Assembly (NCBI RefSeq): GCF_026210795.1
Contig: NC_089442.1
Coordinates: forward strand, 930,001-994,000
From: Rhizophagus irregularis
Lineage: Eukaryota > Glomeromycota > Glomeromycetes > Glomerales > Glomeraceae
DNA length: 64,000 nucleotides
Direction of reading: 5' to 3'
Part shown: positions 1 to 64,000 of the stretch, piece by piece
How the letters are laid out: each line of letters starts with the position of its first letter
Position numbering within the stretch: position 1 is the first letter of the stretch
Translations under genes and position numbers: made by a program
Notes under the pieces: model-generated
Database searches by the model: none
What the model saw: the letters and a program-made list of their open reading frames with translations, nothing else
Told to the model about the DNA's origin: nothing

Positions 1-2
1 AT

Positions 3-424
3 TCACCTGAAGACTCAGAAACGGATAAAGAACAACCGGATGGTAAAAGAAAAATTATCGTTTATAACCTTGGTTGGCATTCCGATGAGGTATAATAATC
101 TTTTTTTATCGTATTTTATTAAAAACATCAACTAATTTTATTTGTTTTAATGACTTTATGACTTTACAGCTTATCAATTTTCTCCGAAACGTCTTGGATA
201 CTCACGTATTTTCTCTACAGACAGCGCAATTAACGAGGGGGAGAAACTATGATGACGAAAGCTATTGTATCACCTCATGACACCCTAAAAATGCTCCAGA
301 ATGGGCATACAAAACTCAAAATACGCCCATCGATACAGATTTTTCTGGTCCTGATACTCTGGCTGAAAATCGTGAATCGCAGTCACAAACTGATAATAAT
401 ACTCAAACTGAACATAATGATTGA
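3..424 (+). pseudogene. ORF relic at the left edge, one intron, internal stop
   Basis: The first exon (3-89) is open and enters from the left edge; it ends in YNLGWHSDE followed by a GT donor at 90. A phase-0 intron (90-169) leads to a second exon that reads LINFLRNVLDTHVFSLQTAQ and then meets TGA at 278-280. The same frame continues past that stop with HPKNAPEWAYKTQ up to a second stop at 422-424. The pattern of a short basic/acidic N-terminal piece, a W-x-S-D-E motif and a later APEWAYK motif recalls transposon-associated hypothetical proteins that are abundant in Rhizophagus; that link is from memory. No catalytic domain is visible. I read it as a decayed C-terminal fragment. Confidence 0.5.
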
Positions 425-1045
425 TTCATTTTATCATTTTATGATAGATTTATTGCGAAATATTAATTTCTTATTATTGACTGCTTTTTGGTAATAAATT
501 TAATAAATTTTATTAAAATAAATATATAATTAATTGTTTTGATTTATTATTGAATAAAATCGGTTATTATTATTATGAATAAACTAAATCCGGCATTTCA
601 AAAGAAATAAATTGGTAATCTTTCATAAATGTATTTCAAGATCGATTTGTGTACATTTTATAACTAAAAGTTTGACGAATAGTTTTGTTTCCGAATTTTG
701 CCGATAATAACGAATTTTTGCCGATTTGTGATTGCCAAGTGGCAGGCGAACTGTGCAAATCGTCCATAATAATTTTGACGATTTTTTTGGCAACGATCGG
801 CCAAAGTTAGATCAACTTTCGTCCAACATTCGTCAATTTGAAATTTGAACGAAATGGACTATTCTGACCAGTGAATCCCTCATATTTGGTCTTTCCAGAC
901 CGCAGTAAATAAAAATACTTTAAAAATTTATACATCTAAACTAAATATAGCACTGCACCACATAATTAATAAATTGCCTAGATAGTTTCTGGCATTACAG
1001 TGTCACTGCAGATTATACAAACCAACTCTAATACACGTATTACTA
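425..1045. other. Gene-free AT-rich stretch
   Basis: No credible coding sequence. Around 690-860 there is a locally less AT-rich block with repeated short motifs (GCCGAT, CGTC, ATCGGCC) that may be a worn transposon end. No terminal inverted repeat could be defined. Confidence 0.4.
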
Positions 1046-2266
1046 TTATTGTGTCTGCATATCCAGAACATGTATGGAAAGCCATCCTTGACAAAAGGTT
1101 GATGTCCAAACATCATGAAATATAATATTTAGACATCATGATGGTATGTCTAGACATCATGTTTGATATATGTAGGATGATGTTTGTACATTATTTAACA
1201 TGATGTGAAAGACATCAACCGACATGATGTCTAGATATCATGCTGATCAAATTACCAAATATAGTATATTTATGAGTTACACAAAATAAAATTTACTATA
1301 TTTGGTAACATGATGTCTAAGACATCATGTCAGTTGATGCTTGAGCATCATATTAAATGATGTACAAACATTATTCTACATATATCAAACATGATGTCTA
1401 GACATTATCCAACATGATGTCTGGATATCAACCTTTTGTCAAGGATGGCTTTCCATAAACATGAGCAATAACAATAACAGATAACGTAAAAATTATTATT
1501 GTGTTACGTTTAACTGAGGCAGGGTATAAAAATGATAATTCGCTGATACCACCTTCCAACATTTCTTTATTCTGTTTCTCTGGAAAAAGGATCGACGTCT
1601 GGTATTTTGTTATCAAAGACTGTTCAGCCATATCAGATACATGTTGTTTGTAAACATCACACTCAGTTTTAACTGTCTGTAACTCGAATGACTTTGATGA
1701 AAGTTCCGCTTCTAAGGTTTGTATTTCCGTTATTTTTGATGATTAAAGAGATTCTAATTCTTTTAGTCTCAAATTAAGCACGTCTATTTTTTTTTTACTA
1801 GTGATCAAATTTGTCTCATGTTGTGATCATTAGTTTGCATAACAATATACTGCGACTTAAGTCTTTCCAACTTGTCGTTTAGACTTTGGATGTGTTATTT
1901 GTCAAATGCTACCTGCTGCTCAAGATTCAAAACATTTTTTGCGTCGGTTAATAATTGTCTTACTTCTTTACTTAACTTCTTTGATGAAATAATAGATTGT
2001 TCTAATCTGTTCCTCAATTGTGTATTTTTGTTCGTAAGTTTATTACACGTATTACGTAGTTCTGCACATTTATCAAGTAGATAGAGTCCATTATCTATAG
2101 CAACTTCTAATTTTTGTGTTAGGGAAATATTCTCACTATGTGATCGTTTCATAGTAGCAGAGAATCTATCATTTGGTGGTCTGCCTAATTTCTTTCTCTT
2201 GCCTATCGCACCGAAGGTGGCTTCGCTGAATCCATATAGTATGTACATTTTCCATTTACGCTTCAC
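1046..2266 (-). pseudogene. Coiled-coil protein relic, split by a hairpin MITE
   Basis: Read on the minus strand from 2266, the longest open piece (1895-2266, 123 codons) has a basic patch with GRPPNDRF near residue 30, followed by a long heptad-rich coiled coil (LEVAIDNGLYLLDKCAELRN and onward). After a TAA the same helical sequence continues (HIQSLNDKLERLKSQYIVMQ), then breaks by frameshift. Around 1460-1760 it resumes as LEAELSSKSFELQTVKTE and ends in a hydrophobic stretch (IIIFTLSVIVIAH). The frame reaches the MITE edge at 1458 and continues beyond it as VLDMQTQ-stop at 1046, so the MITE landed in the gene near its 3' end. A second degraded copy lies at 31310-31960. The family is not recognised; a coiled coil with a C-terminal hydrophobic segment is all that can be said. 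Confidence 0.55.
1073..1457. mobile_element. Hairpin MITE with 31-bp perfect terminal inverted repeats
   Basis: The ends 1073-1103 and 1427-1457 are perfect inverted repeats (TATGGAAAGCCATCC... on the left). Directly outside both ends lies AACATG (1067-1072 and 1458-1463), a likely 6-bp target duplication. The interior is itself palindromic: many iterations of catgatgtc/gacatcatg, plus an inner pair built on TTACCAAATATAGTA and its complement near 1250-1305. At 385 bp with no coding capacity it is a non-autonomous foldback-type element. The superfamily is uncertain. Confidence 0.8.
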
Positions 2267-2319
2267 GTAATATATATAATTATTAATATATGAACTAAAT
2301 ACTAATACAGTATATCAAT

Positions 2320-2500
2320 TTTTTTTTTTACCAATAATATCGATATTATGTTATACTGATGGTACCGATATTGTGACTAATACCGATACTGACTTTACCA
2401 ATATTATTGATAATACTGATAATATAGGTATATACTGATTTGGGACCGATAATATTGATATTTGGGATCGATATTATCAATAATATCAATACTAAAAAAT
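2320..2500. repeat. Degenerate tandem repeat built on TACCGATATT
   Basis: About a dozen imperfect copies of a 10-16 base motif combining ACCGATATT, ACTGATAAT and GATATTATC occur in both orientations, giving a locally self-complementary stretch. It lies just upstream of the coiled-coil relic. Confidence 0.55.
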
Positions 2501-3375
2501 TTTTTATTCTGTTAAATGTTTGTTGGTAGTGTTTGTGTTTTATTTTCAATTAATTAATGCAACTTTCCCTCTTTTTGTAGATTTTACTCTTTACTTCTCC
2601 AGAATTTCGTATTTTGACCCTAATTTCGGATTGCGGTAAAGAATTTTGGGTTTTGGACTTCAGATTCAATCGTATTTTCAGAAAATTTTGCCACATGAAT
2701 ATTGTAATAATTTGTTTTATTTATTTACAAAGATGGTAATTTGGATTTTTTTATTGTATTCTTATTATGGCAGTTTTGTATTATTGTTGCTTATTAATAT
2801 CTAGCAATAATAAATAATGAAATGCACAACCTTTTCTTTTTAGCTACAGATTTCGTTGAATTAATATCCATTGTTCGAGAAATGGCAACGTTTAACCAGT
2901 CTTGAAGATCATCAACGAACCATTAAAGATGCAATACTACAAACTTACATTTTGATAATATTGATGATGATCAACGGAACCATTAACGATGCTACTGTTA
3001 TACGAAATCAGGTGACAATCAGAAAGATTAATTATTGACGATTGTTATTGTTGGATTGGATGATATTATTATTATTTATTTTATTATTATTATTTACTTT
3101 TTTATATTAGTATTAAACATATAAAATAGAGGAACAATATTTATGCAGCATTCGTATATCATTTGAATTTACAACTTATTTCTAAAGCCTATGATTTTAA
3201 CCGATTTGCATATATTGACATTGTGGATTGGTCGCTACTACAAATGCGGCGAGAGAGGCAGTACTGACAGATAATTCCAGAGATATTTCGTAAAACCCGT
3301 TAATTTATCTTATATTTCACTTTTCATATATCAACTAAAACAGGTCTCGTAATATTGACCAATATCTTTAACAAG
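2501..3375. other. Gene-free stretch with a short direct duplication
   Basis: No credible gene. A direct duplication with a gap is visible at about 2907-2931 and 2968-2991 (GATCATCAACGAACCATTAA and a near copy), each followed by GATGC. The rest is AT-rich low-complexity sequence. Confidence 0.35.
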
Positions 3376-3389
3376 TAAACTGTCATCTT

Positions 3390-3830
3390 TTACAACCTTT
3401 ATTATCAACAACACCGGAAAAAGTCAAACTAATTTCGGATGACTTGGACAAGAAGTTAGAAAATGATAAGAAAAAATGAAAGAAAATGAAAGAATGATCA
3501 CGTGGTGACGTAGAATCGGAAACGGAATAAATTTATATGGTAAAAGTTAATTATACTGCATAGTTATTAGTAAAATTAATATTAAAATACACAAATTCTT
3601 TATGTCAAAAATTTTGCAAATAATTTTAGTAATTTTTTATTATTTTTCTTATTATAGGTTACGTTAATAATGTTTTAGTATAGCTTCAAAATAGATAGAT
3701 TTGACTAGATTATTTAGTTTAATATAGGGTTATCTGATTCTCGTAATTGGTTACCTCTATGTATTTCTTAATGTATAGCTATATTAAGTATATCATTAAA
3801 TAAAAAAATGCGGTACTAAAAAAAAAATAA
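3390..3830 (+). mobile_element. 5'-truncated retroposon copy with poly(A) and 14-bp target duplication
   Basis: TAAACTGTCATCTT occurs at 3376-3389 and again at 3831-3844. Between them is a 441-bp insert ending in an A-rich tail (about 3818-3830). The 5' part is open (3393-3479), reading QPLLSTTPEKVKLISDDLD and a lysine-rich end, then untranslated AT-rich sequence to the tail. A 3' tail plus a 14-bp duplication is the signature of target-primed reverse transcription, so this is a 5'-truncated LINE copy or a retroposed transcript. Confidence 0.7.
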
Positions 3831-4060
3831 TAAACTGTCATCTTGGCGATAATGACCAAAGTTTCGCAGAAATGCATAATATTGTACAAAATCTCAAAGG
3901 GGGCAACCGGGATGACTGAAAACATAATGTTCTTTATGATTAGCTTCACTTAGCCTTTTGGTATTGGCAAAAACAATTTCAATTTATGGTAATGACATAA
4001 TTATATACAACGATCTTTCGTCCAAAATTTTTAGGAAAGAAAAAAATTTTTATTTTTGAC

Positions 4061-4225
4061 ATATGGGGATAAGCACAGCAAAACAAGGGGATAGCCTCAA
4101 AAAAAAATTTCTTAAGTTTATATGATAATTATGTTCCAATTTATCCAAAAATTACAGTTGTAATGAAATCTTAAAAAAAAATTTTTAGATCCTATCCCCT
4201 TGTTTTGCTGTGCGTGTCCCCATAT
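4061..4225. mobile_element. Short MITE with 33-bp terminal inverted repeats
   Basis: The left end (from 4061, ATATGGGGATAAGCACAGC...) and the right end (to 4225) are inverted repeats of about 33 bp with two mismatches, sharing CACAGCAAAACAAGGGGATA. The 165-bp element has an A/T-run interior and no coding capacity. A TA target as in Tc1/mariner elements would fit but cannot be proved. Confidence 0.7.
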
Positions 4226-4269
4226 ACTATAATTAGTATCATTTTTTTTTCCACAAATAATTAGCAGAA

Positions 4270-5336
4270 ATGGAGTCGTATCTAACCAGAAGAGAGTTCA
4301 ATTCAAGAATTTTGGAAGAAACAAGCGACTTCTTAAAGAGAAATTTTTGAGACATGGGATATCGTTCGCCAAGAGAATTTTCTGAAAAGTTGATAGAATA
4401 TTTCCATAAATGATGAAAGAATATGACTTCTTATAGAATGTTAGGATGAAATACAGAGCTCAAGAGCGATATCATAGAATTTTTACTTAAATGTTGTGAA
4501 GAAATAGCATATAGTTTTTACGCTAAAGACGTTAGAAAGATGGGAAAAAATACTGCGGACTTCGTAAAGAGGTGCAGAAGCAGATCAAAGAATCCACGAA
4601 TCTGCTAGCGAATAAGGAAAATCAGCTAAAAGTGAAGGGTTAAAGATGGAACGAGGAAAAATTAATAACTGTGTTAAAAAGTTTGGGTTAGTTAAAAAGC
4701 TATCAATTAAACCTCAACATAAATACAAATCAGTGAAAACTACGATTCATTTATTAAGAAGCGAACGTACGCCAACATGGTTAGGAAGAAGCAATATCAA
4801 TATGTGCATAGATGGAAAGAAACGGTTTCCAGGAGATACAAGTTTATCTGATATACGTAAGATGTATAGTTATGTGAAGTACAAACGATTAAGGATGAAC
4901 ATAAAAAATCATCAGACCAGGAGATCATGGACGAATACTCTGAATATGGATAGTTTTTCGGGAAGACGATATATATTAATGGAAAAGATATTTTTATGTA
5001 TATTTCAAGGATGATGTAATATTAGGTGCAACTATTGAAGAAAGTTTGAAGAAGGAAGGTTTGGATGGGACGTGGACAATACCTCAAAAGAGAAAAATTT
5101 TTAACAATATAATTTCTTTGCAAAATGAGCCGCTGCAGCTGATACCAGCCGACGTCAACAAGAATAAGATAGTTGTATCTAAGGAGAGTGATACAATAGA
5201 AAAGGATCAGGAAGAGCGTGTCCAGATTGGTGAAACTGAAGTTAATAATACAGACAAGGTTTCTTGGACGAAGAAAAACCATTGTACTACAAAAATCTTA
5301 AAGATTATGTGGAACCGGAAAAAGTGGTGGAAGTAA
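4270..5336 (+). pseudogene. Relic ORF inside the LINE-like retroposon
   Basis: One frame from ATG 4270 to TAG 4606 gives MESYLTRREFNSRILEETSD and later DIIEFLLKCCEEIAYSFYAK, broken by four in-frame TGA codons. Coding-like sequence continues as two larger open pieces: 4646-5014 (basic, with RRSW and GKKRFPGDTSL) and 5046-5336 (acidic/basic, ending KNHCTTKILKIMWNRKKWW). A last open piece at 5898-5993 reads EEPEAKVKVVHSPGWDDRFF. The strongly basic composition suggests a nucleic-acid-binding protein such as a LINE first ORF, but no family motif was identified. Confidence 0.4.
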
Positions 5337-5504
5337 TTAACAGATTCCGAGATTTAAGTAAACGGAAATAGGAGATTTGAAAGGAAAAAATTAGAATTTC
5401 ATGTAAATACAGAGTAAAATCAGTTCTGTTACTAACAAGGCCATCAAAGAATGAAGTGGTATAGCATAAAATATTAATAATGCTTAAATCATGGTAAAGA
5501 TGGT

Positions 5505-5790
5505 CATCGGTCCTAAAAAACCATGGTCCTACGGTCGTACACCTTAAAAAGACGGACTGCGTTGGACCGGTCTGTCTTGGTGTAGGACTGCGGTCTTTCG
5601 GTCCTGTATCATATACAATAAGACTGTCAGTATTTTTTCTTTTTTTTGTAATTAAAAAATTTTTTTTTAGCTCTAAATTTAATATAAAAATAATTTATTA
5701 TATGGAGACCAGTATGAGGACTGGTCAGTCCTCAGGACGGTCCTACTGCGCCACAAAAAAATGCAAGACTGCGGTCTGGTCCTAATAATG
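5505..5790. repeat. GGTCC/GGACC-rich block
   Basis: A dense cluster of GGTCC, GGACC, GGTCT and GACTGCGGTC in both orientations stands out against the AT-rich background, with a T-rich core near 5635-5700. Repeats of this style are typical of hAT-type MITE ends, but no clean terminal repeats or target duplication could be set. Confidence 0.45.
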
Positions 5791-6435
5791 ATTTCCCAAA
5801 AAATTAGACAGTGAGAGAATCATCAGATAGGACGATGCAATAAATAAGCGCTTCAATAAAAATTAAGACCGTGAGACAATGAGAGAAAAATTCCAAAAGA
5901 GTCATTAAAGAAGAACCAGAAGCTAAGGTTAAGGTTGTACATTCGCCCGGTTGGGATGATAGATTTTTTGGATTTAGGTACAGGTTTTTCTAAAAAGAGT
6001 GATTAGTTAGATTATTTAATTTCATTCTTTCTTTGTTTTAATTACTTTGTACTAGTATGCAAAAAACGCTACAACTTCATTGGATGTGATGAAGGAGTGG
6101 TATTGAGGAAGATTACAAATTTTTATTTGTAATCAAACTCAGGATTACTTTAATTTTTTGTATGTTCTTTATCATATAATTAATAAAGTATTTTATTTTA
6201 CCACAAAAAAAAAAAATTATATACAACGCTATACGTTAATTGTTTAATTCAAACTTAATTTATTTATAAAATAAAATATGTAAAAAAAGAATAAATAAAA
6301 AATATAATAAAATAGAAATATTAATATTTTAAATATTATCTTAAAAGAATATTAAAATACCAAAATCCAATAAACTAAATAACTTCTCTTTCTCAAATCT
6401 TAATTTTAACTACTTGATCAAATAATAAATATTCT

Positions 6436-9400
6436 CTAACTTTGGTCGATCAAACAGTCTAAACATTCAGAATCATGTTTTGGAAGATCTTTTGTAAATG
6501 GGTTAAGTAATCGGGAAGTATAATAAGCTCGCGGATGAGTACTAGTAGTTAGTCTACTATTTTCAATAGATAAAAGATTCGCTTTTCTATATTCATCCGC
6601 TTCATCATTTTGCTCTGTAATTTCCTTGCCTTTTTCTGGATTATAGACGTCAATCAATTTATCTATTTCACTAGCAGTTGGTCTATTTTCTGGATTTGAA
6701 TCCCAACACTTTTTCATTAGATCAATATAAAATTTTGGTACACCTTGCTCATTTATCTCAGGTCTTATCCCATCACATATATTTAATGCTAAATATTGAT
6801 CATGAGCACAATCATTAAAAGGTTGTCTTCCGGTTGCCACAAAATACATAATCATACCAAAACTATATATATCTGCCGCTTGAGTATATGGTTTGCCTCT
6901 TAGTATTTCAGGAGCCATATAAGGCATAACTCCGTAAACTCTTGTTTCATCCATATTACCAACTTCTCCACATAATCCCATATCTGAAATACATACATTA
7001 TTTACGAAATGCATAGTATTATAAGCACATTCAGATAACATTAGTATATTTCCCGTATGAAAATCACGATGAACCATTTTAATTTCATGAATTTTTTCAA
7101 GGCCTTTAATAATATTTCTTAATATATATAATCTTTCAAACCAATACCAATCTTTCGATACATCTTTATAATTTTCAAAATTTCCTTCATTTGCATATTG
7201 AAGAACTATAATATAATCTTTAGTAGCTGGATTTTGAGATATTCCATATATTTTAAGAATTCCACCACTATTAAAAGGATTATTATCAATAGGGTTAGAA
7301 TATGAAGTAGAGTACGCCTTAACCTATTAGTAAAATTAGAAAATGAAAACATTATTATTTAGAATTGTTTAATTAGATGCAAAAGAAAATATATACCTCA
7401 CTTAAAAAGTTCCTAGTAATATTTTGTGAATTATGCAATCTTTTTAGGGCAACCTTTTGATTAGGCATCCTATCCCATTCCCTTTTTTCCTTATTATATT
7501 TTAATGGACCATCAATCCATATTGCTAGATTTACTGTTGCAAAACCACCTGGGAAACAATAAAGATATCAGGAAATTTAGTTTTGAAGAAACTTATAATT
7601 TATAAGATTAAAAAAATTAAAGGTGTAGTACCTTTGCCTATTTCTTTAATATCATTAAACTGGTTATATGGTATCCACTCAATTATTATATCATTCCAGC
7701 TTCTAATCGCTTATTGCATTGTTTGAATGAAATTATCAATTTTTTCATTTCCACTGGTCCAATTTGTAAAATTTTGTTTTAAATTATCTATGTGACATGG
7801 ATTACACCATTTGTAACTTAGATCTTTCGCATTTGCATTTGCATACGTTTTACCACATTTTTCACAGTAACTATCTTGAAAAACCAAAATATAATCTTTT
7901 GTATCTGGATCTTGAGATATCCCATAAATTCTAATGTTAGATTTATCATTTTTATTAATAGAATATAATTTAACCTGTTAAATATAACAATAGGGATTAA
8001 TATAATCTATATAAAAATTATGTTTAAATTGGATTACAAAGAAATAAAATTTATATTACCTCATTTAAAAGTTCTATGGTATTATTTTGAGAATTATGTA
8101 AACACTTTAAGGCAACTTTTTTGTAAAAGTTTCTTTTTAATATATAGCCATAGTTATATCCACATAATGGCCCATCAGTCCATATTGCTGAACGTACTGT
8201 AGTAAAGTCATCGATGTGTATTTCCTTGATATCATTAAATTGGTTATATGGTATCCATTCAAATATTACATCATTATGACTCTTAATATTTAATTGCATT
8301 TCTTGGATAAATTCATCAACTTTTTTATTTCCACTGGTCCATGTTGTAAAATTATATTTTAAATTATTTATATAACATGTTTTACACCATCCATATGTAA
8401 TATATTTATAACCACATTTTTGACAATAGTTATTAAATTTATAAACAATAATATAGTCTTCAGTAGTTGGGTTTTGAGATATCCCACATATTTCATTTTT
8501 ATTGATAGATGATTTAACCTTTAAGTAAAAAAAAAAATAATATTAATATGAGTACCCAAATTGAATTATAAAGAAATTAGAAATTTCCTACCTCATTAAA
8601 AAATTCGTTGGTAATGTCTCGTGAATTGTAAAAACGTTTCAACATAACTTTGTTATCAGGAATTTTTATCAATCCTACTTTACCACTATTATAATATAAT
8701 GTACCGTCCTTCCATATTGCTGAATAAAGTTCAGCAAAATCATCTTTGCCTATTTCATTGATATTCTTAAATTTGTCATATGATATCCATTCAATTATTC
8801 TGTCACTGTATGTTTTAATTTTTAATTGACCTTCTTGAATAATCTCATCAATCTTTTCATTTCCGCTAGTCCAGTTTGCAAAATTTTTCTTTAACACGCT
8901 TATTTGACATGGTTTACACCATTTATCAGATATATTTGTAAATGCTCCAGCACAGTCTTTACAATAACTACCATCTTGATGTACTATAATATATTCTTTT
9001 GTATCTGGATTTTGAGATACCCCACATAATGTAGGAAAATTAAATCTATAATTTAAAAATAATTTAAGCTGTTAAATAACGTAGCACAAAAAATTAGTAT
9101 GATAATATAATTATTAAATTGAATTACAAAGAAATAAAATCTTCACAGTACCTCATTTAAGAATTCATTGATATTATTTTGAGAATTATATAAGTACTTT
9201 AATATAACTTTTTCATTAGGGATCCTTTCTTGTTCCTTTTTATTTTTACCATGATATTCTAATGGGCCATTTATCCATACTGCTGTATATATTGTAGTAA
9301 TATCATCATTACCTATTTTTTTTATATCATTAAACTGGTTATATGGTATCCATTCAACAATCCTATCATTGCTTGATTCAATTTTTAATTGCATTTCTTG

Positions 9401-10637
9401 AATAAATTCATCAATCTTTTCATTTCCGCTGGTCCAGTTTGTAAAATTTTGCTTTAAATCATTTATTTGACATGGCTTACACCATTTAAATTTTAGAACT
9501 GTATATTTATCACCGCATTTTTCACAATAGATCCTACCTTGAAGAACCATAACAAAATCATTTGTATCTGGATTTTGAGTTATTCCATATATTTTAGGAA
9601 CGCCTCTAAGTATGGCGATGGTGTATGATTTAATCTATAAAAACAAAAAAAAATCATTATATTGAATAAGAATACTTAATTTTAGGTGAAATTCATACCT
9701 CCTTTAAACCATGTAAATCATATAAGCATTTTAAAGTTACCCTTTTATTAGACTTTCTTTCCCATTCATGTTTTTCAAAATTATATTTTAAACCATCTGT
9801 CCATATTGCTGAATGTACTGTAGTAAAGGTACTTTTTCCTATTTTTTTGATATTAATAAATTGACCATATGGCACCCATTTAAATATTATATCTGTAATA
9901 TTTCCAATTTTTAATTGCATTTCTTGAATAGTCTCATCGACTTTTTCATTCCCGCTAGTCCAGTTTGCAAAATTTTGCTCTATATCATTTATTTGACAAA
10001 ATATACACCATTCATTATGTACATCTGTATATATTTTACCACATGTTTTACAAAAATAATCATTAAGAACCATAATATAATTTTCTGTGTTCGGATTTTG
10101 AGATATTCCATATATTTTATAATTACGTTCATATCTTAAATATTTTTTGACCTATTAAAATATAAAAATACATAAAACAAAAGGTCATTATAATAAAATT
10201 ATTATAAATTAAATTAACGATAAAATTATTAATTTTCATATTACCTTGTATAAGAATTCATTAATATTATTTTGAGAATTGCATAAATACTTTAATACAA
10301 CTTTTTTATTAGGAGTCCTTTCACTTTCCTTTTTATTTTCATCATATCGTGGACCATCCTTCCATATTATTGAGTATAAAATAAATGAATTATTTTTACT
10401 TATTTCTTTGAAATCATTAAATTGGTTATATGGTATCCATTCAATTGTTGAACCTAATTCTTTAATAAAATTATCGATTTGTTCATTTCCGCTGGTCCAG
10501 TTTATAAAATTTTGATTTACCCTATTTTTTTGATCGTTAGAAGTATCACGAATATCAAATAAAAATTTCTTACACAGCTTCTTTATTCCTAATGATAATA
10601 TTAGGAAAAAGCAAATCAATAAAATTATAATTATCAT
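6436..10637 (-). CDS. Serial kinase N-lobe array protein with terminal kinase domain (membrane-anchor-like N-terminus; one in-frame stop)
   Basis: Eight exons on the minus strand: 10637-10245, 10151-9699, 9634-9152, 9068-8592, 8518-8060, 7974-7632, 7548-7397, 7323-6436. Exon 1 starts with a hydrophobic segment (IIIILLICFFLILSLGI) and lacks the zinc ribbon. Exons 2 to 6 each encode one module: YGISQNP strand, CxxCG...WCxxC ribbon, NWTSGNEKID linker, and kinase strands beta1 to alphaC with VxLK and NEFLNEV. The glycine loop is degraded in the first five copies but reads IGKGGFATV in the last, where an intron splits it. Exon 8 is a kinase C-lobe with HRDFHTGN, SDMGLCG (DMG for DFG) and APEILRG, and ends near RLLNPF. 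An in-frame TAA (7711-7713, where relatives read TTA) precedes the catalytic N-lobe, so this copy may be a pseudogene, or the base may be an error. Without the stop it would be about 1215 residues. Confidence 0.8.
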
Positions 10638-11311
10638 TATTGGATTTTTTTTTTAGAAAAAAAAAAAATTTTTAATGCCGTTATAAAAAAGGAGACTTCG
10701 TAACAATTGCGTAAATTTTACGTATTATCTTTTTTTGCAATAAGCGTTGGCGACACACGATATAAGTTAAAGTGTGACACGTCTCAGGTATTATCATCTA
10801 TGTAACAAATAGTAAACATGATAATAGACACAATATATACACCTATGTTACAATAGGCTATGCAATCGTATGACATGTACTTGATAAATAAAAATAAAAT
10901 TTTAAAACACAAATCACAAAAAGGAAATACATGATAATGAATTTCTAAATAAGTGTGTATACAAATTCAGCCGATAGATTTATTCTCGTAACCATGCGTT
11001 TAGTTTTAAATAATATAATTATACAGTATATATATATCACCACTAGTGTTATCAGAATTAGGGTAGAATTTTGGAATATTTGCTAATGCTGGTACGGTGG
11101 TACGGTGATGCGGTGATTTTTTTGTTCAATACCCCAAGTGCACATAATATTAATTAACTAATCCGAAAAAAAAAATTATACGAAAAAAAAAATTTTTTTT
11201 TTCTTAAAATAAATATTTCCTTTTTTTCTTAATAAATTTTTTTTTAAAAAAATGCATCGACCTTTTTTTTATAAAATTTTTTATCGCTTTTTTTTTCAAA
11301 AAAAAAAATGA
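10638..11311. other. Gene-free upstream region
   Basis: No coding sequence seen. It would hold the promoter of the minus-strand kinase array. From 11160 to 11310 it is dominated by alternating A and T runs. A short GGTACGGTGGTACGGTGATGC motif cluster lies near 11090-11115. Confidence 0.35.
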
Positions 11312-12840
11312 AAATGAAAAATGACCAAATTTTCCAACAATTTTTCTTATTTATTAGAAAAACCTTGCTATATTTCTGATGTTACAATAGAAGTTATGGG
11401 AGAAAATGATAGTAATATAATGCACATTCTGATAATATTATACGCAAAATCCGAATATATTAAAGAAATAAAAGAAGGCAAAAAGCGGATTATAGGTAAA
11501 TAAGGAGATAGAAGTAAAGCGGAAGAGGAAGAGAGTGACGGTGAAGGGCGGACAGTAAGTGTCAATAAAAAAAGCGGAGGTAAACCCAGTAGTCATAGTA
11601 AAGGTAGGGGAGGTAGACGTAGACATGTAAACAAGTAGTTTCGCTAATCGCTATAGCACATTAAATTATTTTAATTGTAGTTGAGTAGTATTTTGAGGTG
11701 GTCGTGTGTTGACCGAGCGGTAGGCCGAAGCGCCCGGTATGGAGAGATTGTTGGTGCTTGACGCCATCAATTTCTATGTATTTCTTTTTTTCAGATTTTT
11801 TTATTCTTTGTAATTTGTATCCAAATCACACTTCACGTACTAATAAAAAAAATGCGCTTACGCGAGTTGTAAAAAAAAAAAAAAATCCGAATATATTATT
11901 ACTTAAACCAGGAAAAATATTGCGAAAAGAAATATAAGTATGATTATTTTACGTATTACCGTTACGAATATTACTCTATACGCCTTCTCTATGGTCCTAA
12001 GGTAAAATATAATTTTATTTATTACGGTACTTTTACGAAAAAAAAACAAATTTTAACGCATCTCACTCTATTACTTTTACGAAAAAAAACTAAAATTTTT
12101 TACTCCTTACTTCTTTTAAGGTACATGTATACGGGAATTATTGATTTGGGATCAACTTCAGGGGAAGATACTTTTGGATTATTGATCACATCATCAAAAT
12201 TAAACCTATATTCAAGAATATCTCGTAGAAAATCATAAGGTGTGGTTAATAGAAAATTTCCTACCGTCATAAATATAAATATTTTTAGATTAGAAAATTC
12301 TAGAAAATTACAAAATTTTTGCATTTCTTACATTTGCGTTGAAGCTAAATTATTTTAAATCAAAGGATTCATTAAAATTAAAAAAAAAGAATTCTTTCTT
12401 TAATGTTAAATTTGGATAATTTATATATAGAAGAGGACGATATTTGGGATTTTTTAATTAGATGAGGAAAAGAAAATACGAGAGGTGTATCTAATATTAT
12501 TAATATAAATAAATGGATAGATAAGAATATTGAAGATTTAAGAGAAACTTATGAAAAGATTAGACCTGATAAATCAATAATTCCTCCATGACGTTAACAC
12601 ATCATTTTATTGAAGCTGAAACCAAAATTGGAATCCAAATGTACCAAGAAGTAAGAGGTTTTATTGATTCCGTTACATTAAATTCAAAACAAGCTGCTAT
12701 ATTATCAAATTGGATCGATGGGTAAAAATGGGGATGATTTAAACCTTTTAATACCAAAAAATAATCATTACGAATTTTAATGACGCACATTAAAAATAAA
12801 ATCAAAAATTTATCGATTTAAATTTTTCTAAAAAGTATGG
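11312..12840 (+). pseudogene. BTB-BACK-TLDc pseudogene split by a LINE insertion
   Basis: The piece at 11321-11462 reads as the start of a BTB domain (YISDVTIEVMGEND, then ILIILYAKSEYI). After the insertion the target sequence repeats and the gene resumes. From about 12119 the frame gives RYMYTGIIDLGSTSGEDTFG, the usual second-exon start of these genes. Further on are a BACK-like segment (EEDDIWDFLIR, then NININKWIDKNIEDL, about 12410-12540) and a TLDc start (LNSKQAAILSNWIDG, about 12690-12730). Stops and frameshifts are frequent. The intact relative at 48675-50222 has the same order. The parent would have been a BTB adaptor of a Cullin-3 type ligase (family knowledge). Confidence 0.75.
11463..11881 (+). 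mobile_element. 5'-truncated LINE copy, poly(A)-tailed, 13-17-bp target duplication
   Basis: AAAATCCGAATATATTA occurs at 11446-11462 and 11882-11898 (the leading A's are ambiguous with the tail). The 419-bp insert ends in about 13-15 A's. Its 5' part carries the end of an open frame (about 11510-11638) reading KAEEEESDGEGRTVSVNKK and then a GGRRRHVNK terminus, a basic C-terminus as seen in LINE proteins. The 3' untranslated part includes GACCGAGCGGTAGGCCGAAG at about 11710, which resembles a tRNA A-box/D-arm. Confidence 0.8.
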
Positions 12841-14068
12841 TGACCGTCACCGCTAGTGTGAGCTTTAGTACGATACTACCCAAAAAAAATAAAAAATTAA
12901 TAAAAACAATTTAAATATCAAAAATTATCTCTTAATATTTAATTAGTTATTTGACAGTGAAATTACTGGAATTAACTAATTATGAAATACATTTTATATT
13001 TGCGAGAAGTTCTGAATACGATAGTTCGGCACTCAACAAGAGAAAATGATCGGTAATCTATAATTAATTTTACGGGCTTCGTTATTGATAAAAAAAAATT
13101 TTTGGAATTTCGTGTTCTAACTTTTTTAATGAACAAAAAAAACAGTATACAGTAACACTTTTGGCTAAAGAATTACTTTAAAAACTCGCACTATGGGATA
13201 TATGTATAAAACTGGTGGGAACCATGCAAATATAAAAGATTAAAAAAATAACAACTAAAACTAAATAAAGGTTTAACTAAATAAGAACTATAATTAATTT
13301 ATTTTTTGTCGAAATGATTCATTAAAATTTGAATTAACTGAAAATTTACGGTCAGAATCTTACGTTCCTCCATAGTGAAGTCGAAGACTTCAAACTCTAC
13401 AAGTCTTAATTACTAAAAAATTTGCATATCACAATTATCACATGATGAGATGATGATCCAGTAAAAAACCGATTTTAGCGATAACTCTTGTGTTACAGTA
13501 AGTGTATTTAAACTTTTACTAGTCCCGAAATATGAACATTTTAATTAATATAATACTATGTTAAAAAGAATAATTTGCGTAAATCGGAATTATTAAATTT
13601 CTCCTGTTGAGTGGCGATTCGTCGCTTAAGCAAAATAATTAATTTATTGCTTTTTGGAAATATTTCAGTTAAAATCGCTATATTAACTGATATATATTTT
13701 TAAACGATTTTGTAAAAAATTTTTATATTATTATTCAAACAGTAATTCTTCCATATTTCTTCGCTTTTTTATTCTTTTTCTTTTTCTTTAACTACCATTA
13801 TGCAATGACGCTATTGCTTTTTTCAATTAAGGATTGGAGATATACTGTATATAAAGTGAATGTCATGAATTTACCTTTCGATAAAGCAATTCGAAATACT
13901 TTCTGTAGTACAATGGTAAATTCTTTAAAATTCCATGCATATGAAAATCTAGAAATACTTTCCATAGGCCATAGCACAAACAGAAAGTTCTATAATTATA
14001 AATATGCTTGTAATTTTCTATATTTTTTATCGATAATTATTTATACTATAACATAACATAATAATAAA
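12841..14068. other. Mostly gene-free region with one unassigned open frame
   Basis: AT-rich sequence with no clear gene. An 83-codon open frame at 13805-14056 (plus) reads YKVNVMNLPFDKAIRNTFCS and has ordinary codon use. It could be the upstream part of the relic that follows, but no family was recognised. Confidence 0.3.
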
Positions 14069-14254
14069 ATGGAGCTTATAAAGATATTAAATGATAATTC
14101 TTTCAATCCAACACCAAAATTAAGATCTAGTCCCTTACCGATTCCATTTGTTTCATTTAATGAGGGTGATAGCAATTGTATTCATTGAGGAGATGATTAT
14201 GTTGAAACACCTTGTTTTCAAAAAAATGCTTATCGTGTTATCTTGCCTATATAA
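14069..14254 (+). pseudogene. Small relic of a fungal repeat-family protein
   Basis: ATG 14069 opens MELIKILNDNSFNPTPKLRS and continues PIPFVSFNEGDSNCIH, then meets TGA (14186-14188) exactly where a CxxC pair would have its second cysteine. The frame continues GDDYVETPCFQKNAYRVILP to TAA 14252-14254. The PTPKLxSSPxPIPFVSFN opening followed by a cysteine pair resembles the N-terminus of a large family of Rhizophagus hypothetical proteins (recalled, not verified). Confidence 0.45.
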
Positions 14255-14280
14255 CTGATAATAATTTATATTTAGACATT

Positions 14281-14490
14281 AAAAAAGCGTCAAATCTGAC
14301 GTTTTTTCATTAAAAGAAATAAAAAAAAATGTTTTTTTAGTTAAAAAACGTCGAACCTGACGTTTTTTCATCAAAAGAAATAAAAACATTTTTTAATTAT
14401 AAAACGCCAAACCAGACGTTTTTTTATTAAAAGAAATAAAGAACGTTTTTTTTAATTTAAAAACGACGTTTTTTCATTAAAAGAAATGGG
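14281..14490. repeat. Tandem repeat of about 60 bp with a palindromic ACGTC core
   Basis: Four units begin near 14281, 14343, 14401 and 14460. Each has AAAACGTCGAACCTGACGTT (or a variant) followed by TTTTCATTAAAAGAAATAAA. The core is an inverted pair that could form a small hairpin. A related array in the opposite orientation lies at 34890-35085. Confidence 0.75.
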
Positions 14491-14640
14491 AAAATAAAAT
14501 TTTTTTTTTTTTAACTTTTTCCTTAATAATTTGAATATAAAAAGTTTTAGCATTTTTATATAAAATTTTCAAGAAAAAATGCCAAAACATTTTCTTAATA
14601 ACTTACGGGTCATGTATCAAATTCATGACTAGAGATGGCA

Positions 14641-14820
14641 ACGGTTATGATCATAACCGTTTAACCGACCATTTAACCGCCATTTAACCGACCGTTTTAA
14701 CATTTGACTGACCATTTTTAACCATTTAACTGACCATTTAACCAATTATTTAAGTAAAATGGTATAACCGACCGTTTAACTGACCGTTTAACCAATTTTT
14801 AACCGACCATAACTTATTCT
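14641..14820. repeat. TTTAACCGACCA repeat cluster headed by a 20-bp palindrome
   Basis: Starts with the perfect palindrome ACGGTTATGATCATAACCGT (14641-14660), preceded by AGAGATGGCA, then about ten degenerate copies of a 12-base motif (TTTAACCGACCA and variants). This composition resembles the subterminal repeats of hAT-type MITEs; no opposite end was found. Confidence 0.6.
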
Positions 14821-15659
14821 GAAGCGGGATTTTAGTTCAATTATAATAAAATAATATGAAACAAAAGAGACAATGAATTTATGAAACAGTAATTATGCAA
14901 TAACTGTAATAAAATGATTCAAATAGAGATAGAATTGGTTATTTTATTTTACTACTTTTAAATTCAACTGATAAGTATATCGGAGTTTCGGGCATATAGG
15001 TCCCTATAAGACCCTATTCATGACCTATGTCTGGTTCGGTACATTTTTCATAATAATATATTAAAAAAAATGTTTTGCACCGTTTTTTTGATATTTTATT
15101 ATTAAAGAATGTTTTGCTACATTTTTTTTAAATATAATATTGCACTACTCAAAGCAAATACCATGAGCACTCAGTACAAAATTAATAATGAAACAGTAAA
15201 ATAATGGTGTTTATTGAATTTAAGTATATATTTTTTCTTATTAAAGTGCTAAAAAAGAAAATTGGCATTTGTAAAATTTTTAAAATCTCATAAACTTAAA
15301 TATGAATTATATAAAATTAATTAAATTTAAAAAATCAAACTTTAATAAATTGAAAAGTTTTTTTATTCCAAAAAAAAAAAAAATTTTTTTGTTTTCGTGT
15401 TATGCGGTTGAAAAAAAAAATATTTTTTTACAATTTGATGGTTAAATTTAATATGACATAAAAGTACCACAGGAAGCTCTAAATCACAAAATTGTGGTTT
15501 AAAGAGTTCTGTCCCTGTCCTGTCTTTTCCTGTCTAGTACTATATTAAGTACTATAATACTTTCGGAAAAAAATTGTGCCCCATATTTTGATAATGACAA
15601 ACTAATCTTGACCGATCAAATTGCTAATACCAAAAATAGGATCAACAAATTTTCATACC
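14821..15659. other. Gene-free stretch
   Basis: No coding sequence seen. It contains A/T runs (15370-15430) and an imperfect inverted motif around AATGTTTTGCACCG and AATGTTTTGCTAC (15070-15125). Confidence 0.3.
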
Positions 15660-15768
15660 AAATCTACTCTGATCAGCAAATTAAATTATATTTGATGTCA
15701 AAATGACGTAAATCTACTCTGATCAGCAAATTAAATTATATTTGTTTTTCATGATGTCAAAATGACGT
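15660..15768. repeat. Direct duplication of about 50 bp upstream of a kinase gene
   Basis: Unit one is 15660-15709 and unit two is 15710-15768. Both start AAATCTACTCTGATCAGCAA and end ATGTCAAAATGACGT; unit two carries about nine extra bases. The pair sits 180-290 bp upstream of the start codon at 15948. Confidence 0.8.
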
Positions 15769-15770
15769 CA
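15763..15770. promoter_or_regulatory. CRE-like palindrome TGACGTCA
   Basis: A perfect TGACGTCA lies 177 bases upstream of the ATG at 15948, at the end of the second duplicated unit. The first unit has the half site TGACGTAA at the matching place (about 15703). This is the consensus of fungal ATF/CREB-type bZIP factors. Function here is inferred from sequence and position only. Confidence 0.4.
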
Positions 15771-15947
15771 ACGTGACTGTTTTTACTTTAATAAATTGAC
15801 TTACAATCTTAGCGCAAAAAAAAAAATGATGTTAACATGAACAAATTTTATTTGTACAATCACGTAATTTGTTTATGCTGATCACCATTAAATAATTTTT
15901 TCTATTTAAATAATCCTTTATTTTTTAATTTTTTTTAATTCAGAATC

Positions 15948-18900
15948 ATGTTATCTCAAGACGATTTTGTATGTAAATATTGTGGTAAATTATATACGGA
16001 GAGATATGGTAAGTGGTGCAAACCATGCCAAATAGATAATTTAAGAAATAATTTTAAAAACTGGACCAGTGGAAACGAAAAAATTGATGAATTAATTCAA
16101 GAAATGCAATTAAAAATTAATCATGATTATGATACAATAGTTGAATGGATACCATATAATCAATTTAAAGACATCAAAGAAATAGGCAGAGATGATTCCA
16201 CTGCACTATATTCAGCAATATGGATAGATGGCCCATTAGAATATAATAGATATAGTAGTAATAAAAAGGAATGGATAAAGAAGCCTAATAAAAAAGTTTC
16301 TTTAAAGTGTTTATATAATTCACAAAGTATCACCAATGAATTTTTAAATGAGGTATGAAAATTTAAATTCTTTGTAATTTAATTTTTAAAGTAGTACTTT
16401 TATTATAATTACTTTTCACGTATATAAATGTTTTATTAATAGGTCAATTCATATACTATTAAAACCCACGAAAAAGATATTTTTAAAATATATGGAATAA
16501 CCCAAAATCCAGAAACAAAAGATTATATTATAGTATTTCAATATGATTATTGCGAATACTGTGGCAAAATATATACAAATATGTGTAAAATTTGTCTATG
16601 TTTTATTAAAAGTGATTGGACCAGCGGAAATGAAAAAATTGATGAATTCATCCAAGAAATGCAATTAGCAAATGTTAGTAAACATGGTACATTTTTTGAA
16701 TGGATACCTTATATCCGGTTTAATGATATTAAGCAAATAGGCAAAGATGATTCTACTACATTATTATATTCAGCAATATGGATGGATGGGCCATTAGAAT
16801 ATAAACATGATACAAGAAAGCCATGGAAAAGAGTACCTAATGAGAAAGTTGTATTAAAGTGGTTGTGTAATTCACAAAGTATTGTCAATGAATTTTTAAA
16901 TGAGGTATGAAATTCTATTTTCTTTTTTGTAATTCAATAATTTCTTCTGTAATTTAATTTTTAAAAATACTTGTTTATTATAATATTGTTTTAACAGGCT
17001 AAATTACATATTGATAGATATAATATGATGAATGATATTCCAAAAATATATGGAATAACCCAAAATCCAGATACAAATGATTATATTATGGTATTTCAAG
17101 ATGATTATTGCAAATACTGTGGCAAAGTATATACATATAAGAACTGTACATTCTGTACGCCATGTCAAATAAATAAATTAAAACAAAATTTTACAAGCTG
17201 GACCAGTGGAAATGAAAAAATTGATGAACTCATTCAAGAAATGCAATTGAAAATTGACCCTTATCATAACACAATGATAATAGTCGAATGGATACCTTAT
17301 AACCAGTTTATTGAAATTAAAGAATTAAATAAGAATAGTTCTGGTACACTATATTCAGCAATATGGATGGATGGTCCATTAAAATATGATACTTCTAAAA
17401 TAATGTGGGAAAGAGTGCCCAATAAAGAAGTTATTTTGAAATATCAATCACAAAATATTATCAATAAATTTTTAAATGAGGTATAAAATTTTAATTTTGT
17501 GTAGCTTAATTTGAGTACTTCAATAACATTTTATATATTTAACAGATTAAATCATATACTTTTCATAATTATTATAATGATGGAATATATGGAATATCCC
17601 AAGATCCAGTTATAAAAGATTATATTATAGTGTCATATATAGATAATTATTGTAAAACCTGTGGTGAGATATATATAGGTAGGAGAAGATGGTGTATGTT
17701 ATGTCAAGTAAATATTTTAAAAGAAAATTTTGCAAAGTGGACTAGTGGAAATGAAAAAATTGATAATTTTATTCAAAAAATGCAATTAAAAATTAGTAAA
17801 TTTGATGATACAATAGTTGAATGGATACCATATGACCAGTTAAATTATATTAAAGAAATAGGAAAAGGTGGGTTTGCCACAGTATATTCAGCAATATGGA
17901 TGGATGGTCCATTAAGATATGACTATAATAAAAAGGAATATAAAAGGGAACCTAATAAAGAAGTTGTTTTAAAATGTTTAAATAATTCACAAAATATTAC
18001 TGATGAATTTTTAAGTGAGGTATGAATTTATCTTTAAATTAACTAATCTTTTACAATATAATAACCTTTTATTTTTATTAGGTTAAAAATTACTTTATTA
18101 ACAATGATAAACATATTCTTCAAATATATGGAATATCACAAAATCCAAATACAAAAGATTATATTATGATTCTTCAATATGCAAAGAATGGAAATTTTGA
18201 TAATTATATTAATGATATTATAAATTGGTTTTGGTTTGAAAGATTGATAACATTAAAAAATATTATTGAAGGTCTAAAAAAAATTCATGAAAATAAAATG
18301 GTTCATCGTGATTTTCATACTGGAAATATATTATTAGCATCATTTAATAACTCAACATATGCACTTTCTGGCAATTGTAAAAGTGACATATATATTTCAG
18401 ATATGGGATTATGTGGAGAAGTTAGTAATATAGATCAAACAAAAATTTATGGAGTTATGCCTTTTGTAGCACCTGAAGTATTGAAAGGAAAACCTTATAC
18501 TCAAGCAGCAGATATATATAGTTTTGGTATGATTATGTATTTTGTAGCAACTACGAAACAACCTTTTGCCAATTGTGCTCATGATAATATTTTAGTATTA
18601 AAGATATGTAATGGAATTAGACCTGAAATAAATGAAAAGGAAGCTCCAAACTGTTATATTGACTTAATGAAAAGGTGTTGGGATTCAAATCCAGATAATA
18701 GGCCAAATGCTATTGAAGTAAGTGAATTGATTGAATTATTTTGTAAATCTTGCAATGCATCAGAAGATATGATAGAAGATGAGAAAATTGGGAAACAATT
18801 TGAGGAAGCAGAAGAATATAGAAAAGCAAATCTTTTATCAATCAAAAATAGCAAATTAACTACTCAAAATTCACAAGCTTGTTATACTTCTCGACTTCTT

Positions 18901-19070
18901 AATCCATTTACCGAAGATCTTTCAAAATATGATGATATTAATAATAATTCAGTAGAAATTTTTGATTTTACGAAGTATGTTATGTCTTTTTTTTTTTTAC
19001 TTATGAGATATATGTTAAATATTATTTATTTTGTAGGATATCAATAGAAGATGAAAGTAAAGATAAATAG
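15948..19070 (+). CDS. Serial zinc-ribbon + kinase N-lobe array protein with complete terminal kinase domain
   Basis: Six exons, 15948-16352, 16443-16904, 16998-17480, 17546-18019, 18082-18974 and 19037-19070, join in frame to 916 residues. Four modules of about 150 residues each carry a ribbon (CxxCGKxYT...CxxC; module two irregular), WTSGNEKID, EWIPYxQF, a YSAIWMDGP strand, VxLK and NEFLNEV. Modules one to three have a broken glycine loop (GRDDSTA, GKDDSTT, NKNSSGT); module four has GKGGFATVY. Exon 5 supplies the rest of the kinase: VHRDFHTGN, SDMGLCG (DMG for DFG), APEVLKG, DIYSFGMIMYF and a RLLNPF tail. The internal introns are phase 0, so each internal exon is one duplicable unit. The first ATG corresponds to the M of an internal IMVFQ motif, so the array may have lost its original 5' end. 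Likely a tyrosine-kinase-like (TKL) signalling kinase; the role of the extra N-lobes is unknown. Confidence 0.88.
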
Positions 19071-19604
19071 TCAGAGGAAAAATCAAAAGTTTAGAATAAT
19101 TATGAATTATTTATATACATTTTTAGTATGTCTGGGCTATCTATTTATGTTTATCAACTAGTGGGTTATCTGTTATTTGTAAAGAGTTTTCACTTGACAA
19201 GTTATTAGTTGTTTAATTGTCAATATAATATGAGAAATCATTTTCTTTATTATCACCAATATTGTTTTTTTTTTTTATAATATTAAGCTCAAGTTTTTTT
19301 AAAATAGGTTACTTGCTAAGGTAAGCTCAATTGAAAAGCTTATTTTAAGCTTAAGCTCTATTGTGTCAACTTAAGCTGATTGATAACATTTCTAACAGAA
19401 TTTGTCTATTGTAAAAATTATTATTTTATTCCGGACTTCCAGTCTCAAAAATTTTATAAACTTAACACTCAAATTAATACAGTCAAAGTTAAAACAGATA
19501 CTGACCAGATTTATTTCCTCCTAATTCTCGTATTGATAACGTTACCAAAATTTTTGCTTAGATAGAATTATTTAAAATTATTGTTAGGGTTACCCATGGA
19601 AATA
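19071..19604. other. Gene-free stretch downstream of the kinase array
   Basis: No coding sequence supported. Around 19320-19380 there is a cluster of palindromic AAGCTTAAGCTC-type motifs. Confidence 0.35.
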
Positions 19605-19614
19605 GTTGAAGATC

Positions 19615-20632
19615 ATCTTCCCCAGTAACACCATCAAAAAAAGCTCGGGCATGTGATTTTTGGGCATGTGATTTTGTTACATACGGCGCAGTTTGTGGCA
19701 ACTAATCTATTTAAATATTTATCGCGTATTATTTAAGCTATTATTTAAGCTTTTTTTTCTTTTCGCGTCTACATTACCAAAGAATACAAATTTTTATTTT
19801 AAAAAAAAAAGTTGGCTTATTTTATTTACAATAGCTACTTGCAGAAAATATGAAACCTGTAGAATAAACCTAATATCTTGGAAATCACCAAGTAAGCAAT
19901 AATACCAGTTCAACAAACTAATTTGCAACTGTTATTTGACAGCCTAATTAATGCTACCTTCTCTTCTAGAAAAGCAAAACTAGTCTGCATCAAAAATTAG
20001 TAAGGCAAAATAAGTGAACCATGCCATAACATGGAAGGCATATTGATAGCACTCATTATTTAAATTAAATTAATGTATTTTAATAAATTAAAATTGAATA
20101 AATTTTATTGTCAAATTAATATTAAATAAAATAATTACAATAATTTATTAATTTAAAAGAATTTGTTTTACTCTTATGAATTAACATCTATAAAATTTCA
20201 TTATATTCTCAAGCAATCATCTTTGGAGTGGAGTATCTTAGGGTAAGGAAAGTTACTTTAGGCTGAAATACTTATCTTTGAAGATAACATTGACGTTGGA
20301 GTATCTTAGGATTAGGGTAAGGAAAGTTGTTTTAGGCGGAAATACATATCCTTGAAGATAACGTAGATGTTTGAGTTTCTTAGGGTTAGGTAAGGAAAGT
20401 TGTTTTAGGCGGAAATACTTATCCTTGAAAATAACGTAGACATTGGAGTATCTTAGGGTTAGGTAAGGAAGGTAAGTTTAGGCTGAAACTTTTACTTTTG
20501 GAGTTAGTGTTGACTTTAGGAAGTTAATTTAGCAATAACTGCGTATTGCAATTTCCATAGCCACACTTAGCCGCAGTCAAATCACATGAATCACGTGCCC
20601 GAGCTTTTTTTGATGGTTACGCTGGGGGAGTT
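19615..20632. mobile_element. Non-autonomous Mutator-like element with 10-bp target duplication
   Basis: The perfect direct repeat GTTGAAGATC flanks the element (19605-19614 and 20633-20642). The ends are inverted repeats sharing CCATCAAAAAAAGCTCGGGC (19631-19650; complement at 20597-20616), with outer parts CCCCAG and CTGGGG. A 9-11-bp duplication fits Mutator-like transposons. The 1-kb interior has no transposase; it holds a tandem repeat (20230-20515) and AT-rich DNA. Confidence 0.75.
20230..20515. repeat. Tandem repeat of about 70 bp containing TTAGGGTTAGG
   Basis: Four units start near 20230, 20298, 20372 and 20445. The consensus runs GGAGTATCTTAGGGTTAGG, TAAGGAAAGTTGTTTTAGGC, GGAAATACTTATCCTTGAAG, then ATAACGTAGAC. 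The units lie inside the Mutator-like element. The hexamer TTAGGG equals the fungal telomere repeat but occurs once per unit only. Confidence 0.85.
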
Positions 20633-20642
20633 GTTGAAGATC

Positions 20643-21824
20643 GAACAATTCACATGATGCAGTGCGCAGAAATCCCATGACTATGGCTGAGTTTATTACA
20701 ATATGAAACATTTCTTATAATATTTTAATTTTATTAATTACTTACATAAATTAACCACTTTTAGTATTATTATTGCTTTTGACTCATGAATATTCAATTA
20801 TAAGTATCAATTTAATTATTATAACATTAGTAAAATTGCTTTATTAGTTAGCTAGAGAGATTTACATAGTTGATGAATCATATAGACATATGGAACTTAA
20901 ACAAAATGGTAATGCCCCTATAAAAAATTTTCTCCGTTATTTCTGTAAAAACTCCGTGAAAATGAGCCTTTCACGTATCCATTCACGGAAAATGCAATAA
21001 TTCGATAAATTCCGTGATATAAAGTTACTAATTCCGGAAATATGAGCTTTTTACGGAAAAAAGATGGAATAATAAAAACGGATTGGCTTTTTTTACAGGG
21101 ATAGGAAGGTTTTTACAGATAATTGCAATGAGAAAAGAACAATTGATTCATTAATCATATTAGTATAATAGGAAAAAAAAATAAACCCAAATTGTAAACT
21201 GAACTTACTCCCACATTTGTGATATTTAGGTATAGCAAAATAAAAGAGTAATAAAGAGGTGTAAGATACGACAACAGTATCATTATCAAGTGATGCGTAA
21301 GTGGTAATTAATTAGCGCAATTTTCTTCTATCCCTTTACAAATTTTGCTTATCTTCTTCGTAGTTCGTAAATACATAAATATTTAATTGAACAAAGCTTT
21401 TTTACTGCTTTATCATAAGAAGTAAAGTTATAATTAAAGTATCATGATCATATTGAACTTTCACGAAATGGTTGTGAAAAATGTGCATGTTGACGGATCT
21501 TGTCCAAAATTCTAGACTTCCTCTTGACATTTATTACAAAGAGAAACACTATAATATTTTTCACATGTTAACATTTACGATTAAAACAAAATGAATCGAT
21601 TAAGAGAATAAATATTTTTCATTTTTATTTTTAAATGAAAATATCAAAAAGGGAATCTTTGCAAATGAGTAAATTGGAAAATTTACGAATATTTATACTT
21701 GCCAGTTATTTTAATGTTAGGTAATGATCGTTTTCATGGCATAACAACGTACAAAAGCCAGTCGCAATTATTATATTCGTAAGATTTTTCAAGGTTTTAA
21801 TTTTGGTGTTAACGATCGATTATT
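20643..21824. other. Gene-free region with a CCGTGAAA motif cluster
   Basis: No gene seen. Between 20925 and 21065 several copies of TCCGTGAAAATGAGC-like and TCCGGAAATATGAGC-like motifs occur together with their complements, suggesting an old MITE; its ends could not be placed. Confidence 0.35.
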
Positions 21825-22088
21825 CAGTGTAAATGACCTGGTCATTTGACCTTTTAAATGATTTATGAAATCATTTGTCATTATTCATAATCATTTGTCA
21901 TTTGGGTCATTTCAATCATTTGATTTTGATTGGCTAATATTTATCACATAAATAATCATGTGACTATAATTAAAAAATAATGAATGTAGTGTAGGCAAAA
22001 ATTATAATGCTGGCCAAAATTACATTAAGGTCATTTGTCATTTGTCATTTGAATTATTTGGTCATTTCAAGTCATTTGCCGAACACTG
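21825..22088. mobile_element. hAT-like MITE with GTCATTTG subterminal repeats
   Basis: The element starts CAGTGTAAATGACCTGG and ends with the complement-like CCGAACACTG. Its interior has about ten copies of GTCATTTG or CAAATGAC crowded towards both ends. CAGTG ends with clustered subterminal motifs are typical of hAT elements. A clear 8-bp target duplication is not visible. Confidence 0.6.
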
Positions 22089-22299
22089 AAATAATTAGTA
22101 ATTGTTAACTATATCGGGAAATGTTAAAATTTAATTCGAGTGACAATCTATGACATAGCATGATGCAGAAGATCGTCAAGAAAATGAATATATTTTAATG
22201 TTAGTTTTTGATCGACTACCGCTCTTTTCATTCCCAATAAAATAATTCTTAAAAAAAATATATTCCCTCCCTTATTTATTTATTATATTACTTTTCAAG

Positions 22300-25200
22300 A
22301 TGCAATTTTACGGCCTGTGTTGTGTAATTAAGAATAAAGAAACTCCAATTCCTTTACAAAATGTTGTAGTTAAAGCTAATAGTAAGTTTAATCTGATAAG
22401 TCTGGTTTAGTTATTATGTAATCGATTAATTTTTAATATTCTAAAATTCACTTAACGATTATAGTTGTTGACATGATAACTGAAGGTTTGTTAAACTTAG
22501 TAGAATAACTCATATATATATATTTAGGCAAATATTTTAATTCTTTTTTTTCTCTTATAAAGTTACAATCTGCCAAACTTATAAAAATATTGAAAAAGAT
22601 CCTATTGAAGCTCGATATAAATTTCCCATTCATGAAGCTGCAGCAGTCTGCGGATTTGAAGCAGATATTGATGGACAAAGGAAAGTAAAAGGTATCGTAA
22701 AAGAAGCAAATAAAGCCGCAAAAGAATATACCGAAGCAATAGAGGTAAAAATACTTTTAAAAAACTAATTTTTAATATAAAGTATTATTTATTCATATAT
22801 TTACATATATTTACATTTAAGTTGTTTTTCTCAAATTGATTAGAAAGGGCATGGCGCATATTTGTTAGAATCTGAATCTGCAGACATATTTCAATGTTCT
22901 ATTGGAAATATTAAATCTGGACAAACTATAGTCGTAAAGATTACGTATGTTTCGGAACTTAAACACGACTCTGAAACAGAAAAAATCCGATTTGTTCTTC
23001 CAACTTATATCGCGTCAAGATACGGCTCTTCTACTTCAACATCATCCTCAGATTACGGGAAAATTCTTAAGCCTGATTCCGTGTTATATTCTAAAGAAGC
23101 TAATTTTTATTTAGATCTCACTGTTACTTGTAGAATGACTTCAATTATTCAAAATATTGAATCACCTTCACATAAAATTTCTACTGAAATGAATATTGAC
23201 GAAAATCCTAAAATTTCAAAGATCACTTTAGTTGATCAAATCACTTATTTAGAAAAAGATTTTATTCTTGTAATTAAAAGTAAAGATCTTGATCAACCAC
23301 GGTAAATACAAATATTTATATTATCTATTTGTTATTAATTCATTCTTAAATATAATTAATTATTTAATTTTCTTGTATCTTTTAGTGCTTTCCTTGAATA
23401 CAATCCCGAAACGCAAACTAACTGTGTTATGTTAACTTTGGTTCCGAAATTTTCATTGAATACAACTATTACTGAACTAATTTTTGTCGTTGATAGGTAT
23501 GATATAATTCAAATTACGCGTGATAACTTTATTGAATTCAATTAACATCGATAATATATATAAATTTCTTTTTTTTGGTTAATATGGGATAGATCGGGTT
23601 CAATGTCTGGTGAACCTATGAAGAAAGCTGCGGAAGCACTGGAATTATTATTACGTTCAATTTCTGAAGATTGTTACTTTAATGTAGTTTCATTTGGAAG
23701 TCATCATGATTCTCTTTTCTCTAAAAGTCAACTTTATTCTGAAGAATCATTATCTGAAGCTATTAATCTTGCTCAAACGATGTCTGCAGATTATGGAGGG
23801 ACAGAAATTTATAATGCACTAAAATGGACATTTGAAAATTCAAGAAATGATATGCCAACTACTGTATTTCTTATTACAGATGGTGAAGTTTGGAATGTTA
23901 ATCAGATTGTAGAACTTATACGTATAAATGAAGAAAAAAAGAATAGTGACCTACGTCTTTTCTCGTTAGGAATTGGTGATGCGGTTTCTCATCACTTAGT
24001 CGAGTCTGTTGCTCGTACTGGTAAAGAATATGCTCAATTTGTAACAAATAGTGAAAGGATGGACAAAAAAGTTATTGGAATGTTAAAGAATGCATTGAAA
24101 CCACCAATCAAGGATTATGAAATTACTTGGACTGACAATAATTTCTTAGAATCAACTAAAGATAAAGAACCAGATATGAAACAAGATATTAATTTTACGA
24201 GTGATAATGTATCATCATCAACAAGTGATATCTTTATTGATTTTAAAGTTCAACAAGTTCCATATTTCATTCCACCAATTTATCCTGACGTTCGTTTTAT
24301 TGTTTATTGTATTTTGGCAAAAACATCGAACCATGTAAAGTTATTACTTTAAAAGCTACTTCTCAAGATGGTCCCATGAAATTTGATATTCCTTTGGATC
24401 CTGTTACATTACAAGGTTCAATTATTCATAGATTAGCAGCAAGAAAACTTATTCAAGATCTTGATGATGAAACATCATTTCTTCATAAGAATCCTAAAAA
24501 TGTCGGCAAAAATATTCCAGATTCATTGATTAAAGATAATATTGTTAAACTTGGTAAAACTTTTAATTTAGCGTCAAAATATACAAGGTAAATCTTTATT
24601 ATGATTTAATATGTTATATAAAGGTAAATATCCACATAATATTTATGACTTTTTTTTACCAGTTTTATTGGAATTGATGAAAGGATTAGTGAACCTAATG
24701 AAGTTCTTATTAAACCAAAGCAAATATATGTCCCCCAATCTGTTCCCGCATCTGGTTCTCACGTAGGTTGTATCAATTTTGCAATAATAATCTTTAAAAA
24801 AAAATTATATTGTTTTCATGTATTTTATAAACAATTCTTAAAAATTTTTTATTTTTTAATGGAAAAATTCTAATTTAATAATGTTTATCAGGTGCCACAG
24901 TTGTAAAAATTAGGCATTGTGCCATAAAATCAACGGGTGGAAAAGCTCCCACAAAGCTACCAGATTCTCTAGCTTCTCAGCTCGAAATTAAAATTAATCA
25001 TAAAGAACCAAATATTAAAAATCTATTTGAATTTTTAGGATTACAATCTTTTAATGGTAAATTCTTACCAAATGAATCATTTTACAATTTTTTTTATAAA
25101 AATGATTTAAATGATTTAAAACAAGAAATTAAAGAGGAAATTGGAGAAATTAAGGAAATTGAAGAGGTATTAAGTACTTGTATTTCTATGAAATATCTTG

Positions 25201-25358
25201 AAATAATTATGTTTGAAAACTTTAAAGATGAATGTGAAATGTGTTATGAAAAAGCTGAAAAAGCTTTAAAGAAAATGGTTGAAAATGATGTAAAAAGAAA
25301 TGCTATTTCTGAAAAAGCTAAAAAATGGATTCATAATTGGGTCAATGAGCAAGAGTGA
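22300..25358 (+). CDS. VIT and von Willebrand factor A domain protein (one frameshift)
   Basis: Seven exons: 22300-22381, 22563-22744, 22844-23301, 23386-23496, 23593-24587, 24663-24766 and 24892-25358. Residues 1 to about 140 form a VIT domain (YKNIEKDPIEARYKFP, VCGFEADIDG, AKEYTEAIE, ILQCSIGNI-like). The VWA domain follows with a MIDAS set: DRSGSMSG, GGTEIYNAL and LITDGEV. A C-terminal helical tail ends KKWIHNWVNEQE. The full protein would be about 799 residues. Near 24320 the frame shifts by one base inside a run of five A's (GGCAAAAACATCG); after it, NIEPCKVITLKATSQDGP and the rest are clearly homologous. This is either a real one-base deletion or an assembly error. The last intron uses a weak GTTGTA donor. 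VIT-VWA proteins form large fungal and slime-mould families of uncertain function; the MIDAS suggests metal-dependent protein binding. Confidence 0.85.
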
Positions 25359-26507
25359 AGAGAAAAGAGATTAAAAAATAAAAATGTTTTTTAGCTGAAT
25401 TATTATTATTATTATTATTATTTTATCATTTTGCTTTATTTTTGTCATATTGATTGTAAACATTCCATATGTACTGTATACAAATTAACGATCTTTAGAT
25501 AGAATTTCAAAGGTATTTACTTCAAAGTTTTTTGTTCTTTCTAATAATATATATTAATATAATCCAGCTGGATCTTTGCTAATTATTTCAGCCTTAATAA
25601 AGATCATTATCGTTCTTTGTGCGACGTCAACTTTAAAAAAATAGAATTTATTTTAATGACTTATTCCATCTATAGAAGAAAATAATTATGGTGACATATA
25701 TTATCTAATTTTTCTGTACTTATCACGACCACCATAGTTTTATAAATTTTAACTTAAATTAAACCTAATTATACCTAAACCTATTCAATCAAAGATAAAG
25801 GCACTCGACAGACGGTAAATTAGGAAAACATTTAGCAGGATAACGTTTAGCTTTAAAATCATAGTTTTAATAAATATAAAGTTACTTGGTAATAAAATAA
25901 ACTTTATTTAATTATTAACCTGATACTGTGGTCGAAATAATTGAAATGATCATGAAAATTAGCTAAAAAAGCTTTGATATTCACTTTTTTCAATTAATTT
26001 TAAAAAGTTTATTTTAAAATATTGTAAGGAGTTATATTTTTTCAATTTTTATAAATACTTTGAATTTTCACATTAATGAAAACAAATTGAATAAATTGAA
26101 AGTATAACATTTATAACGCATTTTTTTTTTCCAATGAATATTGTGGCAAAGTACTTGATATAATTTAATGGCATAGGTAAACGTAGGCTTATATTATTGG
26201 TATTGTATACGTAACATAATGCTAAATATCAACTTTTTGATGTTACCATCAGAGTTATCTACAACGAGACAGTCGATCAAAATTATTTCTTGATATTCAT
26301 TTGTCTGTATGGAGTTTGTCAAAATATTTAACTATTGACTTTAATTATATTTAAGTAGTACGCAACGCACAATCATTTAATTTATTTTCATTATATAAGT
26401 CGTACAAATAGGATATAGACGGATAAATCTATTAATTACCTAATATTGAAAACGAGAAATTTCGTAATAAAAATGATACCATATCAATAAAACTAAAGTA
26501 AAATTAT
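25359..26507. other. Gene-free region between convergent genes
   Basis: No coding sequence supported; contains a short ATT microsatellite near 25397-25420. It should hold the 3' ends of the VIT-VWA and E2 transcripts. Confidence 0.4.
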
Positions 26508-27481
<974 letters not shown>

Positions 27482-28719
27482 TTCGTTTGTTAAAAAAAAA
27501 AAAAAAAGATTTATAATGATAAAATGTGAGAAGGATGTCCTTATAAGTTATTTATAATATGTGAGTCATGTAAGTTAAGGTACGACTCTTTTGATCCTAA
27601 AAAAGGAAATTATTTTTGCAAATAATTTTTTTTTTAAAAAAAATAAGGAAATAATGAATTTTTATTATTTATTCCTAATTTGCTTGTGAAAAAAGCCTAA
27701 AATCCATTTTCTCCTGATTATTTCCGTAATTAGATATAAAGACATGTGAAATAAAGAACCGTTGTGAAACTTATTTATTAAGGTTTGTATTATTATCACA
27801 CAAAGATAATTTATGACACTTAAATAAATTTTGCTACGCCTTGCTAATTATTAAAGGGCGATCGCACATATATTAAACCTTACAGTCCTTACACCACTAC
27901 AACAAAGTAAATTAAGAAATATACATTATTACACCTAACATTTTATTATAATTATAAACTATTTGATGATAATGGATGATTTTGAACATTTTCTTTAAAT
28001 AAATTTAATTTTATAGATATTTTTCCTAAATGATGACTAATTTTTGTAATCTCAAATGACTTGTTAAAAGAAAAAAGAGTTGATATACCAATAATTTTTA
28101 TTCGTTATAACGTTTAAAATAATTTATATTAAAATTTAGTAAAAAATAATTATAAATAAGGAATAATAGTTTAAAATTATTAGTACGTTATTAATAATAA
28201 TAATATTTTATCCCATACTTGTCCTTCACGGTCATTAAACGAGGACTGGCCCTTATAATTTTTTTAAAGATCTGTAAATTATTTTAAGACATTGTATTTA
28301 ATATACTTTGTGCTGTCATAAAACTTTAAAAAATCCATAATAAACCATAATAAATTGACTCTATATTATAAATTGGCCAGAATTAGAATGGAATACAATA
28401 TCTTAACGTTGTCCGCAACCAAAATAAAATTTAATCTGGATTATAAAACCGCAGCAATATAATAAAGGGCAAGTTTATCCGCATGATGTCATGCCATTTG
28501 ACCAGTTCAGAAGTATTAGAAATATTTCAGGATTCGGGCTTTTTAAAGAATTAAGTATCTGACACATTGATATCGTATCTTTTGTCTCGGATAAGAAATC
28601 ACAAATATGAATCATTTATACATTTACAGGTAAAACAGGGTAAAATGCACATTAATAATTTATAGTAAAATGCAATATGTTACAAATTTTATTAACAAAT
28701 GAACAGTACCCCGGACAAG
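27482..28719. other. Gene-free region upstream of the E2 gene
   Basis: Holds the E2 promoter. No other coding sequence seen; AT-rich with poly(A) and poly(T) runs. Confidence 0.4.
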
Positions 28720-29760
28720 CGGCGTACTGATTGGTTATTGACAAAAATACTTTAATCCCCATAAAGGACGAGTAAAGGAAAAAAGAAAATATCACTCTCA
28801 CTTTTTTTTTGTTTTTTTTCAAAAAAAAAAAAAATGAAAACGATTTTATTTTTTATGTAAAAGGTCCATTTCTTTTTTTCTAAGTGTCTGAGAGAGACTT
28901 TTCCTATGTTTTTTTAAAAATAATAAAATAAATAAATATAATCGTGTAATACATTTGTTTTATAAGAATTCTGTTGTTATTACCTTGACTTTAGGAATCA
29001 AAGTAATGGGAGTATATCTTCATTAATCGAACTGGCGGGAAAGGTTATGTAACAACTTGGAATAAAGAAACCCGAGAAAGATCCTATGCTTCCTTGGCTT
29101 GCGGGATGGAGATGGTAAAGTTACTGTATCGCAGATGCGAATACTGTTAGTTATTGACAAACTTGAAGTCCCCGAAAAGGACGAGCTATGTTAAAAAAAA
29201 ACCATCACGACCCCAAACTTTCACATTTTCTTTTTTTTTTTTCTGAAAATGTTTTGTCTGTATGTACTGTAAAAGGTTATTTCTTTTGTTCCAAGTGTTA
29301 TGAGAGGTAGTTATCTGGCGTTTTTATTAAGGCGAATTTAGACTGAGTTTTGGTGTGTGATCCGCTAAGAATAATCGTGAATAAATGAATAAATGAATAA
29401 ATAGAATCGTTAGTGATGTGTAATACATTACATTTTTTTATAAGAATTCTGTTATAATTACCTCGAGGAGAGACCCCTACGAGAAAGGTTAAAATAATAA
29501 TAGAATGAATCGTGCGAGACGAATTCATGACTGAGTTTTAGTTTGGGTTCTTTAAAATAATGATCTGCTAAGAATATACGTGAAGTTGTATTCTGGAGAA
29601 GTTTTTGAGAGGACAAGCTAAACAAATAGTTAAAAAAAAAAAAAAAAATTCGCGACCCCTATTCTTTTTTTTTTTGTGACAAAGTCCATTTCTGGTATAA
29701 AGAATAAAGAGAACTGTGCTTCTTAAGCTTGCCGGATGGCGAATTTAAAAATTTGGTTTT
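28720..29760. repeat. Degenerate tandem duplication, two to three units of roughly 420-450 bp
   Basis: Unit one (about 28735-28990) and unit two (about 29152-29465) share in order TATTGACAAA, a CCCC-AAAGGACGAG motif, T-rich and A-rich runs, TGTAAAAGGT, an AAGTGT-GAG motif, TGTAATACAT and TATAAGAATTCTGTT. The segment after unit one (29057-29120, AGATCCTATGCTTCCTTGGC-like) recurs in weaker form at 29694-29750, so a third partial unit is present. Confidence 0.55.
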
Positions 29761-31309
29761 ATCAAACGCACTAACGTATAAAATGGGTATACGCAAAAGA
29801 CGTATAAAGGGTTTCGTAAAAAAATGTAGTATAATGACAAAAAAATAAAATTAGGGCGTAAATGCCCGTTCATCTTGTATTAAGGAAAAAAATAAAATGA
29901 AGTCTATATCAGACGTCCATTTTGTATTAAGGAAAAAAGAATGGAGCTACCGCTCAAAATGGATTTTTTTTTTTTGGTTTTTTTAAAAAAATTTTCTATT
30001 TTTTTTGGATTTTTTAAATTTTTTGTTAAGAAAAAACCCTGAGACCCGTATACATACATATATATATAAAAATTTTTCACGTTTGGAGTAAATGATTTTA
30101 TTTATTGATTCCTATTTACCATAAATAAACGTAGTGTCGAAACTTCTTAACTTCTTTATCTTCAGATGAGAATTATAATCTTAGATTATGAATAAAATTT
30201 CGATCTCTAACAAATGATAGATTATGAAATTGGCAATTAATAAAACTAATTATAGTAAAGAGGTAAGGAAGATATAAAATAATCAAAAGTTGATCAATGT
30301 TGATCAATGTAATTGACATCAGCCCATTCCCTATTATGGCGGATAAAAACTTGATATTCCTATGTTTACTTTTCCTTATGGAATTACTTTTGACCAAAAT
30401 GTACTAACCATTTGATTTTAAATTTTTCTGATTTTCTCACCCCTGAAAGTAAATAATAGATTAGATAACGCATTTATATCATTGTAAAGTGAATATTTGT
30501 GAATTTTTTGCGCAGTTTCATAACGGCAACTATTGTATGTTATTATTTTGATTTACTCTATCACTTTTCTTTATTAATTTTAAAATATAATTTATATTTT
30601 TAGTAGAAAATAAACAAAATATCAATGTTTTTGTTGTGTGTCAGATGACGATCTGCACACAGATGACGAACATTTTATTATATCCTTAAAGGGTTAATGC
30701 AGTATTAGTCATCTGATGCGCATCAAGAGTGTGTTACTGCGTTTAAAGTTTGCTTTCTCACAATCGACCAGTTCCACATAAAGCCCTCGTATAGAAATCA
30801 GAATCTTATACAGAAAGAATATGAGTTGTTCCAATTTAATAAGTCCAATTCTAATTTTGGCACAAAGGTGTTTTTATATTATTTTATTGGTCAAATTAAG
30901 TGGTACATTATATTCAACAAATGTTTATTTACACCGTGACCGTGTATGGTGAGTCGGTAATAATGATAATTTAACAGAGTAATTTATGAAATTGAATCTG
31001 AAAGATGGCTGCACAATTTTGAAATTTAATAGTTTCGAAGTTCGAACTAAATTAATAATTTTATTATTAAAATATCGATCTTAAGAAAAATAATTTGTAA
31101 TTGATACTGTATATTACTATGTGTTACATACTATTTAATTATCGTAATAAACGAGTTATAGTTTACACTATTGAGCTTATACGTTTTTTCATTTTTGTGA
31201 GAATTCTTTATCACATTTAACACATTTAAAGTGATGTATTGGCAACATAAAACTAGAGGATTCTGGTATACGAAAAAATGAAAATCCAGTGATACTTCTC
31301 CCTTGAATG
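29761..31309. other. Gene-free region
   Basis: No coding sequence supported. A short duplication TTGTATTAAGGAAAAAA occurs at about 29876 and 29923; long A/T runs lie at 29960-30040. Confidence 0.35.
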
Positions 31310-31960
31310 CCAAACGTTTCTTATTCTGTTACTTGGGAATGGTACTTTGCGTCTAATATTCTTTACTGAAGTCTGCTCAGCCATATCGGCTACGAATATC
31401 ATGTTCAGATTTAACAATCTGTAAATCAAATGGCTTTGAGGAAAGTTTCATTTCACAATTATGTAATTCCCGTATCTTTAATGAAAATTCAAATTTTAGG
31501 TATCTATTTCTGTTATTTTTAAAGTTAAAATGGAATCTAATTCTTTTGATCTCAAATTAAGTACGCTCAATTCGCCCCATGCATATGTTGTTGTGATGCG
31601 GTGGATTGTATATCAAGATATTGTAACTTAAGACTTTCCAACTCTGTCGCTAGATTCTGAATTCATTGTATAGGTACCCTTCAGGTATACTATCTGTTAC
31701 TCAAGAATCATAACATTTTTTGCATCAGTTAGTAATTGTTTTACCTCTTTACTTATTTCTTTGAAGAACTGATAATTTGCTCTAATTTATTCCACAATTG
31801 CAAATTTTCGTTTGCAAGCTTATTACATGTATTTTACATAGTTCTTCATATTATTCAAATAAATAGAGGCCATTGTCTATAGCGAATTCTAAATTTTTGT
31901 ACCTGCGACTAACTTCTGCGTAAATCATGTGATTATTACATATCACATGATTTTGATAAA
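31310..31960 (-). pseudogene. Second degraded copy of the coiled-coil relic
   Basis: Minus-strand sequence parallels 1550-2110 in order and wording: a stretch around TCAGCCATATCGGCTACGAA, then AATCAAATGGCTTTGAGGAA, then the CTCTTTACTT-to-coiled-coil segment near 31740-31900. It is more decayed than the first copy, with no open frame of useful length and no N-terminal GRPPNDRF patch. It shows that the gene family is dispersed. Confidence 0.6.
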
Positions 31961-32890
31961 ATTACAATAAATTATCTGTTATAGTAAATTAAACTTTTAT
32001 GATGTATGATGTATTTCCACTTTCCATCAAGGTTCCACATAAATCTGATCCAAGGAAAAAGAAACTTCTCAAAAGACTCGATTTTACCAGTTTATGAACA
32101 TATCCTTATTTCAAAAAGCTAATCATGAATCGGTATTCTTTATAATAGTCAAAGAAATAATAATTTATTCTCCATGTATTGAAAACCTCCACTTTTTTTG
32201 TCATTTTAAAAAGAATCTTTATAATGTATACGTTATGAGATCGTTAAAAATTATGTTTTTTGTCCCTATAATAACGTTAAAAAGGTAACGAAAAAGTAAT
32301 TGCGACATGAACACGGAGTGTTTATATTTTTATCAGCTGAAGAATCAATTCAAGATCCATTTTCTAATTCAAAAAGGTTATTTAAATAATAATAATTATC
32401 TTATGCATATTAATATTACCAAAAATAATTATTTTTTTTGTTTAGATGAATGTATTAAATAATATAACGAATGAAATGAATGATTATGAATCTACCTAAA
32501 CTTACGATGTTTAACGATCAAAAATTCAACTATTTAAAGATTACAAATTAATACTACGTGAAATTGTAGAAGAAATAAGAAAATATTGTTAATAAACGAA
32601 TAAACGATGGACACAAACAGTTCAAGGATGTTAAAAATTTAGTAACTGATATTAATAAGTATGAAAGACAAATTATGAACCCACGTACTTGGAGCGATTT
32701 TACTTATAGATAAAATAGTTAATTATTTACCAATGAAACTTATACCGAAGACACTCCGTGACATGTACTCAAGAATTGATTGTTTTTAAAACAGGTTTAA
32801 TTTTTTTAAAAGTGATTTTCAAAATTAAGCAAAATGTTTAATGTCTTGAATATTAATTTCTTTTTGAATATTGAAATAATTTATTATGTA
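31961..32890. other. Region with faint coding remains
   Basis: No intact gene. On the plus strand 32560-32710 reads NDGHKQFKDVKNLVTDINKY and IMNPRTWSDFTYR, which looks coding-derived but is broken upstream and downstream. The family is unknown. Confidence 0.3.
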
Positions 32891-32891
32891 A

Positions 32892-32921
32892 CTAGCTGGA
32901 TGCCCGCGTTTCACGCAGGCA
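32892..32921 (-). mobile_element. Helitron-like 3' end (hairpin followed by CTAG)
   Basis: Read on the minus strand, a 9-bp stem hairpin (TGCCTGCGT, loop GAA, ACGCGGGCA; one mismatch) is followed after five bases by CTAG and then T. Helitrons end in a short hairpin a few bases before CTRR and insert before T. The element body would extend to higher coordinates; a 5' TC end was not located. A relative lies at 62148-62177. Confidence 0.45.
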
Positions 32922-33657
32922 TGGCTAATTAAAATTATGAAAATTAGTTGCCTTTCTGCTAAACTGCTATATAAAGTATAGAATGGTTATTAGTATTAAT
33001 TTGGAAGTTTGTGGTAAATAGGGAATAAGTCTATGGATAGGCAAGTGGGTTTACATTTTATATTGATAAAATAAAATAGTAATAAAACTTGCCCTTTTAT
33101 GTAATACATTTTTTCATTATAATAGTTATAATAGTTATAGTAGTTATTTTAAATAGGATGAAATATTTCATTATACACATACAATGTTTTTTGTTTGATA
33201 AAGTAGGAATATTTATTTGGAGATGTGCAAGTGTTTGATTTAAGTGTATTGTAATTTGATTTGCTATGTAATTGATAAAGCAAAAAAACTGTTGCCGAAT
33301 TTCATATCATGTCTTCTATGATAAATGTTGTGTATCGGAAACATGAAATAACTAACGCATTGTAATAAGATTTTTAACAAGAAAAGTTTACTTTAATATG
33401 AAACTTTGCAGAAACCCATGATTTCACATCAAAATTTTGCATCTAATTAAAAGTAGTAATTTGCTATCTTTAACTAGAGTAATTAAGTATAAGTTAGTGA
33501 GCCTTTAAATATTATCTGTTATATTTTATTTAGTTATAATTTATATATAATAAAAATGTATGAATATAAATTTAGTAAAACGTTTTTTAATCAAATTATT
33601 ATCAAAGAACGTAGCGTAGCATTTTTTTTTTAAATTGTTATCAAAAAAGAGAATGTC

Positions 33658-34014
33658 CAGTGGTGATTTTCACCAGTCCGATTTTTTGAATTTATAAGAT
33701 TAATATTAAATTAAACAGTTGTTGTTTTATATGTAAATTTATGAGAAGAAGCGATTTTTCAGATAATTTTGAGAAAAATGTAAAGTTATGATTTTTTAAT
33801 TTTTTCACTTTACTAAAAGTTATTTTTGACAAAATTTCAAAATTTTGTCATAGTTAACACCAAATCAATATTTGTTAACATATTTATTATTTAAGTTAAA
33901 ATTTTGCGATCAGTATTTTTTAACTCTGGCCAAAATTAGTATAAATTGGCATTTTATAACTCTGGCCAAATTGTAATTTTTGGCCGGGAATTAAGTGGTG
34001 ATAATCACCATTAG
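33658..34014. mobile_element. Possible MITE bounded by GGTGATWWTCACC palindromes
   Basis: TGGTGATTTTCACCA near 33661 and TGGTGATAATCACCA near 33996 bound an AT-rich 0.36-kb segment containing repeated AACTCTGGCCAAA motifs near its right end. Each end is self-complementary, so orientation is ambiguous. No target duplication was found. Confidence 0.4.
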
Positions 34015-34889
34015 TAATACCCATCAAAAAATATCACATTATTTTATTAAAAATGTTATAAAAATGCTGCAAACCACTTTTTTATTAATATATTATTTAT
34101 TAATAAACGTTTTCGCGGCATTTTTAAATAAAAATGGTAAAAAACGTTTTCTTTGTTATTTATTGACTAGCATTTTCGAACGGCGCAGCATTTTTCACAT
34201 TTTTGAACTGTGTATCAATATGAAGATTATTATTTGGCTGCGCTATTATTGTAACATTACTAGGGCTCTTTAAGTACAGTTAGTGAGCTTAGTTTTAAAT
34301 ATGTTAAAAAAAAAAATCATTTAATTTAATTTAAAAAATTAATTTTAAAAAATACTTCATTAGAAAGTATTATTGTATGTAATTACAAAAATTACTAAAA
34401 AGAATAATAAAATTTACTAATGCTTAAATGGAATGAAATATTAAGATTCTTGGAAAATTAAAATTTTGTCCTTAATGACATAAAATCATTTTTTAATAAA
34501 AATTAGTATGTTATTTTTTTTATTTGGAATATACTCTTCAATTAGTTTCGTCTAATTATGGAATAGCATAATTTAAAATATTTATTTACTTTCATGTACT
34601 TTATATAAATGAATATCATAAAATTCCACTGAAATTAAATAAAAAATATGTACAGAATAAACTATAAAGATGAATTATCAATATTATATAAATCAATAAT
34701 GAGAATCAAACCTTTGCCTTTCAAATATTATAATTTTATAGCGATGACCTGAAACGATATTGATAAACTAATACTAAACAAAATTTGATCTATATTAATG
34801 ATTCAGATTTTTAGATTGATAAAAATCATTGTACCATACTGCACTGATTAAGATACTCCGGGTCATATACAAAAAATCTGGTTCAAAGT
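34015..34889. other. Gene-free AT-rich region
   Basis: No coding sequence supported; open frames here are short and of low complexity. Confidence 0.35.
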
Positions 34890-35085
34890 TGAATAATACC
34901 CGCAACGTTAGGTTTGGCATTTTTTACACAATCTTTTTAAATTATTTTAATGAAACAACGTCAGGTTCAGCTTCTTTCATTAATAAAAAGATCTTTTTAA
35001 TTTTTTTTTAATGACAAAACGTCGGATTCGGTGTTTTTCATTAAAAAATGATCTTTTTAAATTTTTTAAGGAAAAAACGTCAGGT
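34890..35085. repeat. Tandem repeat with AACGTCAGGTTC core
   Basis: Four degenerate units of about 55-60 bp, each with AACGTCAGGTTCGGC or a variant followed by TTTTTCATTAAAAA and ATCTTTTTAAATTTTTT. On the opposite strand the core is GAACCTGACGTT, the same as in the array at 14281-14490, so the two loci belong to one repeat family in inverse orientation. Confidence 0.6.
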
Positions 35086-35091
35086 CGGCTG

Positions 35092-35149
35092 GGTGTTGTT
35101 AGCCGAAAATTTACTGCGCCTTCGGCTGAATTTTTCGGCTAACTACACC
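35092..35149. repeat. 58-bp hairpin, GGTGTNGTTAGCCGAAAA
   Basis: The left half GGTGTTGTTAGCCGAAAATT and the right half AATTTTTCGGCTAACTACAC form an almost perfect inverted repeat with a CGCCTTCGGC centre. It directly abuts the preceding tandem repeat and may be a miniature foldback insertion. Confidence 0.65.
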
Positions 35150-35432
35150 ATTATATATTTACTCTGCATAGAATATTCTATTTCACACTGTTGAAATACT
35201 TTTTTATTTAAAGAATCAAATAAGTATAAATGAAATTAAAAAAAAGGTCTAGTATTATAATTTTCGGTGATCATCATCGCGATCACAACATTTTTACGCT
35301 CTATTATTAACATGTAACACCACCCAAATTGTGCGACAATACCGGAAAATTAACATTCCGAAGTTTCCGAATTAAATATAATTGCTAAAATGTGTTACAA
35401 TATTACATTCCTTTTTTCTCCCTTCGTTTACA

Positions 35433-37052
35433 ATGTCATATTCAAAAATATTTTCAGATTTGCCCGAATTAACACATGAAATTATAAAATATTTTAGGAA
35501 TGATTTTTCAACATTACATTCATGTATTTTAGTTAATAGATTATGGTGTCGTTTATCAATTCCATTATTATGGGAAAATCCATTTTCTATTCCTACACAA
35601 AATTATAACTTTATTGGAATATATTTACATGATTTAAATGATGAATTAAAAGCAAAATTAAAAGAAGAGTATAAAATTGATGATAATTTATATTCTTCAA
35701 ATACACTTTTTAATTATCCCACTCTTTTAAAATATTTATATACACCAAAGATTATTTCTTCTATTAGAAAATGGTCTAACAATGTTATTGAAAACTTAAA
35801 TATTGAAAATAATTCAGTAACTAAATTTAAGAGATTAATTCTTATATCATTAATTAAAATATTTATTGAAAATGAAGTAAACATACATACTTTTGAAATT
35901 CAAGTCAGCCATTATTATTACTATGATGCCTGTTTAGATGATGTCCTTGAATTAATGTTACAAACCCCAGATTTTTTTCATAATATTAAAAATTTAAATC
36001 TCCATTTTATGAGTTCCGTATTTGCACATACTACTCAAAATCTTATATTACAAACGATTAATTTACATCAAAATCTTAAAAAAATTACATTATTAGGTTT
36101 TTTTATTTTTCCTTTGTATAAATCATTGTTATTATCAAAAGATCATAATCATTCAAATACTTTAAATACAATCATTTTATATAGCATCAATTTTGGAGGT
36201 ATAACCAATTTAGACAAAGCATTTAAACAATTAAATGTTTTGGAAACTGTTCATATCATTTATTGTACTTTAGATAGTAATTTTATTCAACAAATAATTA
36301 ACTTAACTAAACCAATTAAGTTAAAATCTTTATTCTTAAATGAAAAATTACAATTTGATGAATTATTACAATTATTACAAAAATATGGTGATTCTATAGA
36401 AAATTTTGGAATTAGATTTGGTTTTCTTTTCTTATGTAATCAACAAGATCAACAAATTGAATTAATTACAAAATATTGTGAAAATATCAAATTTCTTAGT
36501 TTTACTTTATTTAAAAATTGGATTATTCATCCGTTATTCAATATAACTGAAAATGCAAAACAAAATCTTAATTATCTTTCTATCAGTGTCTCTAATAATT
36601 TATCTTCAAAAGATATTGAACTTAGTTCATCAATATTACGAAATTTAGATCAAATACTTCCTCTTAAATTAGAATATTTAAATTTGACTCTTAATATTAA
36701 ATATATAAATGATCTTGAAATATTCTTAAAAAATTCTCAGAATACTTTTATTAAAAAATTGTTAATCAAAAATGGGGGAATTAATGATAAGAAAGGTCAT
36801 GATATTTATGATTTTATTATATCTTATATAAAAGAATATATTATGAAAAAGAAAAGAGTCAAATATTTGGCTATTATTAATTATTTCTCAGATGGTACAT
36901 CAACTATTAGAAACTATGTTAAAAAGGAATTGTTTTCATTGAAAAATGAAGTGAAGGAATTTGAGTTATATGATATCAAAATTCAAAAATATAAAGATTT
37001 GGTTATTAATAGTGAAGTAAGTTTTATAGAAGAATTGGAGGATAAATTTTAG
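35433..37052 (+). CDS. F-box/LRR-like protein
   Basis: Single-exon frame of 539 residues from ATG 35433; an in-frame ATG at 35382 would add 17 hydrophobic residues but the MSYSKIFSDLPELTHEIIKY start fits the family. Residues 1-45 form an F-box (LPELTHEIIKYF, then LHSCILVNRLWCRLSIPLLW). The rest is a solenoid of irregular leucine-rich segments (INLHQNLKKITLLGF, FKQLNVLETVHIIYC, NITENAKQNLNYLSI, LEYLNLTLNI). F-box proteins dock substrates to SCF ubiquitin ligases through Skp1 (family knowledge). This group is hugely expanded in arbuscular mycorrhizal fungi. The frame is intact with no intron and no sign of decay. Confidence 0.87.
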   Translation: MSYSKIFSDLPELTHEIIKYFRNDFSTLHSCILVNRLWCRLSIPLLWENPFSIPTQNYNFIGIYLHDLNDELKAKLKEEYKIDDNLYSSNTLFNYPTLLKYLYTPKIISSIRKWSNNVIENLNIENNSVTKFKRLILISLIKIFIENEVNIHTFEIQVSHYYYYDACLDDVLELMLQTPDFFHNIKNLNLHFMSSVFAHTTQNLILQTINLHQNLKKITLLGFFIFPLYKSLLLSKDHNHSNTLNTIILYSINFGGITNLDKAFKQLNVLETVHIIYCTLDSNFIQQIINLTKPIKLKSLFLNEKLQFDELLQLLQKYGDSIENFGIRFGFLFLCNQQDQQIELITKYCENIKFLSFTLFKNWIIHPLFNITENAKQNLNYLSISVSNNLSSKDIELSSSILRNLDQILPLKLEYLNLTLNIKYINDLEIFLKNSQNTFIKKLLIKNGGINDKKGHDIYDFIISYIKEYIMKKKRVKYLAIINYFSDGTSTIRNYVKKELFSLKNEVKEFELYDIKIQKYKDLVINSEVSFIEELEDKF

Positions 37053-38725
37053 AAAATTTTATAAAGTTAAATTTTATTTATTCTTTTTCTTTACAATTAT
37101 ATATTATTTTTCTGCAAATGTATTTATGCTATTAGGTAATAAATAAATATTTCTTTTCTAAAACTATGCGTCACATCACGAAAATAAAAATTTTTTAATC
37201 AAAAAAAAAAAATTCGACAATATTTCTTTCCACTCTCCGAAAATTTTCTTATACAAAAATTTATAATTTTTTCTTTTTTTTTTTCGTACGAAAAAGATGC
37301 CGTCATGTATTGTACCTCTCAGGACAGTTAAAGGGTTGTAATGTCAACGTATAAAGTGCTTTGTACAATAACTGCATGTACGATTGGGAAAAGTCAGTCT
37401 CCGGTAATTTATTTGACGTCTGTTGTACACCTATGTTTTTTTTGATAGTAATTTTATCAGTGATTTTTCAGATAGAATGGTTACATGTTACAAGAAATCT
37501 TTTTCGGCGAAATTATCAACCTAATTCTGGTAAAATGATCTGCAGTTCTGGTCACGGGTTATCGCATTAACGTTTAGTGTGATAAAAGTCCAAATTAAAC
37601 CTATATTTATAATAGGATTAAAATTATATGCACAAAAGGTTCATTATTTATCAAGTCACGTATTTTGGTCTAATTTATTTATTAAAAGTAATAATAATAG
37701 CAATAATAATAAATACAAATATAATGTTATTGTTATTCTCGATCAAATCTCGTTTTGTTGATGCAACTTAAGCAAAGAAAAAAAAAATGCCGTGGCACGT
37801 TAGAATAAAATTAGTATATAATTGATAATAAAATCTAAGATGAAATAGAAGAAAGATTTCAAATGTCAACCATTAAATAAAGTTAAGTTTTTTCGTTATG
37901 CGGGTGACTGATATTTTTTCCTCTCTTAAAATAGCCTTGTCTTAAAAAAAATTGTCTCATGCACCTTCACCTTATTCAAACAATGTCATCAATATGTGCA
38001 TATTCTAATGTGTATCAGGTTTTCCTTGTGGCATAATACTTTCATAAATATTTTTTAAAATAAAGCTTTACAATCCCATAGTAATATCATCATCATTACC
38101 GATCAGTTTAAGGCGGAAAAATACAGTAAGTCAAAATTCAGATATAAAATTCAAAAATTAGCTTTATCACCTAAATAAGCCTCTACTTAATGATTTTTTC
38201 TCTGTTTCGTGATTCTTGCTACGCCACAATGATAAAGATGCGATCCGGAAATCTATAGATAGTCCGTCGCGGGTTGAAAACTCACAAATTTATCAGATAT
38301 CAGTGTTGTATAAAATTGTACTATCGTATATCCCGATTGCAGATATCCGAATATCCGAAATCAATCCTAGTGTTGGCAAAACATTTGTAGTGCCGGCCGG
38401 CATTAAATCACGTGACTCGGACGTTGCGATTTTTTGAACAGTATTGTTTCTCTAATTATATTGTATATATATATACAGTACAACGGGTAATAAACGGATA
38501 AAGGATTATCTGGCGGATTAATCCGGATTTTATCCGTGACGGCAGAAAATTATCCGCTATCTGGGGTTCGGATCGGATTTAAGGCGGATTATCCGGATAG
38601 ACAGGTTTCGGATCGCATCTGTTCAGCTTTGTTTGTTGTACATGCAGCACTTATCAACACATGTATTTTTGCATAAATATTATTGCCTGGAAAACAAAAA
38701 AATATTTGCATTCTTTTTTATAGCA
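37053..38725. other. Gene-free region with a hAT-like motif cluster
   Basis: No coding sequence supported. 38360-38410 has GTGTTGGCAAAAC, the palindrome GCCGGCCGGC and TCACGTGA. 38480-38620 is rich in GGATTATCC, AATCCGGATT and CGGATCGGAT motifs in both orientations, in the style of hAT MITE ends. Confidence 0.4.
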
Positions 38726-41700
38726 ATGGCTCACAAAGGTAAAAGACACAATACATGAACATTTAATACAAATTAGCATTATTCTAAAATTTTAATCAAA
38801 TTTCAACAGTTTCAAGTAGTACCAAGGAATCTAAAGGTAACTATAATGATATTAAACAATATAAAATATTAAAAAATTATTTGTAAATGATACCATAATT
38901 ATAATAATGTAACTTTTACATTAATTTAAACTAACTATGTTCTTATTTAATAATATTATATTAAATAATTTAGCTCGTAAGTTAATAGTTATCTTATAAT
39001 TGAATAATAACGGAATTAACTTATTTTTGTTATATTTCATATAATTAAATAATTCATTTAATAATTAATAATACTATAGTTGGTAAGTTATTTGTTATTT
39101 AAATCATTAGTTTTTTACTTTATTTTACATAACATTGAAATATCTAAATTTTTGTTTAAATAATTATTAATTATTAATAATATTACAGATGGTAAGTTAT
39201 AATAATTATTGGTATTATATTTATTCGTTTAATATTTTATACAACTCAACTAATTATATATTTTCATTTAAATGATTAGATTGTAAGTGATATATTTAAT
39301 TTACAGTATGTTTTTATATTATGCTAATATTTAACTAATTAAATAATTAATAATACTACAGGGTGTAAGTTATATGTTATCAAATATTTCTATTATTTAT
39401 ATAATTTAAACTAACTAAAATCATTTATTTGAAAATTATTTGGTAAATTCTTTAGTTGGTAAGTTATAAGTAATTTACTAAATTTTATTAATATAATATT
39501 TACATATAGTTTAAAACTAATAAATTTTCTATTTAAAAATTGGAATTTATTTAGAACGTAAGTTATAAATTATTTATTTAATTCTACTATTGCATATTTT
39601 CATATAATTTGAACTAATCAAATTCTTTATTTATTAAATATATAGGGAGTAAGTTATTTATTATTTAATTTCATTATTACTTAATAATATTTATAATAAT
39701 TTAAACTAACATTTAAAATTTATTTAATAATATAGAATGTAAGTTATTTATTTAATTCTATTATTGCATATTTATATATAAATTGCACTAACTAAATTCT
39801 TTATTCAAAAAAATCATTTATTAATATAGTTGGTAAGTTATTTATTTAATTCTATTATTATATATTTATAATATATTTACATATAATTTAAATTAACTAA
39901 ATTCTTAATTACACAATAATATAGTCCGTAAGTTATTTATTTAATTTCATTATTCATATTAAAATATATATATGCATATAACAATAATTTAACTAACTAA
40001 ATTTTTTATTTATTTAATAATATAGTTCGTAAGTTATTTACCTAATTCTATTATTACATATTATAATATATTTGCATATCAACTAAATTTTTTTATTTAA
40101 AAAATTATTTGTAAATTATTTAGAACGTAAGTTATAAGTTACTTACTATTTAATTCTATTATTACATATTTTAAGATACTTATATAATTTAACTAATTAA
40201 TTTCTTTATTAAAACAATTATTAATAATATATAGCTGGTAAGTTACTTATTTAATTCTAATATATATAATATTTAAATATAATTTTAACTAACTAAATTC
40301 TTGATTAATTTAATAATATAGTGTGTAAGTTACTTATTTAATTCCATTATTATATACATATATATAATATTTACATATAATACAACCTAACAATTCTTTA
40401 TTTGAAATTATTTAATAATATAGCTCGTAAGTTACTTATTTTATTCTATTATTACATATTCATATAATATTTATATACGATTTAACTAAATAAATTCTTT
40501 ATTATTTAATAATATAGTTCGTAAGTTATTTGTTTAATTCTATTATTGCATATTTATAAAATACGTGCATATAATTTAGACTAACATAATTCTAAATTAT
40601 TTAATAATATAGGGGGTGAGTTAATATTTAATTTTATTATTACATATTTTACATAATATATATATAAATTTATATATATGATTTAAACTAATTATAATTT
40701 TTTAAATTAATGCAGGAAGTAAGTTATTTATAAATTTATTTAACCGTACAGTATATAATACTCATATGTTAATTACAACTAAAACTACTTTATTTATAAA
40801 AAATTATTTAACATTATAGGGAGTAAGTTATTTATTTAATTTTATTATTATAATGGTTATATATAATTTAAACTAACTAAATTCTTTATTTAAAAATTAT
40901 TTAATATAGTTCGTATGTTATTTAGATTATTACATATTTATATAATATTTGCATATAATTTAAACTAATTAAATTTTTTATTTAAAAAACTGTTTGATTA
41001 TAATTTCTTTAGTTGGTAAGTTACAAGTTATATATTTAATTCTATTACTATAACGTATTTATAAATAATTTGAGCTAACTAAATTCTTTATTTATAACAT
41101 AGGGGGTAAGTAATTTATTATTACATATTTATATAATATTGTATATAAGCTGAGCTAACCAAATTCTATATTAAAAAAATTTAATAATATAGGGGGTAAG
41201 TTTTTTTTAATTCTATTGTCATAATATTTGCGTTTAATTTTTGGATTGACTAAATTCTTTATTTAAAAAATTGTTTAATATAGCTCGTAAGTTATTTTTT
41301 TAATTCTATTATCACATCTTTATAAAAATGTATTTGTATAATTTAAACTAGCTAATTCTTTATTTTTGGTGATTACTTTTAGTTAGTAAGTTATAAGTCA
41401 TTTATTTAATTCTATCGCATATTTGTATAATATTTGCATATTATTTAAATTAAACAAAATTCTTTTATTAAAAAATTATTTGGTAATTTCTTTTAGTTGG
41501 TAGGTTATAAATTATTTATTGAATTTTGTTATTACATATTATAATATATTTATATGTATATTAACTAATTAAATTCTTTATTTAAAATATTATTTAATAA
41601 TATAGGAGGTGAGTTATTTAATTTTATTATTACTTATTTATATAATATTTACATTAATTTAAACTAACTAATTTCTTTATTTAATAGATTGTAAGTTACA

Positions 41701-42071
41701 AATTATTCATTTTATTCTATTATTACATATTTATATAATATTTACATACAATTTAAACTAACTAAATTCTTTTATTTAATAATATGCTATAGCATGTGAG
41801 TTATTAGTTATTTCCATTGTTTTATTTATATAATGTTTATTTCAGTTATAATTTTAGTTAACTGAATTCTTTATTTGTTACTTTAGTTGGTAAGTTATTA
41901 ATTATGGGTTATTATAAATGTATATTTATACAGAAACTAAGTTTATATATATTCGACTATTAAATCCTAATTAAATTTTAGAGTAAGTGTGATATTATTA
42001 TTACCATTTTTTTTATAATTTTAAATTTTATATTAAATAATTTAAACTTCAATATATTCAAATTTATATAG
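38726..42071 (+). other. Array of 31 three-base microexons and one one-base exon between intron-like repeats (5' part of the kinase gene)
   Basis: Two normal leader exons, 38726-38738 (ATG start) and 38810-38836, give MAHKVSSSTKESK in phase 1. Then come 31 exact triplets between an acceptor and a donor, starting at 38974, 39080, 39189, 39280, 39362, 39456, 39555, 39646, 39736, 39830, 39925, 40026, 40124, 40235, 40322, 40424, 40518, 40613, 40716, 40820, 40910, 41013, 41103, 41193, 41284, 41383, 41497, 41606, 41688, 41793 and 41887, and a single A at 41982. Introns are 79-111 bases (the first of the array 137), mostly with a CTAAC-like branch motif 25-50 bases before TAG. Donors are GTAAGT in 26 of 31, otherwise GTGAGT, GTATGT or GTAGGT. 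The joined triplets read ALDDWFERK ... ALIGDSF without a stop and enter the kinase exon at 42072 in frame. The alternative is a satellite with splice-like motifs that is not spliced. Confidence 0.6.
38977..41981 (+). repeat. Tandem intron-like satellite, about 31 units of 80-115 bp
   Basis: The consensus unit starts GTAAGTTATTTATTTAATTC, continues TATTATTACATATTTATATA, then an ATTTAAACTAACTAAATTC segment, TTTATTTAAAAATTATTT and AATAATATAG. Two subfamilies are visible: one with a long GTAAGTTATAAGTTATTT start preceded by GGTAATTTCTTTTAG (for example at 39456, 41013, 41383 and 41497), the other with the AATAATATAG end. The three bases between units vary freely, while the flanking acceptor and donor are nearly invariant. 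Confidence 0.9.
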
Positions 42072-43459
42072 ATTTGGAAAAAGTGGAAATACGATTATTG
42101 ATGAATTTATTTCTGAAAAAAGATTAAAATGGATTCCTTATAATAAATTTAAAAATGTTGAATATCTTGATAAAGGAGGATTTGGTGTTATATATAAAGC
42201 TATTTGGTTAGGTAATAATGATGAAAATAGAGATGTTGTTCTTAAATGTCATGAGAATTTAAATGACAATTTAAATGAATTTTTAAATGAAGTATGATAA
42301 TTTATTCTTATTTATTTTTTTAAAAAAAATTATAATTTATTTTATCCTAATGTATTATTGTTATTTAATTTATAGTGGAGATTTCATGAAAGTTGTTTAG
42401 ATTCAAATGACATTATTAAATTCTATGGATTTACAAAAAATCCAGATACTTCGAATTATATGGTTGTATTGGATTATGCAAACAAAGGTAATTTAAGAGG
42501 AAATTTAACAAAAATAATCAAAAATGATTGGAAACAAAAATTACATATGTTGAATGATATTATTTCTGGTCTTGATAAGATACATAAACAAAATCTTATT
42601 CATTGTGATTTTCATGATGGTAATATTTTAAATCATAATGTTATAAATGAGGATAAAATTTATATTAGTGATTTAGGATTATGTCGACCTGCAAAATCAT
42701 TTTTGAAAAAATATGATATTTATGGTGTTGTACCATTTATGGCACCTGAAATTTTAAGAGGCAATTCTCATACTCCAGCTAGTGATATATATAGTTTTTC
42801 TATGATCATGTGGGAATTTACATCTGGAGTATCACCATTTAGTAATAGAGAACATGATATTCAACTTAGTTTAAGTATTTGTAAAGGTGAACGTCCTGAA
42901 ATTATTCAAAATACTCCGCAATGTTATGTAGATTTGATGAAAAAGTGTTGGAATGAAGATCCATTAAAAAGGCCAACTTCTGAAGAAGTTTCAAATATTA
43001 TTGAAGAATGGATTTATCTTCCTTTTGAAAAAGAAATCAAAGATATTAGTGAAGAATTAAAACACAATGTTATGGAATTTATAAATGCACCAATTTGGCA
43101 TAATGATCTTGATACTGAATCTCATCCACAAGCACATTATACAAGTCGCTTACTTGATTTCAATAGTAAAAAATTGAATGAAAATCTTGAAACTGAAGAT
43201 TCACAAGCTAGTGTAAATGTGAATGAATTGTTAGTAAGTGATAACTTGAATGAATATATAATTAAAGATTTGAAGTCTGAAGATTCACAAGCTAGTGTAA
43301 ATGTGAATGAAGTGCTAGTAAGTGATAACTTGAATGATTATATAATTAAAGATTTGAAGTCATTAGGTATGTTATATAATATATATAAAAAATTAATTAT
43401 TTATATGAAGTTAATTTTATTTAATTAATTATTTATATATTAAAACAGATGAAAATTAA
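42072..43459 (+). CDS. TKL-like protein kinase (kinase exons)
   Basis: Exons 42072-42291, 42376-43366 and 43449-43459 form the kinase; with the upstream leader and microexons the protein would be 451 residues. It begins FGKSGNTIIDEFI, then WIPYNKFKNVEYLDKGGFGV (intact glycine loop), VVLK (catalytic lysine), YGFTKNPDTSNYMVV, IHCDFHDGN (HCD for HRD, aspartate kept), SDLGLC (DLG for DFG) and MAPEILRG. The C-lobe ends KCWNEDPLKRPT. The tail has the RLLDFNSKKLNE motif typical of fungal relatives, followed by two 28-residue direct copies (EDSQASVNVNE...) encoded by an 84-bp tandem duplication (43195-43362). The last intron (43367-43448) adds DEN-stop, the better of two possible ends. HCD rather than HRD may reduce activity but is common outside typical Ser/Thr kinases. 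Confidence 0.88.
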
Positions 43460-45646
43460 CCAATCAATTGTATTTTTAAAAAAATTCTTAACTAGTTGAT
43501 ATTTTATATCATGCATTCAACAGAAATTGATTTTTATTTTGTTCTTTTTAGATTTATTTAAACACTAAAGCTAAAGTAGTAAAATATTTACATGTTTCTT
43601 AGTTTGTAATTTAAATAATTCCTTTTTTTTATATCTTATCTAAAAATATATATATATATAAATATTCTCCTTTTTTTCATTTTATTTAGGATTATTTAAA
43701 CACTAAGATTAGAGTAGTAGTAAAATATTTACATGTTTCTTAGTTTGTAATTTAAATAAATCAATTTTTTTTGTAAATTATCTAATTATCAACATGAGAA
43801 ATCAAAATCAATAATTTAAAACTTTTTTACTCACATTTTCAAGAGCTGATGACATTAAAGTTATTTGGAATTTCATTAAGCAAAAATTTTTTAAATCAAG
43901 TAAAAGATCTTTATAAATAATGATAGATTGTTAATATAAAAAATTGGTATCACTTAGGCAAGAAAAATTTATGATAGGAATTCCTTAATTCCCATTAGCT
44001 TACAATAAAAAAAATTATAATAAAGGCCACCTATACTTATTAATGCATATACCGTTTGCAACCTTATAGTATATTTATTAAATTGTTATTGTAAATTTAT
44101 ATTTATAGTTATTTCCTGATATAGTTAGTATAAACAATAAAAGCAAAAAGTAGCTTTAAAGCTATTGAAAATTTAAATATTTATAAATTTCTCATTATTA
44201 GTAGTTGTAAACCATGTATTTAGTGTTCAATTACAAACCAAATTTATTCATGCAAAATAATTAATTTTACATATACTCTATAATTCAGTGTTGAACATAT
44301 ATATATAAAAATTGGGCCAAAAAATGTGTGTCTTAAGAAGGGGAGTTCTTATATAAGAGGTGCCTATAAAGTGGGTTAATTGTATATGTAACTAATTAAT
44401 TTCTAATTAAATTTATTTTCACTATAATCTAAAGTAAAAGTAAAAATTAATTAATATAAAATGAAAAATAAGCATTGATTATTACTGTTTTGTGATTGAT
44501 GTTCAGGACTTATTTGCTTGTATTTTTTCTTTTCACTGACATTTGTATTGTCAACTTCTTTATTATCACTATTATCAGTCTAAAATTATCTGCTTTAATA
44601 GAATGCCATCTTAAATGCCATTTAAATTTCACTATAACTTTATGTTTTTATTAGCCTCATTGCCAAATGACTTATAGTCAAAGTATTTTAAGAAATTTTG
44701 TAATTTTGGAGTAAAATGATATGCAGCAGTACCATTTGCATAATTTTTTTGTAGAGATTTACTTATAATTAAACAAACTGTAGTAAAAGAGTTAGACATG
44801 GTAGATCATTCAAATTTTCTAAATTGGTTGAATTAAGTCATCCATCAATAGCACTATAAGATGTCAAGAACACCACCAAAAAATTTTCATTAATGTGACT
44901 TGATGAGTTTTGTTGGTCAGATTTATTTTGTACAACATTATCTTATCAAGAAAAAAATTAAAGTGAGGGAACATTTATCTTAAAAATACTTGTGGTTTTA
45001 TAAAAAAAAAAATAAAGAAATGTTAATATTGATACAGCAAGAGAATCAGAAACTTGCAAAAGTGACCATTGAATAGATCTGACCTCTTCATAATTTTTGT
45101 ATATCTAAACAGTTCATGATGTTAATTCTCATTATCAGGTAAGCTTTGGATATGTCTTATATTAGAACCCATAGCTCTTTCTTTTCTTGTGTTAAATAAA
45201 TTTCATTAAGGATTAATTTGATTACAAAAATCATTACTCTCATAAATTTTGATATTTGTTGACTGTTAGTCTGGCTATACTACAGTCAAGTTGCCTATGA
45301 TGTTCTTGACAGTTAATTTGTATTATACATATATACTCTTATTATATTTTTGTGTAAGAATTGGTTGAAATTACTTCCTAGATAAGTGACTAGTAAGAGC
45401 CAGAACTACCATAGTTAAGACATCTGCACTGATTCCTAAAGTTTTTTTGTATTTCAATTTGATATTAAAAAAGTTTAAATCATTCCTTTTGTTCTATGAG
45501 TTGTCCTAAGAAATATGCGAAAATGAGAGCTGGAATTCTTTGCTTTAATCATTGAGTGCATAATAAGCATTGGTAGGTAACTTAAACTTTTATTTTATCT
45601 TACTTCCTGCATTACTTTAGATCCATGATGATGATGATGCATTCTA
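43460..45646. other. Gene-free region with a local direct duplication
   Basis: A segment with TTATTTAAACACTAA and AAATATTTACATGTTTCTTA is duplicated at about 43553-43620 and 43690-43760. A loose inverted motif (GGCCACCTATA near 44025, GAGGTGCCTATAA near 44360) may mark an old MITE. A GAT microsatellite lies at 45626-45640. No gene seen. Confidence 0.4.
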
Positions 45647-46005
45647 TTAGGTTCTTATATTATAAAAATAATATATAGTGCCAACTATTTGCACTTCTTG
45701 TGCTGATTCTTTGCGAAAGGGTATTTTTGCTCTTGAAACTGGAAAGTAGTACTTGACGCCTTTTTCATGTACCAATCCATATATTTCAATACATTCACCT
45801 GCGATATTGACACCAAACCCTATATAATTTCTATTAAGAGGTTCTTTTTCACATATTTTAAAAAGTTTATTACTACCATCCATACAGAGTTGCACCAGTT
45901 TATTATGATCACTACGAATTTTTTCATCATCACAATTCCATTTTCCAATCTCAACATATATAATTTCTTCCCATTTATTGCGAAAAAATACACGAATCAT
46001 AAGAT
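45647..46005 (-). pseudogene. Orphan exon of a conserved fungal hypothetical protein
   Basis: The minus-strand frame starts after an acceptor-like TTCCAG (exon from 46005) and reads LMIRVFFRNKWEEIIYVEIG, then KLVQLCMDGSNKLFKICEKE, NRNYIGFGVNIAGECIEIYG and VKYYFPVSRAKIPFRKESAQ before running into a stop at 45647. It resembles a middle exon of a large Rhizophagus hypothetical family (recalled, not verified). The expected downstream continuation is missing, and no upstream exon was found in 46006-47000 except a weak open piece at 46564-46746. Probably a gene fragment. Confidence 0.5.
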
Positions 46006-47369
46006 CTGGAAATGATAATTAAAAATATTTTGTAGTACATAATATCCAGATAGATTTTTATATCTAGTATCACCTTGGTTGAATAAAGTTAAAGTATTAT
46101 TAGTTATATAAGTATACTAGAAAATTCCAAAGTTATCATAATAAATTTCAACAAATAACTTCAAAATTTGAAGTATTATGCTCTGATGGTAGTGAAATAA
46201 GAATAGAATATTTACAAGTATAATATTCTTTAAGCTTAAAGCAGATCGTTAATAAATTCTCAATGTTCAACATTATAATAACTAGCCATATTGGAATAGT
46301 GTATTATAGCATAGTATATCTGAAACTTTGATTTCTTTTTTAATTTCAATACAAGGAATAAATAAAGTATTAAACATAATTATCTTATAGTTCATATATT
46401 AATTGGTTTTTCTTTAAATGCTAATAGTTTTATAAGATAGTGCAACAGATACTGTACTTAAATTAATATTAATAAATTTATAGAAATATAGAAATTTTGG
46501 AGTGTTGAACTAATAGTTCATTAATATATTTGGCTTTTTCTTTAAAAGGTCTTAATTTCATAATTAAGGTAATGGACACAGCAATGGAAAGGTCTTAATG
46601 GTATATGCTGTTAACAATTGTTCCTTATCAACTCTAAAAATAATTTTTTTTATGTTTAGTTGAAATATTGAACATATATATTCACTCAATAATTTATTTA
46701 ACATATTTAAATCATCTATTTTGTTATTTTCAGAATGCCTGGTCACTTGTCAAATTTGCTATTCAATGAAATAATTGTTGTTGTATGTCCTGCAATTTTA
46801 ATCCTGATCCTTGTTTGCTAATTAATATATTATCTATAGCCATTACAGTGATACTTCTGCAAAAGATAAATCATCAAATAGAGGCGATTCAATTTTTTTA
46901 TTTGTTATAAGTTGTTTCATGCCGTTAGATAAATACGGAATGATAACGTTGAATAGATTAGGCATTTAGTTTATATCAATGTTATTGAAAGGTGCATTAT
47001 AATTTATTTTTAAATTAGAATATATAATTTATTCAAAACATTATATAGGTGATCATCATATAGACAAATAAGTATGCAAGTATTTTGTAAGTAAAAAAAA
47101 GTAAAAAAGGGAAAGACAAAAAAAAAATTTGAGTCCAAAAGCAATTATTTATATTAAAATTATTTATAAGCCTCATTTTATTGGCTTAGTAAAGTTTTTT
47201 TTACATAATCATTTTACCAGCTTGGCAAAATATTTTTTTACATAATATCATTACAGCCACTGAAAATCATTTGTTACATAATAAAATGCAACAGACGAAT
47301 TTAAGCGTCTAATAATCTTATATGTTATTTATGTTACCATGATACAATTCAAATTGTTGATCTATTTTT
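46006..47369. other. Gene-free region
   Basis: AT-rich; possible scraps of upstream exons of the orphan exon, not assignable. No repeats of note. Confidence 0.3.
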
Positions 47370-47820
47370 ACAATATTTAATATTGTTGTATAAAATCTTT
47401 TAATCAGAGAAGTTTAGAGAATTATCAAGATGAATTATTGTAAAATAATTTGGAGAAAAAAGCAATTGTTGTTACAGTAAGCCATAGATATTATTTGATT
47501 ATCATGAAGAGCCATGATGTTGAGGCTGATCTGTTTGTATCACATTTTATAGAACTTTAGAATGATAAAAAAATCACGGGTTGTGACATAATCAATCACA
47601 ACATGATTAGTTATATGGTATTAATCAAATATTATGAAGATAAATATAATATAATCATCAGGAGGATGAATTTTCGGGGATAATGCATTTAAAAGATTTG
47701 AATTTATTGATAGATAAGATAAATTTTTAATATTTAATATTCTGAAATATTTGCTTAATCATAAGGGAAAATATTTAATTTATCATGAAGTTAACTATAT
47801 AGTATGATAAACTCACTTTT
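47370..47820. repeat. Duplicated segment, matching two separated inverted segments 4.5-8.5 kb away
   Basis: 47390-47600 matches the complement of 55970-56190 (shared TTTAGAGAAGTTTAGAGA, ATTATTGTAAAATAATTT, CTGATCTGTTTGT and GGGTTGTG). 47640-47815 matches the complement of 52190-52350 (shared GGATGAATTTTCG, GGATAATGCATTTAAAAG and GATAGATAAGA). The two halves are adjacent here but split by the kinase-Sel1 locus in the other copy. Confidence 0.7.
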
Positions 47821-48674
47821 TTGATAGAATATATTTGATATTATCATACGGTTAAATACGATTTAAATCTTATAGCATCGGATAACTACAGTATACTATT
47901 AAAGTAATATTACAATTTACAATTATTAAAAGTATTTCCTTGTAAAAATTTCTAATAGCCATATTAAAATAAAATTTATTAAAATAAACTTATATAAATT
48001 ATTGATAAACTTTTCCGTTTTGATCAGGTCGTACGATAAAAAAAAAATATGAAAATATGATGAAATGAAACTTTTTATAGGAAAAGTTTAAATAAAGCTT
48101 ATAAAGTGGATTAAAAATAGCAAGAATGAAATTTAAAGAACGTTAGATAATTATCATACGAGATGATTATGTTCTAAACGGGATCTTGGTACAAGTAGTC
48201 CAGTCCTTGGACTGAATTTATGGTCTATAATTACATCCTATTTTGAAGAGTCCTTGAATCGCCAAAATTCCGGTTATAGGATTAAGAATTTTTTATAGAA
48301 TTAAATGGAAAATTTCGGCTATATTTATATTAATTAAATGATTAAGTTTATATTTTACATACAGTATATTTGAATCCAACGCTAATACGAGTTTGATTTA
48401 TTTCTGCCCTTTGAAATTCAAAGTTAAAGACACTTAAACTTCGTTTTTTATCAAATTATAATAATTGCAGATGCAGTTTTAATCTTTCGGGCGTACGTAA
48501 CATATTTCTTATAATATGTTTATATCTATACATTTTGCAAACAAAAAATTATAATATCTGATATTATAAAAAAAGTTTCGACGTCTCATTGTTGAAAATA
48601 TGATTTTATTAAAGAAATTCATAATCTTGATTTTATTTATTAAATAACTCAATAAATTACATGAATAAAAATTA
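47821..48674. other. Gene-free region downstream of the BTB gene
   Basis: No coding sequence seen; contains the 3' flank of the minus-strand BTB gene. Confidence 0.35.
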
Positions 48675-50222
48675 TTATTGTTTAGTTACAATAAATGTTT
48701 CAATTTCTTCAATATCATGAATTACATTTGTATTTATATTACTTTCATAATTAAAGTCATCATTATTAGCATATAAACATTGATCATGATACATAAACAA
48801 TGAATTAAAACCGAAATCAAATCCAGTGGTGTGATAATCGTATATAGCCTTATTATGATTTTTCACACGACTTATTTTCATATCTTGAGTATCTTCATCG
48901 TTTTCAAATGAAAAAACAAAGTTATCTGATGAATGATAAAATCGTAGATTACCATTATAAACACGTAAAAGACTATCTCCAATCGAATTAAACCCAATAG
49001 AACTGTATCCGCCAAAGATTTTATTTATTTGCTTAACTTTAACTAAAACTAAACTTTCTACTTGACCTTTACATTTATTTTTAAATGATTCGGTACTAAT
49101 ACCATCAATACTACCACGATAAATAAGATTAAATTTATAACGTAAGGTAAAGGAATCTTTTTTATCAATCCAATTAATAATTATCTTTGCAAGTTTAGGT
49201 TTAATAATTTTTGAATCAAGTTTTCCTATTCTAGGTGATATATTAAATATTGTTGGTAAAGTATCTTTGGTAATTTTGTAATAAAATCTTTCAATTTCTT
49301 CATAAATTTGATTAGGAATAATATCTTTATATGTTTTGATTTTATAATTAAAATCATCAAGAGAAATTTCCGTAAATCGAATGAGAGGAATAAATTCATT
49401 CAACGTTTCCTTTAATGCTCCATAATCCTCATTATTCCATTTGTTTCTGTCACAATTCAAACTTCCCAAACCAGGAGTTTGTTCAATACCCCATTTAATT
49501 AAATGATCCCAAACAACAATTTCTTGAATCAATAAGTCATCTCGCTCAAGCAGGTCATAAAGAATATCTTTGTCTAGTTTGAGAAAGCTATCTGAAGCGA
49601 GTAATAACTCTGGATCAAAACAAATGGTTTCAAAACAATGATCTTGTAAAATCTTGCAACTTGTTAGGCTACATACAGTATTAAGGACAAAAACAAAATT
49701 TTCATGAACCCAATTTTTTCTTTGTTCGATTAAGTATTCTTGTAAAAATTTAACCAATTCTTCAAGAAGAAGCTCATCAGATGCAATTAAAAGTCTAAGT
49801 ATATCCTCACTCAGTTGTTCTGTCAAATTAAGTTCACCCGTATAAATATACCTAAATATAGAATATTAATATAAATACATTTACAGTGCACAGTATATTA
49901 TTTTTAAATAAATAAATAATTTACTAATAAATACTCTAAGAATATAATTCAATTAAAAATATTTTTACCTTAAAATCATGTTGAAAATATCTGGTTTGAT
50001 ATTTGGCTTATTGAACATAATCATGTCATCCTTTTTTGTAACCCAATAAGATGAAAGAGCTCCTTTAAAATAAGGAGAACGAGCACGTAAAATTACTGAA
50101 TGTGCACGAAATTCTTTTGTATTTTCGTTTTCACCAACTTTAATAATAACATTATATTCATCGGCATCATCTAAGATTAATGAAAGGTCTTTCGAAAGAT
50201 TGAGATAGAAAGATGAAGTCAT
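48675..50222 (-). CDS. BTB-BACK-TLDc domain protein
   Basis: Two minus-strand exons, 50222-49969 and 49851-48675, join in phase 2 to 476 residues. The BTB domain (residues 1 to about 120) has YNVIIKVGENENTKEFRAHS, VILRARSPYFKGAL, then YIYTGELNLTEQL across the intron. The BACK domain follows (CFETICFDPELLLASDSFLK, IVVWDHLIKWGIEQ). The TLDc domain occupies about 285-470 (KIIINWIDKKDSFTLRYKFN, LIYRGSIDG, GGYSSIGFNSIGDSLLR, SLFMYHDQCLYANNDDFNYE). BTB-BACK proteins are Cullin-3 substrate adaptors; the TLDc part occurs in oxidative-stress and V-ATPase-binding proteins (family knowledge). The gene looks intact. It is one of many paralogues in these fungi; the relic at 11312-12840 belongs to the same family. 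Confidence 0.94.
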
Positions 50223-51170
50223 TTTAATAATAAAATAAAAATGAAAGTTACAAGAGGTTTAAGTTATTAATGACACTTTTTATAGAAATTAGGTTCTTTA
50301 TAAAGTAAAGTTTAACTATGATAAGAAATAACAATGATGATCTGAATGTTTGTATTCATGTTAAATGTGACACATGTGTTCCGTGAATATATAAAATTCT
50401 TTCAACGCAGATCAATGAATAATTTAAAAAAAACTTATAATTCAAGTCAAATTTTAGCTCGTACTATAGTGATATTTATTATATCAATTGAGCGTGATTT
50501 GCATAAAATAAATTTCTATAGCCTAATGAATTTATTTAAGTCGAATATGCTAGATCAATTAAGTTAACATTTTTATTAATCCATCTAATCAATTAAAGGA
50601 ATTATATGAAATATTTGGCACTGGCATAGTTTAATACTAATATATGAGAAAGTATCAATATTTTCAAAAATTTTATATTTTACTTTAGTTAAAAGATTTT
50701 CCAAAGGTATATCAAAAATTATCACTAGTTTTCTGCAACGGCAACTTGCAAAATGCATTTTTATAATTTATTTTCACGATTATTAGCATGCTACTCGTGT
50801 TATCACGTGATATTAGTAAAAATATTTACAGAAACTCTCCAGTAATATGATTAGGAAATACTCTAATCATGTGGCCCGTCATCTAATGAAATGAGCAGTA
50901 CGATAATTCCTGAACAATTTTATCGGGGTAGAGTCACTGTTATAATGATTAAAATTACAATATATTCTTTTTGGCGGATACTTACTAATTATTTTCTTAT
51001 TTTAGTTACATAGAAATAAAATGGAAATACCTTAAAACAAGAATAAAATCTGCATCTTATACAAAATTTCCTTTTAAATTCTAAACAACTAGAGAAGAGT
51101 ATCAAAAACAATAATGTGAATGTATATTCACTTCCACACTACAAACCCACACACAAACTCGCACTTCCAA
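50223..51170. other. Gene-free region upstream of the BTB gene
   Basis: Holds the BTB promoter. No coding sequence supported. Confidence 0.4.
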
Positions 51171-51194
51171 TCACAATCACTCCCAACCCACACT

Positions 51195-51690
51195 CCATCG
51201 CTCCTTTTCGTCTCCCATCACTTCTTCTCGTCTCTCATCACTCCTTTTCGTCTCCCATCATTTCTTTTTGTTTCTCATCACTTCTTTTCGTCTCTCATCA
51301 CTTCTTTTCGTCTCCCATCACTCCTTTTCGTCTCCCATCATTTCTTTTTGTCTCTCATCATTTCTTTTCGTCTCCCATCACTCCTCTTCGTCTCCCATCA
51401 CGTTTTTTCATCTCTCATCACTCCTCTTCACCTTCTCATCACTTCTTTTCGTCTCCCATCACTTCTTTTCGTCTCCCATCACTTCTTTTAGTCTCCCATC
51501 ATTTCTTTTTGTCTCTCATCACTTCTTTTCGTCCCCCATCACTTCTTTTCGTCTCCCATCACTCCTTTTCATCTTCCCATCATTTCTTTTTGTCTCTCAT
51601 CACTTCTTTTCGTCTCCCATCACTCCTCTTCGTCTCCATCACTCTTTCTCATCTCCCATCATGTCCTATTTCTCCTTTTTGTTTCCTATC
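51195..51690. repeat. 20-bp minisatellite TCTCCCATCACTTCTTTTCG
   Basis: About 24 copies of a 20-base unit (occasionally 19 or 21) with T/C variation. All three plus frames stay open because the unit lacks stop triplets on this strand and its length is not a multiple of three; this is not evidence for a gene. The complementary array lies at 59040-59420. Confidence 0.92.
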
Positions 51691-51715
51691 ACTTCTCATT
51701 GCTCTTTTTTACTCC

Positions 51716-52983
51716 CTTTCATCTTTTGTAAACGTACGTAGTACGTTCAATCAAAGTTTAAGGACGTACAGTACTACTTACTATCTTTTTTTTCTGATAT
51801 AATATATTTTTAAGCTTTCCGTCTGTAAATATATATAGGCAATCTTGAATACAAAACTCAGTTTGTACTAATTTACATAATGATGTCATTCATAAATTAC
51901 TGAACTTAAAATTCAATTGAATTATAGGAATTATAGAAATTATACAAATTTGTTCCAGTGAAAAATAAATTAGTCACTAAATTTATTTGTCAAATGAACA
52001 TATCAAGGAGTAAATTTCTTTATAAATTATCCAAGCTAGGAAACTAGTATATGAAATATAACTGATTTGTACAGTAATTATAAGTATGATTGCACCATAT
52101 ACTGTATTATGAATCCACCATAAAAAAAAGGAAATCATTCCTGAAAATATTATATAAACTTTTTATTTTGTAAACAAAAATAATTCTTTATATAAGAACT
52201 TTTCAAAGCTCATAATTTAATATTTATAATCAACTTTATAATAAATTAAATATTTTCAGCATAATAAATATTGTAAATTCTTCTTATCTATCGATGAATT
52301 AGAACCTTTTAAATGCATTATCCCTTCGAAAATTCATCCTAGTGATGATAACTAATATTATAATTATAGTTATTTTTTGGGCCATGCAAACTTGATTTTT
52401 TGGTTCTTATAACATAACAATTTTGAAAATGACCCGGCAATCCGGCTTTTAATTTTTTTTTTCAAAATATTTTATATGTAAAATTCATATGAAATTTTTT
52501 TTTTTAACTTTTAAAAAGATCTCACCCAGTATAGTAGTAATAATAATAAAATTTTATTTTTGAAATTTAACAAAATACTGATCTGGCCGGGATATGAGAA
52601 CCGAAAAATTAAATTTACATCTAAAATACATATAATATAAAATATAAAATACAATATATCTGTAAAGTCTGTAAAGTTTAAATAAGTAATATAAAGTTTA
52701 TAATATACACAAGCATAATGTTCTGCTTAGCTTAGTGATATGGTAAAAACTAATAATATATTGATTTTATTTAAATTTATTCATCATGAATTTTATATAA
52801 ATAGATATTGGCACATGAATTTTTTTTAGCTATTTGAAATTATTAATAATATTTAAAATTATAAGTGACAATTTAATAAATATTTAAAAAACAGAAAATA
52901 AAAACTGTAGTAGTGGTAATTTTATTAAATGTTTAAACAAATAATTTAATTTATTGTTCTTTATTTCCTATTTTTAAGTTTTT
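51716..52983. other. Gene-free region including the 52190-52350 copy of a duplicated segment
   Basis: 52190-52350 is the inverted match of 47640-47815. The rest is AT-rich with no coding sequence. Confidence 0.45.
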
Positions 52984-55324
52984 CTAATCTATTTTGAGCT
53001 TCACTCCTTGTTCAGCTGATTTTTTGTACCAATAAATAGCTTTATCTAAATTCTTAGTAATTTCTTCTTCATATTCATACATGTTAGCAAGATTACATTG
53101 AGCTAAACTGTTTCCTAAATCTGCTGCCTTTTGATATAATTCAAATGCTTTTTTCTTATCAGTATCAGTTCCAATTCCATGTTGATAGCAATATCCTAAA
53201 CCATTTATTCCAGATGAATTTCCTAAATCTGCTGCCTTTTGATATAATTCAAATGCTTTTTTATTATCAATATCAGTTCCAATTCCATCTTGATAACAAT
53301 ATCCCAAATTATTTATTCCATATGAATTTCCTAAGTCTGCAGCCTTTTGATATAATTTATATGCTTTTATCTTATCAATATCAGTTCCAATTCCACATTG
53401 ATAACAATATCCTAAACCATTTATTCCAAATGAATTTCCTAATTCTGCTGCCTTTTGATATAATTTATATGCTTTTTTCTTATTAATATCAGTTCCAATT
53501 CCATATTGATAGCAATATCCTAAACCATTTATTCCAGATGAATTTCCTAAATCTGCTGCCTTTTGATATAATTCAAATGCTTTTTCATTATCAATATCAG
53601 TTCCAATTCCATTTAGATAACAATATCCTAAACTGCACATTCCAGATGAATTTCCTAAGTCTGTTGCCTTTTGATATAATTCAAATGCTTTTGGCTCATT
53701 AATACTAATTCCAAGTCCAAGATAATTCAAATCTCCAAGTAAGGCAAGAGAATTCGAATCATTTTGATTATTTAATAATAAATTATTAAATTCTTGTAAA
53801 GTTAGATTACGGCTATTAAGATAAGTTAGAATTTTTTGTTTACCTACTTCAATATTATCAAAATTAATATTAATCATATCATTAACTATTGTATCAAAGT
53901 TAATCTCAAATTGGTTACTTGATGACATCGAAGATTCTATTTCTTTTGTATTCATCGTATTGAAGTTTTGAATAACTTGAGACAAATCTCCAGGTAATGA
54001 ATCAATATTTTTAGAAATTTCACCATCTAAAATTGGCTGCTGATGATTAGATGATTGTGTAATTTTATTATCATTAAATAAATGAAAGTCTTTGATAATT
54101 ATATTTTCTTTTTTTATAATTTCTTTTAATTTATCAAACACTTGGTTGATAAATGGACGATTATCAGGTTCAGTATTCCAACAATCTACAAAAAATATAT
54201 ATTAATTGAAATTTGTATTATTATTTTTAAATCATAGGTTTAAATAGTATTTACCAGTATAAATTTTTATATATTCTTCAGGTGTATCAGGAATGGGTGT
54301 CTCTCTAAGACCTTGTAAAATTTCCATGGCCAAACCGAGATCGTTCAATTCATTACAAAAAGGTGGTCGCCCACTAGAAATTTCCCATAAGAGTATACCA
54401 ATACTGTAAACATCACTCTTCTCATTTAATGAGTATACTTTTTGCTGGTTATTGTAACTATTTCTTTTTCTATTGAATATTTTTGGATCAACATAAGCAA
54501 TCATTCCAAATACTTTTGATTGAAGGCTGGATGATTCTTCAATCCTTTTAGAAAGTCCAAAATCGGCCAACTTAACAGTATTCTGATGAACTAATATATT
54601 ATTTGAGTGCTAATATTAAGTATAAAAGATTAAACTAAGATAAATGGGCATTAAATAAAAATAATTATAATAAATCATAAAATTGATTAATTACCAAATC
54701 ACGGTGCACGATTCCTTCACCATGTAAGCATGATACTGCACAAACCAGTTGAAATGCAAGACTAAATTTATCTTTCCAAGTAAGATTTTCGAAATTTTCT
54801 TTTAAATAATCTCTAAGTGTTCCACCGTCAGCATACTCTATTACCAACGAATATTCTTTGATTTGATTTTCTTTTAAAAAGAAAAACACACAAGTTAATT
54901 AATGATTATATGTTAAAAAATGATTATTGAAAACTTATCATATTCCTACTGAAAGTTGTTACGCCATAAAAACGGATAACATTATCATAAAAGTCAACTT
55001 CACGATGATGTTGAATCTGAATAAATAATAAATATATATATATTAGAAATGCAAATATTATAATAATTGTATTGATATTATAATTACCTCACGAACAATT
55101 GCTTTAATTGCAGCATCATTTAAATTATAAAAATATTTAAGTGCACAACATTTATGAGAATCCTTCCAATCTGCACGATAAACTTTTCCGAAGCCTCCAG
55201 AACCAATTTCTTGAAGATTATAAAATTGGCTAAATTCATAAAATTTAATAAGTTTTTTAGAAATTGCTTCTTCTATCCAATTACACTCATTTGAATTATT
55301 AATAAGTTCAGTGTTATTAGACAT
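52984..55324 (-). CDS. Protein kinase with C-terminal Sel1 repeats
   Basis: Five minus-strand exons, 55324-55088, 55016-54950, 54870-54695, 54609-54255 and 54185-52984, join to 678 residues. The start MSNNTELINN was preferred over an upstream in-frame ATG. The kinase is complete: IGSGGFGKVYRADW, CALKYF, HREVDFYDNVIRFYG, VHRDLHSNN, ADFGLSKR, DVYSIGILLWEISSGRPPF. A linker of about 130 residues follows, then about seven Sel1 repeats of 36 residues (AFELYQKAADLGNSSGINGL, GYCYQ-GIGTD) from about 53720 to 53000. The repeats are nearly identical at the DNA level (108-bp period), implying recent expansion or gene conversion. Kinase-Sel1 fusions are a hallmark of arbuscular mycorrhizal fungi; Sel1 repeats are protein-binding scaffolds. 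Looks functional. Confidence 0.93.
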
Positions 55325-55969
55325 TGTTAAGTGCAAGAAAATTTTTACTGCGGAAGTTAATTTTACGGTTTTATAAAGGTTAGAATTTAAAATAAGAAAA
55401 TACAAATATTTTAACTATTTATAGTTAGGATAGTATCACCAGGCATTTCTATGTAGAAAGTCCGCGTATCTTCTATACAGTTCTGTAGGACTAAGATTGC
55501 ACAAAAGATCGACACGAAATTTGAGGGAAATAGTAATTTCTGGATAAATTTGGTAAATGGGAAAATTAGAATGTTTTTTTTTTAAAAAAAAATATAAATA
55601 AATTTATTTAGAAAACGCAAAAAAAAGAAAATTGTAAATAAACCTTTTCATAAATTTATTTTTATTTGATGTAGAACAAAATTTTAGTGACATGGTGCAC
55701 GCAAACAAACCGGACATAGCCATGTGATCACCATATATCATTAATATTCCATTATTATTAAACATATATACTAGTCCTTCGCTTCGCTCCGGATAATAAG
55801 ATTTAAACCAACAATTTTCTTTAAAAAAATATTTATACTTGCAATAATTGTTAGATATGTCTATTGCACAACTATTATTTACCACAACTGATTGGCAGAG
55901 TTGCACTAGTATTTACTGAAAGTGATCAACAAAAACACGTTCTCTATTTTTTTTTAATAATATTCAGCT
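55325..55969. other. Gene-free promoter region of the kinase-Sel1 gene
   Basis: An open minus frame at 55604-55906 lacks family features and was not called. ACTAGTCCTTCGCTTCGCTC near 55770 is a short GC-rich motif of the same style as the Helitron-like ends, without a good hairpin. Confidence 0.35.
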
Positions 55970-56190
55970 AATATCCTATTATCATATAATTATGTCACAA
56001 GCCACAACCCATGATTTTTTTTTATCTTAAAGTTAATAGTTTGAAAATTGTATACAAGAAGTGACACAAACAGATCAGTCTCAGCATCACGACAATCAAT
56101 AATATTTACGAATTGCTTTTTTTATCGAAATTATTTTACAATAATTTATTTTGATAATATACCCTAACTCTCTAAACTTCTCTAAATAAA
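55970..56190. repeat. Inverted copy of the duplicated segment at 47390-47600
   Basis: Read on the minus strand it follows 47390-47600 closely, including TTTAGAGAAGTTTAGAGA and CTGATCTGTTTGTGTCAC. It lies upstream of the kinase-Sel1 gene, whereas the matching right-hand half lies downstream of that gene. Confidence 0.65.
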
Positions 56191-56919
56191 AGATTTTTAT
56201 GCAAAATATTAAACATTGTAAAAATAGATAGATATTTCAAATTGTATCATTATAATACAAATAACATGCAGGCTTAAACACTTAATTTCTATTACATTCT
56301 ACTATATAATAACGTGGCTGTACTGTGTAAAATATAAATCTATATTCTTAATTACCAATATGATTTCTTTTATTTTTTCAATAGTTTGTTTGACCAAATA
56401 GGTATTTAACAACCTATATAAACAAACGATAAGTTTTAGTGTAGCAATAGCTTCAGAGTTTTTTAGCGAACTTGTTTTTTCTCTAGTATGGTTTAAGTAG
56501 TCTTTTAAAAAATTTTTATTTTGATAAGTGAACGGTATCCGAGGAGCATATGTTAGTATGACGATCGGGATTTTATCTCAAATGGGCATTAATGCTTAAA
56601 GCTTCCTGTAATATAGTCAGCTCTTGTAAAGTTCTGGAAAGTACTGGGTGACGGTAGTGCTTTCTATTATAAATTGTATATATATTGTAAATATATCTTA
56701 TTTGAGTAAGAGCATTTTAGCAAAAAAAAAAATGTCAGATTTCCAATTAAATTGTGTAATACTTCTGCGTCGAATGTTAATAATAGTGCTCCGCAAAATT
56801 CGGGTCTAACCCGGATAATTCAACCCGAGTGAATATGGCAAGCCGAGTTGGACAAAATTATCAGACATTGCGCGATAAAATATCAAGCATGGCTAGACAA
56901 AATGTCACTCCGTGTCTGA

Positions 56920-57310
56920 CATTTTACCTGTTTATGCTTGATTTTCATCTGTCCCGTGCTTGATATTTATCTGTATGTGCTTGATATTTTTATCTGTTCA
57001 TGCTTGATGTTTATCTATCACGTGCTTGATATTTTTATCTGTTCATGCTTGATGTTTATCTGTACATGCTTGATGTTTTATCTGTATGTGCTTGATGTTT
57101 TATCTGTACGTGTTTGATGTTTATCTGTACGTGCTTGATATTTATCTGTACGTGCTTGATGGTTTTATCTGTACGTGCTTGATGGTTTTATCCGACCATG
57201 CTTGACATTTTTATCCGTCCATGCTTTATGTTTTTATCCATCTGTGCTTGATATTTTTGTCCGTCTGTGCTTGATGTTTTTGTCCAACTGTGTTTGATTT
57301 AATCCAACTA
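56920..57310. repeat. Left-arm tandem repeat, TGCTTGATGTTTATCTGTACG
   Basis: About 17-18 copies of a 20-24-base unit; the mirror block on the right arm is at about 60600-61040 with reverse-complement units. Open frames in these blocks arise from the repeat. Confidence 0.85.
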
Positions 57311-57419
57311 TGCTCAATAATTTTATCTTTGTCAAAAATTAGTTTCTTTGTCAGCACAGGGTTGATATATTGTTGGTCACATGTTTTAAGTTTAGCGTAG
57401 TTTTAAAAAAATTTTTTTT

Positions 57420-58400
57420 TTTTTATTGGCTTTTTTTTATAAACAAATTTTGTAGAGAATTTTATTTTTAATATAGGCAAAGGCTTAGTTTGATAGAATT
57501 TCTTTGGGAATTTTTTTAATAAGATTTTTTTGATAAAAAATTTCGTTAGAAAATTTTTTTCATTGATAGGAACATTTCTGAGTTTTTTTTTTTGATGATA
57601 ATTTCGTTAAAAATTTTTATTTGATAGAAATTTTATTGGAGAATTTTTTTTGATAAGATTTTTTTTTTGACATATACTTAACAATTTTTTGTGACAGGAA
57701 AAATTTTATTGAGAATTTCTTTTTTTTTTTGCAGAAAATTATTTGAAGAATTTTTTTAATAGGGAAGATTTTTTTTTGATAGATAATTTCGTTACTAGAA
57801 AATTTTTTTAACAAGTGAGATTTTTTTTTGATAGAGAATTTCGTTAAGAATTTTTTTTTAATAGGAGGGAGTTTTCCTTGATAAAGAATTCTTTTGGGAA
57901 TTTTTTTTAATAAGTGAAAGTATTTTTTGACGGAGAATTTTATTAGAGAATTTTTTTTTTTTTTGATAGAAATTTCATCATAGAATTTTTTTTTTAAATA
58001 GGTAAGATTTTTTTTTTTTATAGATCATTTCGTTAATAATTTTTTTAACAGGAGAGATTTTTTTTTTTGATAGATCATTTCGTTAATAATTTTTTTAATA
58101 GGAGATTTTTTTTTTTGATAGAAAATTTCGGTAAAGAATTTTTTTTTTAATAGGGAAAATGTATTTTTTGATGGAAGAATTTCGTTAGAAATTTTTCTTA
58201 ATCAGGGATATTTTTTTTTGATTGAGAATTTCATTAGAGAATTGTTGGTTGAAAAGTTTTTTTATTTTTTTGATGGAGAATTTTGTTAGAAGTCTCAATA
58301 GAAAATTTTATTGAAAATAGTTTTTTTTTAATAAGGGTATCGAGAATTTTGGCTTGAAATTTTTTTTTTTAATAAAGAATTTCATTAGAGATCTTTTTTT
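57420..58400. repeat. Left-arm degenerate repeat with T-runs
   Basis: About 16 units of 55-70 bases with GATAGAGAATTTCGTTA-like and AATAGGGAAGATTTTTTTT-like parts. Mirrored as A-rich units at about 59490-60430. Confidence 0.75.
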
Positions 58401-59039
58401 ATAAAATTAAAAAAAATACTAAATTACATTAATAAGATTAAGATAAAATTAAAAAAAACTATGATAGAATCCTAAGTAGCATAGTAAATTAAGCAAATTT
58501 TATATACTAGTAAAGCTCCGCATGAGCCGACATAAATTAAAAAGTTAATAATGTTAACTTTAAGAAAAGTATATAGCAGAAATTTGTTTGCAGTGTTTCT
58601 TCTTTTTATCATTAATTGGCATAAAAACATTTTTGAAAATCTACTATTTTAAATACTTTTAATATATATAGGATTGCTAAATGTCGCCTGGGCGATCATC
58701 GCCTGGGTTTTTGTATCTAATTTTTGATCGGTTATTATTAAAAAGATATTTTTTAAAAAATTTTTTTGCAAACATATTTATTCAAAATAATCTTATTTAA
58801 TGAAATTTTATTTACAAATATTAAAATTTAAGTCACATTTACGATTTTAAAGAATAAAATCACCATATTTATTTTTTATTGAAATGTACAAATAAAAGAA
58901 ACAATAACAATAAATAAAAAAGATAAGTAAATTACAATGATCAAGGAAAAAGAAATAAAATAACAATGGAGTAATGGAAAATAATAGAAGATGAAAGGGA
59001 GTAAAAAAGAGTAATGAGAAGTGATAGGAACCAAAAGGA

Positions 59040-59420
59040 GAAATAGGACATGATGAGAGATGAAAAGGAGTGATGGAAGACGAAAAGAAGTGATGGGTGA
59101 CAAAGAGGAGTGATGGGAGATAAAAAAAAAGAAGTGATGGGAAGATTAAGAGGAGTGATGGGAGACGAAAAGAAGTGATGGGAAGATTAAGAGGAGTAAT
59201 GGGAGACGAAAAGAAGTGATGAGAAGATTAAGAGAAGTGATAGGAGACGAAAGGGAGCGATGGGAGACGAAAAAGAGTGATGGGAAACGAAAAGGAGTGA
59301 TAGGAGACGAAGAGGAGTGATGGGAGATGAAAAGAAGCGATGGGAGACGAAAAGGAGTGATGGGAGACGAAAAGGAGCGATGGAAGATTAAAAGAAGTGA
59401 TGGGAAGATGAAGAGGAGTA
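59040..59420. repeat. 20-bp minisatellite GTGATGGGAGACGAAAAGAA in the foldback centre
   Basis: About 18 copies; the unit is the reverse complement of the array at 51195-51690. It lies in the central spacer close to the right arm. Confidence 0.9.
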
Positions 59421-61288
59421 AAAATTTATTAAAATTGTAAAATTTAATAAAAAATTTTCCAATAAATTTTCAATCAATTTTTTATAAAAAAAAGATCTCT
59501 AATGAAATTCTTTATTAAAAAAAAAAATTTCAAGCCAAAATTCTCGATACCCTTATTAAAAAAAACTATTTTCAATAAAATTTTCTATTGAGACTTCTAA
59601 CAAAATTCTCCATCAAAAAAATAAAAAGGCTTTTCAACCAACAATTCTCTAATAAAATTCTCAATCAAAAAAAATAACCCTGATTAAGAAAAATTTCTAA
59701 CGAAAATCTTCCATCAAAAAATACATTTTCCCTATTAAAAAAAAATTCAAAGATTCTTACCTATTAAAAAAAAGTTCTCAAAAGAATTTCTATAAAAAAA
59801 AAACTTCCTTCCTAGTTCCTATTAAAAAAAAAATTCTTTACCGAAATTTTCTATCAAAAAAAAAATCTCCTGTTAAAAAAATTATTAACGAAATGATCTA
59901 TCAAAAAAAAAAAATCTTACCTATTAAAAAAAAAATTCTATGATGAAATTTCTATCAAAAAAAAAAAAAATTCTCTAATAAAATTCTCCGTCAAAAATAC
60001 TATTAAAAAAAATTCCCAAAAGAATTCTTTATCAAGGAAAACTCCCTCCTATTAAAAAAAAATTCTTAACGAAATTCTCTATCAAAAAAAAATCTCACTT
60101 GTTAAAAAAATTTTCTAGTAACGAAATTATCTATCAAAAAAAAAATCTTCCCTATTAAAAAAATTCTTCAAATAATTTTCTACAAAAAAAAAAATTCTCA
60201 ATTAATTCTCTATCAAAAAAAAAAATCTCTCCTGTTAAAAAAAAAAATTGTTCCAACAAATTAAGTATATGTCAAAAAAAAAATCTTATTAAAAAAAATT
60301 CTCCGAAATTATCATCAAAAAAAAAAACTCAGAAATGTCCCTATCAATGAAAAAAATTTTCTAACGAAATTTTTTATCAAAAAAAATCTTATTAAAAAAT
60401 TCCCAAAGAAATTCTACCAAACAAAGCCTTTGCCTATATTAAAAATAAAAATTCTCTACAAAATTTGTTTATAAAAAAAAGCCAATAAAAAAAAAAATTT
60501 TTTTTAAAACTACGCTAAACTTAAAAACATGTGACCGATAATATATCAACCCTGTGCTGACAAAGAAACTAATTTTTGACAAAGATAAAATTATCGAACA
60601 TAGTTGGATTAAATCAAACACAGTTGGACAAAAACTTCAAGCACAGACGGACAAAAATATCAAGCACAGATGGATAAAAACATAAAGCACAGATGGATAA
60701 AAACATAAAGCACGGACGGATAAAAATGTCAAGCATGGTCAGATAAAACTATCAAGCACGTACAGATAAAACCATCAAGCACGTACATAAATATCAAGCA
60801 CGTACAGATAAACATCAAGCACGGTACAGATAAAACATCAAGCACGTACAGATAAAACATCAAGCACGTACAGATAAACATCAAGCATGAACAGATAAAA
60901 ATATCAAGCACGTGATAGATAAACATCAAGCATGAACAGATAAAAATATCAAACACGTACAGATAAATATCAAGCACGGACAGATGAATATCAAGCATGA
61001 ACAGGTAAAATGTCAGGCACGGTGTAACATTTTGTCAATCCATGCTTGATTTTTCAACCGCCCAATGCCTGATAGTTTAGTCCAGCTCGGCTTGCCATAA
61101 GTGAATTTTAAATCGGGTCGGTACTAACAATTTTAATAACCCGTGACCCGCATGACCCAACCCGTCGGGTCGGGTTATTCATTTCCTTGACTCGGGTTTT
61201 GACCCGAATTAGACTCGGATAATCATTAAAATCACTGATCACATATTGATTACGCGTTAATATTAATTAATTTTATATAATTTTGTTA

Positions 61289-61532
61289 GATGAATGAGGT
61301 AGTATAGCGAAAATTGCTAAAGACACCTTGCAATTACAGATATGTGTATGAATTATTATTAATTATTAATATTACATTAGCTAATAAGTTTATTTTGATA
61401 ATTAATAAAGCAACCAGCGTTCCAGTAGAAAGAGTATTTGCCAGTGGAACCGATTTGATAGCTGCAAAAAGATGTAGTCTTAAAGCAGATACAATTAGAG
61501 CATGCATGTGTTTAGAGTCCTGGCAGTCATAA
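61289..61532 (+). pseudogene. hAT transposase relic (C-terminal dimerisation domain)
   Basis: The frame ending at 61532 reads ATSVPVERVFASGTDLIAAK, then KADTIRACMCLESWQS, the conserved core of the hAT dimerisation domain. A short upstream piece in another frame (about 61307-61345, IAKIAKDTLQLQ) fits the sequence expected just before it, separated by an intron-like segment with GTATGA near 61353. The rest of the transposase is gone, so the copy is defective. Confidence 0.8.
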
Positions 61533-61918
61533 AATATAGTCAAATTTCTGTTAAAGCAAGTGATACAATTTCGATTTCATAATTCAAATATAAAGCAATA
61601 AATAAACAGGAATTGAAGATATCTTTAAATTCGTGCTTAGCTTTAATTTTAATAATAAAAAGTTGTGTGACCTATATGATCATCTTTTAGATCAATTACC
61701 TTGCGTTATTGAAGAAATTATGTTTGAAAAAATATTTTTGATATATTACTAAGCATACAGCAATGAAAATTACTAAAATTTCGGGTTTAACCCAGGTTAT
61801 TCGAATTAAATATACTCGGGTCGGGTTAAAATCGGATCATTTCTATTTTTGCTGGGTCGAGTCGGATATATTCTCCAAACCCGACCGAATCCGACCCGGT
61901 AGGAGCACTAGTTAATAA

Positions 61919-62866
61919 TTTATGTGTAACAAACAATTTTTCGCTCGGTTACACTTAAAAAAAAATGGCGTTATATGAAAATTATACTTAATTTTAATAA
62001 TTGTAATGAAATATTAATTCAAATTTTTATCACTTTTTTAAAATTTTTGATAAAATACAGATGAATACTAAAATATCGATTTTAAAAGTTGAATATACAG
62101 TAATATCAAGTAATTTTGAAATTTGAACTGAATTTATTTTATTAATACTAGCTGTAGCCTGTTGCGTTGCAAACAGGATAAAATGAGTTGAAATCAATAT
62201 ACTATTTTTGCTTTAAATTTAGATAAATTATGATCTTATAATATTGACATAATTTTTTTTATTTAAGTAAAAAAATATATATACTTATTCAAAAAGAAAA
62301 AATAGAAAAAAAAAATTAATAAAATAAAAATCATACTTACTGTAGGATTGCAGCGTCAATGCGTCAGTTTAACCTGTGGATTCTCTTCCTTTTCTTTAGT
62401 TGTTTTTATCTATAAAAACGAATTATTAAAGTAAATTGTTAATATTATTAGTAAAATTAACCATGTAGAAAGCAAGTTAATATAAATGAGTACCTAGGTT
62501 GAGTTTAGTGAAATTTATTGCTTCTATGGATCCTAGAAAACAAAAAATAATTGTACGTTAAAGGTTCAATCCCTGATCTAGATCTAAGCATAAAGACGAA
62601 TAATAATATCTATACATAAAAAAAATACTATGTTAAAATAAATAAAAAATTACATAAAAACACAGGATGTGAAATATTTTTCTTAAAAATCTAAATTATA
62701 TTAAGAGTTTTGATCAAGAATTTTTATTAATTTAATCAACTTTTATTAAAGAATTTTTGAAAGATAATGAGATAGAAATTATAAGTTACGATGATGAAAA
62801 AAAGGAAATGATAGAAGAAGAGGTAAAAGAAATAATACATATCTTAAAAAACATACTGAAAGTAGT
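61919..62866. other. Region with a Helitron-like end and faint coding remains
   Basis: 62148-62177 holds a CTAG-hairpin motif (separate entry). The plus frame at about 62740-62822 reads IKEFLKDNEIEIISYDDEKK and is followed by GAG-GTAAAA, a possible donor; no family was assigned. No other gene seen. Confidence 0.35.
62148..62177 (-). mobile_element. Helitron-like 3' end (hairpin followed by CTAG)
   Basis: On the minus strand CCTGTTTGCAACGCAACAGG forms an 8-bp stem with one bulge and a short loop, followed by CTACAG, CTAG and T. Its layout matches 32892-32921, and the shared bases next to the end (CAGCTAGT) suggest one family. Confidence 0.45.
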
Positions 62867-63255
62867 TTGAAGATAAAATATAATTTAGAAATTGTTGACG
62901 AAGCGCTAATTGTAAAAGAATACAATCTTTTTTGGAAAAAAAGATTGATAATGGGCGATTATAGAGGCTGGCGTGAGAAATGCACAGAAGCCATATGGAA
63001 GAATGAATTACTTAATAGTGGAAAATTAGATGACCTTTTCTATTATAAGTACAGAAGTGAATTTGATTGGTCCACAACAATACGTTTTATTAGTAATCGT
63101 AATGATTTCACTTTTTATCAATGTAATAGTAATAATACAAAAGATAGGTCATATAAAATTAAAAATTTGATAAAATAACTTCCAACTTACGTGGTTTTGA
63201 TGAAAAAAAAAGTCAATGGGATTACAACCAATGCGTATAAAGTTTATATATAAGT
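62867..63255 (+). pseudogene. LINE reverse-transcriptase C-terminal region relic
   Basis: The 103-codon frame reads EALIVKEYNLFWKKRLIMGD, YRGWREKCTEAIWKNELLNS, GKLDDLFYYKYRSEFDWSTT and RSYKIKNLIK, then TAA (63176-63178). The same frame continues LPTYVVLM, which in relatives follows directly, so the stop is a mutation. This resembles the region after the RNase H domain of Rhizophagus LINE polyproteins (recalled from memory). No reverse transcriptase is left upstream. Confidence 0.6.
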
Positions 63256-63535
63256 GAATACATCAGTGCTACTTATCTATAGGGGATAAATCATATTGAC
63301 TACATATTATAAGCCACAATTATATATTATTAATCATTTTACTAGTTAATTCATATTCACAACAACTGTATATGTATGCGAACATATATTGTACTTTTGA
63401 CACAACTTACCATAAAGACAAACAATTTTATTAATAATTACTAATTATAACTTATTAGTGAAAGAGTAGAATATATGTATATATAATGAAAAATAGAATA
63501 TATAATGAAAAAAAATACAATGTATAATTATAACA
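63256..63535. other. Gene-free stretch
   Basis: Nothing recognised; 3' flank of the minus-strand gene at the right edge. Confidence 0.4.
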
Positions 63536-64000
63536 TTAATAATCGTTCACGCCATATAAAAATCTAGTATTTTTATCAATTACTCCTTCATCATAATATT
63601 TCTGTACAATTTTAACATGCTCTTGGGTAAAATAATAACATCTATCAAAATGTGTGATAAATTTAATTGGTTTTCTACCTCTCCAACCTTCAAAAAAATT
63701 TTTTAGATTATTAACTGAAAACCTCCAATATTCACTAAAGGCAAATTCATCAAAATTTCTTGATGAATAATTTAATAAATAATTTAACACTTCATCACAA
63801 ATAATTTCATGTCCATGATCATCGCCATCATCTTCTTCAAAATTTATATAAATGTCTAATTTTCTTAATTTATTACAATTTAAGATAATTTCTTTAATAC
63901 CACCTAAATTTTTCAAATAAGTATTAACATTTAAGCTTTCAATATTTGGACAATTTTTAGCAATTACTTTGAATAATTCTATATTATATACAGCATCTTC
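63536..64000 (-). CDS. F-box/LRR-like protein, 3' part (runs off the right edge)
   Basis: The minus frame is open from the window edge (64000) to TAA at 63536, 154 residues. It reads NIELFKVIAKNCPNIESLNV, NCNKLRKLDIYINFEEDDGD, WRFSVNNLKNFFEGWRGRKP and ends NTRFLYGVNDY. Leucine-rich turns of the form CPNIESL and CNKLRKLDI and the GWRGRKPI motif are typical of the C-terminal half of fungal F-box proteins such as the one at 35433-37052. The N-terminal F-box must lie beyond the window. No decay is visible. Confidence 0.8.
   Translation of the reverse strand, partial: EDAVYNIELFKVIAKNCPNIESLNVNTYLKNLGGIKEIILNCNKLRKLDIYINFEEDDGDDHGHEIICDEVLNYLLNYSSRNFDEFAFSEYWRFSVNNLKNFFEGWRGRKPIKFITHFDRCYYFTQEHVKIVQKYYDEGVIDKNTRFLYGVNDY

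Follow-up and report, generated by a model that had tools for sequence, protein, structure and literature searches.

In micro-exon genes (MEGs), most of the coding sequence lies in short exons and the internal exons are divisible by 3. In recursive splicing, apposed AG and GT sites are used stepwise and leave no residue in the mRNA. Schistosoma MEGs are described as a variable family with many short exons (3-81 bp), introns of up to 5 kb and secreted protein products (PMC10526429). A 1-nt exon is needed for the reading frame of Arabidopsis APC11 (PMC4674806) and of Fusarium CYP621A, in which it supplies the central base of a codon (PMC12940212). Microexons of 3 nt have been described in Drosophila homothorax, where the exon is alternatively spliced (PMC7392893), and in mouse Ncam (PMC8042270).

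The window analyzed here, a 64-kb stretch of Rhizophagus irregularis DNA, carries on its forward strand a gene with 37 coding exons that is predicted to encode a TKL-like protein kinase. The reading we favor, with a probability of about 0.87, is that 31 of these are coding 3-nt exons followed by a 1-nt exon, likely spliced sequentially, in an array grown by duplication. The gene shares with the Schistosoma MEGs, as they are described, many short exons between introns and membership of a variable family. In contrast to them, nearly every exon of the arrays has the same length of 3 nt, the introns are tandem relatives of about 90 nt and the product is a predicted kinase; across the family, parsed chains hold up to 42 triplets. 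All 31 window triplets are internal exons divisible by 3; the 32 tiny exons, however, hold 94 of the 1356 coding nt, which is not most of the coding sequence, although 35 of the 37 exons do not exceed 27 nt. As in CYP621A, the 1-nt A would form the central base of a codon. The APC11 and CYP621A cases concern one exon in one gene or set of orthologues, and their abstracts describe neither arrays nor 3-nt neighbors; the homothorax and Ncam microexons are described as single exons, in contrast to the repeated units found here. The array would share with recursive splicing the stepwise use of close AG and GT sites within a long intron stretch, but each step should leave 3 nt behind. A limited literature search found no report of such 3-nt exon arrays.

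Leader exon 1 (38726..38738) runs from the ATG and encodes MAHK plus 1 nt, ahead of a GTAAAA donor; paralogue proteins begin MAHSNDKV or MAHSNNKV. Leader exon 2 (38810..38836) encodes VSSSTKESK plus 1 nt and ends at a phase-1 donor, GAATCTAAAG|GT, found again in paralogue L043; its homologs read KVSSSTKE in P0088 and P0091 and KVVSSSTKE in P0105. No signal peptide was apparent by eye in the leader MAHKVSSSTKE. There follow the 3-nt exons CTC (38974..38976), TTG (39080..39082), ATG (39189..39191), ATT (39280..39282), GGT (39362..39364), TTG (39456..39458), AAC (39555..39557), GGA (39646..39648), AAT (39736..39738), TTG (39830..39832), TCC (39925..39927), TTC (40026..40028), AAC (40124..40126), CTG (40235..40237), TGT (40322..40324), CTC (40424..40426), TTC (40518..40520), GGG (40613..40615), GAA (40716..40718), GGA (40820..40822), TTC (40910..40912), TTG (41013..41015), GGG (41103..41105), GGG (41193..41195), CTC (41284..41286), TTA (41383..41385), TTG (41497..41499), GAG (41606..41608), ATT (41688..41690), CAT (41793..41795) and TTG (41887..41889). 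The final G of the last triplet would open a Glu codon, with the 1-nt exon A (41982..41982) as its middle base and the first base of the first kinase exon (42072..42291, A followed by TTT GGA AAA AGT, FGKSGN..) as its third. The main kinase exon with the C-terminal tail (42376..43366) and a last coding exon (43449..43459) ending ..DEN and a stop complete the gene; the proteins P0001 and P0077 likewise end LKSLDEN.

Every one of the 31 units has AG before exactly 3 bases and GT after them, with GTAAGT as donor in 26, GTGAGT in 3, GTATGT in 1 and GTAGGT in 1. The 33 introns between 38837 and 42071 measure 79-137 nt; those between triplets measure 79-111 nt, are tandem repeats related to one another, have mostly GTAAGTTA at the donor and often contain a CTAAY branch-like motif, and GTAAGT is a near-perfect match to U1. 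On both strands of the window, AG-N3-GTRAGT occurred 31 times, 29 of them inside the array, against an expectation of 1.54 ± 1.16 and a maximum of 6 in 100 dinucleotide shuffles of the 64 kb. The 4-base version, AG-N4-GTRAGT, occurred 3 times in the window (1.52 expected) and never in the array. G+C content was 45% in the triplets and 11% in the intron bodies.

The 37 joined exons give an open reading frame of 1356 nt and 451 aa without internal stop, which scores above the curated cut-off for PF07714 (PK_Tyr_Ser-Thr, 139.8 bits) and PF00069 (Pkinase, 126.8 bits). VVLK, HCDFHDGN and DLG, which we take to be the catalytic Lys, HxD and DxG motifs, were read by eye in the translation. The preliminary description had reported the 31 units with 26 GTAAGT donors, a next unit of a single base, and two leader exons with an ATG ahead of a kinase exon; all were recovered. 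Its claim that joining 38836 directly to 42072 gives the wrong frame and an early stop was reproduced, and so was the role given to the final A: 38836 joined through the 1-nt exon to 42072, with no triplets, is again in frame. Since the 1-nt exon alone restores the frame, any number of triplets is tolerated. The window triplets by themselves do not prove the frame: 25% of shuffled orders of the 31 were likewise stop-free in phase 1, and the leader was open for 20 codons in phase 0 and 16 in phase 1, so that homology to VSSSTKE decides. The proof, as far as sequence comparison can carry it, lies in the family.

Triplet units were present in 28 of 29 near paralogues: in 19 of the 20 fetched, with parsed chains of 9 to 42 triplets, and in 9 of 9 further loci, each read across 1.5 kb. 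Of 8 kinase loci taken from a broader list of Pkinase loci, none had such units on either strand. The preliminary description had presented a single unusual gene; the structure stands, the uniqueness does not. Genome-wide, a 30-base unit motif matched 932 units with a 3-base exon, 8 with a 2-base exon and 1 with a 4-base exon, and its backwards control matched none. The start of the first kinase exon had at least 151 genome matches, and a stricter pattern of the 1-nt exon plus the kinase-exon start had 85 exact matches elsewhere; the window gene itself misses this pattern through its intron length. From these matches, the arrays are a trait of this kinase family, predicted in at least several dozen genes. 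At three places, units occurred with no listed kinase exon nearby.

Strict parsing of 30 loci gave 722 tiny exons, of which 684 were divisible by 3; the remainder were mostly the 30 closing 1-nt exons. The chain parser used a donor matrix trained on the window array and a length penalty that favors short exons, not 3 nt specifically; the genome-wide motif counts are independent of it. L058 had no triplets. Inclusion of all exons would lose the frame in L044 (two 2-nt exons and one 0-nt site, AG|GTAAGT) and in L057 (2-, 2- and 4-nt exons).

Phase-1 stops at adjacent triplet junctions numbered 1 in 618, against 18.5 ± 3.4 expected from shuffling, and 1 in 284 distinct adjacent pairs against 15.8 ± 2.8; junctions across introns over 135 nt or beside exons of other lengths were left out of these counts. 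The one stop, CGT|AAC, lies in L035, where nothing suggests that an exon was missed. The two phase-1 stops of a looser tally were traced to parsing errors, one at a 10-nt exon in L051 and the other at an exon with a GC donor that the parser overlooked in L040. Reversed triplet order gave 11 stops in 520 and 3 in 98, and the held-out loci alone gave 1 in 98 against 2.3 expected, which is not significant. Junctions between neighboring exons are thus under selection against stops in phase 1.

All triplets are symmetric, and varied subsets per mRNA would therefore be possible, one gene yielding many variants of the segment. Any triplet number keeps the frame when the 1-nt exon is included, and a schistosome micro-exon gene is described as alternatively spliced (PMC10399815). 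Junctions with one triplet skipped, however, lacked the clear avoidance seen between neighbors (11 stops in 560 against 16.4 expected; a fraction of 0.064 of shuffles at or below), as did those at lag 3 (12 in 508 against 14.3), and we regard such combinatorial use as unlikely, while single triplets may occasionally be skipped. Judging from the junctions, every triplet is very probably included in the mRNA in genomic order and read in phase 1, the frame set by the leader and kinase exons.

Further comparisons bear on the phase. The closing Glu codon is built from three exons in 28 of 30 loci (GAA in 27, the synonymous GAG in 1); the two exceptions are a misparse and the triplet-free L058. A 78-nt exon within the L060 array is open only in phase 1, phases 0 and 2 both being interrupted by stops; of its 25 whole codons, 24 match the database protein P0105. 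The leader motifs contain the phase and were written after reading the loci, and are therefore no test of it; open frames were compared instead at the leader ends that visual inspection identified in 16 of the 21 loci (none was found in L047, L050, L051, L052 or L058). The frame leaving one base over was the longest open in 15 of 16, and that leaving two ran into a stop within 4 codons in all 16. Scored against kinase codon use, phase 1 had a codon likelihood of -6.10 and the others -6.99 and -7.67. The proposal that the 31 triplets code in the leader phase thus draws on the paralogues, the exact exon length and the junctions, and is further backed by the leader ends, the Glu codon and the L060 exon.

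If instead the triplets themselves were the codons, the last exon would be AGTAA rather than A (..LSKFGKSGN). P0004, P0007, P0008, P0028, P0040, P0043 and P0060 seem to be read so, and 3 of 676 triplets were stop codons against about 10 expected from position base frequencies in the first set. Against such a phase-0 reading, stop triplets are not avoided, as two of the ten TGN triplets are TGA and one of the two TAN triplets is TAA; the donor required, GTGTTA or GTAATA, looks poor; and the leaders mostly favor phase 1, although some stay open for long in phase 0 too, as in L049 (89 codons in phase 0, 97 in phase 1). With the stops in the L060 exon and the worse codon fit, this reading appears very improbable.

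The units are tandem repeats, and P0001, P0077 and several OCT59 models start within the kinase exon or shortly ahead of it, as would be expected if the array were an intronic or 5' satellite with splice-like motifs and transcription or translation began near that exon. A satellite, however, has no reason to prefer 3 bases over 2 or 4 (932:8:1), to avoid stops between neighbors only and in one phase only, to keep the 1-nt A in 30 of 30 loci, or to hold G+C-rich triplets amid A+T-rich introns, and we consider a non-coding repeat very unlikely.

For the coding array, each triplet intron would be recognized as a self-sufficient unit (GTAAGT donor, often CTAAY, AG), and each removal would lengthen the growing 5' exon by 3 nt. 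Sites 3 nt apart are hard to occupy together, so removal would probably be sequential, in the manner of a recursive-splicing ratchet. The array is predicted to encode a segment of 31 residues (ALDDWFERKFVLQPVSLRGRILGGALIGDSF) that ends in the three-exon Glu codon and links a conserved leader to the kinase domain. If transcripts confirm this splicing, the spliceosomes of this fungus accurately connect runs of some 30 to 40 exons of 3 nt in dozens of genes, which greatly exceeds the single 1- and 3-nt exons of the cited papers. The genes would offer natural arrays for studying opposing splice sites 3 nt apart, the order of intron removal and tolerable error rates.

Between units with identical 80-nt flanks, triplet sites differed by 17.5% and the outer intron by 1.0%; the excess of triplet divergence was about 1.6- to 2.4-fold between units whose flanks had 1 to 4 mismatches. 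These values come from ungapped flanks, pairs with flank indels being left out. Gapped alignments were dropped: mismatches disappeared into gaps, which made the triplets of units with close flanks look more divergent than they are. Units that share flanks yet differ in triplet, together with the ordinary 78-nt exon inside one paralogue's array, would also fit an ordinary exon into which near-identical, introner-like introns were inserted at every third base. Identical flanks nevertheless carried an identical triplet in 66% of pairs, and duplication of exon and intron together is indicated by runs such as ATC ATC ATC ATC ATC, by blocks that recur and by the association of triplet class with unit type. 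We know of no mechanism for insertion at a fixed 3-nt spacing, and such invasion seems quite unlikely.

By these comparisons, triplets diverge faster than their introns and units spread by tandem duplication. Duplication of the 3-nt exon with its intron would add whole residues with the frame intact, and the triplets would then diverge fast, giving each kinase a variable segment of its own. If confirmed, such arrays suggest how a genome could extend and diversify part of a protein one residue at a time. Because changes to such a cassette by duplication, loss or mutation alter one residue and keep the frame, the family could hold private, fast-changing segments before a conserved kinase; that the arrays serve as a diversification device is possible, at somewhat less than even odds. 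The segments might then act as recognition surfaces in a large set of receptor-like kinases.

A paralogue encoding the same peptide in one exon, as the preliminary description had envisaged, was looked for and not found; the peptide varies from gene to gene. A search of 15 concatenated phase-1 segments against database proteins gave no match, and a short-peptide comparison with 105 protein matches gave, in the best 50 rows, nothing beyond the FGKSGN end and a scatter of short matches. Also against the coding array, the closest R. diaphanus protein model begins seven residues ahead of FGKSGN, as if translation started there. The database gene models examined miss or misread the arrays. If transcripts bear the arrays out, standard annotation and read mapping may lose such segments entirely. 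Across the family, the phase-1 segments are rich in Asp, Phe, Trp, Arg and Tyr. The pair ATT GGT, 3-nt exons 4 and 5 of the window gene, recurs at the array start in many paralogues.

The window lies in a genome of 146.7 Mb in 32 contigs, and the database proteins closest to its array gene come from R. diaphanus and R. irregularis. As the preliminary description had stated, 31 triplet exons (38974-41889), a 1-nt exon (41982) and the flanking exons, with the kinase exon from 42072, were all present. AG-N3-GTRAGT occurred 31 times in the window, 29 of them inside the array, versus 1.54 in shuffles. Between leader and kinase exon there were 33 introns of 79-137 nt, mostly with the donor GTAAGTTA. 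G+C was 45% in the triplets and 11% in the intron bodies, and the triplet columns ranked among the most variable in aligned units. The predicted product is a kinase-domain protein of 451 aa. Its C-terminal exon carries two copies (96% alike) of an 84-bp in-frame repeat (43193-43361); database protein P0077 has one copy and, by eye, is near-identical elsewhere.

The kinase exon had at least 151 matches genome-wide. Upstream sequence was examined for the 20 best paralogues (7 kb) and the next nine, L030-L038 (1.5 kb). Arrays were found in 19 of the 20, with 9 to 42 triplets per parsed chain; the 9 belongs to paralogue L050, where the parse stopped early and the motif count was 31. The other, L058, showed no triplets in its 7 kb. 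All nine of L030-L038 had 3-nt units (in L033, 2 in the parsed chain vs 6 by motif count), as did L060, a locus chosen on other grounds. None of eight top-ranked kinase loci from the wider Pkinase list had triplet units.

A strict parse of 30 loci gave 680 tiny exons of 3 nt, 30 of 1, 4 of 2, 1 of 4, 4 of 6, 2 of 10 and 1 of 23; the 10-nt and 23-nt exons are parse ambiguities and the 6-nt exons probably are. One exact unit motif matched genome-wide 932 times with 3 nt, 8 with 2 and 1 with 4, and its backwards control had 0 matches genome-wide. Because this motif captures only 135 of the 680 sampled units, the genome total is roughly 4,700 three-base exons, extrapolated from a sample biased to near relatives. 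By eye, 100 listed places of the 932 form 17 clusters, 14 of which are followed closely, on the same strand, by a listed kinase exon; one cluster extends over C2:1347448-1355376. Single places away from listed kinase exons were C1:1937443, C1:7918337 and C3:3804406. Locus L059 (G000:C1:1937400-1939200) holds two lone units (TTT, ATC) and is maybe a relic array; the 1.8 kb examined there showed no kinase exon.

The reading frame was assessed from stop codons at junctions. In phase 1, the phase of the leader, a junction codon takes its first base from the end of one triplet and its other two from the start of the following one. Phase-1 stops occurred at 0/520 adjacent junctions in the first 20 arrays, compared to 16.1 ± 3.1 when shuffled. 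Nine held-out loci gave 1/98 vs 2.3 expected, alone without significance. With all loci pooled, the count was 1/618 vs 18.5 expected (0/2000 shuffles that low), and 1/284 vs 15.8 when distinct triplet pairs were counted once. Controls of the same ancestry did not clearly show stop depletion: lag-2 junctions gave 11/560 vs 16.4 expected (6.4% of shuffles equally low), lag-3 12/508 vs 14.3, lag-4 16/462 vs 12.6, and reversed triplet order 11/520 in the first arrays and 3/98 in the held-out loci. These results indicate that selection acts on neighbours joined, in order, in phase 1, which also argues against frequent triplet skipping. Phase 2 gave 89/520 junction stops. Read in phase 0, with triplets as codons, 3/676 were stops, fewer than base frequencies predict (about 10 in 571), but TGA made up 2 of 10 TGN triplets.

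Independent lines also supported phase 1. For 16 leader ends chosen by eye, the frame with one base over was the longest open frame in 15, and the frame with two over closed within 4 codons in all 16. Phase 0 was almost as open in some leaders (89 codons vs 97 in L049). The window leader was the exception (16 codons open in phase 1 vs 20 in phase 0), and its phase is decided by homology of VSSSTKE. A 1-nt exon, A, preceded the kinase exon in 30/30 loci. Joined to the last triplet's G and the first kinase-exon base, it gave a Glu codon, GAA in 27 loci and GAG in 1; of the remaining two, L032 was parsed wrongly at this point and L058 lacks triplets. In L060, triplets are followed by a 78-nt exon bounded by normal AG and GTAAGT and open in phase 1 only; its product, IFINGDKSSGLFKPAVKSLDDRDDG, matches database protein P0105 at 24/25 residues. 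Codon usage of the kinase fitted phase 1 best.

Donor GTAAGT was present in 620/680 units. CTAAY occurred in 492/657 introns, the last such motif starting at a median of 36 nt from the intron end; in 483 of the 657, no AG lay between that motif and the final AG. ACTAAC was found in 200/657 introns vs 8 in shuffled introns. Strong donors and this layout suit intron definition, by which each intron would be recognised singly, and stepwise removal.

Runs of a single triplet, repeated blocks (ATG AGG AGT GGT ATC in L055; CTG CAT ATG ATC ATC in L054) and the tie of unit type to triplet class show that units duplicated as exon together with intron. Among 152 non-independent unit pairs whose 80-nt flanks are identical (14 loci), triplets differed at 17.5% of sites and outer introns at 1.0%; because selecting identical flanks itself depresses outer-intron divergence, this 17-fold excess should be taken as an upper figure and about twofold as the safer one. 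With 1, 2 and 4 flank mismatches, the figures were 13.8% vs 6.0%, 23.0% vs 14.5% and 36.5% vs 15.0%. The third triplet base (phase-1 codon position 1) differed most often (0.270), followed by the first (codon position 2; 0.158), and the wobble base differed least (0.099). This pattern fits diversifying selection, and could be strengthened by concerted evolution among introns. D, F, W, R and Y were abundant in array-encoded segments.

L035 had one phase-1 stop, and L044 and L057 had 2-, 4- or 0-nt exons that lose the frame if every exon is used; all three may be decaying copies. The zero-length exon (AG/GTAAGT) inside the L044 array (G000:C4:4731293-4739811) may be a natural site of recursive splicing amid the 3-nt exons.

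By eye, models among the 105 database hits were of three kinds: beginning at or near the kinase exon, joining leader directly to kinase, or seemingly carrying phase-0 triplets with an AGTAA last exon. P0060 (R. clarus) and P0091 (R. diaphanus) contain MTMMMSKFGNSEN or ..RRISKFQES and look like phase-0 misreadings of triplet arrays, so the trait may be common to the genus. In a 2023 study of the R. irregularis genome, Nanopore RNA reads were mapped by minimap2 with a maximum intron of 3000 for expression profiles (PMC10234402). We infer that minimap2-type mapping misses 3-nt exons.

We know of no counterpart to a uniform 3-nt tandem unit, nor to such a unit spread through a gene family, and we therefore call single-codon exon arrays categorically new; a stricter judge could see an extreme variant of micro-exon genes. 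Our literature search returned no report of such arrays. In the published examples consulted, tiny exons are isolated (PMC7392893, PMC8042270, PMC4674806, PMC12940212), and schistosome MEG exons span 3-81 bp (PMC10526429).

Elsewhere in the window, three ORFs (6436-7077, minus strand; 18166-19047, plus; 52984-54141, minus) were named by eye as two more kinase-like proteins and one Sel1-like repeat protein (108-bp DNA repeats). A (CCATCACTTCTTTTCGTCTC)n array lies at 51195-51661, with an inverted copy near 59051-59419. The arms of a large inverted repeat (56954-58400 and 59487-60979) consist chiefly of short AT-rich tandem repeats; the 25 longest pairs listed show 80-97% complementarity between them.
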